Of a stretch of DNA of 64,000 bases, positions 1 to 64,000 are shown piece after piece. Source of the DNA: Candidatus Pelagibacterales bacterium (GTDB taxonomy: Bacteria; Pseudomonadota; Alphaproteobacteria; Pelagibacterales; AG-422-B15); assembly GCA_028412835.1 (NCBI GenBank), contig JAONQW010000002.1, positions 1 through 64,000 on the forward strand. Reading direction: 5' to 3'. Both the position numbers and the translations under genes were made by a program. The notes below the pieces were generated by a model. That model saw only the letters and a list, made by a program, of their open reading frames with translations. It searched no databases and was not told the DNA's origin. Every line of letters starts with the position of its first letter. Within the stretch, counting starts at the first letter, position 1.

Positions 1-1196
1 GGTACGATAGCTATCTAGGAGTAGTAATTTTAGTTAGAGTTATTAATGGCTCTATAAAAAAAGGAATGGAAATTAAATTTCATGCTGCAAACAGCAATCA
101 TATTGTTGAGAGAGTTGGATATTTTTCACCTAAAATGATTCAATCTGATGAAATTAAGGCTGGTGAATTAGGGTATATAACTGCAGCAATCAAAGAAGTT
201 GCTCAAACTAAAGTTGGAGACACTATAATGCTCTCTAAAGATAAGAAGACTCAGCCGTTACCTGGCTTTAAGCCTAGCCAACCCGTTGTATTTTGTGGTT
301 TATTTCCTTCCAATGCAGCTGAATTTAAGTTTCTTCGTGACGCTCTTGGTAAACTAAAGTTGAATGATTCAAGTTTTCACTATGAACAAGAAACTTCAGC
401 AGCTTTAGGTATGGGTTTTAGGTGTGGTTTTTTGGGCCTACTTCATCTTGAGATTGTAGTAGAAAGATTAGATAGAGAATTTGATATTGATCTAATTACC
501 ACTGCACCAAGTGTTATCTATAATATTGACATGGTGGACGGCAAACAAATTGAACTTCATAATCCTGCCGATATGCCTGATACAACTTTAATTAAAACTA
601 TTTCAGAGCCTTGGATTAAAGCTACTATAATTTCTCCAGAGGAATATTTAGGTACAATAATTAGTCTATGTGAAGACAAGCGGGGGATTCAATCTGAATT
701 ATCATACTCTGGCTCTAGAGTTATTCTAATATACAATTTACCCTTGAATGAAATTGTATTTGATTTTTATGATCGATTAAAATCCATATCAAGTGGCTAT
801 GCTAGTTTTGATTATGAAATTGATAATTATAATGAAAGTGATTTAGTAAAACTAAGCGTTTTAGTCAATGCTGAGCCAGTAGATGCACTATCAATGATAG
901 TACATAGATCAGTTTCAGAAAAAAAAGGAAGAGGTGTATGCGAAAAATTAAAAGAATTAATTCCAAGACATCAGTTTGCTGTACCAATTCAAGCCGCAAT
1001 TGGTGGAAAGATTATTGCTCGTGAAACAGTCAGTGGATTTAGAAAAAATGTTATTGAAAAAATCCATGGCGGTGGTGCAACTGATAGAAAGAGAAAACTA
1101 CTAGATAAGCAAAAAAAAGGTAAGAAGCGAATGCGTTCATTTGGTAAAGTTGATATTCCTCAAGAAGCATTTATTGCTGCCCTTAAAGTAGAGTAA
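1..1196 (+). CDS. lepA: Elongation factor 4 (LepA), 3' part only
   Basis: This is the C-terminal part of the ribosome-associated GTPase EF4/LepA, which acts on stalled or mistranslocated ribosomes. The reading frame is open from base 3, so the gene starts before the window and its GTP-binding domain is not seen. About 397 residues are visible: the end of domain II, the EF-G-like domains III and V, and the LepA-specific C-terminal domain. Diagnostic stretches are [24 protein letters not shown] and the basic C-terminal [16 protein letters not shown] followed by PQEAFIAAL. An ATG at 66 is internal to the protein and is not the start. The tRNA-Ser gene follows after 8 bases. Confidence 0.97.
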
Positions 1197-1204
1197 AAAA
1201 ATTT

Positions 1205-1294
1205 GGAAAGGTGGCCGAGTGGTTGAAGGCGCACGCTTGGAAAGCGTGTATGCGGGTGACCGTATCGAGGGTTCGAATCCCTTCCTTTCCGCCA
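1205..1294 (+). tRNA. tRNA-Ser (anticodon GGA)
   Basis: This is a complete class II tRNA with a long variable arm. The acceptor arms GGAAAGG and CCTTTCC pair fully. The discriminator base is G and the CCA end is encoded. The anticodon loop TTGGAAA sits between CACGC and GCGTG, giving anticodon GGA. The T-loop GTTCGAATC is intact. A 59-bp copy of its 3' part lies at 2561-2619 and a decayed copy of its last 13 bases at 3911-3923. Confidence 0.98.
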
Positions 1295-1331
1295 AAATTA
1301 GCCAATAATTAGATCATTACTAAACTCTAAT
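1295..1331 (+). repeat. tRNA-Ser 3' flank, copy 1 of a dispersed repeat
   Basis: The 37 bases directly after the intact tRNA reappear at 3924-3960 with 35 of 37 identical. A shorter relative of the central TAGCCAATAATTAGATCAT lies at 2672-2691 as ATAGCTGATAACTAGATCAT. The arrangement suggests that the original downstream flank of the tRNA was displaced or duplicated by insertions. Confidence 0.85.
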
Positions 1332-1429
1332 TTTAACTATAAATTTTGTTTTAAAGGTATTGTCTGTATTAAAATAGAAACTATTTATACATAAGCACCC
1401 ATAATCTATAGGCTAAAGGAAAAAATTAT

Positions 1430-1954
1430 ATGAAATTTAAACCTATATTCTCTATATCAATATTATTAGCAACTTTATCAACGCCACTGGTTCATGCAGC
1501 CGGTGAACATTCTGGTGGTCATGCGGGAGAACCTGGAAAAGCTAGTGATGTTAGTAGAACCATTGTTGTGACAATGCTTGATAATTATTACCAACCAGAA
1601 AATTTTTCTATAAGTCTTGGTGAAACAATTCGTTTCATTGTTAAAAATGAAGGTGAATTAGTTCATGAATTTAACATCGGTACAGCTGATATGCACTTAA
1701 AGCATCAAGATGAAATGTTAATGATGGTAGAGCATGGTGCCTTAGAATCAGATCGTATTAATCAAGAAGCTATGAAAATGGATATGGGAAATGGAATGAC
1801 TATGGAGCATGATGATCCAAATAGTGTTCTACTTGAGCCTGGTAAGTCAGGAGAAATCATATGGAAATTTAAAGATGAAGTAGCATTAGAAATAGCTTGC
1901 AATGTTCCTGGTCATTATGATGTTGGAATGGTTGCTATGGTTAAATTGAATTAA
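1430..1954 (+). CDS. Periplasmic cupredoxin-like copper protein
   Basis: This is a 174-residue exported type 1 copper protein related to plastocyanin/azurin-like cupredoxins (COG4454-like). A signal peptide ends near residue 23 (PLVHA-A) and is followed by a His/Gly-rich linker. Likely copper ligands are His79 (LVHEF) and the C-terminal Cys157, His162 and Met167 (C-x4-H-x4-M in ACNVPGHYDVGM). A Met/His-rich insertion at about residues 87-127 could bind further copper. It probably carries electrons or binds copper in the periplasm. A cytochrome c gene follows 46 bases downstream, which suggests an electron-transfer partner. The gene lies between the tRNA-Ser and the copy of its 3' part, so it may have arrived by transfer. 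Confidence 0.9.
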   Translation: MKFKPIFSISILLATLSTPLVHAAGEHSGGHAGEPGKASDVSRTIVVTMLDNYYQPENFSISLGETIRFIVKNEGELVHEFNIGTADMHLKHQDEMLMMVEHGALESDRINQEAMKMDMGNGMTMEHDDPNSVLLEPGKSGEIIWKFKDEVALEIACNVPGHYDVGMVAMVKLN

Positions 1955-1974
1955 TAAACCTAGAGTTTTATAAA
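1951..1974 (+). repeat. Short direct repeat before the cytochrome c gene
   Basis: The sequence TTAATAAACCTAGAGTTT followed by TATAAA begins in the cupredoxin stop codon. It recurs at 2508-2530 with one T fewer, after the cytochrome c gene. The two copies bracket the cytochrome gene. Confidence 0.75.
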
Positions 1975-2000
1975 AATTGATAGAATAATTAAGAATAAAT

Positions 2001-2444
2001 ATGAAAAAAAACTTAGCTTACTTTGTTATTTTATTAATCTTTATTATTTTAATTTATTATTTTTCTAAAAGTAATGTAAATGATCAATCTAATATAAATA
2101 TTAATGATGAAATTTCTCCAACAGTAATTACCCTTTATCAAAATAACTGTGCCTCTTGTCATGGATTAAAACTACAAGGTCAAACTGGTTGGAAATCAAA
2201 ACTTGATGAAGATGGGCATCGTTTAGCTCCACCATTAAATGGCAGTGGACATACATGGCATCATTCACCAGATTATTTATTTAAGATTATAAAATATGGT
2301 GTGCAGGGCTTTGATCCAAATTATAAAGGCAAGATGTTAGGTAATGAAAGCCTTGCCGATGAGGAGATATGGCAGTTAATTGACTATATAAAAAAAGTTT
2401 GGCCTAACAAAATTCAAGATGTTTATAGCAATAGATATAAATAA
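2001..2444 (+). CDS. Membrane-anchored class I cytochrome c
   Basis: This is a 147-residue small c-type cytochrome. An N-terminal hydrophobic segment (about residues 5-21) acts as an uncleaved anchor or signal peptide, then a polar linker leads to one haem domain. The haem site is CASCH (Cys50, Cys53, His54). Met112 in the GKM motif is the likely sixth ligand, and DEEIWQLIDYIK is the usual C-terminal helix. It should shuttle electrons on the periplasmic face. The cupredoxin gene just upstream suggests a paired copper/haem electron route. Short direct repeats bracket the gene, and a tRNA-Ser fragment follows it. Confidence 0.93.
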   Translation: MKKNLAYFVILLIFIILIYYFSKSNVNDQSNININDEISPTVITLYQNNCASCHGLKLQGQTGWKSKLDEDGHRLAPPLNGSGHTWHHSPDYLFKIIKYGVQGFDPNYKGKMLGNESLADEEIWQLIDYIKKVWPNKIQDVYSNRYK

Positions 2445-2507
2445 AACTTTTGTCACACTCTCATCACACTCTTGTAGTTTTTTTATTAAGTGTTAACCTT
2501 TTTGTTA

Positions 2508-2530
2508 TTAATAAACCTAGAGTTTATAAA
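2508..2530 (+). repeat. Short direct repeat after the cytochrome c gene
   Basis: This is the second copy of the element at 1951-1974 (TTAATAAACCTAGAGTTT, then ATAAA). It lies in the 365-base non-coding stretch between the cytochrome c gene and the ATP-grasp gene. That stretch otherwise holds only the tRNA-Ser fragment and a partial copy of the tRNA flank repeat at 2672-2691. Confidence 0.75.
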
Positions 2531-2560
2531 GATTTCTTGTTGGTTAGATTGTTAGGAATA

Positions 2561-2619
2561 CTTGGAAAGCGTGTATGTGGGTGACCGTATCGAGGGTTCG
2601 AATCCCTTCCTTTCCGCCA
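2561..2619 (+). repeat. 59-bp copy of the tRNA-Ser 3' part (possible attachment-site remnant)
   Basis: Bases 2561-2619 match 1236-1294 of the intact tRNA-Ser with one difference (T at 2578 against C at 1253). The copy covers most of the anticodon arm, the variable arm, the T arm, the 3' acceptor strand and CCA. It lacks the 5' acceptor strand and the D arm, so it cannot form a tRNA. Such partial repeats typically mark the far end of an element that integrated into the tRNA 3' end. No integrase gene is seen nearby. Confidence 0.9.
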
Positions 2620-2809
2620 ATTTTAAGTAATTTAATGAGTATTAAATTATAAGCTATATCTATTATAACTAATAGCTGATAACTAGATCATCTAGAGATT
2701 GTCACTCCATCGATTCTATGCACTTAGCTTAATTAGATCGATACATAAAATTAGCTTAAACAAAAAAACATCTTTCTAGCATTCTGCAAATAGGAAAAAT
2801 TTAACTATT

Positions 2810-3865
2810 ATGATTATAGAAGATATAAAAAAAGATAAAAAAACTATAAACTCTAAGAGTCTTTATTTAAAAAGTGATAATGTTTTTACAGTTAAAATTA
2901 ATAAGAAAATTGAAATTATCATAGTACCAAAACCAAATGAATTAAATGAACATCAAAAAAATGTTGCAATAAAACTAGATGAAAAACTTATTCTAAAAAT
3001 TCTTTCTAGACGATATATGTATGTATTAATTACAGAAATTAATACTGAAAAAGATTTAAAAAATATGTCCTTAAGAAAGCCTGATTTAGTTTTTTCAGGT
3101 GTAAAATATTTTGATTTTAATAGTAAAATTATCTGGCTTAATGATTACCTTGATTTAATTGGTATTCCATATATAGCATCAAATAGAGCTGCACTTGACA
3201 ATGAAAGTAACAAGATTTTGGCAAAAAATATTATTAAAAAAAGCCATATTAAAACAGCAGATTTTTTTATAGCTGAGCCTGGAAAATATTTAGATAATCA
3301 TTCAATTCCTATTTGCTTTCCACTTTTTATTAAGCCTGTAACAGGAGGTGATAGTATTGGAATAGATTCTAAATCAATTGTTCATGATTTTGAGGCCTTT
3401 AAACAAAAAGTTTTAGACATTAAATTAAATCAAAATTCATCCGCACTAGTAGAAACATATTTATCTGGTAAGGAGTATAGTGTTGGTATTTTTGAAGATA
3501 GCAACAATCATACTCTAAAAGCGATGCCAATCGAAATTAGTGTTAAAGCTAATAATGATGGTTATCATATCCTAGATTTTGATGTCAAAAAAAATGATAC
3601 TGAAATAGTTCTACCTGTTAAAGATTCAAAAATTTTCAATGAACTATCTAAATTAGCAAAAAATGCGTTTAAAGCTTTAGGAGGAAAATCACTTGGTAGA
3701 ATTGATATAAAGATGAATCACTTGGGCGAACCACATTTCATAGAAGCTAATCTTATGCCAGGGTTACAAAAAGGCTACTTTTATAGATCTTGTGCACTCA
3801 ATTTAGATATGAACTATGATGATATGATTTATAGTATAACCAACACTGGATTATCATCGCATTGA
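2810..3865 (+). CDS. D-alanine-D-alanine ligase-like ATP-grasp enzyme
   Basis: This is a 351-residue member of the ATP-grasp ligases, nearest to the D-Ala-D-Ala ligase group. Visible marks are the substrate/loop region IPYIASNRAALDNESNK (about residues 118-134), the ATP-binding LFIKPVTGGDSIGI (about 170-183), VETYLSGKEYSVGIF (about 214-228), and the metal-binding end GRIDIK...FIEANLMPGL (about 300-325) with its Asp, Glu and Asn. Such enzymes join two carboxyl/amino substrates using ATP. It stands alone, away from any mur cluster, so it is probably not the housekeeping Ddl; the substrate is unknown. It is very AT- and Lys-rich and sits between the two remnants of tRNA-Ser sequence. Confidence 0.8.
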   Translation: MIIEDIKKDKKTINSKSLYLKSDNVFTVKINKKIEIIIVPKPNELNEHQKNVAIKLDEKLILKILSRRYMYVLITEINTEKDLKNMSLRKPDLVFSGVKYFDFNSKIIWLNDYLDLIGIPYIASNRAALDNESNKILAKNIIKKSHIKTADFFIAEPGKYLDNHSIPICFPLFIKPVTGGDSIGIDSKSIVHDFEAFKQKVLDIKLNQNSSALVETYLSGKEYSVGIFEDSNNHTLKAMPIEISVKANNDGYHILDFDVKKNDTEIVLPVKDSKIFNELSKLAKNAFKALGGKSLGRIDIKMNHLGEPHFIEANLMPGLQKGYFYRSCALNLDMNYDDMIYSITNTGLSSH

Positions 3866-3910
3866 TTTAATATTATATATATGAGAGAATATAACTATCA
3901 TTTAAGCCTA

Positions 3911-3960
3911 TTCCTTTTCTACAAAATTAGCCAATAACTAGATCATTACCAAACTCTAAT
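3911..3960 (+). repeat. Decayed tRNA-Ser 3' end plus downstream flank, second displaced copy
   Basis: Bases 3911-3923 (TTCCTTTTCTACA) align with the last 13 bases of the tRNA (TTCCTTTCCGCCA) with three mismatches. The next 37 bases (3924-3960) match the flank right after the intact tRNA with 35 of 37 identical. The join between tRNA end and flank is kept, so this is one duplicated unit rather than chance similarity. Confidence 0.8.
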
Positions 3961-4003
3961 AACTGAGTGAAATGGAGTTCTGTCACACTTGGTAGGAATA
4001 AGT

Positions 4004-5011
4004 ATGTATGTTTCTAGCAAAAAAACTATACTACAAGTAAATATGAATTTCAGAAATTACCCTAAAGATAAAGCTTTTCTATCAGCTCTAATTATTTGGA
4101 TTATAGCAACATTAATTTATATTCAATCTACCTCAAGAGAATTTGATATTCCTCCCATTGCGATAAATGGACTAACAAGTTTATTGACTATTTATATCCC
4201 TGTGTTGTTTGTAAGTGTTTTTCTTTTACTTTATCTCACTCGAAAAAGAGAACCAGTAAAATGGATTGAACTTTATGCTGTAAATAAAAAAACTGCTAAA
4301 AAGGAAATTTGGATATCAGTTATCTATCTATTTTTAACTCAGTTAATTTTAGGTTTTGGATTTAATATGGGCCTTCATTTTCCTGGAACAGACATTTACT
4401 CTGCTGGTAGCCACATTCAAGTAGATGTATGGATTTGGGCAATTACTTATCTTATAATTTATACAGTTATACCTCTACTTTGGTTGCAACAGAATGGATT
4501 TTCTTTAAGTAAACTTTTTTCATCATTTAATTGGCTAAGAGATCTGTGGATCATTGTTGCTTATTGGGCATTTGATTTTTTTGGACCAATTTTAACTGGA
4601 GCTACAGACTTTATTGGAGGTATTACCATTACCCAATACTTCCAAGGAATTCCTTTAGGTATATTCATTAATACTATTGGAGCAGGATTGCCAGTAGTCG
4701 TTATGATGCATGTAATTTTTATTCCCCGAGTTGCAGTTCTATTTGAAAATAAACTCACAGTTATATTATTAGGTGGTCTTTTCTACTCTGTGTTTAGTCT
4801 TTTCGATCAAGGGGTAGATTATTCAAGTTTATCTGTTGGATTGATATCTATTAGCTATATCGTGATGACACAAACCCTTGTTGGAATGGGCAAGGCTACA
4901 TTTACTGTAGTAACTGGCAATCCCTTTATTCATTTTATAACTTTACATGTTATTAGTGCCAGAGTTCCTTTTGATACTAGAATGTACATTGAAATTTTTA
5001 AATTAAGATAA
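4004..5011 (+). CDS. Multi-pass membrane protein of unknown function
   Basis: I do not recognise this protein. It is about 335 residues, dominated by some eight to nine hydrophobic helices with short basic loops, so it is an inner-membrane protein. Polar residues inside membrane segments (FDFFGPILTGATDF, MMHVIF, FITLHVISARVPFD) could form a site; some resemblance in outline to CPBP-type membrane proteases is possible but the EExxxR motif is absent. The frame opens with TTG at 3989, but ATG 4004 is preferred because GGTAGGA lies at a normal distance before it. It starts just past the displaced tRNA-Ser flank repeat. Confidence 0.7.
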   Translation: MYVSSKKTILQVNMNFRNYPKDKAFLSALIIWIIATLIYIQSTSREFDIPPIAINGLTSLLTIYIPVLFVSVFLLLYLTRKREPVKWIELYAVNKKTAKKEIWISVIYLFLTQLILGFGFNMGLHFPGTDIYSAGSHIQVDVWIWAITYLIIYTVIPLLWLQQNGFSLSKLFSSFNWLRDLWIIVAYWAFDFFGPILTGATDFIGGITITQYFQGIPLGIFINTIGAGLPVVVMMHVIFIPRVAVLFENKLTVILLGGLFYSVFSLFDQGVDYSSLSVGLISISYIVMTQTLVGMGKATFTVVTGNPFIHFITLHVISARVPFDTRMYIEIFKLR

Positions 5012-5027
5012 CTTGTAGTATCTTAAA

Positions 5028-5366
5028 TTATTTTTTAAAATAACACCCTGTTTGTTCTGAAAAAGTTGATTTGATCTTGTAATTTTCATAATCAATTATA
5101 ATTTCTTTTTTTTCAAAATCTGCCTCATATCCGATCATCTTAATTTGATTTAATAAATCTGCATCAGTAGAAGCCATTATAAGACCATAAGATGAATCAC
5201 AGTAATTTTTTTCTAACTTTGATACGAATATACACGTACAGTAATGTTTTGCAGTTGCATTAAGTCCAATAAGCGTATCATCTGCCATAGCGTAATTAAT
5301 TTTAAGAAAAAAAATTAATGTAATAACAGTAATTATATAGTAAAAGCTCTTAAAATAATTATGCAT
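5028..5366 (-). CDS. Small exported cysteine-containing protein, unknown
   Basis: This 112-residue protein has an N-terminal hydrophobic signal of about 27 residues ending near NYAMA-D, so it is probably periplasmic. The mature part has four cysteines (CTC, one in NYCDS and one in GCYFK near the end) that could form disulphides. I find no known domain. Its start codon is in the palindrome ATGCAT at 5361-5366, which also contains the start codon of the divergent serine hydrolase. It may be co-regulated with that gene. Confidence 0.65.
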   Translation of the reverse strand: MHNYFKSFYYIITVITLIFFLKINYAMADDTLIGLNATAKHYCTCIFVSKLEKNYCDSSYGLIMASTDADLLNQIKMIGYEADFEKKEIIIDYENYKIKSTFSEQTGCYFKK

Positions 5367-6461
5367 ACTTTTTATAAAGTTATAAGTTTATTATCTCTAA
5401 TTCTGCTTATGGTCAATCCATCATTTGCAATTATAAATCAATTATCGCATGACGAATCATTAGAATGGCCTACAGATCATTGGCCTGAAAACATAATACA
5501 ATTGAATGATCAAGATTTTAAAAAAATTATAGATTATACTTTTTCAACTGAATCAATTGAAACTCTTGGACGAACAAATGCTCTACTAATTGTCCAAAAT
5601 GGCTCTATTGTTTATGAGAAATACAATGAGCCTATAAATAAAAATACCAAGCTAGTTTCTTATTCAATGGCTAAAAGCTATATTGGATTACTTACTGGAA
5701 TGATGATTGATAAGGGTTTTATCGAGTCTAAAGATGAAAAAAATTTATTAAAAGAGTGGCAAGATAATAGAAAAAATATATCAATTTCTCACTTATTAAA
5801 CATGCAATCTGGTTTGGATTTTGTTGAGCAGTATGACAATAATGGTAGATCAGATACACTTGAAATGTTGTTTGGTGATGGAAGATTTGACCAAGCATCG
5901 TTTGCAGCTTCTGTTGCTCTTAAATCCATTACTCCTGGTATAAAATTTAACTATTCAACTGGAGAAACTAATATTTTAAGCAAAATTATTAAATTAAGGC
6001 TTCAAGAACAAAACTTAAATTATCAAAATTTTATAAATGATAATTTATCTAGTAAAATTGGATTAAAAAATACCATATTCGAATTTGATAATTCTGGTAC
6101 TTTTATCGGGGGGAGTTCTGTTTTTGCAAATGCAAGAGATTATGCGCGGTTTGGATATCTGTATTTAAGGGATGGGCAGTGGGATGGAGAAACAATAGTT
6201 TCTAAAAGTTGGATAGATGATACCAGAAAACCTGCAAAAAATACCTATCAAATGTACAGCAACAAGTTTTGGATGCCACATCCAACTTCTCCAATAAATT
6301 TACCAAAAGATACCTATTATTGTGCAGGTTTTGGTGGCCAATATATATTAATGATACCTTCAAAAGATATGATTATAGTTAGGCTTGGGGAGACATATAT
6401 GGAAGACGATAAAGTCTTAGAGAATTTGTCTGAGATTATTAGTTTCTTTCCAAATAGATGA
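5361..6461 (+). CDS. Exported serine hydrolase, beta-lactamase class C family
   Basis: This is a 366-residue penicillin-binding-protein/beta-lactamase-like hydrolase (PF00144), of the kind that includes 6-aminohexanoate-dimer hydrolases and esterases. A signal peptide ends near SFA (residue 23). The catalytic SxxK is Ser102-Met-Ala-Lys105. Tyr198-Ser199-Thr200 takes the place of the YxN motif. CAGFGGQYILMIP near residue 325 fits the third, GGQ-type motif. The natural substrate cannot be read from sequence; it may be a periplasmic amide or ester. The ATG overlaps the ATG of the divergent small exported protein within ATGCAT, and no clear ribosome binding site is seen. Confidence 0.88.
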   Translation: MHTFYKVISLLSLILLMVNPSFAIINQLSHDESLEWPTDHWPENIIQLNDQDFKKIIDYTFSTESIETLGRTNALLIVQNGSIVYEKYNEPINKNTKLVSYSMAKSYIGLLTGMMIDKGFIESKDEKNLLKEWQDNRKNISISHLLNMQSGLDFVEQYDNNGRSDTLEMLFGDGRFDQASFAASVALKSITPGIKFNYSTGETNILSKIIKLRLQEQNLNYQNFINDNLSSKIGLKNTIFEFDNSGTFIGGSSVFANARDYARFGYLYLRDGQWDGETIVSKSWIDDTRKPAKNTYQMYSNKFWMPHPTSPINLPKDTYYCAGFGGQYILMIPSKDMIIVRLGETYMEDDKVLENLSEIISFFPNR

Positions 6462-6525
6462 TAGACCTTCTCCTATTGTTCGGAATATCTATATAAGTAA
6501 TAAATAAATCCTTAGCCCAATTAAA

Positions 6526-6693
6526 CTATTCAATACTAAGAGTTAAGATCTGAAGTAAAACGATTAAAGCATATAAGCCAATATACCACCTAGAAAGAAA
6601 TTTAGGTTTATATTTAAATTCTCGATAAACAAGATAAATTAATCCAACTGCGAATAGAATAATAATTATCCAAAGACTTATTTCTAAATACAT
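6526..6693 (-). CDS. Small two-helix membrane protein (55 aa)
   Basis: This is a short open frame in an otherwise empty 363-base gap. It reads MYLEISLWIIIILFAVGLIY at the start, then a basic loop (YREFKYKPKFLSRW) and a second hydrophobic helix ending in QILTLSIE. Two membrane segments joined by a strongly basic loop argue for a real protein with the loop in the cytoplasm. No clear ribosome binding site is seen. It has no recognisable family. The rest of the gap (6462-6525 and 6694-6824) shows nothing. Confidence 0.5.
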   Translation of the reverse strand: MYLEISLWIIIILFAVGLIYLVYREFKYKPKFLSRWYIGLYALIVLLQILTLSIE

Positions 6694-6824
6694 CTTATAA
6701 ATATAGTTCAGATTTTTCTAGAGTCTATAGGTTCACATAAATCTAATTTATTATTCGATTCATAGTCACTTTTCATGAACTATGTTAAATGCACACTGAT
6801 CACCCATATTATTTTTAAATTTTT

Positions 6825-8618
6825 TTATTCACCAAGTGCAATTCCCTCTCTTCGAGGATCAGAGCCACCCTTTAATTTTTTACCTATACTGATAGCATTC
6901 AATCCGGAAAAATATTTTCTTATTTTAGTTTCATAACCCATAGTTGTTAGGGCTTGATCTAAGTTTGAGGCATAAATTGAATCTTCTATTTCATATTTAC
7001 CCCACTTATTAATTGCATGTGGCATTGAAACAATTTCTTGTACATTCATATCCCATTCAATAAATCCAATAATAGCATTGATCACAAAACCAATTATATT
7101 ACTGCCACCAGGTGAGCCTATTACAAGTACTGGCATATTATCTTTAAGAACTATCGTAGGTGACATAGAAGAACGAGGCCTTTTTCCTGGCTCAAGTCTA
7201 TTTGCAATTAATTTACCATTCTTTTCATACTGAAATGAAAAATCTGTTAATTGATTATTGAGTAAAAAGCCATTTTGTGTCATCAATCTAGATCCAAATG
7301 CATTTTCTACTGAAGAGGTCATTGACAACGCATTCCCATATTGATCGACTATTGAGATATGTGAAGTTGAAGGAAGTTCAATTGAGGTATCGCTGGCTAA
7401 ATTCATTGCTAAATTATCAATTGGTTCTCCAGGCAAAATATTTTCAGTTCTAGTTCCTGGATTAATTTCACTTGCTCTTTTTTTTAGATATTTTGCATCT
7501 ATTAACGCTTCTACGGGAACATTTACAAAATCACTATCTGCTACATAAAGACCTCTATCAGCAAAAACTAATTGCATTGTATCACCAATTATTTGCCAGA
7601 TAATTGGATCAAAATTATTTATAGATTTTAAATCAAAATTTTCTAAAATTTTAAATATTTGTGCAACTGCTACTCCACCAGAAGAGGGTGGTCCCATTCC
7701 ACAAATATCATAGTTTTTATAATCAATACAAATTGGCTTTCGCTCAATCACTCTATAGTTTTTTAAATCTTTTTTATCTAAATAACCTTGATTATTTTTT
7801 GCATTTTTTACTGTATCGATTATTTCGGCTGCTATACTACCCGAATAAAATTCATCAATTCCAGAAGATGCAATTTTTTTCAAGGTATTTCCATAAGCTT
7901 GATTTTTAATTATATCCCCTTTTTTAAGTGGCAAATTATCAGGTATGAAATAATTACGAGTTAATTTAAAAGTTTTTAATCTTTCGAGGTCTCGTTGTAT
8001 TGAAGACGATAATTTACTTGAAACAATAAATCCATCTTCACTTAAACTGATGCCATAAGTAAAAAGCTGTCCCCATTGCTTTTTACCCCATTTTTTATGC
8101 GCTTCAAACATTAAAGCTGGTATGCCAGGAGTACCAACTGATAATCCACCAACGACAGCCTCAAAAAATTTCATAGATTCACCATCATTATTTTGAAATT
8201 GTGACATATGTGAACTCGATGGGGCAGTTTCTCTACCATCTAATGTAATGACTTGCCTTGTTTCACTATCATACCAAATTAGGAAACCTCCACCACCAAG
8301 ACCCGATGACTCTGGCTCAACAAGACCTAAAACTGATTGAGCAGCTACCATTGCATCTGCTGCAGTCCCACCATCGCGTAATATTTCCGATCCTGCAATT
8401 GAAGCATAAGCATTTGCTGTTACAATCATCCATTTATTTCCAACAACTGGATGCCCAGCTATTTTATTTGTTAGTGATTTTTTTACATCCACTTTACTTG
8501 TTTCAACTGAAGTAGTGTTAAAACTTTCAGGAGAAATTTGGTCAGAAAGCTCTGAGGATTTAACAGAAACCGTTAGTAAACATAAGATAGTAATTGAAAG
8601 ATATTTTATAATTTTCAT
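6825..8618 (-). CDS. ggt: Gamma-glutamyltranspeptidase
   Basis: This is a 597-residue periplasmic N-terminal-nucleophile hydrolase that cleaves or transfers the gamma-glutamyl group of glutathione and related compounds. It has a signal peptide (about residues 1-21). The large-subunit motifs DGGTAADAMVAAQ and PESSGLGGGGFLI are near residues 80-120. The self-cleavage/nucleophile Thr is in PSTSHISIVDQYGNALSMT, about residue 420, followed by LLNNQLTDFSF and PTIVL...GSPGGSNI in the small subunit. Length and motifs are normal for a complete, functional enzyme. It probably lets the cell use glutathione as a sulfur or amino-acid source. A photolyase-related gene lies 6 bases upstream on the same strand, so the two may be cotranscribed. 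Confidence 0.95.
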   Translation of the reverse strand: MKIIKYLSITILCLLTVSVKSSELSDQISPESFNTTSVETSKVDVKKSLTNKIAGHPVVGNKWMIVTANAYASIAGSEILRDGGTAADAMVAAQSVLGLVEPESSGLGGGGFLIWYDSETRQVITLDGRETAPSSSHMSQFQNNDGESMKFFEAVVGGLSVGTPGIPALMFEAHKKWGKKQWGQLFTYGISLSEDGFIVSSKLSSSIQRDLERLKTFKLTRNYFIPDNLPLKKGDIIKNQAYGNTLKKIASSGIDEFYSGSIAAEIIDTVKNAKNNQGYLDKKDLKNYRVIERKPICIDYKNYDICGMGPPSSGGVAVAQIFKILENFDLKSINNFDPIIWQIIGDTMQLVFADRGLYVADSDFVNVPVEALIDAKYLKKRASEINPGTRTENILPGEPIDNLAMNLASDTSIELPSTSHISIVDQYGNALSMTSSVENAFGSRLMTQNGFLLNNQLTDFSFQYEKNGKLIANRLEPGKRPRSSMSPTIVLKDNMPVLVIGSPGGSNIIGFVINAIIGFIEWDMNVQEIVSMPHAINKWGKYEIEDSIYASNLDQALTTMGYETKIRKYFSGLNAISIGKKLKGGSDPRREGIALGE

Positions 8619-8624
8619 GAAATT

Positions 8625-9755
8625 TTAAATAATATATTTTCCTAAAATTTTTGGAATATTGTTTTTAAAATTGAAATAACCTTTATTTGAAAACTGCCAG
8701 CAATAAATGTCTTCTTCTTTAAAAACTTTATTTAAATCTAGATTATATAACTTCTCTAAATGATTAATATAGTCAAGATTTTCGCCAATAAATGGATAAA
8801 CTAAGTCAAATTTTTTACTATGACTAAACAGTGAAATTAATTCGTCATGATTTTTTACTTCAATAATATCTGATGATCTGGCCACATCATTGATTAAATT
8901 TCTTTTAAAATCTAATACCTTTTCACTTAAATGAACTTGGCGAGTGATATTACTAGGTGCCACTAAATATATCTTTTTATATTTATTTAAATATTGATCT
9001 ATAAATAGGTCTGTATCAAATACTATGAGTATTTCATTATTAATATTTTTATTTGAATAACTGATTGGACATATTTCATAGAATTTATTTTCAATGAGAG
9101 GAACAGCTGATTCATTTAATTGAATATTAGTAAATCTGTTGTCAGTAAATTTTTGAATATTCCAAGATTTTGCTAAATAATGCTTACCTTTTGTTTGAAG
9201 CCCAGCAACCCAACGCCAGCTAAGTGTATTTGATGCAGAATCCCCATCTAACAAATGTTCTAAAAAAAATGCCGCTCCTTGTTGCCAAGGCAGCTTAAGA
9301 GTAAAAATCCAAATACTTGCAAACCACATTCTTGTATGGTTGTGCAAATAATTATTCTCTTTGAGTTCATTAACCCATTCATTAAAACATTGAATATCTG
9401 TATTACTATTAATAGCATTTAAATAATTTTCATTCTTTTCAAAATTTTTTAAACTTTCTGTAAAATCAGTCCATACTTGTGGCCTAAGTTCAAGCCATCC
9501 TTTCCAATAGACTCTCCAAAAAACTTCTTGAATAAATTTTTCAACTTTAGAGAATGAGTATTTTTTTAAGACTTGTTTTATAATCTCAAATTCTAATAAT
9601 ACTCTATGTGAGATGTAAGGGGATAGTAAGGAAATATTGTCCCTTCTTTCTATACCGAAATCAAAATTTCTTAATCGATTATAATCACTAATATGTTTTT
9701 CAATAAAAGTGTCTAAGTGCTCTAAAGCAAATTGTTTATTTGGTGAAAATTTCAT
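8625..9755 (-). CDS. Photolyase/cryptochrome-related FAD-binding protein with rearranged domains
   Basis: This is a 376-residue protein whose N-terminal two thirds match the FAD-binding helical domain of the photolyase/cryptochrome family. Motifs are EVFWRVYWKGWLE (about residues 80-92), LHNHTRMWFASIW (about 138-150), WQQGAAFFLEHLLDGDSASN and LSWRWVAGLQTKGKHYL (about 155-195). In ordinary photolyases this domain is C-terminal, after an alpha/beta antenna domain. Here it starts the protein, and a shorter alpha/beta-looking domain follows (about residues 235-376: EILIVFDTDLF, KIYLVAP, FDLVYPFIGENLD, WQFSNKGYFNF). It probably binds FAD and may act in light-dependent DNA repair or sensing; activity is uncertain. 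The gene lies just upstream of ggt. Confidence 0.85.
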   Translation of the reverse strand: MKFSPNKQFALEHLDTFIEKHISDYNRLRNFDFGIERRDNISLLSPYISHRVLLEFEIIKQVLKKYSFSKVEKFIQEVFWRVYWKGWLELRPQVWTDFTESLKNFEKNENYLNAINSNTDIQCFNEWVNELKENNYLHNHTRMWFASIWIFTLKLPWQQGAAFFLEHLLDGDSASNTLSWRWVAGLQTKGKHYLAKSWNIQKFTDNRFTNIQLNESAVPLIENKFYEICPISYSNKNINNEILIVFDTDLFIDQYLNKYKKIYLVAPSNITRQVHLSEKVLDFKRNLINDVARSSDIIEVKNHDELISLFSHSKKFDLVYPFIGENLDYINHLEKLYNLDLNKVFKEEDIYCWQFSNKGYFNFKNNIPKILGKYII

Positions 9756-9810
9756 TTATTATTGGTTTGTATCATTTTCTTATTAAATTATTTAGTATAA
9801 ATTATTAAAT

Positions 9811-11019
9811 ATGAAACTTTTTAATCAAAAAAAATCAACTTCTCTTATGGTAATTATAGGAGGTTGTGTTCTTTTATTAATTTCTTTTGGTATTCGTCAT
9901 TCATCTGGACTTTACTTAATTCCAATTTCTAACCAGCTAGGCAGTGGTAGAGAAATATTTGGTTTAGCTATTGCCATCCAATTTTTGATGATAGGGTTTG
10001 GTTCGCCAATTTTTGGCGCTATTGCTGATAAATATGGTTCTGATAAAGCTGCACTATACGGAGTCATATTATTTTTAATTGGATTATATCTCTTCTCGCT
10101 TGTAACAAATTCTTTTCTATTAATTCTATCTCAAGCCATTTTTGGACTTGGCTGCGCAGGATGTGGTACCGCTGTAATTCTTGGTGCAGTTGGAAAGGCA
10201 GTTTCCGAAAAATATAGAACTTTATCTCTTGGCGTAGTCATGGCTGCTGGTTCATTAGGTCAGTTTTTAATTGTACCTTTGAGTGGGGCATTAATTGAGG
10301 CAACTGACTGGCAAAGATCAATAGTTTATTTATGCTTTATTTCACTTGTCATGATCATATTTGTATTTGCTCTCAGTTTACGCTCTAAAAATCAAGAAAA
10401 TGAACATAGTCAGGAGCGACCTCTAAAACAAGTATTAGGCGTAGCATTTTTAAATAAAAATTATGTATTATTAAGTATAGGTTTTTTTGTTTGTGGTTTT
10501 CATGTTTCATTTGTGGCTACACATTTACCAGCTTATTTAGAAGATTTATCTTTACCAATCTGGATTGGATCATGGTCATTAGCTTTAATTGGTCTATTTA
10601 ATGTATTTGGAACTCTTCTATTTGGGTATTTAGGTGACAGCCAATCAAAAAAAAACTTATTAGTAATACTATATAGTTTGAGATCATTTTTATTTTTAAT
10701 TTTTATATTTTTACCTAAGACTGAATTTACTATTTTAATTTTTGCTGCATTGTTGGGAGTTTTGTGGTTATCGACCGTACCACTTACTAGTGGCATTATT
10801 TCAGTTATTTTTGGGTCTAGATATATGTCGATGCTTTACGGTTTTACATTTTTAGTTCATCAACTTGGCTCGTTTGCTGGCTCCTGGTTTGGTGGGAGAT
10901 TTTATGATTTTTATGGATCATACGATGTTATGTGGTGGATTTGTGTAGCTCTTGGCTTTGCTTCAGCAGCTATGCATGCCCCCATAAATGAAAAGCCTCT
11001 AGAAAAAATATATACTTAA
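9811..11019 (+). CDS. Major facilitator superfamily transporter
   Basis: This is a 402-residue carrier with about twelve membrane helices in two halves. The loop after helix 2 has the MFS signature in the form GAIADKYGSDKAALYG (about residues 68-83), repeated in weaker form in the second half as GYLGDSQSKKN. Helices carry GLGCAGCGTAVILGAVGKA, typical of the MFS helix-4/5 region. It resembles small organic-anion or monocarboxylate carriers of the 12-helix type, but the substrate cannot be told. It is divergent from the photolyase-related gene and may be cotranscribed with the hydroxylase gene 18 bases downstream. Confidence 0.88.
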   Translation: MKLFNQKKSTSLMVIIGGCVLLLISFGIRHSSGLYLIPISNQLGSGREIFGLAIAIQFLMIGFGSPIFGAIADKYGSDKAALYGVILFLIGLYLFSLVTNSFLLILSQAIFGLGCAGCGTAVILGAVGKAVSEKYRTLSLGVVMAAGSLGQFLIVPLSGALIEATDWQRSIVYLCFISLVMIIFVFALSLRSKNQENEHSQERPLKQVLGVAFLNKNYVLLSIGFFVCGFHVSFVATHLPAYLEDLSLPIWIGSWSLALIGLFNVFGTLLFGYLGDSQSKKNLLVILYSLRSFLFLIFIFLPKTEFTILIFAALLGVLWLSTVPLTSGIISVIFGSRYMSMLYGFTFLVHQLGSFAGSWFGGRFYDFYGSYDVMWWICVALGFASAAMHAPINEKPLEKIYT

Positions 11020-11037
11020 TGTATAATCTTGCGCATT

Positions 11038-11874
11038 ATGTCTAGCATTGATATAGAAATTTATTCTTATGGTATTCCTATTATTCTAGGCCTAATTTTT
11101 GCAGAGGTAGTTTACTCTTCCGTAAAAGGTTTGGGATATTATAAACTAAAAGATAGTTTGGCTGGTTACGGTTTGTTAGCTGGTAATATTTTAATAAATT
11201 TTTCTACCAAAGGATCAATTTTATTTTTTTATGTTTACTTATATCAATTCAAATTATTTACAGTTAATGAAATATTAAGCCCTATATTAGTGTGGGTGCT
11301 GACATTTGTTACAATTGACTTTATTTATTATTGGTATCATCGATGTTCGCACAGAGTCAGATTCTTATGGGCCGTTCATATGAATCATCATTCAAGTGAG
11401 GAGATGAATTTTTCAGTTGCATTAAGACAAGCATGGTTTGGACCTATAACAAAAATCCCCTTCTTTATGTTAATGCCTTTAATTGGCTTTGATCCAATTG
11501 TCACTGCAGCAGCAGGAATTATTTCAACCTTATGGGGAGTTCTGGGGCATACACAGTGGATAAAAAGACTTGGTCCGCTAGAATATATTATTGTTACGCC
11601 GTCTTCACATCGAGTACATCATGGATCTAATGATGAGTATATTGATAAAAACTATGGCAACCTTCTAATTATATGGGATCGTATATTTGGAACATTTGCC
11701 AATGAAAAAAATAAAGTGGTTTATGGTATAATTGATAATGTTCAAACCTTTAATCCAGTAAAAATCACATTTCAATTTTGGATATCAATGTATCGAGATT
11801 ATAAAAATGCAAAATCTATAAAAGATAAAATTTTATGTTTTGTTGGTAGGCCTGAGTGGAAGCCTGACCAGTAA
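11038..11874 (+). CDS. Sterol desaturase / fatty acid hydroxylase family membrane protein
   Basis: This is an integral membrane di-iron oxygenase of the fatty acid hydroxylase superfamily (PF04116), about 278 residues. Three histidine clusters typical of the family are present: YHRCSH, HMNHHSS and SSHRVHHG, plus the upstream Trp-Tyr-His. Four or more membrane helices surround them. The enzyme should hydroxylate or desaturate a lipid chain using oxygen; the exact lipid is unknown. A TTG at 11029 extends the frame by three codons, but ATG 11038 is the more ordinary start. The 3' end runs into the upstream side of nth. Confidence 0.9.
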   Translation: MSSIDIEIYSYGIPIILGLIFAEVVYSSVKGLGYYKLKDSLAGYGLLAGNILINFSTKGSILFFYVYLYQFKLFTVNEILSPILVWVLTFVTIDFIYYWYHRCSHRVRFLWAVHMNHHSSEEMNFSVALRQAWFGPITKIPFFMLMPLIGFDPIVTAAAGIISTLWGVLGHTQWIKRLGPLEYIIVTPSSHRVHHGSNDEYIDKNYGNLLIIWDRIFGTFANEKNKVVYGIIDNVQTFNPVKITFQFWISMYRDYKNAKSIKDKILCFVGRPEWKPDQ

Positions 11875-11878
11875 CATA

Positions 11879-12532
11879 ATGAATAAAATTGAACGCGCCA
11901 AATATATTCATAAAAAACTTAATAAGATATATCCTAAAATACCAATACCACTAAATCATAAAAATAAATTTGAATTGCTTGTGGCCGTGTTATTAAGTGC
12001 CCAGTGTACTGACGAAAGAGTTAACCAAGTTACACCATTGCTTTTTAAAAAAGCAAATAATCCACTGTTAATGAAAAAAATACCATTGAATACAATATAC
12101 AAAATCATCAAACCTTGTGGACTAGGACCAAAAAAATCTAGGGCAATCTATGATTTATCAAGAATTTTGATCACAAAATTTAATGGTAAGGTACCAGAAG
12201 ATTTTATAGAGCTTGAAAAACTTCCAGGGGTTGGACACAAGACTGCAAGTGTCGTCATGTCGCAAGGATTTGGTCACCCAGCTTTTCCTGTAGACACTCA
12301 TATTCACAGATTGGCACAAAGGTGGGGTTTAACGAGTGGAAAAAATGTTGTTGAAACAGAAAAAGATTTAAAGAATCTATTTCCCAAACAATCATGGAAC
12401 AAGTTACACCTTCAGATTATTTATTATGGAAGGGAGTATTGTTCAGCTAGAGCATGTTATGGCTTGGAATGTGAAATTTGCAATACTTGTTATCCTAGAA
12501 GAAAGAAGCCCATTAAAACTATAAAAGCTTAA
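11879..12532 (+). CDS. nth: Endonuclease III, base-excision repair glycosylase/lyase
   Basis: This is a 217-residue DNA glycosylase/AP lyase that removes oxidised pyrimidines. The helix-hairpin-helix LPGVGHKTASVV contains the catalytic Lys, and the second catalytic residue is the Asp of PVDTHIHRLAQR. The C-terminal cysteine cluster is CSARACYGLECEICNTC, with Cys at relative positions 0, 5, 10, 13 and 16 rather than the usual 0, 7, 10 and 16; a [4Fe-4S] cluster is still likely but its ligands may differ. ATG 11879 is chosen over an upstream in-frame start at 11840 because the protein then begins like the family (MNKIERAKYIHKKL). It ends one base before the stop of the convergent membrane-protein gene. 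Confidence 0.95.
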   Translation: MNKIERAKYIHKKLNKIYPKIPIPLNHKNKFELLVAVLLSAQCTDERVNQVTPLLFKKANNPLLMKKIPLNTIYKIIKPCGLGPKKSRAIYDLSRILITKFNGKVPEDFIELEKLPGVGHKTASVVMSQGFGHPAFPVDTHIHRLAQRWGLTSGKNVVETEKDLKNLFPKQSWNKLHLQIIYYGREYCSARACYGLECEICNTCYPRRKKPIKTIKA

Positions 12533-12925
12533 TTATTTATTTTTTCTAGCAAATATAAACGATTTTACACACAGCAATGTAAAGATAAAGCCTGTGATCA
12601 TCATCATTAGCTTAGAGCTATCTGCCCATACATTTTCAAATGGACTTCCAAGACTTCTAAAAAAATCTAGTCCACCTAAAAAAATAATTAAGCCAAAAGT
12701 AACTACAATATGCATAAGTAATTTTTTCTTACTTGGAATTAATAAAGTCAAAATTGCGAAAAGCAATATTGGTAAACCAAAGATTGAAGGAATATATGAA
12801 GTAATTGAATTGCTAGTACTTAAATAGCTTACTCCAATGCCCCATAAGATCAGAAATATTCCATAGATAAGGGAAATATTTTCCATTGTTAAACCTATAA
12901 AAGTGTATTCGTTTTTGTTGTTCAT
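12533..12925 (-). CDS. Small four-helix membrane protein, unknown
   Basis: This 130-residue protein has four hydrophobic helices (about residues 18-37, 44-63, 70-90 and 105-124) with short basic loops (PSKKK, ARKNK at the end). No family was recognised. An internal ATG (residue 14, MENISLIYG) could be the true start, since the first 13 residues are polar. It abuts nth tail to tail. Confidence 0.65.
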   Translation of the reverse strand: MNNKNEYTFIGLTMENISLIYGIFLILWGIGVSYLSTSNSITSYIPSIFGLPILLFAILTLLIPSKKKLLMHIVVTFGLIIFLGGLDFFRSLGSPFENVWADSSKLMMMITGFIFTLLCVKSFIFARKNK

Positions 12926-12982
12926 ATGAAATATAATTAGTCTAAATTCTTCCTTTGTCCATAAAAATAATAAATCTACAAA

Positions 12983-13297
12983 TTAGAGTAACCATTGCAA
13001 TACCCATAAGCAGACTAAACCAGAAGCAATTGTTGCAATCACATTTCTTGAAATAAAAGCAATAAGTATTGCAAAGCTTGCAGCAATAATCCTAAGATTT
13101 TCAAAAATAGAAAGACTTAAATTTTGTTCATATATTAAAACTTCAGGTACGATAATTGCAGTCAATAAAGTAATAGGAACATAGTGAAGTGGTACTTCAA
13201 CCCATTTGGGCATTTTTTCTGCAATAGATTTATTAAACATTGAAAATCTGGTAATATAGGTAATTAACCCTGCAACTATCATAACAATCCAAATCAT
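12983..13297 (-). CDS. azlD: AzlD-family subunit of a branched-chain amino acid exporter
   Basis: This is a 104-residue protein with about four membrane helices, of the AzlD/YgaH family. The N-terminal YITRFSMF and the EKMPKWVEVPLHYVPITLLTAIIVPE stretch are typical. AzlD acts with AzlC to export branched-chain or similar amino acids across the inner membrane. Its start overlaps the end of azlC by 4 bases, which fits translational coupling. Confidence 0.88.
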   Translation of the reverse strand: MIWIVMIVAGLITYITRFSMFNKSIAEKMPKWVEVPLHYVPITLLTAIIVPEVLIYEQNLSLSIFENLRIIAASFAILIAFISRNVIATIASGLVCLWVLQWLL

Positions 13298-14001
13298 TTT
13301 TCAGATTTCTTATTTTTTTTAACTATAATTGTGGTAATCCATCCAGCAGCTATGCCACCAAGTCCAGCAAGTATGAGCCATAGCTTCCAGGGTAACGGCT
13401 GAAGAAAAATTGATAAAACGCCTGCAACAAAACAGGCAATTAGATCTGCTCTTGTTTTTAGCAATGGTATAACAATAGCGATAAATGTTAACGATATTGC
13501 AAATGTCAAAGACCATTGTTCTGATATAAAGGAAGCTCCAAAAACACCAATTATGGTTGCAATTTGCCAACCTAACCATACTGTTATACCACTGCCTAAA
13601 AAATAGTAGTGATTATGATTTAAAAACTTATCTCTTCGATATTTTTGTACTGTTAGTGAGTAAGATTGATCAGTAAGTAAATATGCCAATATCATACGCC
13701 ATTTCAAGGGAAGGCTTTCTACGTATTTTGTAAGCGATGCGCTGTAGAGTAAATGCCTTAGGTTAACTATAGCTACAGAACTTCCAACAATAAAATGTGG
13801 AACGCCAGCAGACCAAAGTTGTATAAAAACAATTTGACTTGCACCTCCAAAAATAATTGAAGACATTAATATAGTTTCAAGAGTAGAGAGGCCACTTGCC
13901 ATTGATATTACGCCAAATACTAAGCCAAATGGAAAAACACCTAGGTGATGAGGCATAGTGTCTCGAACGCCCATAAAAAATTCATTGGTTTTAAATGTCA
14001 T
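13294..14001 (-). CDS. azlC: AzlC-family branched-chain amino acid exporter subunit
   Basis: This is a 235-residue inner-membrane protein of the AzlC/YgaZ family. Characteristic stretches are PFGLVFG, SSIIFGGASQIVFIQLWSAG and the VNLRHLLYSASL motif near residue 80, then LTDQSYSL. Length is normal for the family. With AzlD it forms a two-part exporter for branched-chain amino acids. No Lrp-type regulator gene lies next to it. It is divergent from the patatin gene, with about 50 bases between them. Confidence 0.93.
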   Translation of the reverse strand: MTFKTNEFFMGVRDTMPHHLGVFPFGLVFGVISMASGLSTLETILMSSIIFGGASQIVFIQLWSAGVPHFIVGSSVAIVNLRHLLYSASLTKYVESLPLKWRMILAYLLTDQSYSLTVQKYRRDKFLNHNHYYFLGSGITVWLGWQIATIIGVFGASFISEQWSLTFAISLTFIAIVIPLLKTRADLIACFVAGVLSIFLQPLPWKLWLILAGLGGIAAGWITTIIVKKNKKSEK

Positions 14002-14053
14002 ATCTAGAAGTTTTTTTATAAAATTAACATTAATTATAGGTTAAACTTATATC

Positions 14054-14989
14054 ATGCTAATGAAATTTCTAAACTTATTTAAATCTATTGAACGAGAAAA
14101 AGATCATAAAATAGTCTTATCATTAGATGGCGGTGGAGTCAGAGGGCTTGCAACTGTAATCTTTTTAAAAGAATTAGAAAAAGCCACTGGTAAAAAAATT
14201 TTTGATATATTTGACTTTTTTATTGGCACTAGTGTAGGTGGTTTAAATGCAATGCATTTAGTTATTAACCAGATTAACACTAATGAACTAGAAGATTTTT
14301 GGTCAAAAGATAACTTAGCTATGAGTATGCAAGGTTCTTTTTGGACAAAAAATTTCTTTTTAACGACAAAACCTAAATATAATAATAATTCTAAAACAGA
14401 ATTATTAGAGAAATATTTTGGCAATGGGCTTATAGCTGAATCTAAAAAACCTATAGCAGTTTTAGCATATGATGTTGAGGCAAGAAAGCCAAGGATAATT
14501 GCCAGTTATAAAGATCAAAATATTAGAGTAATAAGTGCAATTAATGCAACTTCAGCAGCACCATTATATTATCCAACAGTCCAAATTGAAGACGGTTCAT
14601 GGTTAATAGATGGAGGGGTTGTTGCAAATAACCCTTGCTTGGTTGGATACAATGAAGCACGCAAATATTTTAAAACAGATAAAATAAAAGTATTTAGTAT
14701 CGGAACAGGAATACATTCAAAAAACTTAGATGGTGAGGATTCTTCCAAATGGGGACCAATTGGCTGGTTAGCTAATGATATATTAGGAATTTTACTTGAG
14801 TCTCATGCAGACCATGAGTTATTAAGCGATCTAATTAGTAATAATTATTTTCGAGTTAATTCAGTAGCAGAAAATATAAATTGGAATTTAGATGACTATA
14901 CTAATATCAATTTAAAAAATATTAGAGATATGGGCCATAGTTGGTGGAAAATATATGGAGATGAGGCTAGTAAGTTTTTATCAGTTTAG
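14054..14989 (+). CDS. Patatin-like phospholipase
   Basis: This is a 311-residue patatin-family acyl hydrolase. The oxyanion loop is DGGGVRGL (about residues 25-32), the nucleophile elbow is GTSVG with Ser60, and the second catalytic residue is Asp185 in IDGG, followed by VVANNP. These form a complete Ser-Asp dyad. It lacks a signal peptide, so it probably acts in the cytoplasm or at the inner leaflet on phospholipid or other acyl esters. An alternative start two codons later (ATG 14060) is possible. Patatins with this layout also occur in CBASS-type defence operons, but no cyclase or other partner is nearby. Confidence 0.93.
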   Translation: MLMKFLNLFKSIEREKDHKIVLSLDGGGVRGLATVIFLKELEKATGKKIFDIFDFFIGTSVGGLNAMHLVINQINTNELEDFWSKDNLAMSMQGSFWTKNFFLTTKPKYNNNSKTELLEKYFGNGLIAESKKPIAVLAYDVEARKPRIIASYKDQNIRVISAINATSAAPLYYPTVQIEDGSWLIDGGVVANNPCLVGYNEARKYFKTDKIKVFSIGTGIHSKNLDGEDSSKWGPIGWLANDILGILLESHADHELLSDLISNNYFRVNSVAENINWNLDDYTNINLKNIRDMGHSWWKIYGDEASKFLSV

Positions 14990-15282
14990 ATTTTTATTGT
15001 ATTAGCTAGGTTTTTTGTAACTTTTAAATAAAATATTCTAATCTTTTATAAATTGCTATTTACTAGTATCAATTATATAAACTATTTAGATTATGAATTT
15101 TGTTCCTTTGGAGAAGTAGACTTAAGATATTTAAAACCCATTAAAGGCAAAGTTATTTTCAATAATCTATTCCTTGTTTTATCTATTTTATTTTCATTTA
15201 GTCAAATTCAAACTTTGTAATCTCTAACTTCATAGCTTGTTTGCTAGTGAGGCAATAACTAATAAAAACAAAGGAATAAATA

Positions 15283-15489
15283 ATGGCAATAGGTACTGTT
15301 AAGTGGTTTAACACAAAAAAAGGATATGGATTCATCGCACCAGAAGGTGGAGATAAAGACGTATTTGTTCATATTTCAGCTCTTGAAAAAGCTGGTCTTC
15401 ATGCATTAGATGAAGGTCAAAAAGTAGAATATGAGCTAGCGGAAAATAAAGGCAAAGAATCTGCTGTGAACTTAAGTGTTGTTGAATAG
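15283..15489 (+). CDS. cspA: Cold-shock domain protein
   Basis: This is a 68-residue single cold-shock domain that binds single-stranded RNA and DNA and acts as an RNA chaperone. The RNP1 motif is KGYGFI (residues 13-18) and RNP2 is VFVHIS (about 28-33); WF in VKWFN is also present. AAAGGA lies before the ATG at a normal distance. The 293 bases upstream (14990-15282) have no gene and could include a long leader as in other csp genes; I saw no clear promoter. A large inverted repeat lies just downstream. The gene symbol is given by family, not by proven orthology. Confidence 0.95.
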
Positions 15490-15509
15490 TCAATAAGCTT
15501 ATTATTTAT

Positions 15510-15574
15510 CTCGGGTTATTTAAGTACTGTAATTAATTACAGTAACGCAGAAAATTTAATTCTAATATCCCGAG
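15510..15574 (+). terminator. Nested inverted repeat in the 3' region of the cold-shock gene
   Basis: An outer stem pairs CTCGGGTTATT (15510-15520) with AATATCCCGAG (15564-15574) with one mismatch. Inside it lies a perfect 20-base palindrome, TACTGTAATTAATTACAGTA (15525-15544). A T-rich run follows only weakly, so this may be a terminator, an RNA-stabilising 3' structure, or a binding site for a dimeric protein. Confidence 0.5.
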
Positions 15575-15620
15575 GTAATATAAAAATAACTAAATAAAAG
15601 AAGTTAAATTTCAGTTTTTT

Positions 15621-15983
15621 TTATTTAGCTAAATTTTCTAGCCAAAGTTGGTAATCTTTTATCAGTTTTTCACTCGGTGTGATTACTTTTATTCTTCCAT
15701 CAATAGACGAACTGCTAGCAATGAGATGTCCAATATCGATTTGATCATTAATAAAATTATCAATTGTTGCTCTAGAAGCTAAAGAAGAAACTTTATTAGC
15801 TAAGTAAACTTTAGTACAAACTACATCATCGCTACAAATAAGTTCGCAAAACATAACATCAATTAATATTTTGAAGCCGTATGCGGTTCTTTTAAAGTTA
15901 GTTAATGATTTAAATTTTAAATTATCATTTATTGTTTCAAATGCATTGATTATATTTATTGTTCTTTGAAGTGTTAAATTCAT
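15621..15983 (-). CDS. Probable winged-helix (MarR-like) DNA-binding protein
   Basis: This is a 120-residue soluble protein without signal or membrane segment. The middle and C-terminal part (VSSLASRATIDNFINDQIDIG, then SSIDGRIKVITPSEKLI) has the pattern of a helix-turn-helix followed by a beta wing with the DGR-x-K-x-I-x-P-S motif of MarR-type winged helices. The N-terminal part has no hallmark. It may regulate itself or its neighbours, the convergent cspA or the rhodanese gene. The assignment rests on pattern only. Confidence 0.6.
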   Translation of the reverse strand: MNLTLQRTINIINAFETINDNLKFKSLTNFKRTAYGFKILIDVMFCELICSDDVVCTKVYLANKVSSLASRATIDNFINDQIDIGHLIASSSSIDGRIKVITPSEKLIKDYQLWLENLAK

Positions 15984-16103
15984 TACTCAGTACCTTTTAA
16001 ATATACAATTTATTTTAAAAACTATAGAGAATAACTTAATTTTATATACCTATATTCTATGCCAAAAGTATAATCTAATTTTTATTTTTAAAATTTAATA
16101 GTA

Positions 16104-16484
16104 TTAATTATTATTAAAAAATAAAGGTAAGCATAAATGTTTCCAGCCATATTCCATTCCACCTTCAACATTAAATATTTTTTTGGAAACAAAACCTTCA
16201 TAAAGAAGATTACCAGCATACAGCGATCTCATTCCAGACCTACAAATAAAAAATATTTTATTATCAGGTTTAATATCTAGACCATTTATTTGATTAATAA
16301 AATTTGTGGGAGGACTATGATCCTCGTTGTTCAGTGAAATTAAATGTACTTTTTTGCCAATTGATTCTAAATCAGCATATCCATCATTTTGCCACTCATA
16401 ACTTGTTCTAACATCAATTAATTTGGAGCTCTCCTCTTCTCTGAGGATATTAAAACACTCATTTGCCTTAACATTTTTAATCAT
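16104..16484 (-). CDS. Rhodanese-domain protein
   Basis: This is a 126-residue single-domain rhodanese. It starts with the family pattern SSKLIDVRTSYEWQNDGYADLE and has the active-site loop FICRSGMRS with the sulfur-carrying Cys near residue 86. EGGMEYGW closes the fold. It should transfer sulfane sulfur or act in thiol handling in the cytoplasm; the partner is unknown. It is divergent from a small conserved-looking gene that starts about 25 bases away. Confidence 0.9.
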   Translation of the reverse strand: MIKNVKANECFNILREEESSKLIDVRTSYEWQNDGYADLESIGKKVHLISLNNEDHSPPTNFINQINGLDIKPDNKIFFICRSGMRSLYAGNLLYEGFVSKKIFNVEGGMEYGWKHLCLPLFFNNN

Positions 16485-16509
16485 AAGAAAATTACTATAC
16501 GATATAAAT

Positions 16510-16737
16510 ATGAAACAAGAAAATGCAAAAAAAATATGGCAACTTATACTTGAAACGGGAGATTCTTTAAAAGGAGTATTACCTGATCATCCTAGTCATC
16601 CAAAGGGAAGAAACCCATATGCACATATATCTCTGGAAATAAAAACTAAGTATGGCTGTTCCTACAAAGATATTCCCGATAGTAAAATTTATGAATTAGA
16701 AGAATTTATAAAGTATTTAGAAGAAAATCCTTCTTGA
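16510..16737 (+). CDS. Small soluble protein, unknown (75 aa)
   Basis: This 75-residue protein has no signal or membrane segment. The centre, LPDHPSHPKGRNPYAHISLEIK, and the acidic helical C-terminus look like a folded domain, but I do not recognise the family. ATG 16510 is used; the longer frame from 16423 would overlap the start of the divergent rhodanese gene on the other strand and adds a chance hydrophobic stretch. Confidence 0.6.
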   Translation: MKQENAKKIWQLILETGDSLKGVLPDHPSHPKGRNPYAHISLEIKTKYGCSYKDIPDSKIYELEEFIKYLEENPS

Positions 16738-16795
16738 TCAATTAAGTATAATATTAATTTATTGAGATTTCTTGAACATAAGTCATAATTACTTC

Positions 16796-18403
16796 ATGGA
16801 TAGTTTAAAGAGAATAACCTTAGGTTTTGCAATATTTTTAATATCTGTAGTGTTTTTCTCAAGCTGTGATGACATCAGTAAATCTGCCTATACTGGAGTT
16901 CGAATGATTGATAATACATTTTCACCGCCAGTAGTAAGAGTGCATGAAGGTGGTATGGTACGATTTTACAATGCTGGGAACAATCCTCATAATGTCGTTG
17001 CTACTGATGAGAGCTGGGGTGACTATGAAGATGTTCCAAAAAATGATTATCTTGATGTAAATTTTCAAACAGAAGGTCTGTATAAATATATTTGTTCATA
17101 TCATGCCACACCAGAAGGAGATTGGGGGATGGCAGGCTCAGTAGTTGTAGGCGACATTGACTATCATGAGTATACAAATTTTACTAAAAACGATGCGGTT
17201 AAAGATTTTAGTGGTGCAGTTAGATACGTGCCATATGTTTACGAAACCATTCAAGATGCTGTTGATGCAACAAATCCAGGTGACCTAGTTCTAGTTGGTA
17301 AAGGCATATATTATGAAGAAGTCGTTGTAAGAACTCCATCTATAACAATCAGAGGAGTCGATCGCAACAATGTTATTATTGATGGTGAATTTGAAAAAGC
17401 CAACGGTATTATTGTTGCTGGAGTTGATGGCGTTGTAGTTGAGAATATTACAGCTCGTAATGCTTTACTCAATGGGTTTTATTTTGCAACCGTAGAAGGC
17501 TATAGAGCATCATATGTTACGGCTTATAATAATGGAGACTATGGTATTTATGGATTTGATTCTGTAGATGGTGTTATAGACCATTCTTATGCATCGGGTT
17601 CACCAGATGCAGGATTTTATATTGGCCAGTGCTATCCATGTGACACAGTAATTAACAACGTTATTTCGGAAAATAATGGATTAGGTTACTCAGGGACCAA
17701 TTCTGGCGGTGATTTATATATTGTCAGCTCAATATTTAGAAACAACATGGGAGGTATCGCACCTAACACACTAGATAGTGAATTGTTACCCCCAGAACGT
17801 GAAAGTTTTATCATAGGTAACCATATTGAAAATAATAATAATATAAAAGCTCCAGCGTGGCCTAATCAATATATTACACTAGGCAATGGCATTATCATTG
17901 CAGGAGGCAATAATAATCTGATTAAAAATAATGTTATTAATGATCATGGTGTTTTTGGAGTTGTTGTTACAGCTGCATTTGATGATAATTATTGGCCTGC
18001 GCATGGCAACATCGTTCAAGATAATTTAATTATAAATTCTAAAAAAGCCGATATAGCTTTGAGTGGTATTTCAAACTTAGGTAACTGCTTTAAAGGAAAT
18101 ACAATCCAAACCTCATTTCCACCAGGTATACAAACATCTGGTGAATGTGGTGATAATATTTTTAGTCGTGGAAGTGATTTGTCAGGATTATGGAGTTCAA
18201 TCGCAAGAATTGTCTATGTTAACCAAGGATCATTTGAAGTTGGGGATTGGCGAAGTATGCCAGAACCCGGACCTCAGCCAAATATGCCAAGTCCAAACTC
18301 ATATTTTAGCAATGTAATACCAGCTATAGACGTATTTAAGAATTATGAGATTGATTATACTAATATTAAGCTACCAGAAACTGCAGAAAAGTATTTAAAC
18401 TAA
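16796..18403 (+). CDS. Lipoprotein with cupredoxin domain and parallel beta-helix (NosD-like)
   Basis: This is an exported protein of about 535 residues. The N-terminal helix ends in a lipobox FFSSC, so it is probably a lipoprotein. A cupredoxin domain follows (about residues 35-120 from the start) with ligands in NNPHNVV and in the C-x2-H...M arrangement of ICSYHATPEGDWGM. The rest, to about residue 440, is a right-handed parallel beta-helix with repeated short turns rich in Asn and Gly (IRGVDRNNVIIDG, VENITARN, VINNVISENNG, IKNNVINDHG), like NosD/CASH carbohydrate-binding domains. The fusion suggests copper delivery or a redox role at the membrane surface. A TTG at 16772 could also start it; ATG 16796 is preferred. 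Confidence 0.88.
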   Translation: MDSLKRITLGFAIFLISVVFFSSCDDISKSAYTGVRMIDNTFSPPVVRVHEGGMVRFYNAGNNPHNVVATDESWGDYEDVPKNDYLDVNFQTEGLYKYICSYHATPEGDWGMAGSVVVGDIDYHEYTNFTKNDAVKDFSGAVRYVPYVYETIQDAVDATNPGDLVLVGKGIYYEEVVVRTPSITIRGVDRNNVIIDGEFEKANGIIVAGVDGVVVENITARNALLNGFYFATVEGYRASYVTAYNNGDYGIYGFDSVDGVIDHSYASGSPDAGFYIGQCYPCDTVINNVISENNGLGYSGTNSGGDLYIVSSIFRNNMGGIAPNTLDSELLPPERESFIIGNHIENNNNIKAPAWPNQYITLGNGIIIAGGNNNLIKNNVINDHGVFGVVVTAAFDDNYWPAHGNIVQDNLIINSKKADIALSGISNLGNCFKGNTIQTSFPPGIQTSGECGDNIFSRGSDLSGLWSSIARIVYVNQGSFEVGDWRSMPEPGPQPNMPSPNSYFSNVIPAIDVFKNYEIDYTNIKLPETAEKYLN

Positions 18404-18446
18404 TTGAAGCATAGTTTACGATTTTAAATAAGAAGGAGAAGATAAT

Positions 18447-18767
18447 ATGCCAGGTGTTGCAGCGTTCCCAGTCGGAGATATTACATTTTTATCTCTATTA
18501 TTTAATTTTTATGGCTACTACTTGCCAATATTTTTATACGCGGCTTGGACACCACTTGCTCTTTATGAACTGTCAGATAATCGACTAAGTTCAAACCTGT
18601 CTAAATTTATTTGGACCCTAGTAATCCTTTTAGTCCCACTATTAGGTGCTGCAATTTATCACGTTTTTTTTGCAGAACGAATTCATGTCACAGTAAGAGC
18701 CACAATGATTTTTGGTGGAATTTTAACAGTCATAATTGTCTTAATATATCTAGGCCTTTCATTATAA
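18447..18767 (+). CDS. PLDc_N-domain small membrane protein
   Basis: This 106-residue protein has three hydrophobic helices. The second half, WTLVILLVPLLGAAIYHVFF, is the signature of the PLDc_N (phospholipase D nuclease N-terminal) domain, which is a membrane domain often found as a stand-alone protein. It has no catalytic HKD motif. AAGGAGAAG directly upstream is the strongest ribosome binding site in this part of the window. It follows the cupredoxin/beta-helix gene by 43 bases and is probably cotranscribed with it. Confidence 0.82.
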   Translation: MPGVAAFPVGDITFLSLLFNFYGYYLPIFLYAAWTPLALYELSDNRLSSNLSKFIWTLVILLVPLLGAAIYHVFFAERIHVTVRATMIFGGILTVIIVLIYLGLSL

Positions 18768-18778
18768 ATTAAATAATA

Positions 18779-19612
18779 GTGATATTTGATAAACGCATTA
18801 CTCCTATTAGGAACGATATAGCCGCATCAGAATATAAAGGTTTTCTAAAGAATAGAAAATTTATTAAAGGTAAGATTTATTATGTTAAATCAAATTTTTC
18901 AAATTTATTATCAAGCAATAAAAAACAACTTATTTCACAATTACTTTATGGCGAGCCAGTAAAAGTTTTTGAAATTAAGAAAGGCTATGCTTGGCTACAA
19001 TCGCTACGTGATGATTACGTTGGCTATGCTCTAGTAGATAATTTGCAAGTAACGAAAATTGTACCTTCACATAAAATTATTTCACTCCGTTGTTTGGTTT
19101 ATAAATTACCAAGTATTAAATCAATACCAGTTAGTGAGCTTAGTTTTAATTCTCTAATAGAAATAACTGGTACAATGAAGAATAAATATTTTTATAAGAT
19201 TAAAAATCTTGGCTGGTGTCATAAGCAGGATATTACCAAGCTAAACAATACTAATTTAGATTTAGTAATGTTAGCAAAAAAATTTTTACACACGCCTTAC
19301 TTATGGGGTGGGCGCAATTCAATTGGGATTGATTGTTCAGGTTTAATACAAAATATTTTTCAAATTAATAATAAGTTTTTTCCAAGAGACACTGATTTGC
19401 AAGAAGATTTCATTATTACAGAAGTTGCTGAAAAAAATTTAAAGGGTGGGGATCTAATTTTTTGGCAAGGGCATGTTGCTATGATGGTGGATAATAAGAA
19501 TATTATACATGCTAATGCATTTCATATGCGCACTGAAATCGAACCGTTACGTCAAGCCAAGTCAAGAATTGAAAAAAAGTATGGTAAAATAATCAAAATG
19601 GGAAGAAACTAG
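18779..19612 (+). CDS. NlpC/P60-family peptidase with N-terminal SH3-like domains
   Basis: This 277-residue protein is a C40 (NlpC/P60) cysteine peptidase that should cut peptidoglycan stem peptides. The N-terminal 155 residues match the paired SH3-like region of alphaproteobacterial members (ISQLLYGEPVKVFE, GYAWLQSLRDDYVGY). The catalytic domain follows: Cys186 in IGIDCSGLIQ, and His232 in WQGHVAMM, with HANAFHM near the third polar residue. No signal peptide is visible, as is usual in this subgroup. The start is GTG at 18779. The gene is followed within 3 bases by a membrane-protein gene, so they are likely one operon. Confidence 0.92.
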   Translation: MIFDKRITPIRNDIAASEYKGFLKNRKFIKGKIYYVKSNFSNLLSSNKKQLISQLLYGEPVKVFEIKKGYAWLQSLRDDYVGYALVDNLQVTKIVPSHKIISLRCLVYKLPSIKSIPVSELSFNSLIEITGTMKNKYFYKIKNLGWCHKQDITKLNNTNLDLVMLAKKFLHTPYLWGGRNSIGIDCSGLIQNIFQINNKFFPRDTDLQEDFIITEVAEKNLKGGDLIFWQGHVAMMVDNKNIIHANAFHMRTEIEPLRQAKSRIEKKYGKIIKMGRN

Positions 19613-19615
19613 CGT

Positions 19616-20245
19616 ATGTATCTATTTGATTGTGGATTAGATTCTGAGGAATGGCGTAAAGTTATGGTAATTTTTACCTCAATCTTTGTTACATTCTCAG
19701 TAGCTTTGTATACCACACTTACAGGGCGAAATAAAAAATGGATTGTTTCAACACTAATTGCTTCATTTTTAATTGCTGTATTTGGTTATGAAATCTGGAT
19801 AAATTTTGGCTTAGTAGATGGTCAACACGTTAGTGCTCGAAGATCAGATGCTCTAAATTGTGCCATTCCATCACAAATTAACTGGTTAACTAATTCTATA
19901 GTAGATACTGGAGTAGCTTGGCTAGGCATCATTCTAGTTGGTATTTATTATAAAAACTCACCTGCCCCTTTTGAAAAATTTCTATGGCCAGCTTTTTTTA
20001 TATTACTAGTCTGGTATGTCGGTCAAAATATTTGGGTAGAAATGATTTTATATCACAACCAGATTGGTAATGATGCAAGAATTTCGTGGGGCCCACTTAT
20101 GACATTAGGTCCATGGTATAATCCGACCCTATTTAGTTTTGGGGAGCGGGAAGCAACATTGCAATCACAAGGTGTTTGGTTTATTTCTACATTTATGATT
20201 TACTACATAGCAATATTTAATCATCGTCGTTTTAGAGGTAACTAA
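19616..20245 (+). CDS. Multi-pass membrane protein, unknown
   Basis: This 209-residue protein has about five membrane helices and I do not recognise it. Conserved-looking polar stretches are VDGQHVSARRSDALNC (about residues 64-79), YHNQIGNDARISWGP and GPWYNPT. These lie between helices and could form a periplasmic site. It starts 3 bases after the NlpC/P60 gene and its stop codon overlaps the start of the next small gene (TAATG), so it is part of an operon. Confidence 0.72.
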   Translation: MYLFDCGLDSEEWRKVMVIFTSIFVTFSVALYTTLTGRNKKWIVSTLIASFLIAVFGYEIWINFGLVDGQHVSARRSDALNCAIPSQINWLTNSIVDTGVAWLGIILVGIYYKNSPAPFEKFLWPAFFILLVWYVGQNIWVEMILYHNQIGNDARISWGPLMTLGPWYNPTLFSFGEREATLQSQGVWFISTFMIYYIAIFNHRRFRGN

Positions 20246-20409
20246 TGTTTCGAATAATATTTATTATAATCTGTATTGCCTTATTTGCTTATTGCATTTC
20301 TAAAGCAGCCAATTTAAAACAAGACACAACCCGTACAGGACAAGTCGTATGGAGTTTAGTTATATTGGCTTTTGTAGGCCTTTTGATAGCTTTGGTGACA
20401 AATTCTTAA
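20245..20409 (+). CDS. Small two-helix membrane protein (54 aa)
   Basis: This short open frame begins in the TAATG overlap with the preceding membrane-protein gene, a sign of coupled translation. It reads as a hydrophobic helix (IIFIIICIALFAYCI), a polar loop (AANLKQDTTRTGQ) and a second helix (VVWSLVILAFVGLLIALV) with a short tail. The layout and coupling make it likely to be real. Its end overlaps the end of the convergent ampG by four bases. Confidence 0.68.
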   Translation: MFRIIFIIICIALFAYCISKAANLKQDTTRTGQVVWSLVILAFVGLLIALVTNS

Positions 20410-21767
20410 TTAACTTTTAAGACTATTTTATTTCTTATAAACCAAAGTAACACTAACGATGGAATGACCATGAGTGCAGTAATAATAAAAAATGTACCCC
20501 AATCACCATTTAGCCAATCAACTAAAGAACCAGATGATGATGCCATTAAGGTTCTACCAGCAGTGCCAATCGATGCCAATAATGCATATTGAGTAGCAGT
20601 ATAGTTACGATCAACTAACATTGAGATAAAGGTAACAAATGCTACCGTAGCAAATGCTGCAGCAAGGTCATCTAATAATACAGCTGCTGCAAATATGAAT
20701 TCTGATTTTCCACTCCAAGCCAAGTAGGTAAACATAAGGTTGGTTAAGGCCATGATTATACCTGAAATAAATAAAGCTTTTATTACTCCAGACCGAATAG
20801 CAAACCAACCACCAACAAGAGTAAAAGCAACTGTAGTAATCCATCCAAGACCCTTAGAATACAAAGCAATATCAGATTTAGAAAAACCTATTTCTTTATA
20901 AAATAAAATCGACATTCGTCCGAGGAATGCTTCACCAATTTTAAATAAGAAAATAAACCCGAGTATAGACAGACCAATGGCTACTCCATTTTTTTTAAAG
21001 AAGCTAAATAATGGACTTATAATAGTAGCTGTAAACCAAGATAATAACCGGCCAAGAGTACCAGATACCCCCATTTTATTTTGAATATTTGCTTGGTCGC
21101 TTTGTTGTGATTGAATTCGTTCATCAGTACCAGTTTCTGGGATTAGATATAATCCAATATTGCAAGCAATCACAATACTACAAATAATTATAAAAGAAAT
21201 TTGCCAATAATTAGTAAATCCTAGTGACTGAACCCAATCTGCAGTGATTAATGTAATTAATCCACCTAGCTTATAGCCACTCCACCAACCAACAACTGCA
21301 GTTGCCGCACCGGCAGCCATTGCAGCAGACTCATCTTTTCCGATTTGTTCAATACGCAGTGCATCAATCGTAATGTCTTGTGATGCAGATGAGATAGCTA
21401 TGATTAAGCCAATTGTTACAATAATAGCTAAATCATCTACTGGACTTAAGAAACTCCAGATAATTAATGAAACAAGAATGAGAAATTGCATAGTCATAAT
21501 CCATGCTTTTCTATGTCCAACAAGAGAAGTTAGTACTGGAATTTTTAGTCGGTCAATTAATGGCGCCCAGAGGAAGTTTATTGCATAAACGCCAAAGATT
21601 AAACCTGCCCAACCAATTGTACTTCGACTGATACCATCTTCTTTGAGCCACAGTGTTAAAGCACTACCGATAAGCACCCAGGGAAAGCCACTAATAATAC
21701 CAAGCAATAATATTCTGAGCATCCGTCGATCCCAATAAGCGGCAAATGAATTTACTTGAGATTGCAT
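20406..21767 (-). CDS. ampG: AmpG-type muropeptide permease
   Basis: This 453-residue carrier of the MFS type has about twelve to fourteen helices. Family marks are LGIISGFPWVLIGSALTLWLK at the N-terminus, FLWAPLIDR, GHRKAWI and SASQDITIDALRIE, all typical of AmpG. AmpG imports anhydro-muropeptides from the periplasm for peptidoglycan recycling. I see no other recycling genes nearby, though an NlpC/P60 peptidase gene lies convergent to it. A long inter-half loop (about residues 218-245, QSQQSDQANIQNK) is present. Confidence 0.92.
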   Translation of the reverse strand: MQSQVNSFAAYWDRRMLRILLLGIISGFPWVLIGSALTLWLKEDGISRSTIGWAGLIFGVYAINFLWAPLIDRLKIPVLTSLVGHRKAWIMTMQFLILVSLIIWSFLSPVDDLAIIVTIGLIIAISSASQDITIDALRIEQIGKDESAAMAAGAATAVVGWWSGYKLGGLITLITADWVQSLGFTNYWQISFIIICSIVIACNIGLYLIPETGTDERIQSQQSDQANIQNKMGVSGTLGRLLSWFTATIISPLFSFFKKNGVAIGLSILGFIFLFKIGEAFLGRMSILFYKEIGFSKSDIALYSKGLGWITTVAFTLVGGWFAIRSGVIKALFISGIIMALTNLMFTYLAWSGKSEFIFAAAVLLDDLAAAFATVAFVTFISMLVDRNYTATQYALLASIGTAGRTLMASSSGSLVDWLNGDWGTFFIITALMVIPSLVLLWFIRNKIVLKVN

Positions 21768-21824
21768 AATAAGAATCTATCCTTTTGATAGGTTCTCATA
21801 AAGATTTAATTAAATTATTTTGAT

Positions 21825-22370
21825 TTACTCGAGCGGTGCAGGATTATCACTTAAACTACGTAAGTACAAAATAACATTTGCTCTATCAGTTGCTTTTTTT
21901 AGACCAGCAAATGACATTTTAGTGCCTTCAATGTATTTTTTCGGATTTTTTAAGAAGCCATTGAGTTCTTCATAACTCCACTTACCACCATGATTTACTA
22001 GTGCCGAAGAGTAAGAAAAGCCATCAACAACACCTTTATCTTTATTTACTACTTCCCATAATCCTGGGCCGATTTTATTAGCTCCATCTTTAATAGCAAC
22101 ATGACAAGATGAGCATTTTCTGAAAACTTTTGCACCCTTATCAAAATTAGCTGATGCCAATAGAGTAAGAATAGGTACTTCAACTGGAGCAGCAACTGGC
22201 TCATCTGTTGCCTCTGCCATATCAGTATCATCAACACCTTCGATAACATAATGGGCAACTTTTGGTTGCTCGACATGGTATAAAATTTCAGCAAAGTTTG
22301 TTATTCCAATGATAATTAGGACAACAACCAGCAATCCGGCGACAATCTTGTTAATTTCTAATGAGTCCAT
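21825..22370 (-). CDS. cycM: Membrane-bound cytochrome c (CycM type)
   Basis: This 181-residue protein has an N-terminal membrane anchor (about residues 9-28), an Ala/Pro/Val-rich linker, and a class I haem c domain. The haem site is CSSCH near residue 86-90. IGPGLWEVVNKDKG and GTKMSFAG, with the axial Met, match mitochondrial-type cytochrome c as in CycM. In alphaproteobacteria CycM carries electrons from the bc1 complex to the aa3 oxidase. It is divergent from kdsB, the usual neighbour in this class. Confidence 0.95.
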   Translation of the reverse strand: MDSLEINKIVAGLLVVVLIIIGITNFAEILYHVEQPKVAHYVIEGVDDTDMAEATDEPVAAPVEVPILTLLASANFDKGAKVFRKCSSCHVAIKDGANKIGPGLWEVVNKDKGVVDGFSYSSALVNHGGKWSYEELNGFLKNPKKYIEGTKMSFAGLKKATDRANVILYLRSLSDNPAPLE

Positions 22371-22432
22371 AAATTTGTTATCATTGTAATGATTTGAGTT
22401 ATAATTAGATTATAAATCTAAACTATTCAAGT

Positions 22433-22438
22433 TATAAT
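22433..22438 (+). promoter_or_regulatory. Probable -10 box of the kdsB-pheA transcript
   Basis: TATAAT matches the sigma-70 consensus and lies 21 bases before the kdsB start codon. The short leader between them is unusually GC-rich for this genome (GCGCCCTGGCGTCGCACGGT). A clear -35 box is not seen. Confidence 0.45.
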
Positions 22439-22458
22439 GCGCCCTGGCGTCGCACGGT

Positions 22459-23202
22459 ATGACCATGATAAATCAAGAAAATACTGCAATTATAATCCCT
22501 GCGCGACTGGCTTCAACGAGATTACCAAATAAGCCGTTATTACCTATTAATGGCAAGCCAATGATACTACATGTTTGGGAGCGTGCTGTGGCAGCCGCAC
22601 TAGGCGAAGTGATTGTTGCTACCGATAGTCAAGAAATAAAAGATGTGATCTCTCAAGCTGGTGGTAATTGTGAGCTTACTAACACGAATCATCAATCGGG
22701 AACTGATCGTATTTTTGAGGCTTTAGAAAATTTTGATACGGCCAATAAGATTAATTATATTATTAATTTACAAGGTGACCTTCCACAAATTAATCGTGAA
22801 TGTTTAATTGCAGTTGTTAATCTGCTAACTGAGGAAGCCGTTGATATTGGCACCCTTGTGTGTGAGATGACTAATCCAGATGAAATTAATAGCAATAGTA
22901 TTGTGAAAGCGATTGCTGATATCAATTCAACTACACAAATTGGCCAAGCTATTAATTTTACAAGAAATGCAGAGACTTCAGTTAATGGTAATCACCTGCA
23001 TCATATTGGATTGTATGCTTATACCCGAACGGCATTAGCAAAGTTTGTGCAATTGCCGCAATCTGCAAGAGAAAAAGAAGAAAAACTGGAACAGTTACGG
23101 GCTCTTGATAATCACATGCGAATTGAGATTGGATTAATTGACTTTTTGCCGTTAGGCGTCGATACTCCAGAAGATTTAGAAAAAATGCAAAAACTAATTT
23201 AA
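22459..23202 (+). CDS. kdsB: 3-deoxy-manno-octulosonate cytidylyltransferase
   Basis: This 247-residue enzyme activates KDO with CTP to give CMP-KDO, used for LPS inner core synthesis. The nucleotide-binding start IIPARLASTRLPNKPLLPI, the EVIVATDSQEI stretch, NHQSGTDRI and INLQGDLP are all classic. The C-terminal EEKLEQLRALDNHMRI and VDTPEDLEKM are also typical. Two ATGs (22459 and 22465) could start the protein. pheA follows 5 bases later, the usual alphaproteobacterial order. Confidence 0.97.
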   Translation: MTMINQENTAIIIPARLASTRLPNKPLLPINGKPMILHVWERAVAAALGEVIVATDSQEIKDVISQAGGNCELTNTNHQSGTDRIFEALENFDTANKINYIINLQGDLPQINRECLIAVVNLLTEEAVDIGTLVCEMTNPDEINSNSIVKAIADINSTTQIGQAINFTRNAETSVNGNHLHHIGLYAYTRTALAKFVQLPQSAREKEEKLEQLRALDNHMRIEIGLIDFLPLGVDTPEDLEKMQKLI

Positions 23203-23207
23203 TTAAG

Positions 23208-24047
23208 ATGACAAAAAAAATTTCATTCCAAGGTGAACTTGGCGCCTATTCACACTTAGCTTGTAAAAATGTGTTTGCCGACTATGAGGCTATACCATGC
23301 CGCACTTTTAATGATGCATTAACTTGCGTTAGTGAAGGTCAAACTGACTTGGCAATGATTCCAGTTGAAAATTCTGCAGCTGGTAGAGTTGCGGATATTC
23401 ATAAGCTAGTTGGGAATTCTGATTTAAAAATTTATGCTGAACATTTTGAAAATGTACGTCATCAATTAATTGCAAAACCTGGCATTGATATTGCTAATTT
23501 AAAATCGGTACGCAGTCATGTTATGGGGCTAGGTCAATGCACTAAAGTAATCGATACACTAGGTTTACAGGAAATTGTTATGGCTGATACCGCTGGATCA
23601 GCTAAATTTATAAGTGAAAGTGGCGAAGATCATGAGGCAGCAATTGCTTCTGAATTAGCTGCGGAAATTTATAATTTAAATATAGTTAAAGCTAATATTG
23701 AAGATGATAAAAAAAACACCACCCGTTTTTTAGTCATGTCTAAAGATTTGCAGCAAGAAAAGGATGATAGTTTAGACTATTTAACGAGCTGTATCATTGA
23801 AACCAAAAGTATTCCTTCTGCCTTATATAAGGCACTTGGTGGATTTGCGACTAATGGAGTTAACATGATAAAATTAGAAAGTTTCATTGTTGAAAGTGAT
23901 TTCAATAAAGCACAATTCTATATTGAGTTTGAAGGCTATTTGGGCGATCCAGTAGTTGCTGGTGCTGTAGAGGAAGTAAAACATTATACAAATATGCTTA
24001 CTATTCTTGGCGAGTACCCAAAGCACGAGTATCGTTCGAAATCTTAA
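23208..24047 (+). CDS. pheA: Prephenate dehydratase
   Basis: This 279-residue enzyme turns prephenate into phenylpyruvate in phenylalanine synthesis. It starts with the family pattern ISFQGELGAYSHLA and has PVENSAAGRV and the catalytic Thr-Arg-Phe in NTTRFLVMS near residue 175. An ACT regulatory domain follows (about residues 195-270), with LESF in place of the ESRP motif, as in many alphaproteobacterial forms. There is no chorismate mutase domain. It is cotranscribed with kdsB and its end overlaps the end of the convergent nudC by 4 bases. Confidence 0.96.
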   Translation: MTKKISFQGELGAYSHLACKNVFADYEAIPCRTFNDALTCVSEGQTDLAMIPVENSAAGRVADIHKLVGNSDLKIYAEHFENVRHQLIAKPGIDIANLKSVRSHVMGLGQCTKVIDTLGLQEIVMADTAGSAKFISESGEDHEAAIASELAAEIYNLNIVKANIEDDKKNTTRFLVMSKDLQQEKDDSLDYLTSCIIETKSIPSALYKALGGFATNGVNMIKLESFIVESDFNKAQFYIEFEGYLGDPVVAGAVEEVKHYTNMLTILGEYPKHEYRSKS

Positions 24048-24976
24048 TTATCTTTCATCCAGTCAACAATAAGCTGATGGGCAATGGCCATTGGTGGTGG
24101 TATCCAGATACGCTTTTCACTTTTGCCAACTAATATTTTGGTTAGGTCTTCCTTATTCAACCAGATCGCTTCTACAATTTCTTCTTCGTCTACGGTAAAT
24201 TCTGGATCATCAACCAAAGCAGTGCAGCCAATCATGAGTGAGGAGGGGAACGGCCAAGGTTGGGTAAACTTATAGACAACATTTCTAGATTTTAATCCCA
24301 CTTCTTCGTTAACTTCACGCATTACTGCTTCTTCAATAGTTTCCCCTGGCTCCACAAAACCTGCAAGTGCTGAAAACATACCTGGTGGAAAACCTTTTTG
24401 CCTTCCCAATAAACATTTGTCTTGAAAAATGGGTAACATAATCACAACAGGATCAACACGTGGAAAATATTCAGCGCCACATTGATTACAACATTTTTTA
24501 TAACCTGTATCTTTTGTTTCTAACTTAACACCTTCACACTTGGAGCAATAAATGTTATTTTTATTCCAGGCAAAATTCGATTTTGCTTGCGCAATTATAC
24601 CAGTGCTGGGGCTATCTATATTTTGTGCAATAGATCGAGCATCAATAAACTTAGCATTTGCAAAACTTGGGTTAGATAATACCTGATCTAAATTTAGCTC
24701 ACTTAAGTCCAGCGCAAAATGTGGTCGCTCATCTTTTAGGCCTAAAAAAAGTGGTGTGATATTATTGGTTAGTGAAGCTATTAGTTGCTGATGGGATACC
24801 CATAATATTTCTGGCTTTGTAGAGTGATCTTGGCTTACTTTTATGAGTGGCTTATCCTCAAAAAAGATCATAAATAGTGATTTTTCAGATATTCTAGCTT
24901 GTTGCTGCCATTCTTTATTACTACGAAATTGCGACGCGCGATCGATCGGATTGTTAGCAAAGGTAATTGAATTCAT
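24044..24976 (-). CDS. nudC: NADH pyrophosphatase (NudC family)
   Basis: This 310-residue Nudix hydrolase splits NADH and can remove NAD caps from RNA. A zinc ribbon uses CSKC and CNQC (about residues 141-166). The Nudix box is GFVEPGETIEEAVMREVNEE, and QPWPFPSS is the NudC subgroup motif downstream. The N-terminal domain is the variable beta domain usual in this family. The stop overlaps the 3' end of pheA on the other strand. Confidence 0.95.
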   Translation of the reverse strand: MNSITFANNPIDRASQFRSNKEWQQQARISEKSLFMIFFEDKPLIKVSQDHSTKPEILWVSHQQLIASLTNNITPLFLGLKDERPHFALDLSELNLDQVLSNPSFANAKFIDARSIAQNIDSPSTGIIAQAKSNFAWNKNNIYCSKCEGVKLETKDTGYKKCCNQCGAEYFPRVDPVVIMLPIFQDKCLLGRQKGFPPGMFSALAGFVEPGETIEEAVMREVNEEVGLKSRNVVYKFTQPWPFPSSLMIGCTALVDDPEFTVDEEEIVEAIWLNKEDLTKILVGKSEKRIWIPPPMAIAHQLIVDWMKDN

Positions 24977-25034
24977 CTAAAAATATGTTGTTAACTATAT
25001 TATTTTATTAAAGCAATTTTATATATCTGTCTGC

Positions 25035-25040
25035 TATAAT
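25035..25040 (+). promoter_or_regulatory. Perfect -10 box of the SRP RNA gene
   Basis: TATAAT lies 4-5 bases before the predicted first base of the SRP RNA, the expected spacing for a sigma-70 start site. No clear -35 box is seen in the T-rich sequence upstream. Confidence 0.7.
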
Positions 25041-25044
25041 ATCT

Positions 25045-25136
25045 TGGGAGATTATGCAGACGAGTATATCTCGAACTCGGTCAGAGCAGAAATGCAGCAG
25101 CCGTAGAGGCAATACTTGGGTTGTTTTAATCTCCCA
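25045..25136 (+). ncRNA. ffs: Signal recognition particle RNA, small bacterial type
   Basis: The RNA is about 90 bases, with ends TGGGAGATTA and TAATCTCCCA pairing. The conserved apical core GGTCAG-N11-AGCAGCC is present. The N11 is AGCAGAAATGC, a GCA/TGC stem closed by a GAAA tetraloop, in place of the usual TCC-GGAA-GGA. The paired bases changed together and the loop is still GNRA, which supports the call. The position directly before dnaX is the known alphaproteobacterial order. Confidence 0.92.
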
Positions 25137-25160
25137 CTGAATTAAAGTTATTCAATATTT

Positions 25161-26450
25161 ATGGAAGAACAAAGACACATACCGCTACCACTCAAATACC
25201 GTCCTAATAATTTTGCTGAATTAATAGGCCAAGAGTTAATGGCGCAAACAATTAAAAATGCAATAAAGCTCAATCGTATTGCAAATGCATACTTGCTTAC
25301 AGGAGTCCGTGGAGTTGGTAAAACCACCACAGCAAGGATTATTGCCAAAGCATTAAATTGTAATGAAGTCAGTTTAGGTAATAGTGAATTTCAAGAGCCA
25401 TGTTGTAAGTGTGATAACTGCATTGCAATTTCTGAGTCACGCAGTATCGATGTACTTGAAATGGATGCCGCCTCAAGAACAGGTATTAATGATATTCGTG
25501 AGTTAATAGATGGAGTGCAATATGCCCCAGTATCATCAACCTTTAAAGTTTACATTATTGATGAGGTGCACATGTTATCAAATGCTGCTTTTAATGGTTT
25601 ATTAAAAACTTTAGAAGAGCCACCAGAGCATGTTAAATTTATTTTTGCGACTACCGAAGTTAGAAAAATCCCAGCAACTATTTTATCAAGATGTCAGCGT
25701 TATGATTTGAAACGTATTGAACCAAATGAATTAAGTGATTTCTTTAAAGGCGTTTGTGACAAAGAGGGCGTACCTATTGAAGATGGGGCTTTAAAAATAA
25801 TTTCAAGATCAGCCGAAGGTTCTGTGCGTGATGGTCTCTCGTTATTAGATCAGGCAATTGCATATTCAGAGTCAAATATTTCTGAAGACTTAGTAAAAGA
25901 TATGATCGGCTTAAATGATCCAGTGGAAATGCTAAACTTAGTTTCATTGCTCATGGAAGGACAAACATTAGGGGCTATTGAGAAATTAAATCTACTTTAT
26001 GATGGAGGCGCTGATCCATTATTAATTTTAAGAGATTTAATTCATATAACGCATTATCTAACCTTGTTCAAAGTTGATGCTGCTGAAAGTTTAAAACTTT
26101 CACACACCGATTCAGAATTTAAAGCTTTCGAAGAATTAGCAGCCAAGCTTCAGGTTGGAACCCTGTCGATGGTTTGGCAAATGCTACACAAAGGTTTGCA
26201 AGAAGTATCAGATACATTCTCACCAATTAGTGCTTTAGAAATGTTACTAATTAGAATTACCTATACCGCTGATATTCCACATCCCAATGAATTAATTGAA
26301 GAAATATCTCAAGCCATAGAAGAGGATGATTCGATTACTTCGGAACCAGAGCCAGCTCAAAAAAAAGCTAGTACGCCAAAAATTGACCCAAAAGTCCAAG
26401 AAATCATTGATTTTTTCCCAGGCGCAGAAGTTGAAACATTAGATAATTAA
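25161..26450 (+). CDS. dnaX: DNA polymerase III clamp-loader subunit (gamma/tau), short form
   Basis: This 429-residue AAA+ protein is the motor of the clamp loader. Walker A is GVRGVGKTT, the zinc site uses the Cys residues of PCCKCDNC and an upstream Cys, Walker B is IIDEVHMLS, and sensor 1/arginine-finger region is LSRCQRYDL. The clamp-loader collar domain ends near residue 370, and only about 60 residues remain, with an acidic linker (EEDDSITSEPEPAQ) and the tail KVQEIIDFFPGAEV. It is thus about the size of E. coli gamma and lacks most of the tau-specific region. It is followed by ebfC and recR. Confidence 0.96.
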   Translation: MEEQRHIPLPLKYRPNNFAELIGQELMAQTIKNAIKLNRIANAYLLTGVRGVGKTTTARIIAKALNCNEVSLGNSEFQEPCCKCDNCIAISESRSIDVLEMDAASRTGINDIRELIDGVQYAPVSSTFKVYIIDEVHMLSNAAFNGLLKTLEEPPEHVKFIFATTEVRKIPATILSRCQRYDLKRIEPNELSDFFKGVCDKEGVPIEDGALKIISRSAEGSVRDGLSLLDQAIAYSESNISEDLVKDMIGLNDPVEMLNLVSLLMEGQTLGAIEKLNLLYDGGADPLLILRDLIHITHYLTLFKVDAAESLKLSHTDSEFKAFEELAAKLQVGTLSMVWQMLHKGLQEVSDTFSPISALEMLLIRITYTADIPHPNELIEEISQAIEEDDSITSEPEPAQKKASTPKIDPKVQEIIDFFPGAEVETLDN

Positions 26451-26466
26451 TATAGAAAGAAGAGCA

Positions 26467-26790
26467 ATGACTGATTTTAATAACATGCTGAAACAAGCCC
26501 AAGAACTGCAATCTAAAATGATGGATGCACAAAAAAAAGTTGAAGAACTTGAAGCTGAAGGTACTGCCGGTGGTGGCCTGGTTAAGGTTTCGGTGAATGG
26601 TAAAAATCATGTGACCAATGTCACCATTGATCCTTCACTACTTGTTGCTGATGAAGTTGATATTTTAGAAGATTTGGTTTTAGCAGCACACAACGATGCG
26701 AAAGAAAAAGTTCAGCAAAAAACAGCCGATGAAATGAGTTCAATCACTGGTGGACTAAAAATGCCGCCAGGCTTTAAGATGCCAATATAA
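26467..26790 (+). CDS. ebfC: YbaB/EbfC-family nucleoid-associated protein
   Basis: This 107-residue DNA-binding protein forms a small dimer that coats the chromosome. The N-terminal helix MLKQAQELQSKMMDAQKKVE, the Gly-rich GTAGGGLVKVSVNGK and the C-terminal LKMPPGFKMPI are family hallmarks. A ribosome binding site (AGAAAGAAGAG) precedes the ATG. It lies between dnaX and recR as in most bacteria. Confidence 0.97.
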   Translation: MTDFNNMLKQAQELQSKMMDAQKKVEELEAEGTAGGGLVKVSVNGKNHVTNVTIDPSLLVADEVDILEDLVLAAHNDAKEKVQQKTADEMSSITGGLKMPPGFKMPI

Positions 26791-26791
26791 G

Positions 26792-27397
26792 ATGCGGCGC
26801 AATTACTCTAACGAAGAAATTGATAAACTTATTTTGCTAATAAGTAAGCTACCTGGTTATGGACCTAAATCCGCTAGTCGTGCTGTTTTACATTTACTTA
26901 AACGTAAAGATCAACTTATGATTCCATTATCAGAGTCATTACTCTCTGCGAGTAAAAATATTTTAACTTGTGAAAATTGTGGCAATATCGATTTAGTTTC
27001 ACCATGTACCTTGTGTGCAGATGAACAGCGCGATCAATCACAGTTATGTGTTGTTGAGGATGTTGCAGATTTATGGGCTTTGGAAAAAGCAGAACTGTAC
27101 AGTGGAACCTATCACGTATTAGGTGGCACCTTATCAGCTATTAATGGTGTTGGTCCAGATGATCTTAAGGTAAGAAAATTAGTTGAACGCTCACAAGCGG
27201 AAAATGTTTCTGAAGTAATTTTAGCATTAAGTGCCACCGTTGATGGACAAACTACAGCACATTATGTTGCCGATTGTTTAAAAGAATGTGAAGTGACAGT
27301 ATCAAGATTAGGTCATGGTGTTCCAGTTGGTGGTGAATTAGATTATATGGATGAAGGAACACTAGCAGCCGCATTAAGTTCACGACAAAAAATTTAA
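26792..27397 (+). CDS. recR: Recombination mediator protein RecR
   Basis: This 201-residue protein acts with RecO (and RecF) to load RecA at gaps. It has the N-terminal helix-hairpin-helix LPGYGPKSASRAVLHLL, a four-Cys zinc finger (CENC and CTLC, residues about 57-72) and a Toprim domain (LCVVEDVADLWALE, GGTLSAINGVGPDDL). The Walker-like C-terminus LGHGVPVGGELDYMDEGTL is intact. It starts one base after the ebfC stop codon. Confidence 0.97.
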   Translation: MRRNYSNEEIDKLILLISKLPGYGPKSASRAVLHLLKRKDQLMIPLSESLLSASKNILTCENCGNIDLVSPCTLCADEQRDQSQLCVVEDVADLWALEKAELYSGTYHVLGGTLSAINGVGPDDLKVRKLVERSQAENVSEVILALSATVDGQTTAHYVADCLKECEVTVSRLGHGVPVGGELDYMDEGTLAAALSSRQKI

Positions 27398-27406
27398 GGA
27401 TTTAAA

Positions 27407-28318
27407 ATGCAGAATTACAATGTTGTATTTATGGGAACATCAAAATTTGCAGTTCCAATTCTTGAAGGCTTACTGGAATCATCAGTAAATATCCAAGCAG
27501 TATTTAGTGCCCCACCAAAATTAGCCAATCGTGGTATGAAGCAAACTCTATCACCCGTGGCTAAATGTGCTGAAGAATATCAATTACCCTTAGAGTATCC
27601 AGCTAATCTTAAAGACCCTGAAATAATCAATAAAATCAATGAATTAAATCCAGATATCATCTTTGTCATTGCTTATGGCTATATTCTACCTAAGGCAATT
27701 ATTGATATACCCAAACTAGGTTGCTTCAATCTACACGGTTCACTACTACCAAAATATCGAGGTGCTGCACCTATACAAAGATCTATAATCGCGGGCGATA
27801 AAGTTACTGGCATATCATTTATTAGAGTGGATGAAGGTTTGGATACGGGAGATATTATTTTAGATGCAGAACTACCCATTAAAGCTGAAGATACATATCA
27901 AGATTTAGAAAAAAATTTATCACAGTTAGGCAAAACTTTATTGCCAGAATTTTTTACTAAGATAGCAACTGAGTCACAACCACAAGATAATAGCCAAGCA
28001 ACGTATGCACATAAAATTGATAAAGCTGAAGCTAAGATTGATTGGCAGGATGATGCACAATTAATTAATCAAAAAATACGAGCGCTGAATCCTAATCCTG
28101 GTGCGTGGTTTGAAATGGGTGACAAGAGAATTAAAGTCATGAGTTCACAAGTTATTGAAATGAGTGGCAACCCAGGTGAAATTTTAAATGATGAATGTGT
28201 TATTGCCTGTGGGCAAAATGCTTTGCAACCAACCACTTTAAAAAAAGAAGGTAAAGGCCTTGTCACACTAGCTGAATTTTTAAAAGGCAATAAGGTTACT
28301 GCAGGTACACAATTATAA
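27407..28318 (+). CDS. fmt: Methionyl-tRNA formyltransferase
   Basis: This 303-residue enzyme formylates initiator Met-tRNA. The N-terminal VVFMGTSKFAVPILEGLL, the catalytic region LHGSLLPKYRGAAPIQRSI with Asn-x-His (N in CFNLHGS) and Asp in EGLDTGDIIL, and the C-terminal OB-like domain with LNPNPGAWF are all present. Length is normal. The usual partner gene def (peptide deformylase) is not next to it, so it must be elsewhere. truA follows immediately. Confidence 0.96.
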   Translation: MQNYNVVFMGTSKFAVPILEGLLESSVNIQAVFSAPPKLANRGMKQTLSPVAKCAEEYQLPLEYPANLKDPEIINKINELNPDIIFVIAYGYILPKAIIDIPKLGCFNLHGSLLPKYRGAAPIQRSIIAGDKVTGISFIRVDEGLDTGDIILDAELPIKAEDTYQDLEKNLSQLGKTLLPEFFTKIATESQPQDNSQATYAHKIDKAEAKIDWQDDAQLINQKIRALNPNPGAWFEMGDKRIKVMSSQVIEMSGNPGEILNDECVIACGQNALQPTTLKKEGKGLVTLAEFLKGNKVTAGTQL

Positions 28319-29056
28319 ATGCGCTATAAAATAATTATTGAATATGATGGCACCCCATTTGTTGGCTGGCAACGTCAAGACAATGGCTTATCAGTGCAAG
28401 AATGTATCGAAACTGCAATTGAAAGTTTATTCCAAGAGAAACCAACATTGTTTGGTGCTGGCCGAACAGACTCAGGAGTGCATGCAACAGGACAAGTAGC
28501 ACACTTTGATATAACCACTAAAGAACTTGATACTTATTCTATAAAGACTGGTTTAAATCATTACTTAAAGATTTATCCAATTTCTATTTTAGATGTGACT
28601 GAAGTTGATGCAAAGTTTCACTCTCGGTTTGATGCAACTGAACGAAAATATCTCTATCGGATTATTAACCGCACCTCACCACTATCAATTGAAAAAGGCA
28701 GAGCTTGGTTAGTAATGAAAGATTTAAACTTAGAAAAAATGCAAGCGTGCATTCCAATTATTGAAGGTAAGCATGATTTTACAACATTTCGCTCAGTTAA
28801 CTGTCAGTCCAAATCTCCAATAAAAACCCTAAATAGTTGTAAAATTACTCGGCAAGACGACAATATTTACTTTGGTTTTGTAGCTCCATCATTCCTCCAA
28901 CATCAAATCAGATCTATTGTTGGTACACTTAAAATGGTGGGTGAAGAGCTTTGGGATGTGGAGCGTTTTAAGGAAGCTCTAGAAGCAAAAGACCGAAGTA
29001 AATGTGGGGCCCTTGCACCTGCAGATGGTCTATATTTTATGGAAGTTTCTTATTAA
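28319..29056 (+). CDS. truA: tRNA pseudouridine synthase A
   Basis: This 245-residue enzyme makes pseudouridine at positions 38-40 of tRNA anticodon arms. The start YKIIIEYDGTPFVGWQRQ, the catalytic Asp in FGAGRTDSGVHATGQVAHF (about residue 52), the RKYLYRI stretch, and the C-terminal FLQHQIRSIVGTL are classic. It starts one base after fmt ends, so it is the last gene of the dnaX-ebfC-recR-fmt-truA run. Confidence 0.97.
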   Translation: MRYKIIIEYDGTPFVGWQRQDNGLSVQECIETAIESLFQEKPTLFGAGRTDSGVHATGQVAHFDITTKELDTYSIKTGLNHYLKIYPISILDVTEVDAKFHSRFDATERKYLYRIINRTSPLSIEKGRAWLVMKDLNLEKMQACIPIIEGKHDFTTFRSVNCQSKSPIKTLNSCKITRQDDNIYFGFVAPSFLQHQIRSIVGTLKMVGEELWDVERFKEALEAKDRSKCGALAPADGLYFMEVSY

Positions 29057-29058
29057 AT

Positions 29059-29889
29059 TTAATTTATTTGTGAGAAAATATTCATTGTAAAAACAGCAAG
29101 TGATAGTAGTGAAAGAGATATCAAAATTGTTAAACCAACAGAAAAATTATCAATATTATATTTATTATACTGCCCTTCAAAAAACATTTTATCTTGATTG
29201 CGTCGTTCTTTGCCAAATATAAATAAAGTTATAATGACTAAGATAATTAATAGTGGGTAAATAAGTCCACTAGCTATTACTTCTGACATCAATATGTAAT
29301 CATATAATCCATGGATTATAACTGGAGCAAAAAGAGATAAAAAAAGGTTTATATTTTTATTTTTAATTATAAAAATAGCCTTAATCAAAAAATAACCCAT
29401 TATAGCACCACACATTGCATGCAATGGTACAGCGGTAAATGCTCTTAACCAAGCTACTGAAGAAGCTAATTCAACACTATCTTGTAAAGATCCAGTAACG
29501 TATTCAAAATTTTCAAATGCTGCAAAACCTAGAGATGCAGCTACACCATAAACTAAAGCGTCCATTGGTTCATTTAATTCATTTAATTTTGCACAGTAAT
29601 AAATTATTACTAGCCATTTAAATATTTCTTCTAATAAAGCTGCTCTAATAAAAGCAAAGTAGAAATGACCAGGCTCAGTGAACAAATTAAGATTTTCTGC
29701 AAATCCTTCTATTAGAGGTATGATCATTAATATTGGAAATATAGTAGCAACTCCTAGTGCAAATGTTATGAAGACAATTCTAGGAGGTTCGGGAAAACGG
29801 TCTTTTTTGTAGACATAAAATAGTATAATTAGAACAGGAATTAGTGAAGCAATAGAAAAGTAAATTATTACATTTTCTGAGCCAAACAT
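29059..29889 (-). CDS. PrsW-family intramembrane metalloprotease
   Basis: This 276-residue membrane protein has about eight helices. The family motifs are the EExxK-type LLEEIFKW (about residue 90-97), FAAFENFEY after helix 4, and the helix histidines HAMCGAIMGYF and HGLYDYIL. These match PrsW (PF13367), a relative of CAAX proteases that cuts membrane anchors, as with an anti-sigma factor in Bacillus. Its target here is unknown. It is 3 bases downstream of the ion-channel gene on the same strand, so the two are probably one transcript. Confidence 0.88.
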   Translation of the reverse strand: MFGSENVIIYFSIASLIPVLIILFYVYKKDRFPEPPRIVFITFALGVATIFPILMIIPLIEGFAENLNLFTEPGHFYFAFIRAALLEEIFKWLVIIYYCAKLNELNEPMDALVYGVAASLGFAAFENFEYVTGSLQDSVELASSVAWLRAFTAVPLHAMCGAIMGYFLIKAIFIIKNKNINLFLSLFAPVIIHGLYDYILMSEVIASGLIYPLLIILVIITLFIFGKERRNQDKMFFEGQYNKYNIDNFSVGLTILISLSLLSLAVFTMNIFSQIN

Positions 29890-29892
29890 AAA

Positions 29893-31458
29893 TTAATCAA
29901 GCCCTTGAATATTTCTGAGGAAAACAGATGTATTGATATTATCTGAAATCAATAATAAAGAAATTACAAATACCAAGACCATAAAAATAATTGGGCCCAA
30001 GTATCTTGCTTTAATATCTATTGGAGATGCTAAATTACCACTAGCTTGATAGATATTGTGAGCATATATAGCTATCAAAGATGGAACTGCAGCAAATAAA
30101 TAAGCAAGTAAAATAAAGTAATCCATTAATGTTGCATAATCCAGCTTTGGCAAATCTTTGTCATATGTGTAGTTGTAAGCAATAAGAGATAAAAGACATA
30201 CAATTGTAACAGTTAATCTTGCTTGCAGTTCATTAGGAGAAATCCATAAAGATGACCAGGCAATAATTAAGATGATCATTATAGGTACGATTATTTTGTA
30301 TATATAATAAAAATTATTTCTCTCAACACGTAACTGCAAAATATACTTAGCCCTACTATCACTCCAATAATCATCATAGAAATGTGTTGGTACAACCTCT
30401 TTTGAAACCATATCCCAATCTGGAACCTTTGAAATAGCACTAAAATCACTAGCTACAAACATTGAAAACAAACTTTGATCATCTATCGTAACTTCGTCTC
30501 TAGTATTAGCTAATTCTAATGTAAGAATTTGGGAGTCAAATGGGAAAGCGGTAAAATCAAACTTAGAGTATAAAAGCGAAGTCCCAATCCATTGATATGT
30601 AATATAAAAATTTGACTCTTCGTTTTCAGTAGGTGGATAGTATTCAAAGAGATAGATATCTGAAGACTCATCAGAAGATTCACTTAATATATTGGTAAAG
30701 TTTAAGCTAGGATTCCATAGCTGCAGATCACTAAATTTATCTGTTGATATTTCACAGTAATTAATTTCGTATAAATCTTCTTTTAGAATTAAATCTTTCA
30801 TTAATTTTTCTGCAATAAGTGCTAATTCAGGACTTTGCCAGTAATAAGAAAATAAATAATTCATTTCAAAATGACCACGCTTTGAGTCAATATTTTTAAA
30901 ATTGTTTATGACTATTTCTGGAGTAACAAAATTATCAGTAGTATATAATGGCTTAATCAATACCTCATCTATTTTAGAATTTAAAAAAGTTATATATTTA
31001 ACCTTGATATTAAGGTCCTCGCTTATTTGATCGTCACTATCAATATCTAAATCAGGATTAATGATCTTTTTAATCTCAGCATCATTCAAATTATTAATAG
31101 CAATATCATTTAATGCTATAACTTTATCTTTATGATTAAATATACTGTAAGCATCAAATATATTGCCATCATCACTTTTATATTTAGTTGTAAATATATT
31201 TAAATAGCCATTATCATCTCTAGTAAAAATCCATTCGTCAGTATCAATATCTTTTATTTGCTCAAAAATAATTCCTGACTCTACACCCCAGTAATAAGTC
31301 ATTGGTTTTTGATCAAGCCGTTGCCCAACTTGAGAATTTTTTATTTCTTCAATAAGTAAATTACAGTAAGTATTATTTTCAGCTATTGCATTATTTAAAT
31401 TAACAAAGCTAAAAAAAAAGCTAAAAGAAAATATTATTTTCAGTATATTTAATTTCAT
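29893..31458 (-). CDS. Pentameric ligand-gated ion channel homologue with an extra N-terminal domain
   Basis: This 521-residue protein belongs to the Cys-loop-like receptor superfamily (as GLIC and ELIC). After a signal peptide (to about residue 26) there is an extra domain of about 190 residues, then the beta-sandwich ligand-binding domain with the conserved FDFTAFPFDSQILTL (the prokaryotic form of the Cys-loop/WxPD region). Four helices follow: M1 starting at RNNFYYIYKIIVPIM, the pore-lining M2 after NELQARLTVTIVCLLSL, M3 in TLMDYFILLAYLFAAVPS, and M4 near the C-terminus. The channel should open on binding a small molecule or proton; ligand unknown. The longer N-terminus resembles the multi-domain type known from some bacteria. 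A PrsW-like gene follows. Confidence 0.87.
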   Translation of the reverse strand: MKLNILKIIFSFSFFFSFVNLNNAIAENNTYCNLLIEEIKNSQVGQRLDQKPMTYYWGVESGIIFEQIKDIDTDEWIFTRDDNGYLNIFTTKYKSDDGNIFDAYSIFNHKDKVIALNDIAINNLNDAEIKKIINPDLDIDSDDQISEDLNIKVKYITFLNSKIDEVLIKPLYTTDNFVTPEIVINNFKNIDSKRGHFEMNYLFSYYWQSPELALIAEKLMKDLILKEDLYEINYCEISTDKFSDLQLWNPSLNFTNILSESSDESSDIYLFEYYPPTENEESNFYITYQWIGTSLLYSKFDFTAFPFDSQILTLELANTRDEVTIDDQSLFSMFVASDFSAISKVPDWDMVSKEVVPTHFYDDYWSDSRAKYILQLRVERNNFYYIYKIIVPIMIILIIAWSSLWISPNELQARLTVTIVCLLSLIAYNYTYDKDLPKLDYATLMDYFILLAYLFAAVPSLIAIYAHNIYQASGNLASPIDIKARYLGPIIFMVLVFVISLLLISDNINTSVFLRNIQGLD

Positions 31459-31709
31459 AATTTAAATAAACACCTATTATAATACTTCATTTAAAATTCT
31501 ACCAATATTTTTGAGTATCATAATTAGCCTTTTTAATTTGAATTTTTATCATGAATTAAAACTGATAATATTCCAAGATCTATTTAAGTTTAATACTAAG
31601 ATAAAAATTAAGAGTATATATGAATTTTTCTTTGTAAAAAAAATGCAAAAATGACTCTTAAGTATATGCATTTCATGATTAGATTTATTTTTATTTATTT
31701 AAAACTAGT

Positions 31710-32159
31710 ATGTGGGACAAATATAGAAAAGAAAGCAAGCAAACTATATGCATTATTGGTGTACTTATTCTTGCTGCAAAACTTGCCAAAGCCGATGGTC
31801 ATTTTAGTATCTTAGAAGAAGAAGAAATTCTAAGTATAGTTCCTCACGAACCTGAACAGGCGATCATTTTACGTAAGATTTTACATGAAGCCAGTGAAGA
31901 CGATAAGCCTTTTGAATATGATGCCGATAGAATAAAAAAATTGTTAGACGGTGATCATCCTGATTTTTTAGAGTTTATAGTTGCAGTATTATATCGCATA
32001 GCACACAGCGATCATATTTATAGTGAAGAAGAAGAGAATATGATTCTAAAGATATCACAAATATTTGATATTAAAGACCCATTAGTTGATCGTATATTGA
32101 GTTCAACAAAAAATATTTTCTCATTTAAATTTAGCTATTGGAGTAAACAAAATGCCTGA
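31710..32159 (+). CDS. TerB-like (DjlA N-terminal type) cytoplasmic protein
   Basis: This 149-residue soluble, all-helical protein matches the TerB/DjlA N-terminal fold: two repeats of a helix ending in an acidic metal-binding turn, AKLAKADGHFSILEEEEI (about residues 22-40) and YRIAHSDHIYSEEEENMI (about 94-112). In the TerB superfamily these acidic turns may bind divalent metal. TerB-like proteins are found in tellurite/stress and membrane-linked systems. It is the first gene of a four-gene run: its last 8 bases overlap the start of the next gene. No ribosome binding site stands out. The 251 bases upstream hold no gene, only AT-rich sequence. Confidence 0.8.
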   Translation: MWDKYRKESKQTICIIGVLILAAKLAKADGHFSILEEEEILSIVPHEPEQAIILRKILHEASEDDKPFEYDADRIKKLLDGDHPDFLEFIVAVLYRIAHSDHIYSEEEENMILKISQIFDIKDPLVDRILSSTKNIFSFKFSYWSKQNA

Positions 32160-34176
32160 TTTATCAAATATTCATTATAAATTTTTCCCTAAAGCTAAAA
32201 CTGCCAGCACTGGAAAAAAACTTTATTATTTTGCCTGGGCTATTGAAATTTTAGTTGCATTTGTGGCACTTTCAATTTCGGTGATAATGCTGTTAAGTGG
32301 TGGTCAGTCTGGTACACAAGTTGAAGAACTAGCTTCAAGTATTGATATAGATATGCTTTTGCTATCATTTGCCTTTGTTGTTGTTGCTGTAATGGAATTA
32401 ACTAAAATTCCTCTTGCCACTGCCTTCTATTATTCTGCCAAAATGAATTGGAGAATATTATTTTTTGTTGCTTTGCTTGTAGTAAATTTTTCAACATTTG
32501 AAACTATGATTACAGCATTTGAATTAAATTATCATAAACGTTCAGTAGCAGTAGATAGTGTTCGTAATGAGATTGACGATATAGCAGAAAAAATTGATAC
32601 GTTAAGCAAAACTAACGATGATACAGAGTTACGTGCAAAGATTAAAAAAATAGAGAACGATATAAATCAAAAAAACAGTGAATTAAACAGTCTAAGAATT
32701 GATCACAATAATGCTATTGCAGATAAAAACAAAAATGCAAAAGATGAAAAGAACAGTATTGAAGAAAGCTTAAAAGAAGAACTAGCCGCACTTGGTAGTC
32801 AAGTTGAAAGTGGAAGCTCAGTCATCGACTTAAATAAAGGTATAATCGAAGACCTAAAGGCGGATATTAAAATATTAAAAAGAGAAATTAAGCAGCTTAA
32901 GCGAGATATTGCTAATGTACCAAAAAATAATTTTCTTCAAAATTTCGATGACCAAAGAACACCTATTCAGTCAGAAATAAACAAAAGAGATACGGAAATA
33001 AACTTAAAACAAACAGAAATAACAAAGCTGACTGAAGAAAATAGACAGTCGGCAGGCACTACAGCTGAAACGAAATCAAATGAGACAAAGAATGCCAGGG
33101 AAACTGCTCAAAATAAAATAAATAATATTGATGCAAAACTGTCAGAGGAAATTAATCGATTAAATGAAAATTTTCAGATTGTTGAAAAAGAAAAAGTTGA
33201 GACAATCGAAGCTGTAAAAGCCAGTGTTAAGCCATATAAAGATGAGACAGATAAAATAGGGTTAAGTGAAAATGAAAGACGAATCGAACTTACTGAATTA
33301 CGTGAACTAAATACTGAAAAAAAAGATGAGCTAAAAACTAAAGCAAAACAAAATCAAATTTATAGATTAGCTGAAAAAATAAACGTAATTGCGAATTGGT
33401 TTTCTGGAGGTGATATAGATCCATTGCTAATAGCTAATGATAAAAAAATTGAACAATTGATATTTGAAAATAGAAATTTAAATATAGAAAATAAAAGTAT
33501 CAATAGAAAACTTAAAGCGGAAGACTCACTATTATTTAAAAAAACAGATGAGGAGATCATCGAATTAAAGGATGCGCTTGCACTAAATTCAGATTTAATT
33601 GTAGATAAAGAAAATGAAATTGCGTTATTACAGTCTGACAATAAAAGGATATTAGAAAAAAATGAATTAACTGATGGCATAATCAGTCAAGGAGAGATGG
33701 ATCGTGCTTTCTGGATTTGGTTTGGTGGCTTATCTTTTGTTATTTCAATTATTGGAACACTTGTTGCTTTTGCTGGCTTACATTTACAAGATGAAAGAAC
33801 CCATAAGATTTTAAATAAGCCATTATCATCCAGTAAAATGTTTAGACATTTTAAATTAACTCCGGTTTATATAAATAAAGCCTTTAAAGCATTAAAGGAA
33901 AGACTTTTAAGACCAGTCAAGGTTACAGTCTATGAAGAAATTGAGGTTGAAAAAATAGTTGAACGCATTGTTGAAAAACCATACGAAGTTGAAAAGATAG
34001 TTGAAAAACCAATCGAACATGTAAAAGTTGAATTCCAAAGAATAGAAATTCCTAAAGAAGTTATTAGGAAAGAAATTGTATATGTTCCATTTCCAACGAA
34101 TGATAAAGGGGTATTAGATAAAGGACCGTATAAAGTTAAGAATAATAAAAAAGAATATACTGAAGAAGAGGAGTAA
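32152..34176 (+). CDS. Large membrane protein with a long coiled coil, unknown
   Basis: This 674-residue protein is not in a family I recognise. Three hydrophobic helices lie near the N-terminus (about residues 26-49, 66-85 and 101-124). A charged Lys/Glu/Asn-rich region (about 130-515) has the heptad-like spacing of a coiled coil with repeated NDINQKNSEL-type units. A fourth helix follows (about 522-545, FWIWFGGLSFVISIIGTLVAF). The tail has alternating Val/Glu repeats (KIVERIVEKPYEVEKIVEKP). By the positive-inside rule the ends would be cytoplasmic and the coil outside, but this is inference. It overlaps the TerB-like gene by 8 bases and is 3 bases from the next gene. Confidence 0.8.
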   Translation: MPDLSNIHYKFFPKAKTASTGKKLYYFAWAIEILVAFVALSISVIMLLSGGQSGTQVEELASSIDIDMLLLSFAFVVVAVMELTKIPLATAFYYSAKMNWRILFFVALLVVNFSTFETMITAFELNYHKRSVAVDSVRNEIDDIAEKIDTLSKTNDDTELRAKIKKIENDINQKNSELNSLRIDHNNAIADKNKNAKDEKNSIEESLKEELAALGSQVESGSSVIDLNKGIIEDLKADIKILKREIKQLKRDIANVPKNNFLQNFDDQRTPIQSEINKRDTEINLKQTEITKLTEENRQSAGTTAETKSNETKNARETAQNKINNIDAKLSEEINRLNENFQIVEKEKVETIEAVKASVKPYKDETDKIGLSENERRIELTELRELNTEKKDELKTKAKQNQIYRLAEKINVIANWFSGGDIDPLLIANDKKIEQLIFENRNLNIENKSINRKLKAEDSLLFKKTDEEIIELKDALALNSDLIVDKENEIALLQSDNKRILEKNELTDGIISQGEMDRAFWIWFGGLSFVISIIGTLVAFAGLHLQDERTHKILNKPLSSSKMFRHFKLTPVYINKAFKALKERLLRPVKVTVYEEIEVEKIVERIVEKPYEVEKIVEKPIEHVKVEFQRIEIPKEVIRKEIVYVPFPTNDKGVLDKGPYKVKNNKKEYTEEEE

Positions 34177-34179
34177 TAA

Positions 34180-36660
34180 ATGCCGCGTGACCGCTCTGCC
34201 GATTCTCGCATTCATGATTATACTCCAGTAAATAAGTATATTGATGAACAAGCCCGCATTCGCCGTACCAAAAGTATTTGGGGCTATACAAGGTCTATAG
34301 CACTTTTTTTAGCAGCATTAGGGATATTTTTACTCTTATTGGCTTTAGCCTATTGGATTTTTAATAAGCCTTATCAAACAACTGACAATCAAACACAAAT
34401 TATAATAGATAATCAAGAAGAAGTCAGTGCAGAAGATGTAGAAAATTCACAAGAAGAAATTGAAGCTGCAAAAAAACAAATACAGGAAGAAAATCAGAAA
34501 ATAGAGAATGAAATAATAAGCGCTGAAAATGCAATTGATATAATAGAAGAAGAAAATAAGAATCTCAAACAAGATAGAGATATGCTTAAAGATCAATTAA
34601 ATAATTCAGAATTAACAAATAAAGAAGAACAAGAGCTTGCAGATAAAATTGTTAATCTTGATAAGGAGATTAATAAAAATGATGAAATTTTAGATGAAGA
34701 AAGAGAAAAGATAGCGGTGTTAGCGGAAGAAGATAGTAGTCAAAAATTACAAAAACAATTAGATGAAGCCATTCAGAAAAATAAAGAATTAGAAAGGCTG
34801 TACGCAGATCAAGAGAATCTTGAGCTTGAAGAAGATACACAAGAACTAATTGATGAAACAAATTCAGAATTGAAAGAGATAGAAGAATTTCAAAGCGATC
34901 TAGAAAAAGACAAAGAAACCGCAGATACAGAACGTTTACTGAAACTTGAAACTATTGATAAAAATTTAGATATTAAAAAAGAAAAAATTCAAGAAGATAT
35001 AAATCAAGTAGAAAATGATATTCAGTCTGCAGAAGATAAATTTGAGCAAGCAGATGAAGATTTATCAATTGTCCAAAAACAATTATATGATTTAGATGAA
35101 AAAATAGAACAACAGAATGAAATAGAGGAAGAAATAGAAAATCAAGAAAAATTAATCGATTTAACCGAAACTCAAAAAGAAGCTATTGAAAAAAATATCC
35201 AAGAATTGACTGATAATAAAAATAAAGTTTTTAGCGAAGATGAATTAGAAGCAAATAGAAAGATTTTAGAAGATCTCAAGAAAACGCAGAATGAAAATCA
35301 AAAAAATATCGAAACTGAGACCAGTAATATTGAGACTTTAGAAGAACAGATTCTTTCCGATACTAAGCAAATGACTCTGGAAGAAGAGAACACTGATGAA
35401 GCTGTTAAGAAAAAAGATGGCAACATCGCTAAACTAAAGCGTGAAATGGAAAAAACTATAACGGACGAAGAAAGAGCGCAGGTAGAAGAAAATATAATAG
35501 AAATGGAGCAATCATTAGGTTTATCTGAAGATCAATTAGCGGCTGAACTTGATAAAAAGGATAATCTTGAAACAGAGATTCAAGAACAAGATCAAAAAGT
35601 TAATATTCAAGAAGAATCAATTGCGCAATTACAAGAAGAAGTAATGTCTGATTCCATAAGTACAGTTGAAAAAGCCGAAATACAAAAAAAATTAACTGAA
35701 GAACAGTCTATATTAGATAACAAATTAAAAGAAAAAGCAGAAACGGTTGAAAAATTAGAACAAGCTAATAGCGAAATATCCACTATTGAAAATAGCATTT
35801 TAGATCAAAGTGAGTCTTTAATTGAACTAGAAAATGATCTGACAAAAGATACCATTACAAAAGAAGAAAAACAAAAATTTGAAAATATAGTAATTGCTGA
35901 ACAGCTAGAAAAAGAGAAGATAATATCTGAAAGTAATAAGCAAATAGAAGAACTAGACAGTAGTATAAATGCTAAGCAAAATGAAATTACACAAAAACAA
36001 CAACAGATTGAACAATTAAAAAACGAGTTAAAAGAAAACGATGATATTAAAAAAAATTACCAGCCAATTGATCAAGTTAAGATTGAAGATCAGATCAAAG
36101 GAAAGAAAAAAGAACTTGAAAATATAAATCAGGAGCTTCAGAGACAGCAGGAGAAATTTGAAAAAATTATAAAAGAAAAAGATAAACTAGTTTCAACAGA
36201 TCAATCAGAATTAGAAGAACAACTTGTATTAGTAACACAGCAAAGAGATCAAGCTCAGAAAGAATTAATTGAAATTAGAAAAGAAGCTAGAAAACTATTG
36301 AAGGAAAAAGAAGCTCAATTAGAAAATTTAAAAGATGATGCACTAGAAGAATATACGAGATTAGTACATGATTTAGAAGCTGGTATGACCAGAAAAATTA
36401 ATCCAACTATTTTTGATCAAAAAAGAAAAGATGGATTATTTATAACTACTGGTTTTGAATGGAATACAATAAAAGAAATGCTTGATGGAAAAAAACCTTC
36501 AAATAATTGGTGTTATATTGATAGAGGTACGACTGATGGAAGATATTACTTCAATAGTTCTAATACTCAATCAGGACAGTTAAAGTTAATGAATATGACA
36601 AAAAAAGAGGTCAATTTGTATGAACGTTATTGTGCCACCGTACCTCCAAGAATTAAGTAG
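34180..36660 (+). CDS. Very large single-pass coiled-coil protein with a C-terminal globular domain, unknown
   Basis: This 826-residue protein has a basic N-terminus (RRTKSIWGYTR), one membrane helix (about residues 38-60) and then about 620 residues of extremely Glu/Lys/Gln/Asn-rich sequence with heptad-like spacing, which should form a very long coiled coil. Residues about 715-826 form a different, compact region with aromatics and two cysteines (NWCYIDRGTTDGRYYF, YERYCATVPP), so a small globular domain closes the protein. The topology suggests cytoplasm-in, coil and end domain outside. I do not recognise the family; SMC-like resemblance is low complexity only (no Walker motifs). It sits third in the operon, 3 bases from the next gene. 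Confidence 0.8.
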   Translation: MPRDRSADSRIHDYTPVNKYIDEQARIRRTKSIWGYTRSIALFLAALGIFLLLLALAYWIFNKPYQTTDNQTQIIIDNQEEVSAEDVENSQEEIEAAKKQIQEENQKIENEIISAENAIDIIEEENKNLKQDRDMLKDQLNNSELTNKEEQELADKIVNLDKEINKNDEILDEEREKIAVLAEEDSSQKLQKQLDEAIQKNKELERLYADQENLELEEDTQELIDETNSELKEIEEFQSDLEKDKETADTERLLKLETIDKNLDIKKEKIQEDINQVENDIQSAEDKFEQADEDLSIVQKQLYDLDEKIEQQNEIEEEIENQEKLIDLTETQKEAIEKNIQELTDNKNKVFSEDELEANRKILEDLKKTQNENQKNIETETSNIETLEEQILSDTKQMTLEEENTDEAVKKKDGNIAKLKREMEKTITDEERAQVEENIIEMEQSLGLSEDQLAAELDKKDNLETEIQEQDQKVNIQEESIAQLQEEVMSDSISTVEKAEIQKKLTEEQSILDNKLKEKAETVEKLEQANSEISTIENSILDQSESLIELENDLTKDTITKEEKQKFENIVIAEQLEKEKIISESNKQIEELDSSINAKQNEITQKQQQIEQLKNELKENDDIKKNYQPIDQVKIEDQIKGKKKELENINQELQRQQEKFEKIIKEKDKLVSTDQSELEEQLVLVTQQRDQAQKELIEIRKEARKLLKEKEAQLENLKDDALEEYTRLVHDLEAGMTRKINPTIFDQKRKDGLFITTGFEWNTIKEMLDGKKPSNNWCYIDRGTTDGRYYFNSSNTQSGQLKLMNMTKKEVNLYERYCATVPPRIK

Positions 36661-36662
36661 AA

Positions 36663-37430
36663 ATGTATAAAACTATAAATTTTCTTATTCTTATTTATTC
36701 GATAAATATTTTAAACGTTTATGCACTAGAAGGCTCAATCATTAAAGTTACTGATGGTGATACAATACTCTTTAAAGATACTAATAATGAAGTATTTAAA
36801 GTCAGGCTCACACAAATTGATGCCCCTGAAAGTAAGCAAAAATTTGGCTTAGAATCAACAAAAAGTCTTAAAGATTTATGTCTTAATCAGGATGGTAGAT
36901 TAGAAATATCGGGTGTCGATAAATATGAACGAACCTTAGCAATAGTTTATTGCAATGATATTAATGCGAATATTTATCAATTAAAAAATGGTTTAGCTTG
37001 GGTGTATGATGCCTATGTAACCGAGTACACTTACTATAGTTACCAAAATGAGGCAAAAAAGAAGAAGACAGGTTTATGGACAGATGAGTATCCATTGGCA
37101 CCGTGGGATTTTAGAAAAAACAAAAAGAGTTATGATTACCGCATTCAAGAATTAGAAACAAAATACTCAGAATTAAAACTATCTACCACTAAACAAATAG
37201 AAATTTATAGAGAAGAAATAAATTTTCTCTCAAATAAAGTAGTTGATTTAATAAATTCATTTACTACTGAAAAATTAAATCTTAATGATGATAATGAATT
37301 TGATTGTTTCAAAAAAACTTGTACTCAAATGCTCTCTTGTGATGAGGCTTATTATAAGTTAGAGCAATGTAATATGATGGCTTTAGATCGAGATAAAGAT
37401 GGCGTTCCTTGTGAATCTATCTGCAAATAA
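36663..37430 (+). CDS. Secreted thermonuclease with Excalibur-like C-terminus
   Basis: This 255-residue protein has a signal peptide (about residues 1-20, ending VYA) and a staphylococcal-nuclease domain (about 22-135). Catalytic pattern: Asp31/Asp33 in VTDGDTILF, Arg48 and Asp53-x2-Glu56 in VRLTQIDAPE, and Arg90 in KYERTLA. A helical linker (about 155-200) leads to a Cys-rich end with the Excalibur calcium-site pattern LDRDKDGVPCESIC. It should cut DNA or RNA in the periplasm or outside, perhaps in a calcium-dependent way. As the last gene of the four-gene operon, it links the coiled-coil proteins to nucleic acid handling at the envelope. Confidence 0.9.
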   Translation: MYKTINFLILIYSINILNVYALEGSIIKVTDGDTILFKDTNNEVFKVRLTQIDAPESKQKFGLESTKSLKDLCLNQDGRLEISGVDKYERTLAIVYCNDINANIYQLKNGLAWVYDAYVTEYTYYSYQNEAKKKKTGLWTDEYPLAPWDFRKNKKSYDYRIQELETKYSELKLSTTKQIEIYREEINFLSNKVVDLINSFTTEKLNLNDDNEFDCFKKTCTQMLSCDEAYYKLEQCNMMALDRDKDGVPCESICK

Positions 37431-37444
37431 TTAATATTTAAATA

Positions 37445-38380
37445 TTATTTAAAAAGTTGTTTAATGCGATCTAATTTATTTGGGTACAACCTTATATATT
37501 CTTTATAAAATGAAGAATGATAATCGTAAGATAATTTTGGTAAATATTTATAAAAGTCACTTCTAGGGTTGAAATGCCCTTCTTCATCCGTAGCACTAGA
37601 AATTTCAAGAGAGTAAAGATCCCAGATATCTATAGCATAATCAAACCTACCAGGAGCAATATCAATATCTAAATTACCTTTTTTATTTTCAGATACGATC
37701 GCAACACCACTCATTCCATTAATACCTAAGAGTCTTCCATCATTATCAACTAATGGACCACCACTCATTCCACCAGCAAGCGCACAACTATGTGCTATTG
37801 AGTAATTTCGTAGTTGAGCTAAAGCATATTCATCAAAAAACATTGTGTTTACTACTCCAGCACAAAAAACAATATCAGTATAGTTCCTATTAAAATTCCC
37901 TAAAACCTGAGGGTATCCTGCACCATAAACGTTCATTAAAGGATGGTAATGGCCACCAATATTTATTGGCTTAAAGACTGTTTGCTCATCAATATCAACA
38001 GCAATTACTGCCAGATCATGATCTGGCCACCAGACAAAATTTTCACCTATTGTATATTCAAATTCTGATTCATGAGCATCAATTGTTATCGTTGTATCGC
38101 CACCCCAAGCCTTATCTTTACAAGCCTTAGTATGCTCTAAAACAAGACAATATTTTTCTAACATGACGTGAGCATTTGTTAAAATAAAAAATCGGTTATC
38201 TATCTTATTAATAACAACGCCAGTACCCCAAGTGATAACAGATTTATCACTATTGTTATAATTATCCCAAATGCTAATTTTGACAGTTGAGTTGCTAAGA
38301 GTTTTGTAGATATCAAAAGAATCTAAGGCAAAAGTGTAAGCTGGAAAAAGAACAATAATAATTACTAATATTTTTTTCAT
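37445..38380 (-). CDS. Exported trypsin-like serine protease
   Basis: This 311-residue protein has a signal peptide (MKKILVIIIVLFPAYTFA) and a trypsin/HtrA-like protease fold. The catalytic triad is His in LTNAHVM, Asp in HDLAVIAV and Ser in GGMSGGPLVDNDGRLLGING. No PDZ domain follows. It also has several Cys residues that may pair. ATG 38380 is preferred to the start at 38410, because the upstream codons overlap the next gene and the signal peptide begins there. It is convergent to the thermonuclease gene (14 bases apart) and seems to be cotranscribed with the small membrane-protein gene before it. Confidence 0.87.
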   Translation of the reverse strand: MKKILVIIIVLFPAYTFALDSFDIYKTLSNSTVKISIWDNYNNSDKSVITWGTGVVINKIDNRFFILTNAHVMLEKYCLVLEHTKACKDKAWGGDTTITIDAHESEFEYTIGENFVWWPDHDLAVIAVDIDEQTVFKPINIGGHYHPLMNVYGAGYPQVLGNFNRNYTDIVFCAGVVNTMFFDEYALAQLRNYSIAHSCALAGGMSGGPLVDNDGRLLGINGMSGVAIVSENKKGNLDIDIAPGRFDYAIDIWDLYSLEISSATDEEGHFNPRSDFYKYLPKLSYDYHSSFYKEYIRLYPNKLDRIKQLFK

Positions 38381-38387
38381 GAAATAT

Positions 38388-38585
38388 TTAGTAAAAGCTA
38401 TCATATACATTCATTTCATATACTTGTATAAAAATTGTCACTACTAAAATAATAATTGTCCAAATTGATAAATTCTTTAAAAATATTCTTATATTGGAGT
38501 TGTAAGCTAAGAAGTTTGGTAAAACTAACACTAAAATACAGGCGATATATATAAATGGAAGAATGTAATCAGACAAATAATTCAT
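38388..38585 (-). CDS. Small two-helix membrane protein (65 aa)
   Basis: This 65-residue open frame has two hydrophobic helices (about residues 9-27 and 40-58) with the short loop AYNSNIRIFLKNL. It ends seven bases before the preferred start of the protease gene on the same strand, so the two would form an operon. The function is unknown. The 216 bases between its start and the next plus-strand gene show no gene. Confidence 0.55.
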   Translation of the reverse strand: MNYLSDYILPFIYIACILVLVLPNFLAYNSNIRIFLKNLSIWTIIILVVTIFIQVYEMNVYDSFY

Positions 38586-38801
38586 TTTTTAATAGTCAAA
38601 ATGGGTGTAATTATTAAGATATAAATAAATATCTTCTTCATAATGTATTCTACCAAATTAACTTTACGTGTCTATTTTTTAGTAAAATATCTAATACCTA
38701 AGTTTTATTTTTTTTCACAGTAGACACTAGGATTTATACTTATTCCCTTGCAGACTTAAGTATTTGAATTAGTATTTTCTTCTAATAAATAAAGAATTTA
38801 T

Positions 38802-39197
38802 ATGGACATAGAAAAAGTTTTAAAAAATTTAATTATTGCTAATTTTGTAATGCTTGGAATTATTACTGCAATGGGACTTTCTGGCTACACAACTCTTCCA
38901 GCGGCGCTAGAAGAGTACTCTTTAGCTCTATTTGATGAATATGCTTTTGGTTATATTTTAGTATTACCATATTTAGTGGCCTATATAACTGCATTAATCT
39001 TAATATATAAGTTAAAACCAGCAGGAAGAACATTATTTCTATGGATAAGTATTATTTCAGTATTTATGTATTTTTTTACAGGACCTATGATAATGGATGA
39101 ACTTACTTCAATTTTGGGTCATGCATCTTCATTATTTGATGGAGTCATATTAGGAATAATTTATTTTTCACCGCTTAAAGATAAATTTAGTAAATAA
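38802..39197 (+). CDS. Small four-helix membrane protein, unknown
   Basis: This 131-residue protein has four hydrophobic helices (about residues 9-28, 46-69, 78-95 and 105-122). No family is recognised. Its Gly-rich first helix and charged C-terminus (PLKDKFSK) look ordinary. A second small membrane-protein gene follows after 11 bases, and the two may form one transcript. Confidence 0.62.
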   Translation: MDIEKVLKNLIIANFVMLGIITAMGLSGYTTLPAALEEYSLALFDEYAFGYILVLPYLVAYITALILIYKLKPAGRTLFLWISIISVFMYFFTGPMIMDELTSILGHASSLFDGVILGIIYFSPLKDKFSK

Positions 39198-39208
39198 TAA
39201 ATCAATCT

Positions 39209-39400
39209 ATGATTGAGCAACTTATTACAAATATCTTTATGTTCTGCGTTTATGTGCTGCAAGTAATCGGTGGTTCACCTGGCGAGTTTGGACTTGGATA
39301 TTATCTAGCTAATCTTATAATTTTTGTAATTTTGCAACCAGCACTTATACTTTTATTTTTTATACTTTGGAGAAGCGAACGAAAAAAGAATAGAAAATAG
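39209..39400 (+). CDS. Small two-helix membrane protein (63 aa)
   Basis: This short open frame has two hydrophobic segments (about residues 4-20 and 30-53) and a basic C-terminus (RSERKKNRK). It lies 11 bases after another small membrane-protein gene on the same strand. It has no recognised family. The spacing and the hydrophobic pattern support it as real. Confidence 0.55.
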   Translation: MIEQLITNIFMFCVYVLQVIGGSPGEFGLGYYLANLIIFVILQPALILLFFILWRSERKKNRK

Positions 39401-39438
39401 GATAATACCTATTTTCATATCAGTTAATTATAATCCTA

Positions 39439-40170
39439 TTAAGATAAAAATGTTACACCCAAATCTCGACATTGCTTTTGAGCATCAACTAGAGCTTTAT
39501 TAAAACCTTTAAAGTAATAAGAGTTCATTTGGATATCAAAAAACTCTGTGGGATTAATGAAAATAATGTCCTCATCAACACCACCATATTCTTGTTCAAT
39601 CAATTTCTTGCTAGCTTTAATAATTTCTAAATAGTATTCATCACCACTTCGAAACCACTGCAAATACTTATGTACTGGATAGTCGCCAAAATAAATCATG
39701 GCTCTGTGTCCAAGTAAAAATGGTTTTACTGAAACTAGTTGAGCTGTAGTATAGCCATAGTCAGATTTATTTGTTGAGCTTTGTATTTTATAGGGTAAAT
39801 ATCTACTTACTAAGGGTTCAAAATTATTTTCAGCCATTGTGTAGATACTAGATATCCAAGTAGCTGAATTACAATCATTCTTACTTAAATAGACATAAAT
39901 ACTATCACCATGAGTTATATTGCCGTGATGTTTTATGGCAACGCCACCAGAATCAGTTTTAGTAATCCAACCTTCATCTGGAACAGGACCACCAGCAAAA
40001 GCTGAATAGCCAATAAATGCTGAAAATATTACTAATACTAAGATTAAAGATTTGAGAAAGCTAAAGCGTTTGGGTTTGCGTCTTTTGCGGTTAAAGGGTT
40101 TGGATGGATTGAGGGAGATGGTTCTTTCGTTTTGATAAAAGCGGGGATTTATGTAATTAGATTTTGGCAC
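39439..40170 (-). CDS. Single-pass exported protein of unknown function
   Basis: This 243-residue protein has a strongly basic cytoplasmic N-terminus (FNRKRRKPKRF), one membrane helix (about residues 44-60) and an exported domain (about 65-243) with two Cys residues (DCNSATW and QCRDLG). No family was recognised. The start is GTG at 40170 with AAAGGA about 9 bases before it on the minus strand. It is divergent from ptrB and closes the run of small membrane and envelope proteins. Confidence 0.65.
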   Translation of the reverse strand: MPKSNYINPRFYQNERTISLNPSKPFNRKRRKPKRFSFLKSLILVLVIFSAFIGYSAFAGGPVPDEGWITKTDSGGVAIKHHGNITHGDSIYVYLSKNDCNSATWISSIYTMAENNFEPLVSRYLPYKIQSSTNKSDYGYTTAQLVSVKPFLLGHRAMIYFGDYPVHKYLQWFRSGDEYYLEIIKASKKLIEQEYGGVDEDIIFINPTEFFDIQMNSYYFKGFNKALVDAQKQCRDLGVTFLS

Positions 40171-40269
40171 AAGTTTACATCCTTTCGATTTGAGTTTGAT
40201 TCGATAGTAATAGCAAAATAATTGGGCTTTATTTCGTCTAGAATATGGCGTAATGATGATGAAGAAAAA

Positions 40270-42327
40270 ATGTCTTACTCATTAAAACCACCACAACCAA
40301 AAAAGATTCCTAAAGTACATACAGCGCATGGTGATGAGCGTATTGATGATTATTATTGGTTAAGAGATGATACCCGCAAAGACCCAGAAGTTATTTCGTA
40401 CTTAGAAGCTGAAAATCAATATTTAGAAGATTGGTTTTCAAGTAAAAATGATTGTAGACAAGACATCTATGATGAGTTGGTAAGTTTTATTCCACCACAT
40501 GAAGTGTCGATGAAGATTAAGTATGGTGACTATCTATACTTTTCTGAAATTAGTGCCGATCAACAATATAAAACCTATTATCGAGAATTAGATGGAACAA
40601 AAGAATTAGTGCTAAATGTTAATGAGCTAGCAAAAGATTTAGATTATTTTAATGTTGCTTCAATTAATCCATCATCAGATAACTTGCTAGTTGCTTATGC
40701 TGAAGATTTATCGGGTCGGCGTGAATACAATATAAAAGTTAAAGATCTCACATCAGGTAAAATTATCGACAGTGCGATTCAAAGAAGTTCAGGTAGTGTT
40801 GTATGGGATAAGCAAAATACTTCTATCTATTATGCCCAAAAAGATCCAGTAACGTTAATTGAAAATAAAGTTTTTAAACACAAACTTGGAACTGATCCTA
40901 GTGAAGATATTTTAATCTATGAAGAAGAAGATTCTGAATTTCATTTAAATATTTATGAATCGCGAACAAAGAAATATCTTAATATCTATATTAGTAAAAC
41001 TGAAGCTTCAGAAACTTGGATGCTTGATTTAGAAAATGAAACGAGCAAGCCATTTTGTATCTTAACCAGATCTGACAAACATCTTTATTCTGTTGAAGAT
41101 ACTCCAGAATGTTTTTACGCCATTAGTGATGCGAATGATAAAAAGAACTTCGAGTTGATGAAATTCAATCATGAAGACATTAATAATTATGCGAATTGGG
41201 AGACGGTCATTGAGCATAATAAGGCGCTACTAATCGAAGATTTTGAGGCTTTTCCTGACTATATTTACCTAGAAGTGCGTGAAGACGGGTTGCCTAAAAT
41301 ACTCAAAATGCACCGAAAAACGTTAGATAAACACTACATAGAATTTAGTGAACCAGCTTTTAGTTGTTATTTGGCTACTAACAATGACTATCTAGCACAT
41401 GAGTTTTACTATGGGTATTCCAGTCCCAAAAAACCAAGTTCTATTTTCAAAGAAGATATTGCAACTGGTACCAGTGACTTAGTGTGGCAGCAAAATGTAA
41501 GTAATTATGATGAAACACAATATGACGTAGAGCGCTTAAAAATAACTGCTCGTGATGAAACCCAAGTTCCAGTTTCATTAGTTTACAAAAAAGGTACTGA
41601 TTTATCACAAGCACCAATATTAGTTTATGGGTATGGTTCTTACGGCATTATTATTGATGCAGCATTTCGAACTTCAATTTTGCCGTTATTGAATAGAGGA
41701 TTTATTTTTGCTGTTGCAAATATTAGAGGGGGCTCAGAAATGGGTCGTCATTGGTATGAAGATGGTAAAATTTTAAATAAATTAAATACATTTTATGATT
41801 TTATTGATGCTACTAAATCATTAATTCATCAAGGCTATGGAAATTCTAAAAAAGTATTTGCTATGGGTGGAAGTGCTGGTGGATTATTAATGGGAGCGGT
41901 AATTAATATGGAGCCAGAATTGTATACCGGTATCATTTCAGCCGTGCCATTTGTTGATGTCGTTACGACTATGTCTGATGAGTCTATTCCTCTTACTACG
42001 TTTGAATATAAAGAGTGGGGCAATCCTGCCAATAAAGAAGAGTACGATTATATAAAAAGCTATTCACCATATGATAATATCAAGTCAGCCAATTACCCTG
42101 CAGTTTTAGTAACATCAAGTTTATATGACTCACAAGTTCAGTACTATGAACCAGCCAAGTATGTGCCAAAGTTACGTGACAATACAACTTCCAATAATCC
42201 AATATTAATGAAAATGAATTTAGTTGGAGGCCATGCCGGTAAAAGTGGAAGACTTAATGCTTTAGAAGAGAGTGCACTTGATAATGCGTTCTTAGTAAAT
42301 TTAGCTGCAAATCAAACTAAACCATAA
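40270..42327 (+). CDS. ptrB: Oligopeptidase B (S9 family serine peptidase)
   Basis: This enzyme of about 685 residues cuts peptides after basic residues in the cytoplasm. It has the N-terminal pattern IDDYYWLRDDTR, a seven-bladed propeller region, and the C-terminal hydrolase with PILVYGYGSYG, FAVANIRGGSEMGRHWYEDGK, the nucleophile Ser in GGSAGGLLMGAV, and the Asp (SLYDSQV) and His (GGHAGKSGR) of the triad. ATG 40270 is chosen because the family begins near MSYSLKPPQPKKIPK; the frame can be extended upstream to 40222. It ends convergent with the hemolysin III family gene, with a short overlap. Confidence 0.95.
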   Translation: MSYSLKPPQPKKIPKVHTAHGDERIDDYYWLRDDTRKDPEVISYLEAENQYLEDWFSSKNDCRQDIYDELVSFIPPHEVSMKIKYGDYLYFSEISADQQYKTYYRELDGTKELVLNVNELAKDLDYFNVASINPSSDNLLVAYAEDLSGRREYNIKVKDLTSGKIIDSAIQRSSGSVVWDKQNTSIYYAQKDPVTLIENKVFKHKLGTDPSEDILIYEEEDSEFHLNIYESRTKKYLNIYISKTEASETWMLDLENETSKPFCILTRSDKHLYSVEDTPECFYAISDANDKKNFELMKFNHEDINNYANWETVIEHNKALLIEDFEAFPDYIYLEVREDGLPKILKMHRKTLDKHYIEFSEPAFSCYLATNNDYLAHEFYYGYSSPKKPSSIFKEDIATGTSDLVWQQNVSNYDETQYDVERLKITARDETQVPVSLVYKKGTDLSQAPILVYGYGSYGIIIDAAFRTSILPLLNRGFIFAVANIRGGSEMGRHWYEDGKILNKLNTFYDFIDATKSLIHQGYGNSKKVFAMGGSAGGLLMGAVINMEPELYTGIISAVPFVDVVTTMSDESIPLTTFEYKEWGNPANKEEYDYIKSYSPYDNIKSANYPAVLVTSSLYDSQVQYYEPAKYVPKLRDNTTSNNPILMKMNLVGGHAGKSGRLNALEESALDNAFLVNLAANQTKP

Positions 42328-42947
42328 ATCACAATAAAGTGCAGAATTGCTGCAATAATCACTAGTATATGAAAGAATTCATGAAAGCCAAAAACCTCAG
42401 GTGATAATTTTGGTACTCTAAACCCATAAGCTGTTGCACCTATAGAATAGATAATTCCACCTGCTACGACCAAGATTAATTTTATAAAACTTAATGAAGC
42501 AATCAATATTGGCATGAATGGTAGAGCAACCCAACCGGCAATTAAATAAACTGAAGCTCGTAAAAGCCGATGAATTCTTGAAAAAAAAATTGATTGAAGT
42601 ATTCCAACTGCAGCAACACTCCAAATAATGGTTAGTAATTTTAAACCACTTTCTAAAGGTAAGGATAAAAGGCAAATAGGAGTGAAAGTCCCTGCTATCA
42701 TTAAAAAAATGCCAGTGTGATCTAGTTTGCGTAATCGTTGTTTTATTTCTAATGTGGTTTTTTTTCGATGATATAGAGCACTGAAGCCAAACATAGAAAG
42801 TAAGCCAATAGAATAGACTATGGTAGCTACTAGTTCAGTTGAGTTTGTACTTTTTAATATTAGAAATGTGGAGGCAATTATTGAGACAAAAAACATGAAG
42901 TGGTGACTACTACCGCGGAATTTTGGTTGAGTCATCATAGCCTGCAT
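42312..42947 (-). CDS. Hemolysin III / PAQR-family membrane protein
   Basis: This 211-residue protein has seven membrane helices. The PAQR metal-site residues are present: Ser and His in SALYH, Asp and His in LDHTGIF, and the C-terminal His pair in GFHEFFHILVIIAAILH. In bacteria such proteins (YqfA/hemolysin III) have uncertain roles in membrane fluidity or lipid homeostasis. The relation to haemolysis is not established for most members. It lies downstream of the znuA hairpin on the same strand. Confidence 0.9.
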   Translation of the reverse strand: MQAMMTQPKFRGSSHHFMFFVSIIASTFLILKSTNSTELVATIVYSIGLLSMFGFSALYHRKKTTLEIKQRLRKLDHTGIFLMIAGTFTPICLLSLPLESGLKLLTIIWSVAAVGILQSIFFSRIHRLLRASVYLIAGWVALPFMPILIASLSFIKLILVVAGGIIYSIGATAYGFRVPKLSPEVFGFHEFFHILVIIAAILHFIVIYGLV

Positions 42948-42988
42948 ACACAGATCTTAATAGATTATATAGGAAAAGATATAATATT

Positions 42989-43020
42989 AATGACACTCTC
43001 TTTAACTTAAGAGTGTCATT
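42989..43020. terminator. Hairpin downstream of znuA
   Basis: AATGACACTCT (42989-42999) and AGAGTGTCATT (43010-43020) form a perfect 11-base stem with a 10-base loop. It lies just past the end of znuA and before the hemolysin III gene, both on the minus strand. The following tract is T/A-rich but lacks a clean U-run, so it may stop or stabilise the znuA message. Confidence 0.6.
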
Positions 43021-43045
43021 ATAGTTAGTAGTTTAAATTTTTAAG

Positions 43046-44098
43046 TTAACAGCTTTCAAATGATGAAGCCATATCACCTATAAGATCAAAATATAGATCT
43101 TTTCCTGGATTAAGTTCTGCTCCAAGTGGATCCAATACAGATGCCTTAACACCTGTATCTTGAGCAATAGTTTTTGCAATACTAGGATTAAACTGTGGTT
43201 CAGAGAATAAGCAATTAACTTTTTCGTGCTCTATAACTTCTCTTATTTCAGCAAGCTGTTTAGCCCCCGGCAATACTTCAGGGTTTACAGTTAAAGCTCC
43301 TATAACCTCAATACCAAATCTTTTTTCAAAGTATTGATAAGCATCATGGAATACAATGTAAGTTGCATCACTATTAATTTTACTTCTTGTTTCAGCTATC
43401 AATGTATCAAGATCATTTATCGCTTTTTTAGCATTGGCTTCATAAGTTGATTTATTTGCCGCATCTATCTCTGATAATTCTCTAGCTACAATTGTTACTA
43501 TAGTTTTAGCAATTTCAGGGTCCAACCAAAAGTGAATATCAAATTCACCATGCGCGTGACCATCGTGGTGATCATCATGCTCGTCACCATGCTCATCATG
43601 TTCGTCACCATGCTCATCATGTTCGTCACCATGCTCATCATGTTCATCACCATGCTCATCATGCTCGTCACCATGCTCATCGTGTTCATCACCATGTTCA
43701 TCATGATCATCGAATACATTTTTTTCTCTAAATTTTAATAAATCTATCTCGTTCGAGTCCATTAATGTGACTCTCTTTGCATTTTTGGCAATTGAGTCAA
43801 GTGGTGTTTCTAAAAATGACTCTAAATCTTCTCCTATCCAAAAAACTATGTCAGCCTCTTGTAGCATCGAAGCATGTGATGGTTTTAACTGAAAGGTATG
43901 AGGGGAAGAACTACCATCAATTATTATATCTGGAGTTCCAACTCCATCCATCACATAGCTTATTAATGAGTGAAGTGGTTTAATTGAGGCTACAACCTTA
44001 GTTTCAGCATTTGCATATGACGCAAATGATAACAGAGAAAAAGTTGATAGAAAAAGTCCAAATTTTTGTAGTAATTTCATAGATTTTGTTGCTTTCAT
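43046..44098 (-). CDS. znuA: Zinc ABC transporter, periplasmic zinc-binding protein
   Basis: This solute-binding protein is about 344-350 residues. It has a signal peptide ending near YANA-E. Ligand residues are His in PLHSL, His in SPHTFQLKPS, His in DIHFWLDP, and His in VFHDAYQYF; the C-terminal EPQFNPSIAKTIAQ and VLDPLGAELNPG are also family marks. A His/Asp/Glu-rich insert (about residues 130-180) has six perfect HDEHGDE heptads, then HDDHHDGHAHGE, and probably collects zinc. It starts at ATG 44098 or, one signal shorter, at 44080. It is divergent from znuC and shares an operator with it. Confidence 0.97.
   Translation of the reverse strand: MKATKSMKLLQKFGLFLSTFSLLSFASYANAETKVVASIKPLHSLISYVMDGVGTPDIIIDGSSSPHTFQLKPSHASMLQEADIVFWIGEDLESFLETPLDSIAKNAKRVTLMDSNEIDLLKFREKNVFDDHDEHGDEHDEHGDEHDEHGDEHDEHGDEHDEHGDEHDEHGDEHDDHHDGHAHGEFDIHFWLDPEIAKTIVTIVARELSEIDAANKSTYEANAKKAINDLDTLIAETRSKINSDATYIVFHDAYQYFEKRFGIEVIGALTVNPEVLPGAKQLAEIREVIEHEKVNCLFSEPQFNPSIAKTIAQDTGVKASVLDPLGAELNPGKDLYFDLIGDMASSFESC
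43580..43705 (-). repeat. 21-bp tandem repeat coding for six HDEHGDE units in znuA
   Basis: Six units of 21 bases repeat with small third-position changes and encode the zinc-rich loop of ZnuA. Repeats like this may change copy number by slippage, so the loop could vary in length between strains. Confidence 0.92.
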
Positions 44099-44114
44099 AG
44101 ATTTTAAGTAGTAG

Positions 44115-44129
44115 TGTTATAATATAACA
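44115..44129 (+). promoter_or_regulatory. Probable Zur operator between znuA and znuC
   Basis: TGTTATAATATAACA is a perfect 7-1-7 inverted repeat in the 54-base divergent promoter region of znuA and znuC. It matches the 15-bp palindrome at 46141-46155 at all but the central base. Both look like Fur-family (Zur) operators, and a zur gene lies in the same cluster. The TATAAT inside it may also be the -10 box. Confidence 0.82.
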
Positions 44130-44152
44130 TAATTTTTTTGCAAGTACTTTTC

Positions 44153-44902
44153 ATGAAAGATAATAATATTTTAGTTAAGCTATCCAATGCTGGCATTTTA
44201 AAAGATAACAAATGGCTTGTTAGAGGAGTAAACTTAGAAATTCATAAAGGTAAGATAGTAACTTTAATTGGTCCAAATGGATCAGGCAAAACAACAACGG
44301 CTAAAATTGCACTTGGGCTCTATAAGCGCATAGAGGGTACGGTAGAAATATTTACTAAAAAAATTTCCTACGTGCCACAAAAAGTAATTATTGATTGGAC
44401 ATTACCAGTTCGAGTTAGCGATTTTATGATTTTAACACAAGATCTTAAGTCGGATGAGATATCTTATGCCCTAAATTTGACTGGGGTTGAGCATCTAAAA
44501 GATAATAATCTAAGAGACTTATCTGGTGGAGAGTTTCAAAGAGTTCTTTTAGCTAGAGCTATAGGTAAAAAACCTGAACTTTTAGTTCTTGATGAGCCAG
44601 TGCAGGGTGTTGATTATTCTGGAGAAGTAGCACTATATGCATTAATAAAAAAAATTTCAGAAACTTTAGGGTGTGGCATTCTTTTAATTTCACATGATTT
44701 ACATGTAGTGATGTCAGCAACAGATCATGTGGTGTGCCTTAATGGGCATGTCTGTTGTTCTGGAACTCCAGTTGATGTAGCACAAGATAAAAATTATAAG
44801 GAATTATTTGGAGAACACTCTTCACAACTACTATCAATTTATGAGCATGATCATAATCACACACATTCCCCTGATGGGAATATAGTAGAAGAAAATAAAT
44901 AA
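44153..44902 (+). CDS. znuC: Zinc ABC transporter, ATPase subunit
   Basis: This 249-residue ABC ATPase has Walker A GPNGSGKTTT, the ABC signature LSGGEFQRVLLARAI, Walker B LLVLDEPVQGVD and the switch His in LLISHDLH. The C-terminus ends with a His-rich tail (HDHNHTHSP), typical of ZnuC. It powers zinc uptake with ZnuA and ZnuB. ATG 44153 is preferred over the TTG at 44138. It lies after the operator and 3 bases before znuB. Confidence 0.96.
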   Translation: MKDNNILVKLSNAGILKDNKWLVRGVNLEIHKGKIVTLIGPNGSGKTTTAKIALGLYKRIEGTVEIFTKKISYVPQKVIIDWTLPVRVSDFMILTQDLKSDEISYALNLTGVEHLKDNNLRDLSGGEFQRVLLARAIGKKPELLVLDEPVQGVDYSGEVALYALIKKISETLGCGILLISHDLHVVMSATDHVVCLNGHVCCSGTPVDVAQDKNYKELFGEHSSQLLSIYEHDHNHTHSPDGNIVEENK

Positions 44903-44904
44903 TT

Positions 44905-45696
44905 ATGTTTGAGGATTTTTTATTTAGAGCTTTGATTGCAGGTATCGGAATTGCTCTAGTTACAGGACCATTAGGATGTTTTGTGGTTTGGAGAAGGCTA
45001 TCATTTTTTGGAGATACGCTTGCCCATTCAGCCTTATTAGGAGTTATATTATCAGTATCATTTGATATTAATATTTCATTATCAGTATTTGTTGTTTCAT
45101 CTTTAGTAGCATTACTTTTATTAAAGCTACAAAACACTACTAATTTAGCTAGTGACTCATTATTAGGACTTTTATCTCATTCTTCTCTTGCTATTGGATT
45201 GGTTGTATTAGGTTTTTTATCATTTATCAGATTTGATATTATGGGAGTTTTATTTGGTGATATTCTCTCAGTAAGTGTTAATGATTTGCTAATTATATGG
45301 ATTGGGGGAGCTACTATACTTGTTGTCCTATGGCGGATTTGGAAACCATTATTTGCTGCCACAGTTAACTATGAACTTGCGGAAGCTGAAGGCATGCAAC
45401 CAGATAGAATCAATGTAATATTCACCATTCTATTGGCGGCACTTATTGCAATCTCTATAAAAATGGTAGGATTATTGCTAATTACTGGCATGCTGATTAT
45501 ACCCACTGCAATGGCTCGAAATTTATCAAATAATCCAAAACAAATGGTAATTTTTTCAATTATTGGAGGATTATTATCAGTATTTATTGGTTTATATACT
45601 TCATTTGAAATTAATACTGCATCAGGTCCAACAATCATAACCGTCGCATTAATATTATTTATTTTATCATTAACAAAAATTCAAAAAAAACACTAA
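44905..45696 (+). CDS. znuB: Zinc ABC transporter, permease subunit
   Basis: This 263-residue membrane protein has about eight helices and belongs to the ABC-3 permease family. The motif GCFVVWRRLSFFGDTLAHSALLG (in three short parts) near residues 24-47 and the EAEGM coupling stretch are family marks. LLLITGMLIIPTAMARNLSNN is near the C-terminal half. It forms the zinc channel with ZnuC and starts 3 bases after znuC ends. Confidence 0.96.
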   Translation: MFEDFLFRALIAGIGIALVTGPLGCFVVWRRLSFFGDTLAHSALLGVILSVSFDINISLSVFVVSSLVALLLLKLQNTTNLASDSLLGLLSHSSLAIGLVVLGFLSFIRFDIMGVLFGDILSVSVNDLLIIWIGGATILVVLWRIWKPLFAATVNYELAEAEGMQPDRINVIFTILLAALIAISIKMVGLLLITGMLIIPTAMARNLSNNPKQMVIFSIIGGLLSVFIGLYTSFEINTASGPTIITVALILFILSLTKIQKKH

Positions 45697-45719
45697 TATT
45701 GTTAAGACTATAAAAAACT

Positions 45720-46121
45720 ATGGATAACAAAAATAAATCATTATCAAAAAATCAAAAAATAGTTTTAGATTTTATTCAAAAAAATAAAAAGCCAGTCAAA
45801 GCTTACTCAATACTTTCAAATGTTCAAAAAAAAGGAATAAATGCACCACCACAAGTTTATAGAGCTCTAGATAAGTTGATCGAGAAAGGCAAAGTTCATA
45901 AAGTGGAAAGTCAAAATTCTTTCGTCGCGTGTAAAATGGCGAACTGTGACACACCACATGCAACTATATTTTCAATTTGTTATGAATGCGATAATGCTTC
46001 AGAAATCAATGATACAAAACTTTTTAATTATTTATCTGAGTTTAAAGACTCAAGTGGATCAATATTTGATGGATATAATTTAGAATTTTTTGGCACCTGC
46101 AACTCCTGTAAAAAAAACTAA
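45720..46121 (+). CDS. zur: Zinc uptake regulator (Fur family)
   Basis: This 133-residue Fur-family repressor has the N-terminal winged helix (residues about 1-70; KAYSILSNVQKKG, PPQVYRALDKLIEKGKVHKVES) and a dimerisation domain with C-x2-C zinc sites: CYEC (about residue 84-87) and CNSC at the C-terminus, plus the His of TPHATIF. It should bind zinc and repress znuACB and the zrg genes. It lies directly downstream of znuB, so it is in its own regulated transcript. Confidence 0.94.
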   Translation: MDNKNKSLSKNQKIVLDFIQKNKKPVKAYSILSNVQKKGINAPPQVYRALDKLIEKGKVHKVESQNSFVACKMANCDTPHATIFSICYECDNASEINDTKLFNYLSEFKDSSGSIFDGYNLEFFGTCNSCKKN

Positions 46122-46140
46122 GATTTAAATAAATATTCAA

Positions 46141-46155
46141 TGTTATAGTATAACA
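46141..46155 (+). promoter_or_regulatory. Probable Zur operator before the zrg-like genes
   Basis: TGTTATAGTATAACA is a perfect 7-1-7 inverted repeat 64 bases before the zrgA-like start codon. It equals the site between znuA and znuC except for the centre base. The pair strongly suggests that the zrg-like operon is a second Zur-controlled transcript. Confidence 0.82.
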
Positions 46156-46218
46156 AATTTTATAGACACTATTAGAAATTTCACCTAAAAATAATAGATC
46201 AAATTTACAGGAGACAAG

Positions 46219-46812
46219 ATGACTAAAAATATTTATTTTTCACTACTACTATCAGCTGTCGCAACAGTTTCTTTTGCAGAAGAAACAAGACAAGTTGATA
46301 AGCACGAACACGGCGTTGGAGAACTTAACATTGCTATTGATAAAAACATCATAGACTTTGAATTTATGTTACCAGGTGCAGATATTGTTGGTTTTGAATA
46401 TGAGGCCAAAAGTGAAGAAGATTTAGCTCTAGTAAGCAACGCGCTTGAAAAATTTGAAGACTATAAAAATGTTTTTATTATACCCGCTGTAGGTCAATGT
46501 AATATAGCTTCTCAAGAGGTGCTAATTAATCAAGAGGATGAACACGATGAACATAACGAACACGATGAACATAACGAACACGATGAACATGACGAACACG
46601 ATGAACATGATGAAGAGACACACAATGAGTTCTATGCGAAGTATTCATTTGAATGTGATAGTATCAACTTAATTAATAAGGTAGAATTCCCATACTTTGT
46701 GACATTTCCAAACTCTGGAGAGCTAGAAGTTCAGTTCATCTCAGAGTTGGGTTCAACTAGCTTTGAAGTTGAAGCAGACAAGCCTGTCATTAATATTGAG
46801 GGAAAAATTTAA
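46219..46812 (+). CDS. zrgA: ZrgA-family (DUF2796) zinc-binding periplasmic protein
   Basis: This 197-residue exported protein has a signal peptide ending near SFA. The N-terminal pattern HEHGVGELNIAIDKNIIDFEF and the LPGADIVGFEY stretch match DUF2796/ZrgA, which is zinc-regulated in Vibrio. A His/Asp/Glu-rich repeat (DEHDEHNEHDEHNEHDEH, about residues 110-134) resembles the zinc loop of ZnuA. It should bind zinc in the periplasm. GGAGACAAG is the ribosome binding site. The next gene starts two bases after its stop codon. Confidence 0.92.
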   Translation: MTKNIYFSLLLSAVATVSFAEETRQVDKHEHGVGELNIAIDKNIIDFEFMLPGADIVGFEYEAKSEEDLALVSNALEKFEDYKNVFIIPAVGQCNIASQEVLINQEDEHDEHNEHDEHNEHDEHDEHDEHDEETHNEFYAKYSFECDSINLINKVEFPYFVTFPNSGELEVQFISELGSTSFEVEADKPVINIEGKI

Positions 46813-46813
46813 T

Positions 46814-47500
46814 TTGAATGAAGAAACTATTAAACTAGATACATTAAGATTCTATTGGTCTAAAAAAACTGGTTTTAAGATTCATGTGCCAAAATTTAGT
46901 GTGGGGCAGGGTGAAAAAGTATTATTACTAGGAGCAAGTGGTTCTGGTAAAACAACTCTACTTTCTCTTATTTGTGGTTTTTTAAGTCCTATATCAGGAA
47001 ACATTTATTTAAATAATCAACGGATTAATGATTTAACTGCAGATAAAAGAGATCAATATCGATCTGATAATATAGGAATAATTTTTCAACAATTTAACTT
47101 ACTACCATATGCCAGTGTTATAGATAATATCATTCTTCCTTTATATTTTTCTAAGACAAGAGCAAATAAGATAATAAACCAAAGAGAGACTGCATTTAAT
47201 ATTTGTAAGTCACTTCGATTGCCTGACTCTATTAAAGATATGCAAGCAAGCAAACTAAGTGTTGGGCAGCAACAAAGAGTTGCTGTAGCAAGAGCTTTAA
47301 TAGGTAATCCTTCTTTGATAATTGCAGATGAACCTACGTCATCACTAGACAACGATACTCAAAAAAATTTTCTAGAACTTATGTTTAAGCAAATCCAAGA
47401 AAATAAATCAAGCTTACTAATGGTTTCTCACGATACATCACTAGCTAGTTACTTTGATCGAGTTATTGATATTAATGATATTCTAATGAGAGAGGATTAG
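46814..47500 (+). CDS. ABC transporter ATPase of the zinc-regulated zrg-type system
   Basis: This ATPase of about 228 residues belongs to the LolD/MacB-like group. Walker A is GASGSGKTTLL, the signature is LSVGQQQRVAVARAL, Walker B is LIIADEPTSSLD and the switch His is MVSHDTS. A TTG start at 46814 is chosen, with GAGGGA about ten bases before it; the frame could start at 46763, but that would overlap the end of the zrgA-like gene. It pairs with the permease gene just downstream, as in the Vibrio zrg operon. Confidence 0.9.
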   Translation: MNEETIKLDTLRFYWSKKTGFKIHVPKFSVGQGEKVLLLGASGSGKTTLLSLICGFLSPISGNIYLNNQRINDLTADKRDQYRSDNIGIIFQQFNLLPYASVIDNIILPLYFSKTRANKIINQRETAFNICKSLRLPDSIKDMQASKLSVGQQQRVAVARALIGNPSLIIADEPTSSLDNDTQKNFLELMFKQIQENKSSLLMVSHDTSLASYFDRVIDINDILMRED

Positions 47501-47503
47501 TTC

Positions 47504-48754
47504 ATGTTATTAAAGCTAACCATAAACTCACTTTATGCAAGATTATTAACAGTTAGCATGACTGTTCTTGCAATCTCTTTATCATTAATGCTTTACCTTA
47601 GCGTCGAAAAATTAAGATCCTCAGCCTACACAAGTTTTACAAACACGATATCTCAAACTGATTTAATTGTAGGTTCAAGAACTGGTTCAGTGCAACTTCT
47701 TTTATATTCTGTATTTAGAATAGGAAATGCTACAAATAATATTACTTGGGAAAGCTATGAAGATATTATTAACAGAGATGAAATTAAGTGGTCAGTACCA
47801 ATATCTCTTGGCGATAGCCATAAAGGATTTAGAGTTATGGGCACCAATACAGATTTTTTTAAAAGATATAAATATAGAGGAGATCGATCTTTAAAAATTG
47901 AAGAAGGTAAATATTTTGTTGATTTATATGATGTTGTTATAGGTTTCGGTGTCGCTGAGAAATTAGGTTATAACATAAGCACACCATTAATTGTATCTCA
48001 TGGTTTAAAATCTTTTTTAGAACACGATGATCAGCCCTTTAAAGTTTCTGGGATCTTAGCAAAAACAGGAACACCTGTTGATAATACCATAATTGTAAGT
48101 TTGGAAGCAATTGAAGCAATTCATGTGGATTGGTCTAGTGGAGCTAAAATTCCTGGAAAAGCTACTCCAATAGATAAAATTCGTAAAATGGACTTATCGC
48201 CTTCTAATATTACTGCTGTATTATTGGGAGTTAATTCGAAACTTACAATCTTTCAATTACAGAGATGGATCAATGAATATCCTGAAGAAGCACTAACTTC
48301 TATTTTACCTGGTGTTGCACTTCAAGAGTTATGGAGAATCGTAGGCGTAGTTGAAAATATATTATTAGGCATTTCCTCAATAGTTATTCTAACTACATTA
48401 ATGGGAATGACCGCAATCGTATTTTCTAGCTTGAGTGAAAGAAGACGAGAAATGGCCATATGGAGGGCAATGGGTGCTTCACCTAAAATCATAATAGGAT
48501 TGCTTATGCTAGAGGCCTTTATAATTTCGACTGTAAGTGTAGTTGTTAGTACCGTTTTATTATTTATCTTACTATATTTTATTCAACCTTGGATTGATAG
48601 TACATACGGAATTTTAGTTACAATTGAAATGCTATCTTTGAATGACATTTATATTTTTATATTATTCATTCTAGCAGCAATGATCGTAAGTTTAATTCCG
48701 GCAATGAGAGCGTATTGGTTTTCTATAAATGATGGTATGACAATCAAAATATGA
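47504..48754 (+). CDS. FtsX-like ABC permease of the zrg-type system
   Basis: This 416-residue membrane protein has an N-terminal helix, a large periplasmic domain (about residues 40-280) and three C-terminal helices of the FtsX type, including the coupling stretch SLSERRREMAIWRAMGASP. It forms a pair with the ATPase gene 3 bases upstream. In the zrg operon of Vibrio this is the permease part. The substrate is unknown: such permeases often move lipoproteins or metals/ligands. Its stop overlaps the next start (ATGA). Confidence 0.9.
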   Translation: MLLKLTINSLYARLLTVSMTVLAISLSLMLYLSVEKLRSSAYTSFTNTISQTDLIVGSRTGSVQLLLYSVFRIGNATNNITWESYEDIINRDEIKWSVPISLGDSHKGFRVMGTNTDFFKRYKYRGDRSLKIEEGKYFVDLYDVVIGFGVAEKLGYNISTPLIVSHGLKSFLEHDDQPFKVSGILAKTGTPVDNTIIVSLEAIEAIHVDWSSGAKIPGKATPIDKIRKMDLSPSNITAVLLGVNSKLTIFQLQRWINEYPEEALTSILPGVALQELWRIVGVVENILLGISSIVILTTLMGMTAIVFSSLSERRREMAIWRAMGASPKIIIGLLMLEAFIISTVSVVVSTVLLFILLYFIQPWIDSTYGILVTIEMLSLNDIYIFILFILAAMIVSLIPAMRAYWFSINDGMTIKI

Positions 48755-49185
48755 TTAAGAATTTTTTTGCTATTTTTGGAATATTATTATTATTGATTTC
48801 AAATTCATATTCTAAAGATAGTAAAGAAATAACTTGGAGTGATCTTGTTCCATGGACCAATGTATTTACTCCAAATGAGGTAAAATTTAATAAAAAGTTA
48901 GATGGTAAGACAGTTAAAATTCCTGGCTATATAGTCCCACTAGATCATATTGGATTTGGAGTTGTTGAGTTTATGTTAGTTCCTTTTATTGGAGCTTGTA
49001 TTCACGTACCACCACCTCCACCGAACCAATTAATTTATGTTACAACCGAAAAACCATGGGATGCTATGACACTGTGGGAACCTATTTGGGTAACGGGAAC
49101 AATAATAGTTAAAGCACAAACAAATATTTGGGCTGAAACTGGTTATCAAATCAGTGCTGATGAAATTGAATTTTATGATTATTAA
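48751..49185 (+). CDS. DUF3299-family exported protein of the zrg-type operon
   Basis: This 144-residue protein has a signal peptide (about residues 1-20) and a DUF3299 domain. Marks are GKTVKIPGYIVPLD, VVEFMLVPFIGACIHVPPPPPNQLIYV and PIWVTGTI. DUF3299 proteins accompany the zrg ABC genes in other proteobacteria. The Cys/His of ACIHVPPPPPNQ may bind metal. It overlaps the permease gene by 4 bases and ends the zinc cluster, convergent with dapE. Confidence 0.9.
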   Translation: MIKNFFAIFGILLLLISNSYSKDSKEITWSDLVPWTNVFTPNEVKFNKKLDGKTVKIPGYIVPLDHIGFGVVEFMLVPFIGACIHVPPPPPNQLIYVTTEKPWDAMTLWEPIWVTGTIIVKAQTNIWAETGYQISADEIEFYDY

Positions 49186-50342
49186 CTGAAATATTTTTTA
49201 ATAATTTCTTCGTAAATTTTAGACAAGTTTTCAATATCTTTTACTGCTACATGCTCATCCACCTGATGTGCTGAAGAGCCAACCAAACCAAATTCTGCAA
49301 CTTCACAATAGTCTTTAAAAAATCTTGCATCACTTGTACCACCAGTTGTGCTGAACTCAGAGTTCAAACCAGTAACATCATCAACAGCTTCCTTAATTTG
49401 TTTGGTGAAATTACTTTCTTTAGTCAAGAATGGCTGTGCTGAATTTCTAAATTCAATATCAGATGTATATTCAGTTCCAACTAGTTCTTGTTCGGTCATT
49501 TCTTTCAATAATTTAATAAGACCATCTTCAGTCTGCAAAATATTATAGCGAATATTAATCTGTGCAGTTGCTGATTGAGGCACAACATTATCAGCTGTAT
49601 TGTCAGCATCAATTTTTACAATTTCAATATTTGATGGAGGAAAGTCATCGGTACCTTCATCTAATTTAAGATCTACAATTTTGCCTAAAACTTTTGTCAG
49701 TGCGTCAATAGGATTTAACGTCCACTGTGGATACGCAACGTGACCTTGAATTCCAGTAATAGAAATATTAGTTGTTAAACTACCACGTCGGCCAATTTTT
49801 ATCATATCACCTAATTGAGTGGGACAGGTTGGTTCACCAACAATACATGAGTCAATTTTCTCACCATTTTTGGTAAGGGCCTCTAAAACTTTTTGTGTTC
49901 CATTAATTGCGGGTCCTTCTTCATCATTAGTAATCAACAAGCTTAAGGTGCCTTTAAAATCTCCTGCATTAATAAAATTATTAGCAGCTGCAGTAAATGC
50001 TGCAATTGCAGATTTCATATCTGCTGTACCGCGCCCATACAAATTGCCATCTTTAATTACCGCATCAAACGGATCATTAGTCCATGAAGCACTGTTACCT
50101 ACTGGTACTACATCGGTGTGACCGCCAAAGCATAAATGAGGTGAGCCCTCACCATAACTAGCAAATAAATTGTCAACTGACTCAGTGCCAGTTTCTGTAA
50201 AGGGCATTCGAGTACATCTAAAACCAATTTTTTCTAAGTGATCTTGTAGTACTTGAAGTACGCCCGCATCTGTTGGTGTTACACTAGGACAAGATATTAG
50301 TGATTGGGTAAGTTCTACTGGATCAATTATTGATGCAGACAT
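49182..50342 (-). CDS. dapE: Succinyl-diaminopimelate desuccinylase
   Basis: This 386-residue di-zinc aminoacylase releases LL-diaminopimelate in the succinylase branch of lysine and peptidoglycan precursor synthesis. It has the metal-site motifs CFGGHTDVVPVG, GRGTADMKSAIAAF and TNDEEGPAINGT, the VGEPT stretch and the final SSAHQVDE. A normal-length enzyme. It lies 4 bases downstream of dapD on the same strand, so these two are one operon. Confidence 0.97.
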   Translation of the reverse strand: MSASIIDPVELTQSLISCPSVTPTDAGVLQVLQDHLEKIGFRCTRMPFTETGTESVDNLFASYGEGSPHLCFGGHTDVVPVGNSASWTNDPFDAVIKDGNLYGRGTADMKSAIAAFTAAANNFINAGDFKGTLSLLITNDEEGPAINGTQKVLEALTKNGEKIDSCIVGEPTCPTQLGDMIKIGRRGSLTTNISITGIQGHVAYPQWTLNPIDALTKVLGKIVDLKLDEGTDDFPPSNIEIVKIDADNTADNVVPQSATAQINIRYNILQTEDGLIKLLKEMTEQELVGTEYTSDIEFRNSAQPFLTKESNFTKQIKEAVDDVTGLNSEFSTTGGTSDARFFKDYCEVAEFGLVGSSAHQVDEHVAVKDIENLSKIYEEIIKKYFS

Positions 50343-50346
50343 TTTT

Positions 50347-51168
50347 TTATTCCCTCAATAGATCATTAATAGAAGTTTTTGATCGTGTTTGTGCATCAAC
50401 TGTTTTAACAATTACAGCACAATATAAGCCTGGTTTAGATGGATCTTTATTTGGCAGGTTACCAGGAACGATTACTGAGTACGCAGGAACTTCGCCATAA
50501 GTTATTTCACCTGTTTCTCGGTTTATAATTTTTGTAGAGGCGCCAAGATATACACCCATTGAAATCACAGATCCTTCTCGTACAATAACACCCTCAGCAA
50601 CTTCTGATCTTGCACCCACAAAACAATTATCTTCAATGATAACTGGATTGGCTTGCAATGGTTCTAATACTCCACCAATTCCAACCCCACCAGATAGGTG
50701 ACAGTTTTTTCCAATTTGTGCACACGAGCCAACAGTAGTCCAAGTATCTACCATGGTTCCATCATCAACATAAGCACCAATATTTACAAATGAAGGCATC
50801 AAAACAACATTTTTTCCAATGAATGAACCTTTCCGCACGACACCATTAGGTACATGACGATAACCAGCAGTCTTCCAATCTTCTTCATTCCAATCAGTTG
50901 TCTTACCTTCGACCTTGTCATACCAAGTAGTGTATGGGCCTTTTATAAGCTTATTTGAATTTAATCGAAACGATAATAGAACTGCTTTTTTAATCCATTG
51001 ATTTACAATCCATTCATCACCTTGTTTTTCTGCAACTCGAATAGACCCATTGTCTACTAACTCAATCGTAGCATTTACGTGCTTAATTAACTCAGCATCA
51101 GTCACATCTAAATTGGCAAGATTGTCCCATGCAGTCTCTATAAAGTTTTTAGTTTCAGTAATATCCAT
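50347..51168 (-). CDS. dapD: Tetrahydrodipicolinate N-succinyltransferase
   Basis: This 273-residue left-handed beta-helix acyltransferase adds succinyl to tetrahydrodipicolinate, the step before dapC/dapE. After a helical N-terminus, the hexapeptide repeats run from about residue 105 to 240 ([39 protein letters not shown]). [12 protein letters not shown] and [16 protein letters not shown] are typical. It is followed by dapE and preceded by argB on the same strand. Confidence 0.97.
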
Positions 51169-51182
51169 TTTAACAGTCCTTA

Positions 51183-52073
51183 TTATTTTGAAATTAATGT
51201 TCCAGCACCTTTTTTAGTAAATAACTCCAATACAGTTGCGTTTGGATTACGACCATCAATAATCACAACACCCTTAACGCCTTTTTTAATAATGTTGAAG
51301 CATGTTTTTATTTTTGGCAGCATTCCACCTTTAATTGTACCATTTTTTATAAAATTTGCGGCTTTTTTTTCATTTAGCTCAGTTATTAATTTCTTTTTGT
51401 TATCTAAAACACCAACCACATCAGTTAATAGAATAAGTCTTTCCGCTTTTAGTTTTTCAGCAACATAACCTGCGGCTGTGTCAGCATTAATATTATAAGT
51501 ATTGCCAGCTTTATCAAAACCCAAAGGAGAGATTACTGGAACTATTTTTTTGTTTAATAGTTCTAAAATATATTTTTTATCTAAGTTTGTTGGAATACCA
51601 ACAAAACCAATTTTCCCATTTAATATTTTCTTAGCACCGATAATCTTTTTTGTAATTCCATTAATAGATTTTGCAGCACCACCACATTGATTTATATTAT
51701 TGACTATCATAGGGTTGAGTTCGCGACCAATTATTCTTTTTACAATCGTAAGAATACGTTTTGTTGTTACACGTAAGCCTTGATATTCCTGATCCTTAAT
51801 TTTTTGTTTTAACATCTCTTTTTCAATTTGCGGTCCACCACCATGGACGATGACTACCTTAAGACCCATCTGATTAAACAATGAAATATTCTTTGCAAAA
51901 GATTTTACAATTTTTTGATTACTTAGAGCAAAGCCACCATATTTTATAACAATAATTTTACCCTGATAAAAATTTGCAAATTCTATAGCTTGTTTATGAT
52001 GTTGTTTTCCTTGGGGCCATAAACGGTTAAGAACTTTTGCTCTTTGTTGAGCAATATCTACTTCATTACTCAT
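51183..52073 (-). CDS. argB: Acetylglutamate kinase
   Basis: This 296-residue amino-acid kinase phosphorylates N-acetylglutamate in arginine synthesis. It has [12 protein letters not shown] at the phosphate loop, [40 protein letters not shown] and [10 protein letters not shown]. The N-terminal 20 residues are typical of the alphaproteobacterial form. Cytoplasmic. In this class argB is usually separated from yidC by engB, which is missing here; yidC is just 5 bases upstream of argB. Confidence 0.96.
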
Positions 52074-52078
52074 GATGA

Positions 52079-53788
52079 TTAATTAGTTTTTATGTTAGTG
52101 CGACGAACAATTACCCACTGTTGAATAATTGATAACAAATTATTAGTTGTCCAATAAATTACTAAGCCCGCAGCAAATTGAGATAGAAGTATTGTAATAA
52201 AGAATGGGAAGAACATAAATATTCTTGCTTGAATTGGATCTGGTGGTGCCGGATTAAGCTTTTGTTGAATCCACATTGTTAAACCCATTAAGATTGGCCA
52301 TACGCCAATTATCATAAAAGATGGTGGATCCCATGGAATTAAGCCAAATAAGTTAAATATTGTCGTAGGATCTTTTGCCGATAGATCTTGAATCCAGCCA
52401 AAGAATGGTGCATGACGCATTTCTAACGATACAAATAGCATTTTATATATAGCAAAGAAAAATGGAATTTGAATTAGAATTGGTAGACAGCCAGAAACAG
52501 GATTTACCTTTTCTTTTTTATATAAAGCCATCAGTGCTTGCTGCTGCTGTTGCCGATCGTCTTTATGCAATTCTTTTAGTCTTGTCATTTCAGGCTGTAA
52601 TTTTTTCATCTTAGCCATAGATGTAAAGGACCAGTTCGCTAGTGGGAAAAATAGTATACGGGTCATTGCCGTTAAAATAATAATCGCAACACCAAAATTT
52701 CCAGTAAGTTCAAATAAATAATAAATTATATAAAATAGAGGTTTGGTTAAAAAGTAAAACCAACCCCAATCAATGGAAAGATCAAAGTTATAAAATCCAT
52801 ATTCTTCTTGATAAGCATCGATAACTTCAGCTTCTTTTGCACCAATAAAAATATTACTTGAAGTTTCATATGAACTTCCAGCATTTATTATTGATGAGTC
52901 TTGGCTGCGGAAGTAAGCAGTATAATTATTATCGTAGCTAAAAATTCCTTTAAAAGATTCACCTTGCTCGGGTATTAATGCTGTTAACCAATATTTGTCT
53001 GTGAATCCTAGCCAGCCATTATTACTATCAAAATTATAAACTTTATCTTCAGCTAAATCATCATAATCTATTTGTTCTAATTTTTCATCAAGAACACCAA
53101 TAAGTCCTTCATGTAAAATAAACATACCAGATAATGCTGGTGCACTTTCACGTGTAATTTTTGCAGCATTATTTACAATTATACTATTAGTACCGTTATT
53201 AATTATCTTTTGAGTTATCTCAAAAAGATATTCATCATCTAGAGAAATAGTGGACTGAAATATTTGGCCAGTATCATTTTTCCATTCAAAAGTTAGGGAG
53301 TTGTTTAAGTCTAATACATTGTTATTACCAGTGAGGGTCCACAGTGTATTTCTATTTGGAATATCAAAGTCACTATTCTTAGCTTGTATCCAACCAAAAG
53401 AGACTTCATGACCATTGCCAGTTTTTAGGGGGCTTAGAAATCTAATATTATCAGAGCTTTCATCTAAAGTTTCTTGATATGATTTTAGAGTTATATCATC
53501 AATAATTAGACCATTAAGTCTTATAGATCCTGAAATTCCTGGAGTATTAATTTCAATTCTTGGTGAGTCAGAGATGCTGTCATCAACAGACAACATTTCG
53601 GGCTCTTCAACAATTTGCAAGGTCTCGTCCAAAGAACCAAGTCCTAAATCTGCAGTTGGATTTACTTCTTCAGATTGTTGATTATTAATAGTTTGTTCAG
53701 GAGCAATTGGTGGCTGAAAGAAAACGCTCCACAATAGCAGAATTCCTATTGAAAGTGCGGTTGCTAATATAACATTCCTTGTATCCAT
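52079..53788 (-). CDS. yidC: Membrane protein insertase YidC
   Basis: This 569-residue inner-membrane insertase has an N-terminal helix, a large periplasmic domain (about residues 65-340) and five C-terminal helices. LTAMTRILFFPLANWSFTSM, MTRLKELHKDD with a cytoplasmic hairpin, NPVSGCLPILIQIPFFFAIYKML and NNLLSIIQQWVI are family marks. The hydrophilic-groove Arg is in MTRILFFPL. It follows yidD by 5 bases in the conserved rpmH-rnpA-yidD-yidC order. Confidence 0.98.
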   Translation of the reverse strand: MDTRNVILATALSIGILLLWSVFFQPPIAPEQTINNQQSEEVNPTADLGLGSLDETLQIVEEPEMLSVDDSISDSPRIEINTPGISGSIRLNGLIIDDITLKSYQETLDESSDNIRFLSPLKTGNGHEVSFGWIQAKNSDFDIPNRNTLWTLTGNNNVLDLNNSLTFEWKNDTGQIFQSTISLDDEYLFEITQKIINNGTNSIIVNNAAKITRESAPALSGMFILHEGLIGVLDEKLEQIDYDDLAEDKVYNFDSNNGWLGFTDKYWLTALIPEQGESFKGIFSYDNNYTAYFRSQDSSIINAGSSYETSSNIFIGAKEAEVIDAYQEEYGFYNFDLSIDWGWFYFLTKPLFYIIYYLFELTGNFGVAIIILTAMTRILFFPLANWSFTSMAKMKKLQPEMTRLKELHKDDRQQQQQALMALYKKEKVNPVSGCLPILIQIPFFFAIYKMLFVSLEMRHAPFFGWIQDLSAKDPTTIFNLFGLIPWDPPSFMIIGVWPILMGLTMWIQQKLNPAPPDPIQARIFMFFPFFITILLSQFAAGLVIYWTTNNLLSIIQQWVIVRRTNIKTN

Positions 53789-53793
53789 AATTA

Positions 53794-54030
53794 TTATTTC
53801 TTTGGTACGGGATCGTAGCCTTCGGATCCACCTAAAAGTTTAATGGGGTGACACTTAGCAATGCGGGTTGCACCTAAATAAGTACCTTTAAAGACGCCAT
53901 GAGTTTGTATTGCTTCTTTCGCATAGTTTGAACAAGTAGGGTCAAAACGACACGAAGATGGAAAATAAGGTGATACCAATCTTTGATAACCAACAATAAT
54001 CAGAACTAATATGTATTTAAATATATTCAT
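53794..54030 (-). CDS. yidD: Membrane protein insertion efficiency factor YidD
   Basis: This 78-residue membrane-associated protein supports YidC-dependent insertion. The conserved pattern YQRLVSPYFPSSCRFDPTCS followed by YAKEAI, and the end TRIAKCHPIKLLGGSEGYDPVP, with three cysteines, is complete. It overlaps rnpA by 4 bases and precedes yidC by 5 bases. Confidence 0.98.
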   Translation of the reverse strand: MNIFKYILVLIIVGYQRLVSPYFPSSCRFDPTCSNYAKEAIQTHGVFKGTYLGATRIAKCHPIKLLGGSEGYDPVPKK

Positions 54031-54362
54031 TTGTGTATCTTTATTAATGCGTTTTTAAATTCTTTTTTTAGTTCTTCAAAATCTTCAGTGATAATCTTCT
54101 TTTTTCCTATTAAAACGTAATTCCAATTATTCTTACCATGTTCATGAATTACACTTGCAACAATTTCTCTTAATCTTCTTTTTATTCTATTTCTATTAAC
54201 AGCGTTACCATTTTGTTTTGTTACCGTATATCCAACTTTAATTATATTTTCATTACTTACCTTTAGTGCCTGTAATAGAAATGAGCCACTTCTAAAAAAT
54301 TTACCATTTTTTGCAGCTTGAAAGTCTTTTGATATTTTAAGTGTTTGAAGAGTAGCCATCAA
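54027..54362 (-). CDS. rnpA: Ribonuclease P protein component
   Basis: This 111-residue basic protein helps RNase P RNA to process tRNA 5' ends. The RNR motif region NRNRIKRRLREIV and the N-terminal SKDFQAAKNGKFFRSGSF fit the family. It lies between rpmH and yidD. Frame start at 54362; an ATG one codon further in (MATLQTLK) could also be used. Confidence 0.96.
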   Translation of the reverse strand: MMATLQTLKISKDFQAAKNGKFFRSGSFLLQALKVSNENIIKVGYTVTKQNGNAVNRNRIKRRLREIVASVIHEHGKNNWNYVLIGKKKIITEDFEELKKEFKNALIKIHK

Positions 54363-54375
54363 GCTTCATATAGTA

Positions 54376-54510
54376 TTAAGCGGAAAGTTCTTTTCTGCCT
54401 TTGGCACGACGACGCGCAAGTATAATTCTACCACTTTTAGTTCCAGATCTTGCTCTAAACCCATGCCTATGTTTTTTTACTATATTTGATGGTTGAAATG
54501 TTCTTTTCAT
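54376..54510 (-). CDS. rpmH: Ribosomal protein L34
   Basis: This 44-residue basic protein reads [20 protein letters not shown] then [24 protein letters not shown], a typical L34. It lies 13 bases before rnpA on the same strand. It is the first gene of the rpmH-rnpA-yidD-yidC-argB-dapD-dapE run. Confidence 0.98.
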
Positions 54511-54536
54511 TTTGATTTATATTTTTTACTTGTGGA

Positions 54537-55289
54537 ATGCGTTATAAATTGCAAATTATAGATAGTCAAATAGTATTAAAAGTCACAAAAATTATGCCAA
54601 AGAAAAAAACAATTTATTGGATTATATTCACTATTATCGCAGTTTTTGGTGTTTATTTACTTGGAAGCAATAATCCAATTTCGATGGAGTTTATAGTTAC
54701 CCAGAATGGCTTTTTAAAGGAATTTATCGCAGAAAAGCCTATTTCTGCAATTTTGATTACTACTTCTATTTTAACGCTAACTATCGCGTTAATGGGCTTT
54801 GCGTCTCCAGTATGTATCTTAGCAGGATTCTATTTTGGATTTTATACAGGCATAGCTATTGCAGTTATTGGAGAAACTATTGGAGCAATGATTGTTTTTC
54901 TTTATGGAAGATATCTATTCAAAAGCTTCTTCCTACGTAAGTTAGGAAATCGATTTAATAAGATTAAAGATGGCTTCAATTCTAACGCAATAAGCTATTT
55001 ATTATTTATAAGGATTATAGGAGGCACTCCTTTTGGTGTTCAAAATTTATTACCAGCAATTTTTGATATGCGAATGAGAGATTATTTCATAGCTACAATT
55101 TTTGGAGTTATACCATGGGCTTATATTTTAGTAAGTGTTGGAAGTGGTATTAATGATATTGTTGAAGCTAAGGAATTTGACAGTTCAATGTTGCTAGACC
55201 CAAGTTATTTAATGCCTATATTTGTAGTTGCAACAATAGTCTTAATACCTGTTATATATAAATTAATTAAAAAAAGATTTCTTAGTTAA
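54537..55289 (+). CDS. TVP38/TMEM64 (VTT) family membrane protein
   Basis: This membrane protein of 231-250 residues has about six helices and the VTT/DedA-like domain. Marks are ASPVCILAGFYFGFYTGI, GETIGAMIVFLYGRYLF, LLFIRIIGGTPFGVQNLLP and RDYFIATIFGVIPWAYILVSVG. These proteins are thought to move or scramble lipids. ATG 54594 would give a shorter start (MPKKKTIYW) and fits the family well; ATG 54537 is the first possible. It is divergent from rpmH. Confidence 0.88.
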   Translation: MRYKLQIIDSQIVLKVTKIMPKKKTIYWIIFTIIAVFGVYLLGSNNPISMEFIVTQNGFLKEFIAEKPISAILITTSILTLTIALMGFASPVCILAGFYFGFYTGIAIAVIGETIGAMIVFLYGRYLFKSFFLRKLGNRFNKIKDGFNSNAISYLLFIRIIGGTPFGVQNLLPAIFDMRMRDYFIATIFGVIPWAYILVSVGSGINDIVEAKEFDSSMLLDPSYLMPIFVVATIVLIPVIYKLIKKRFLS

Positions 55290-55320
55290 GCGCGATCAAG
55301 TAAGTTAGACAATTCTATGT

Positions 55321-55397
55321 GCGCCGGTGGCTCAGCTGGATAGAGCACCAGACTACGAATCTGGGGGTCAGGAGTTCGAATCTCTTCCGGCGCACCA
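55321..55397 (+). tRNA. tRNA-Arg (anticodon ACG)
   Basis: The acceptor arms GCGCCGG and CCGGCGC pair fully, with A as discriminator and an encoded CCA. The D arm GCTCAGCTGGATAGAGC and T-loop GTTCGAATC are normal. The anticodon loop CTACGAA gives ACG, which becomes ICG after editing and reads CGU/CGC/CGA. Confidence 0.98.
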
Positions 55398-55425
55398 CTA
55401 ATGAATAAATTGATAAAAAATTTTT

Positions 55426-56286
55426 ATGACACTAACTAATCATCAAAAAGGAATCTTATTAGCTTTTATTGGAGTTATGCTTTTAACTCCTGATAGTTTA
55501 TTAATCCGACTGATAACTGTAGATACTTGGAGTCTTTTATTTTATAGAAGTTTAATTCCTGGCTTATTTTTACTGCTATGCTTAATAATTTATGCAAGAA
55601 AAAATTTTTTAAAGTTTTTTTTTAACGCAGGTAAGTATGGTTTATTAAATTCAGTTTTTATTACTGCTAGTAATATCTTTTTTATTCTTGCTTTACAAAA
55701 TACTAATGTTGCTAATGCTTTAGTAATGGTAAGTTTAGTACCATTAATCGCAGCAATTATTTCATTTATTTTTCTAAAAGAAAAATTAGATATAATTACT
55801 AACACTGCAATTTTCCTTTGCTTAATTGCAGTTATTTTTATCTTCTATGATTCAATTGGTTCAGGCAGAATATTAGGTGACATTTTTGGAGTCTTAACGG
55901 CAGTTGCAGTTGCTGGAAGCCTAGTTATTATACGGTCTGCACCTACTAAAAATTTTATACCTTCTTATGTAATGGGCAAACTGTGCACTGCTTTATTTGC
56001 GTCTCTACTTGTATCAAGTTTTGTCATTGGATCTCTAGACTTGTCATATATATTTTTAATGATCTTTACTGTTGGTTTTTCATTTATTTTTATAACATTT
56101 GCTCCAAGATTCATTTCTGCATCAGAAGTTGGCTTATTTTTTTTATTAGAAACAGCACTTGGACCAATTTGGGTCTGGTGGTTTATAAGTGAGGTCCCTA
56201 GCTTTAATACTATTGTAGGTGCAATATTTATCGTATTTATTATTTTTCTTCACTCTATCTATATGTTAAAAAAGACAGATGAATAA
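55426..56286 (+). CDS. EamA/DMT-family transporter
   Basis: This 286-residue protein has ten membrane helices in two EamA repeats. The N-terminal GVMLLTPDSLLIRLI and the IALQNTNVANALVMVSLVPLI-type end of the first repeat (NTNVANALVMVSLVPLI) are typical of drug/metabolite carriers. The substrate is unknown. Its stop codon overlaps the start of the M48 protease gene by 8 bases. Confidence 0.88.
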   Translation: MTLTNHQKGILLAFIGVMLLTPDSLLIRLITVDTWSLLFYRSLIPGLFLLLCLIIYARKNFLKFFFNAGKYGLLNSVFITASNIFFILALQNTNVANALVMVSLVPLIAAIISFIFLKEKLDIITNTAIFLCLIAVIFIFYDSIGSGRILGDIFGVLTAVAVAGSLVIIRSAPTKNFIPSYVMGKLCTALFASLLVSSFVIGSLDLSYIFLMIFTVGFSFIFITFAPRFISASEVGLFFLLETALGPIWVWWFISEVPSFNTIVGAIFIVFIIFLHSIYMLKKTDE

Positions 56287-57352
56287 CACACCAGCAGTAA
56301 AAATTTTATTGATTGTATTCTTACTTTTTATTGGCTGTGCCCAACCACAAGGAACTTTACCTCAATACAATCAGCAACTTTCTATCGAAGAGCAAAAAAT
56401 TCAAAATCAATTATTTGCAGATAGTTGGCTTAAAACTTATATAGATGTTTCTGAAAATGGTTTAAATATTTTATTTAATGCAGTTGATTTATGTAGAGAC
56501 GAAGATCAAATTTATGGAATTGGAGTTGATATTGCAACTCGATATGATGGACCTGAGTCCATTCGAGCTGAGCTAACTAAGTCATTATTCCTATCTGATG
56601 AAATTACAGTTGTTGCTACTGGAATCAATACTCCAGCACGTATCGCAGGATTTAAAAAAGGAGATAAGATTATTAAGATCAATAATATGTCTGCACCATA
56701 TGGAATTGATGCTAACTCAGAATTTTATAAAATTATTAGAGAAGCCGAAAATAAAATACATAAATTTGTAATTAATAGAGACGGGCAAGATTTAATAATC
56801 GAAGTTGGATCAAAGAAACGTTGTAGATTTGGCTTTTTTGTTGATTTAGATAATAGTACTTTTAATGCTTTTGCTGACGGAAATTACATAGCTTTATCAT
56901 TGCGAATGGCCAAATGGTTAGCACAAGATGAAATTGGAATAGCTTTAGTGTTTGCACATGAGCTAGCACATAATGCAAATCGCCATATAGATGATAAAAA
57001 AACTAATATGCAAGCTGGTGCTGGGGTTGGTTTACTTTTAGATATTTTTGCAAGATCTCAAGGTGTTCAAACTGACTTTATGAATATGGGTGCCAACATG
57101 GGGGCTATGTCTTATTCAATTGATTATGAGAATGAAGCTGACTACTTAAGTATTTATGCCTTAGCATTATCAGGCTACGATATTAATGATGCGGCAAATT
57201 TTTGGAGAAGATTTGCTGTTGAAGTACCAAGCTCAATTTATTCAAAAGGGGGGTCCCATCCCTCAACCAGCGAAAGATTTGTAAGAATTGAAAAAACTAT
57301 TAAAGAAGTTTATGCTAAGATTAATAATGGCGAAAAACTTTTACCAAACTAG
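56279..57352 (+). CDS. M48-family metalloprotease with PDZ-like domain, lipoprotein
   Basis: This 357-residue exported protein has a lipoprotein signal (lipobox FIGC, Cys near residue 20), a PDZ-like domain (about 110-180; TPARIAGFKKGDKIIKIN) and an M48 zinc peptidase domain (about 200-345). The HExxH motif is FAHELAHNANRH, and the third ligand is the Glu of YENEADYLSIYALALSGYD. It should degrade periplasmic or outer-membrane proteins, like BepA/LoiP. It overlaps the EamA gene. Confidence 0.9.
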   Translation: MNNTPAVKILLIVFLLFIGCAQPQGTLPQYNQQLSIEEQKIQNQLFADSWLKTYIDVSENGLNILFNAVDLCRDEDQIYGIGVDIATRYDGPESIRAELTKSLFLSDEITVVATGINTPARIAGFKKGDKIIKINNMSAPYGIDANSEFYKIIREAENKIHKFVINRDGQDLIIEVGSKKRCRFGFFVDLDNSTFNAFADGNYIALSLRMAKWLAQDEIGIALVFAHELAHNANRHIDDKKTNMQAGAGVGLLLDIFARSQGVQTDFMNMGANMGAMSYSIDYENEADYLSIYALALSGYDINDAANFWRRFAVEVPSSIYSKGGSHPSTSERFVRIEKTIKEVYAKINNGEKLLPN

Positions 57353-57364
57353 AAAGTACTACTT

Positions 57365-57451
57365 ATGAGTCTTCAAAATGGAGTTATAGTTGTAATTTTA
57401 CTTTTAATAGCCTTTGCGCTATGCCTTAGTTTTATAATAGGCTTATTTTAA
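57365..57451 (+). CDS. Very small single-helix membrane peptide (28 aa)
   Basis: This frame of 28 codons follows the M48 gene by 12 bases: MSLQNGVIVVILLLIAFALC with a further LSFIIGLF. It is almost one membrane helix and could be a real small protein. It ends one base before the end of the convergent gcrA. Without conservation data it is uncertain. Confidence 0.35.
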   Translation: MSLQNGVIVVILLLIAFALCLSFIIGLF

Positions 57452-57452
57452 A

Positions 57453-57908
57453 CTATCCAACCTTAAATCTTTTCCTTGTAGTTCTTTTTTGCCTCGCCTG
57501 ATTTAGAGGTTGATATGCAAGAGCATGGTGCTCGCTACAATAGACCATTCCATCACTTGAACTTCGTCCACAAAATTTAAAGTCTAAATCTTCTGGTTCA
57601 CCCAGTGGCCATCTGCATAGTCCATCTTTAATTTCTGCAAATGTTTTAGGGTTCATTGGCTCAGAAACTGAGGTGCTAAGCTCAATGATTTTGCTATTTC
57701 TATTGGTTGGCATTTTTCTTTTTCTAACAATAGACACTGAGGAAACTTTGCTTTTGGATTTCATTCTACCAGACAACCCAAGCCTATGGGCTTTGCCAAT
57801 CACAGCATTTCTAGTTATTCCACCTAGTTCTGTGGCAATATTGCTAGCTGTATAGCCTGCTTCCCATAATTTTTTTAATTCTTCTATTCTTTCGTGTGTC
57901 CAAGACAT
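57453..57908 (-). CDS. gcrA: GcrA-family cell-cycle regulator
   Basis: This 151-residue protein is the alphaproteobacterial GcrA. The N-terminal DNA-binding part is MSWTHERIEELKKLWEAGYT, then the GGITRNAVIGKAHRLGLSGR helix-turn-helix region. The C-terminal sigma-factor-interacting part has CRWPLGEP and FCGRSS...YCSEHHALAYQP. In Caulobacter GcrA binds sigma-70 and favours promoters with methylated GANTC. The middle linker is variable. Its presence supports the alphaproteobacterial assignment. Confidence 0.96.
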   Translation of the reverse strand: MSWTHERIEELKKLWEAGYTASNIATELGGITRNAVIGKAHRLGLSGRMKSKSKVSSVSIVRKRKMPTNRNSKIIELSTSVSEPMNPKTFAEIKDGLCRWPLGEPEDLDFKFCGRSSSDGMVYCSEHHALAYQPLNQARQKRTTRKRFKVG

Positions 57909-58171
57909 AAAATCGACCTTTATATTTAAAAATTGCTGTTTTTCTTAATTATTCAAAGATTTTAGCACTATATTTAGTCGTAATTCAATAACAAATAACA
58001 ACATGTTGATATCTTTTATAGCATTAATTTTCAGTATTAATTTTTCTATATATTTCAAAGGTCTAACAAAAGTAATGAAATTAAATTATTAATGACATTT
58101 ATTTTATTTGAACTAAACATAATTTTCCTACGAGGATGATATAAATATTTATAAATAAAAACTGTCTTTTT

Positions 58172-59338
58172 ATGTCTAACATTTTGCCAACATACCCTAG
58201 ATCAAATTTAACTTTTGAATATGGCAAGGGAAGCTATTTATTTGAAGCAAACGGTGATCAGTATTTAGATTTTGGGTCAGGCATTGCAGTTAACTCTTTA
58301 GGTTATGCAAATGAGTACTTAAATGAAAAATTAATGTTGCAAGCTCAAAAACTTTGGCATGTATCAAATGTTTACCAAATACCTGAGCAAGAAACTTTAG
58401 CAAAAAGACTTTGTGATCTATGTTTTGCAGATTATGTATTTTTTTGTAATTCAGGCGCAGAATCAATTGAAGCTGCTATAAAAATCGCAAGACGATATTT
58501 CTACGTGACTGAAAACTCCAAGACAAAAAATGAAATTATAACATTTACTGGGTCTTTTCATGGCCGAACATTAGGCGCTCTAGCTGCTGGTGGCCTTGAG
58601 AAATTAGATGGTTTTAATACTGCAGTACCTGGATTTAAACAAGTTAAGTATAACGATCATGATGGTCTTTTAGCTGCAATAAATAAAAATACAGCAGCAA
58701 TCTTAATTGAGCCCATTCAAGGAGAGGGAGGTGTTTCAGTTCTGCCTGTTGAATGTTTAAATGGCTTAAGAAAACTATGTGATGAAAATAATATTCTACT
58801 AATATTTGATGAAGTTCAATGTGGGTTTTTAAGATCTGGAAAGATGTTTGCCTACCAATGGTCAGATATTAAACCTGACATAATGACAACAGCCAAAGCT
58901 ATTGCTAATGGTTTTCCATTAGGTGCTACAATGACTACGAAGAAAGTCGGTGAAGTAATGAATCATGGGACACATGGTTCAACCTATGGCGGCAATCCTC
59001 TTGCTGTGGCAGTAGGAAATGCTGTTTTAGACTTGATGCAAAAAAAAGATTTTTTAGAAAATTTAGAAAAAGTATCGAGTTATTTCTTTTTAGGATTACA
59101 AGACATTTCAAATAAATATCCTGATTCAATTAGTGAAATTAGAGGTAAGGGGCTAATTTTAGGACTAAAGTGCGTAAAAGATAATATTACTTTTGTTGAA
59201 GAACTTAGACAGCAAAAAATGTTAAGTATTAAAGCAGGTGATAATGTAGTTAGATTGCTACCTCCACTAACTTTATCTATTAAAGAATGCGACGAAGCCC
59301 TTAATAAAATTACCAAGGTGTGTCAGGCAGGTAATTAA
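58172..59338 (+). CDS. argD: Acetylornithine aminotransferase
   Basis: This 388-residue class III aminotransferase uses PLP to make acetylornithine in arginine synthesis (and possibly succinyl-DAP aminotransferase activity in the dap pathway). Marks: LDFGSGIAVNSLGYAN, FFCNSGAESIEAAIKIAR, GSFHGRTLGALAA, LIFDEVQCGFLRSG and the PLP Lys in TTAKAIANGFPLGA (about residue 240). argF follows after 2 bases. The 263 bases upstream have no convincing gene. Confidence 0.97.
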   Translation: MSNILPTYPRSNLTFEYGKGSYLFEANGDQYLDFGSGIAVNSLGYANEYLNEKLMLQAQKLWHVSNVYQIPEQETLAKRLCDLCFADYVFFCNSGAESIEAAIKIARRYFYVTENSKTKNEIITFTGSFHGRTLGALAAGGLEKLDGFNTAVPGFKQVKYNDHDGLLAAINKNTAAILIEPIQGEGGVSVLPVECLNGLRKLCDENNILLIFDEVQCGFLRSGKMFAYQWSDIKPDIMTTAKAIANGFPLGATMTTKKVGEVMNHGTHGSTYGGNPLAVAVGNAVLDLMQKKDFLENLEKVSSYFFLGLQDISNKYPDSISEIRGKGLILGLKCVKDNITFVEELRQQKMLSIKAGDNVVRLLPPLTLSIKECDEALNKITKVCQAGN

Positions 59339-59340
59339 AT

Positions 59341-60243
59341 ATGAAAAATTTATTAAATTTAAGTGATCTCTCAAAAGATGAATGTTTAAAAATAATCAAC
59401 AGTGCTATTGATAGAAAAATAAATAAAAAACAATCAACCGAAGCTAAAGATAAAGCGTTGGCAATGATTTTTGAAAAAAGCTCAACCAGAACTAGAATTT
59501 CTTTTGAGCTAGCAATTAAGCAACTAGGTGGCTTGTCTATTATGTTAGATAAAGACCACTTACACTTAGGAAAAAGAGAAACATTAGCTGACACTGCAAG
59601 TACCTTATCTCAATATGCAGATATCATTATGATGAGATCTAATAATCACTCTACATTAGAAAATTTAGCTAAGCATTCAAGTGTACCAATAATTAATGGA
59701 TTATCTGATCTCTCTCATCCATGTCAAACACTTGCTACCTTAATGACAATTATGGAAGTTAAAGGAACACTAGAAAATATTAATATCTCTTGGTTTGGAC
59801 CTATTAGTAATGTTGCACATTCATTAATTGATGCTGTTAATATGAATTTAGGGATTAATTTATCAATATATTGTCCAAAATATTATCAGGATATTTATTT
59901 TAAAAAACTTAAAGATATGAAAAAAGAAATTTCTTTAGATAAAGTTATAATAAAAGAATTTGAGCTAGATAAAATTAATCCAACAGATGTAGTATATACT
60001 GATACATGGTTTTCAATGGGAGATATTGAAGATAGTACAAAAATTGAAATGCTTACTAAGTATACTGTTAATCAAGATTTAATGAGTAAGGTAAATTCAG
60101 ATTGTATGTTCATGCATTGTTTGCCAGCAAACAGGTCTCAAGAGGTATCAAGTGAGGTAATAGATGGTTCTCAATCTTATGTGTGGCAAGAAGCTCAAAA
60201 TCGATTGCATGTTCAAAAAGAATTATTACTTAACTTTTTATAA
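59341..60243 (+). CDS. argF: Ornithine carbamoyltransferase
   Basis: This 300-residue enzyme makes citrulline from ornithine and carbamoyl phosphate. It has the carbamoyl phosphate motif SSTRTRISFE (about residue 42-51), HPCQTLATLMT, DTWFSMGD in place of the more common DxWxSMG, and the catalytic HCLPA (about residue 258) with NRSQEV. It is cotranscribed with argD. It ends 3 bases before the stop of the convergent trkH. Confidence 0.97.
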   Translation: MKNLLNLSDLSKDECLKIINSAIDRKINKKQSTEAKDKALAMIFEKSSTRTRISFELAIKQLGGLSIMLDKDHLHLGKRETLADTASTLSQYADIIMMRSNNHSTLENLAKHSSVPIINGLSDLSHPCQTLATLMTIMEVKGTLENINISWFGPISNVAHSLIDAVNMNLGINLSIYCPKYYQDIYFKKLKDMKKEISLDKVIIKEFELDKINPTDVVYTDTWFSMGDIEDSTKIEMLTKYTVNQDLMSKVNSDCMFMHCLPANRSQEVSSEVIDGSQSYVWQEAQNRLHVQKELLLNFL

Positions 60244-60246
60244 TTC

Positions 60247-61701
60247 TTATTTCTTCCAAAATTGAGGCATTACAAGTACAAGAACTGTAAATAGCTCCAA
60301 TCTACCAATTAACATAGCGAAAATTAAAATCCACTTTGCACCAAAAGGGATGCCAAAAAAATTACCTTCAGGACCAATAGATGAACCTAAGCCGGGTCCA
60401 ACATTAGCTAGAGAAGTTGCTGCTGCAGATAATGAAGTAATAAAATCTAGTTGTGTAGTCGAAAGTAACAAAGTGATTATAATAAAACTTAAAATAAAAA
60501 TAAAAAAGAAGCTCATTACAGAAGTAACAACATCATCCGAAAGTTTTTTATTATTATAGTGTGAAATAAAAACTCCGTGAGGATGTAAAATCTTTTTAAT
60601 TTGATTTCTTGCTGTTTCAAATAGAATCTGAAATCTAAAAACTTTTATTCCACAAGTAGTAGATCCTGCACATCCACCAACAAACATTCCAAAAAATAAT
60701 AGATAAATGGGAAAGGCACCCCAAAGATTATAATTATCTGTAGTATAGCCAGTCCCAGTTATAATAGAAATAACATTAAATAAGCCATGTCTAATTGCAT
60801 CTGATATATCTTTAATATTGTAGAACCATAAATAAAATACTACCAAGGTGCAGCTTAAAATAATTATTGCCAAGAAAGTATTTATTTGTTGGTCTTTAAA
60901 AAAATTAGATATTTTACCTTTATAAATTTGCAAATAAATTAGTATTGGTAAGCTAGCTAAAATCATAAATATAGAAGATACATAATCAATACCGGCGCTA
61001 TTGAAAGCACCAATAGAACCAGATTTAGTTGAGAAGCCACCTGTAGCAATAGTTGTCATACTATGGTTAATAGCATCAAAAATACCCATACCAAAAAGCC
61101 AGTATCCAAATGCGCACATTGATGTGAGTGTAATATAAATTGTTAGTACAGCTGAGGCTACTTGTGCTGTTCGAGGTAAAATTTTATCACTAGTATCAGA
61201 TGACTCAGTTCTAAATACCTGCATGCCACCCACTTGCAAAACAGGAAGAATACTAATTGCCATAACAATAATACCAATGCCACCAAGCCATTGTAATAAA
61301 GATCGCCAAATTAATAGACCCTCTGTCATTGCTTCCAAGTCAGTAATAATGGTTGATCCAGTAGTAGTAATTCCAGACATTGACTCAAAAATTGCGTCAG
61401 TAAAAGAAAACTCAAAGTTAGAAATATAGAATGGAATTGCTCCAAAGAGTGCTATCACTGACCATGATGCAGTTGTTAGAAGAAATGCATCTTTAGTAGT
61501 CAATTTACTTTCTTTATCATCACCACGAGTAGATAAGAAGACTGATATGCCTAAACCTAAACAAATTAGTGAAGAAATAAAAAAAGAGACCCAAGTTTGG
61601 TTTGAATTAATGAAATCAAACAACGTTGGTATGAGCATTAATGTGCTTAAACCAATTAATAGGACACCTAATACATTTAGTATTAATTTAAAATTAAACA
61701 T
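60247..61701 (-). CDS. trkH: Trk-type potassium uptake protein, membrane subunit
   Basis: This 484-residue membrane protein is the TrkH/TrkG subunit of a potassium importer. The four pore loops are visible by their Gly-rich filters: SMSGITTTGSTI, ATGGFSTKSGSIG, IITGTGYTTDNY, and SLANVGPGLG. The helices and the GGIGIIVMAISILP and GGCAGSTTCGIK stretches match. TrkA (the cytoplasmic NAD-binding partner) is not in the window. folE lies just upstream on the same strand. Confidence 0.96.
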   Translation of the reverse strand: MFNFKLILNVLGVLLIGLSTLMLIPTLFDFINSNQTWVSFFISSLICLGLGISVFLSTRGDDKESKLTTKDAFLLTTASWSVIALFGAIPFYISNFEFSFTDAIFESMSGITTTGSTIITDLEAMTEGLLIWRSLLQWLGGIGIIVMAISILPVLQVGGMQVFRTESSDTSDKILPRTAQVASAVLTIYITLTSMCAFGYWLFGMGIFDAINHSMTTIATGGFSTKSGSIGAFNSAGIDYVSSIFMILASLPILIYLQIYKGKISNFFKDQQINTFLAIIILSCTLVVFYLWFYNIKDISDAIRHGLFNVISIITGTGYTTDNYNLWGAFPIYLLFFGMFVGGCAGSTTCGIKVFRFQILFETARNQIKKILHPHGVFISHYNNKKLSDDVVTSVMSFFFIFILSFIIITLLLSTTQLDFITSLSAAATSLANVGPGLGSSIGPEGNFFGIPFGAKWILIFAMLIGRLELFTVLVLVMPQFWKK

Positions 61702-61721
61702 TATTTAGTTCGAACTTATAA

Positions 61722-62363
61722 TTAAGCCTTTTTGAGTATCGAGTCTTGTTTGATCATACTGTAAAATTCTTTTCTAGTCGAAGGATCAGTTCTGAATTTA
61801 CCAAGTAGTTGGCTAGTAACCATTGAAATACCAGGTTCATTTATACCTCTTGTAGTCATACATTCGTGCTGTGCCTCAATAACAACAGCTACCCCACGTG
61901 GCTTAAGTACGTCTTGTAAGCAGTTAGCTATTTCTGCAGTAAGCTTTTCTTGTACTTGCATTCTTTTAGAAAAAATTCTCGTTACTCTTGCTAACTTACT
62001 AATCCCTACAACTCTTTTATTTGGGAGATACGCGACATGTGCACTGCCAATGAAAGGGGCCATATGATGTTCACAATGCGATTCAACTCTAATATCTTTA
62101 AGCATAACAATTTCATCATACCCACCTGTTTCAGAAAATGTTTTAGAAAGGAACTCTCTCGGATCTTGGGCATAGCCTGCATACCAATCTCTGTAGGCTT
62201 TAACAACTCTCTTTGGAGTATCTAATAAACCTTCTCTATCAGGATTTTCACCAACGAAGCTTATTAATGTTCTAACAGCTTTTTCAGCTTCAGCATTACT
62301 AGGTCTCTTAATCTGAGCCTTTTTTATAGTTTTTTTAGTAACACTTTTTTTCTTCTTTTTCAT
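61722..62363 (-). CDS. folE: GTP cyclohydrolase I
   Basis: This 213-residue enzyme begins folate (or other pteridine) synthesis by opening GTP. The zinc ligands are in [11 protein letters not shown] (Cys and His) and the later Cys in [38 protein letters not shown] and the C-terminal [11 protein letters not shown] are classic. A Lys-rich N-terminal tail of about 20 residues is extra. It has normal length otherwise. Confidence 0.97.
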
Positions 62364-62413
62364 AACTGGCGTTTCTACATCAAAAGAGATGTTTTTATAA
62401 GGTAAATATACAA

Positions 62414-62806
62414 TTAATTTAGTTTTTTATTGCCTAACGGCAAATCCAATGAAAATGATGGAATTTTAGCTAAAAACTCCTCACCATCGTCTAACTGCAT
62501 CTTATAATTACCCTTCATAATACCACTAGTAGCATTTAAAGGTGTTCCGCTGGTATAAGTAAATTTACCACCGGGTTTAATTGTAGGCTGTTTACCAATC
62601 ACTCCTTTACCTTCAACTTCTTGTTTTTTACCATTTGAATCGATAATTTCCCAATACCTACTTTTAAGCGTTACAGACTTAATACCGAGATTCTCAATTG
62701 TGACATGATAAGCCCAGACATAATAATACTCTTCAGGAATAGATTGATCATCAAGGTATTCTGGTATCACTGAGATTTTAATTGAGCGACTTACTTGGTT
62801 GTACAT
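62414..62806 (-). CDS. apaG: ApaG (Co2+/Mg2+ efflux protein family)
   Basis: This 130-residue protein with a fibronectin-like fold matches the ApaG family: [55 protein letters not shown] and [15 protein letters not shown]. The function of ApaG is only partly known (linked to Co2+ resistance and Mg2+ efflux). It lies upstream of folE on the same strand, and lysK is divergent. Confidence 0.95.
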
Positions 62807-62954
62807 AGTAAATATATATTAACAGGAAGTATATTAATCAAACAATAAAATTAATTTAATTTTCATTAAGGCTTATTTGTAATTTATCTATTTTTAATGG
62901 TAATATGTAATAGAATATTAAAACTTAATTTGAAAAAAAATTAGATCTCATTAA

Positions 62955-64000
62955 ATGAAAAACTTTAAAGAATTAGCATTAGAATCCAAGGCTTGGCCAG
63001 TTGTAGAAGCAAGAAAAATTTTAGATAGAGTAACTAAATCTGGTAATAAAAGTATAAACTTACAAACAGGGTATGGTCCAAGTGGTCTGCCACATATTGG
63101 TACTTTTGGTGAGGTAGCTAGAACTACAATGATCTATAATGCTCTTAAGAATTTAACTGATTTAGAAATAAATCTCCTAACTTTTTCTGATGATTTAGAT
63201 GGTCTTCGAAAAGTTCCAGACAATATTCCAAATACAAAGCCCTTAGAAGAAAACTTGAATAGGCCACTAACATCAATTCCTGATCCATTTGGCACTCATC
63301 CAAGTTTTGGTGAACATAATAATGCTATGTTAAGAGACTTTTTAGATAAATTTGAATTTAATTATGAATTTAAAAGCGCTACAAATTTATATAAGTCAGG
63401 CTTTTTTGATGAACAGTTGATTAATGTTTTAAGGAATCATGATAAAATAAAAAATATTGTTTTACCCACTTTAGGTGTGGATAGACAAAAAACCTATAGC
63501 CCTTTTTTGCCAATATGCCCTGATACAAATAAAGTATTAGAGGTTGAGATCCTTGAGACTAAATTAGATAATAATTCAATTACGTATAAACATAATAATA
63601 AACTTTATGAAGTTCCAGTAACAGGTGGACATTGCAAACTACAATGGAAAGTTGACTGGGCAATGAGATGGATTGCTTTAGGCATTGACTACGAGATGTA
63701 TGGAAAAGACTTAATACCAACATTTCAACTTTCAGCTAAAATTTGTCGTGCTTTAGGAGGTAATCCTCCTGAAAATTATTTTTATGAATTATTCCTTGAT
63801 CAAAATGGTGAGAAAATTTCCAAATCTAAAGGTAATGGCCTGACTATAGATCAGTGGTTAAGCTATGCTCCACCAGAAACACTAAGTTACTTCATGTATC
63901 AGAATCCAAGACGAGCTAAAAAATTATTTTTGGATGTCATTCCAAAATCAACAGACGAATTCATATCTCTATTAAATAAATTTGATAAACAATCAGACAA
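62955..64000 (+). CDS. lysK: Lysyl-tRNA synthetase, class I, 5' part (runs off the window)
   Basis: This is the N-terminal 348 or so residues of a class I LysRS, the archaeal-type enzyme found in most alphaproteobacteria. The HIGH signature is in GPSGLPHIGTFGEV, the Lys/ATP region includes FSDDLDGLRKVPDN, and the KMSKS motif is KISKSKGNGLTIDQW. The CDS is open to the last base, so the anticodon-binding C-terminus lies beyond the window. No ORF-breaking stop is seen. The 148 bases upstream, shared with apaG, hold no other gene. Confidence 0.97.
   Translation, partial: MKNFKELALESKAWPVVEARKILDRVTKSGNKSINLQTGYGPSGLPHIGTFGEVARTTMIYNALKNLTDLEINLLTFSDDLDGLRKVPDNIPNTKPLEENLNRPLTSIPDPFGTHPSFGEHNNAMLRDFLDKFEFNYEFKSATNLYKSGFFDEQLINVLRNHDKIKNIVLPTLGVDRQKTYSPFLPICPDTNKVLEVEILETKLDNNSITYKHNNKLYEVPVTGGHCKLQWKVDWAMRWIALGIDYEMYGKDLIPTFQLSAKICRALGGNPPENYFYELFLDQNGEKISKSKGNGLTIDQWLSYAPPETLSYFMYQNPRRAKKLFLDVIPKSTDEFISLLNKFDKQSD

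What the first reader, a model, noticed from the sequence alone, without database searches (positions are those of the whole stretch)
31710..37430. A tight four-gene envelope operon: TerB-like protein, two giant membrane coiled-coil proteins and a secreted nuclease
Seen: four genes with gaps or overlaps of -8, +3 and +2 bases, so probably one transcript. They encode a TerB-like acidic helical protein, a 674-residue four-helix protein with a coil of some 385 residues, an 826-residue single-pass protein with a coil of some 620 residues and a globular end, and a thermonuclease with signal peptide and Excalibur-like tail. Inference: a membrane-spanning assembly with a cytoplasmic TerB sensor/adaptor, coiled coils outside, and a nuclease as effector. 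Possible roles are DNA uptake, defence at the envelope, nucleic acid scavenging for phosphate, or structural scaffolding. I do not recognise it as a described system.
Basis: partly seen in the sequence, partly recalled or inferred. Interest (0 to 1): 0.72.

Follow-up and report, generated by a model that had tools for sequence, protein, structure and literature searches.

The report
TerB-linked envelope module with secreted nuclease
A few per cent of the ocean's SAR11 bacteria carry a transplantable gene set for two unnamed membrane proteins and a TerB partner, usually with an exported DNA-cutting enzyme beside it; it may be an undescribed envelope guard against invading DNA, but no function has been shown.

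Summary
The four genes are real, tightly packed (gaps -8, +3, +2) and read as described. They are TerB (Pfam E=1.6e-9), B (3 TM, helical hairpin, TM, basic tail), C (1 TM, coil, small end domain) and an SNase with signal peptide and Excalibur tail. B and C match no Pfam, NCBIfam, PADLOC or PDB family.

The module is kept in relatives: C follows B in 23 of 23 SAR11 loci with both flanks, and TerB precedes B in 22. It is rare (15 of 397 SAR11-order genomes, about 1% of other Alphaproteobacteria sampled) and sits at several genomic sites, some seen empty in relatives. B and C reach Marivita, rhizobial plasmids (C there carries an added PAN/Apple domain) and the PS1 clade (B alone). An SNase lies within 1.5 kb in 8 of 13 genomes (0.06 expected); six genomes carry an extra SNase there, against 2 of 145 genomes without the module. 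Those two extra SNases end an operon holding a ZorA-like motor protein, one at the NADK-trmH spot where another genome holds TerB-B-C-SNase.

Best reading: an undescribed envelope-surveillance module with a nuclease effector, Zorya-like in logic, not in homology. Function is inferred (about 0.42).

The parts
31710..32159 (+). gene A: cytoplasmic TerB-domain protein, 149 aa, acidic, conserved DG...E motif (D29, G30, E36)
   Evidence: Pfam TerB E=1.6e-9; profile matches PDB TerB proteins 2ou3/2jxu; alignment A10
32152..34176 (+). gene B: 674 aa, TM1-3, helical hairpin (predicted periplasmic), TM4, basic tail with EKIVEKP-type repeats and conserved C-terminal EVPKEV..VYVPxPTDDxxxxKKGP motif
   Evidence: no Pfam family; conserved E-x-TKIPLA and TFET motifs; AlphaFold; positive-inside pattern
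32203..32511 (+). B: TM1-TM3 with invariant TKI(P)LA loop, the most conserved part
   Evidence: alignments A7, A11; model helices 18-49, 66-94, 98 onward
32512..33687 (+). B: long helical hairpin, predicted periplasmic (about 15 nm)
   Evidence: AlphaFold helices 157-254 and 266-367 antiparallel; length varies between homologues
33688..34173 (+). B: TM4 and cytoplasmic tail
   Evidence: hydropathy 527-545 and tail charge; invariant tail residues
34180..36660 (+). gene C: 826 aa single-pass protein, conserved cytoplasmic N-terminus, TM 39-57, long acidic coil, end domain
   Evidence: homologues 171-364 aa
36406..36657 (+). C end domain (WCY...C; C57, Y58 and C97 of the fragment invariant, likely a disulphide), beta-beta-beta-alpha-alpha
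   Evidence: alignment A8; AlphaFold mean pLDDT 89; no PDB fold match at E<=0.001; matched in rhizobial C proteins, hhalign E=1.8e-5
36663..37430 (+). gene D: exported staphylococcal-nuclease-type thermonuclease with Excalibur C-terminus; DGDT, R and DAPE motifs present
   Evidence: Pfam SNase 4.6e-22, Excalibur 8.4e-7; motif listing
29893..31458 (-). frequent neighbour: prokaryotic pentameric ligand-gated ion channel (not part of the invariant unit)
   Evidence: LGIC_1 E=7.7e-22; near the module in several loci; Fisher p=0.005 for co-occurrence
29059..29889 (-). neighbour: PrsW intramembrane protease
   Evidence: Pfam E=2.9e-33; near the module in L086, L087, L103
37445..38410 (-). neighbour: exported trypsin-like protease
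   Evidence: Pfam Trypsin_2 E=1.8e-15; homologue beside TerB in L085/L011
39439..40170 (-). neighbour family 'cl7': exported or membrane-anchored protein of unknown function, in 7 module loci

Best explanation
TerB-B-C is an accessory inner-membrane sensing module. C's small cysteine-containing end domain (with an added PAN/Apple domain in rhizobia) reads a cue in the periplasm or outer membrane. B is the transducing scaffold: four TM helices with a periplasmic helical hairpin and a conserved cytoplasmic tail. TerB docks on the cytoplasmic faces of B and C and relays the signal. In SAR11 the module is usually paired with an exported SNase as effector, which cuts nucleic acid crossing or entering the envelope. 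The most likely purpose is defence against incoming phage or plasmid DNA, comparable in logic to Zorya (membrane sensor plus nuclease) but built from unrelated sensor proteins. Shown: gene content, conservation, linkage, several insertion sites, predicted topology. Inferred: complex formation, signal direction, nuclease activity, defence role.
For: Invariant gene order: C follows B in 23/23 SAR11 loci with both flanks, TerB precedes B in 22 (TerB truly absent in L102). Rare and patchy: 15/397 genomes of the order, 3 other genomes of 385 in the class, 2 other of 347 with a broader profile. Several insertion sites; sites seen empty in relatives: MatE-SNase|soxG and NADK-trmH. SNase within 1.5 kb in 8/13 genomes, 0.06 expected; 6/8 leaving out genomes at core-SNase sites. 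A second SNase is present in 6/14 module-bearing genomes but 2/145 without it. Those two extra SNases, in G046 and G129, close an X-Y-Z-W operon whose Z matches ZorA2 (E=1.4e-9); G129 has it between NADK and trmH, where L103 holds TerB-B-C-SNase. Distant relatives lie near defence genes: CBASS cyclase and phospholipase beside the Mesorhizobium B-C pair, an McrB-like AAA protein in L043. SAR11 islands with the module also hold caspase and trypsin genes. C in rhizobia carries PAN/Apple domains.
Against: No defence assay exists and PADLOC has no B or C model. SNase is missing at L037, L038, L043 and the rhizobial loci, so it is not obligatory. SNase has a signal peptide, whereas Zorya effectors act in the cytoplasm, so the analogy is loose. 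The NADK-trmH interval is filled mostly by surface-polysaccharide genes, with only a few defence genes, so a hypervariable location does not itself mean defence. Module-linked SNases are not one clade, and at the MatE site the neighbouring SNase is the core one. The genomes are related, so the statistics overstate independence.
Confidence: 0.42

Rival explanations
1. Nucleic-acid scavenging: the module anchors or regulates an exported nuclease that breaks down dissolved DNA for phosphorus and nucleosides in nutrient-poor water.
For: SNase is exported and carries a calcium-binding Excalibur tail; SAR11 is an oligotroph; a lone B homologue precedes phoR-pst genes in PS1-clade genomes.
Against: No transporter, phosphatase or nucleosidase recurs beside TerB-B-C. 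Most SAR11 genomes already have one core SNase (137/148) without the module. It does not explain proteases, ion channels and caspases in the islands, or loci without nuclease. The pst link was seen only in the PS1 lineage.
Confidence: 0.2
2. Envelope maintenance or mechanical scaffold: B and C bridge inner membrane and outer layers and TerB reports stress; SNase is a hitch-hiking neighbour.
For: B and C exist without SNase in rhizobia and L043; TerB proteins are linked to stress responses in the literature (own knowledge); C's periplasmic length varies freely, as a spacer would.
Against: Presence in only about 4% of SAR11 genomes and several insertion sites do not fit a housekeeping scaffold. 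SNase adjacency is far above chance.
Confidence: 0.2
3. Contact-dependent competition or surface variation: the module displays or regulates variable secreted proteins and nuclease towards neighbouring cells.
For: Tandem arrays of up to 10 diverged exported ~195-aa proteins follow C in nine loci; the module lies in hypervariable regions rich in surface genes.
Against: No toxin-immunity pair or secretion apparatus was recognised; the arrays are absent from most other loci, the window included.
Confidence: 0.12
4. The clustering is a by-product of hypervariable-region storage; the four genes have no joint function.
For: The regions hold many unrelated accessory genes; SNase position and clade vary.
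Against: TerB-B-C keeps order, strand and overlap across families and sites, and B-C reaches other alphaproteobacterial orders.
Confidence: 0.06

Closest known systems
Zorya defence systems (ZorA/ZorB motor with ZorC/D or ZorE; PMC11890865)
   Same: Inner-membrane complex with periplasmic and cytoplasmic parts plus a nuclease gene in one operon; patchy distribution. A ZorA-like operon with SNase sits at a spot that carries this module in another genome.
   Different: No MotA/ExbB/TolQ or peptidoglycan-binding homologue in TerB-B-C; the helical hairpin of B is predicted periplasmic whereas the ZorA tail is cytoplasmic; nuclease is SNase with signal peptide, not HNH or Mrr.
TerB-containing tellurite/stress (Ter) systems
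   Same: A bona fide TerB domain (Pfam, PDB profile hits).
   Different: No other ter gene was identified around the loci examined; the partners are new membrane proteins.
Staphylococcal-nuclease-type exported thermonucleases, with or without Excalibur
   Same: Domain, motifs and signal peptide as in the known family; ordinary enzyme.
   Different: Linked to an envelope module; the window's copy is divergent, its nearest relative seen being a 54%-identical SNase in G026 beside the X-Y genes.
DUF4407 (3 TM - coil - TM proteins; resemblance recalled from memory)
   Same: Similar arrangement of TM helices and coil.
   Different: PF14362 was not among the listed Pfam matches of 25 B homologues at E<=0.5 (25 of 31 families shown).

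Membership tests
TerB domain family (PF05099) | profile match above curated cut-off and helical TerB fold | tested here: met
   38.5 bits against cut-off 24.4; profile matches PDB 2ou3 and 2jxu
SNase (PF00565) with Excalibur (PF05901) | both domains above cut-off; DGDT, R, DxPE motif residues | tested here: met
Zorya | ZorA MotA/ExbB/TolQ-type protein | tested here: not met
   no PADLOC ZorA hit for A-D; only the alternative operon's Z protein hits ZorA2
Zorya | ZorB peptidoglycan-binding (OmpA-like) protein | tested here: not met
   no such Pfam or PADLOC match in B, C or the C end domain
Zorya | nuclease recruited to a membrane complex on infection | not testable with these tools
   needs experiment
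Ter systems | TerB with TerC/TerD/TerE/TerY partners | tested here: not met
   no Ter protein other than TerB among the window neighbours scanned against Pfam; recurrent neighbour families listed show none recognised as Ter
DUF4407 (PF14362) | profile match | tested here: not met
   not among the listed matches of 25 B homologues at E<=0.5; the window's own B matches nothing
Known anti-phage systems (PADLOC-DB 2.0.0) | specific model match for B or C | tested here: not met
   only weak coil matches
Anti-phage defence function in general | protection against phage | not testable with these tools
   no assay possible

The most novel reading that the evidence does not exclude
An undescribed class of envelope immunity in the ocean's most abundant bacteria: a non-motor TerB-B-C sensor that stations an exported nuclease in the periplasm to destroy incoming DNA before it reaches the cytoplasm, exchangeable at the same genomic spot with a ZorA-like motor module that uses the same kind of nuclease.
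Probability: 0.25. Interest if true: 0.85.

Novelty: new variant of a known kind. Interest (0 to 1): 0.6.

Why it matters
B and C belong to none of the families searched, yet travel together over several alphaproteobacterial orders. Few recognisable defences are expected in the streamlined genomes of SAR11 (own knowledge); a compact membrane module with its own nuclease, sharing a nuclease type and an insertion spot with a ZorA-like system, would give a testable candidate for how such cells meet phage pressure. Even if the role is scavenging or envelope structure, it defines a new conserved membrane protein pair.

Tried and rejected
DUF4407 membership of B: no match listed. Similarity of B or C to SMC, Rad50, JetC, LmuB and UPF0242: coiled-coil composition only. 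Structure searches: no PDB match at E<=0.001 for the C end domain or B (coils only). Phage collection: none for B; IMG/VR: one lone B, so nothing points to a phage system. SNase tree to show a module-specific clade: rejected, labels mixed. Defence-hotspot test of the NADK-trmH interval: mostly surface-polysaccharide genes, few defence genes, so location is weak evidence. Single-sequence searches with B or C over genome and viral contigs found nothing; profiles were needed. Literature searches gave no description of the module; only open-access papers were searched. PHROGs was not searched and no cellular AlphaFold library was available.

Full report
The observation. The window is part of a 1.02 Mb, 72%-complete genome in an order whose other members are SAR11/Pelagibacteraceae single cells. 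Four genes lie at 31710-32159, 32152-34176, 34180-36660 and 36663-37430, all on the + strand, with gaps -8, +3 and +2. A is a TerB protein (38.5 bits against a cut-off of 24.4) and D is SNase plus Excalibur; B and C have no family above cut-off in Pfam or NCBIfam. Hydropathy gives B three TM helices, a long polar helical region and a fourth TM helix; charges put both ends of B inside and the helical region outside. C is single-pass with a basic cytoplasmic N-terminus.

Conservation. Searches with the whole coiled proteins are blunted by low complexity, so I built a profile of the TM1-TM3 part of B. It finds 15 of 397 genomes in the order, one of them only a frame-broken fragment, and four of 385 in the class including the window's own. 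With named organisms it gives 40 loci: SAR11 single cells, Marivita, a Rhodospirillales MAG, Rhodobiaceae MAGs and the PS1 clade. In 23 SAR11 loci with both flanks C follows B every time, and TerB precedes B in 22; in L102 TerB is absent. Outside SAR11, L043 (uncultured alphaproteobacterium AG-892-F10) and L112 (Marivita) have B and C with a convergent TerB-like gene. Two rhizobial plasmids carry B followed by a C whose end domain is the same (hhalign E=1.8e-5) with an added PAN/Apple region and no coil. B is homologous throughout (hhalign E=5e-39), with an invariant E-x-TKI loop before TM3 and a TFE motif in TM3, and a conserved tail ending VYVPxPTDDxxxxKKGP in SAR11. C's long coil is not conserved: intact homologues are 171-364 aa against 826 in the window; L107's 564-aa protein looks like a fusion.

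Structure. AlphaFold gives the C end domain with pLDDT 89 (three strands, two helices; the two invariant cysteines lie in one strand and at the end of the last helix) and no PDB fold match at E<=0.001. B is modelled at mean pLDDT 72 with two ~100-residue antiparallel helices after TM3, a hairpin of about 15 nm; its PDB hits are coil look-alikes.

The nuclease link. Most SAR11 genomes have one SNase (137 of 148 have at least one), often at a core site such as MatE-SNase-soxG or near gpm/ahcY. Of 13 module genomes with usable flanks, 8 have an SNase within 1.5 kb of TerB-B-C, with 0.06 expected; leaving out genomes whose module sits at or near a core SNase, 6 of 8. Six of 14 module genomes carry a second SNase, against 2 of 145 without the module (Fisher p=4e-6, not corrected for relatedness). 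The SNase may be upstream (L012, L033, L039, L040) or downstream (window, L034, L036, L041), and SNases linked to the module are not one clade, so the association arose more than once. It is lacking in L037, L038, L043 and the rhizobia.

An exchange. The two module-free genomes with an extra SNase, G046 and G129, carry it in another operon, X-Y-Z-W(-V)-SNase (L139, L141); Z hits the Zorya motor protein ZorA2 (E=1.4e-9) and W has one N-terminal TM. G026 (L138) has X and Y beside the closest relative found of the window's SNase (54% identity). In G129 the operon lies between NADK and trmH, where L103 (SAG-MED11) has TerB-B-C-SNase and where NADK and trmH are adjacent in several other genomes. 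One kind of effector with two unrelated membrane modules at one spot is the strongest hint that the modules do similar work.

Other neighbours. A pentameric ligand-gated ion channel lies near the module in the window, L086-L088, L090, L092, L093, L095, L096, L099, L103 and L111, and co-occurs beyond chance across genomes (5/14 against 31/383, p=0.005), but it also forms its own clusters with PrsW. In one SAR11 lineage the island runs SNase - channel - CII-like gene - trypsin - caspase - lipoprotein - TerB - B - C - array of about 195-aa exported paralogues. The Mesorhizobium pair lies beside a CBASS cyclase and phospholipase; L043 has an McrB-like AAA protein a few kb away. Against a simple defence reading, the NADK-trmH interval mostly holds polysaccharide genes, with a few restriction and protease genes.

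Mechanism. The parts fit a sensor that spans the inner membrane: C reads the periplasmic side, B transmits, TerB relays inside, and the exported SNase acts on nucleic acid in the envelope. Zorya, in which a membrane complex recruits a nuclease on infection (PMC11890865), is the nearest logic, but no Zorya component is present in TerB-B-C. Complex formation, signal direction and purpose are inference. Defence is my first choice at 0.42; scavenging and envelope maintenance follow at 0.2 each.

Verdict. A real, conserved, undescribed accessory module whose membrane components fall in no family searched; the nuclease is a frequent but optional partner; the giant coil is a local expansion; function open.

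Noticed in passing
L139:3173-8220; L141:2480-7388; L138:6291-9420: Another conserved operon X(480 aa, multi-TM)-Y(1 TM, possibly vWA-like)-Z(ZorA2-like MotA/TolQ)-W(1 TM)-small gene-SNase in SAR11 without TerB-B-C; possibly an undescribed Zorya-like system with SNase effector. L138 shows only X, Y and the SNase.
   Followed up: partly
L088, L090, L092, L093, L095-L097, L099, L110: Tandem arrays of up to 10 diverged, exported ~195-aa paralogues directly after C (in L095 and L096 also upstream of the channel), with no Pfam match.
   Followed up: partly
L035:3473-6215 (-): Trypsin-like and caspase-like protease genes side by side next to a ligand-gated ion channel and SNase, conserved in several SAR11 islands.
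   Followed up: partly
L129, L130, L131; window 29059-31458: Prokaryotic pentameric ligand-gated ion channels recur next to PrsW proteases (and a CII-like gene) in SAR11; 36 of 397 genomes have such a channel.
   Followed up: partly
L117, L116, L118, L119; L044:971-9361: In PS1-clade genomes a lone B homologue lies upstream of, and on the strand of, a PAS histidine kinase (PhoR-like) and pst-type phosphate genes.
   Followed up: no
L107:11770-13464: C gene fused in frame to what looks like a glycosyltransferase end, a likely recombination junction.
   Followed up: no
L092:9542-10000; L093:9542-10000: A 152-aa extra copy of the B N-terminal membrane part lies between TerB and the full B.
   Followed up: no
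L125:9848-11377 (IMG/VR contig of 191 kb): A lone B homologue on a large contig classed as viral.
   Followed up: no
L132:7920-9646: The Mesorhizobium plasmid B gene appears split into two overlapping frames, next to an apparent CBASS locus.
   Followed up: no
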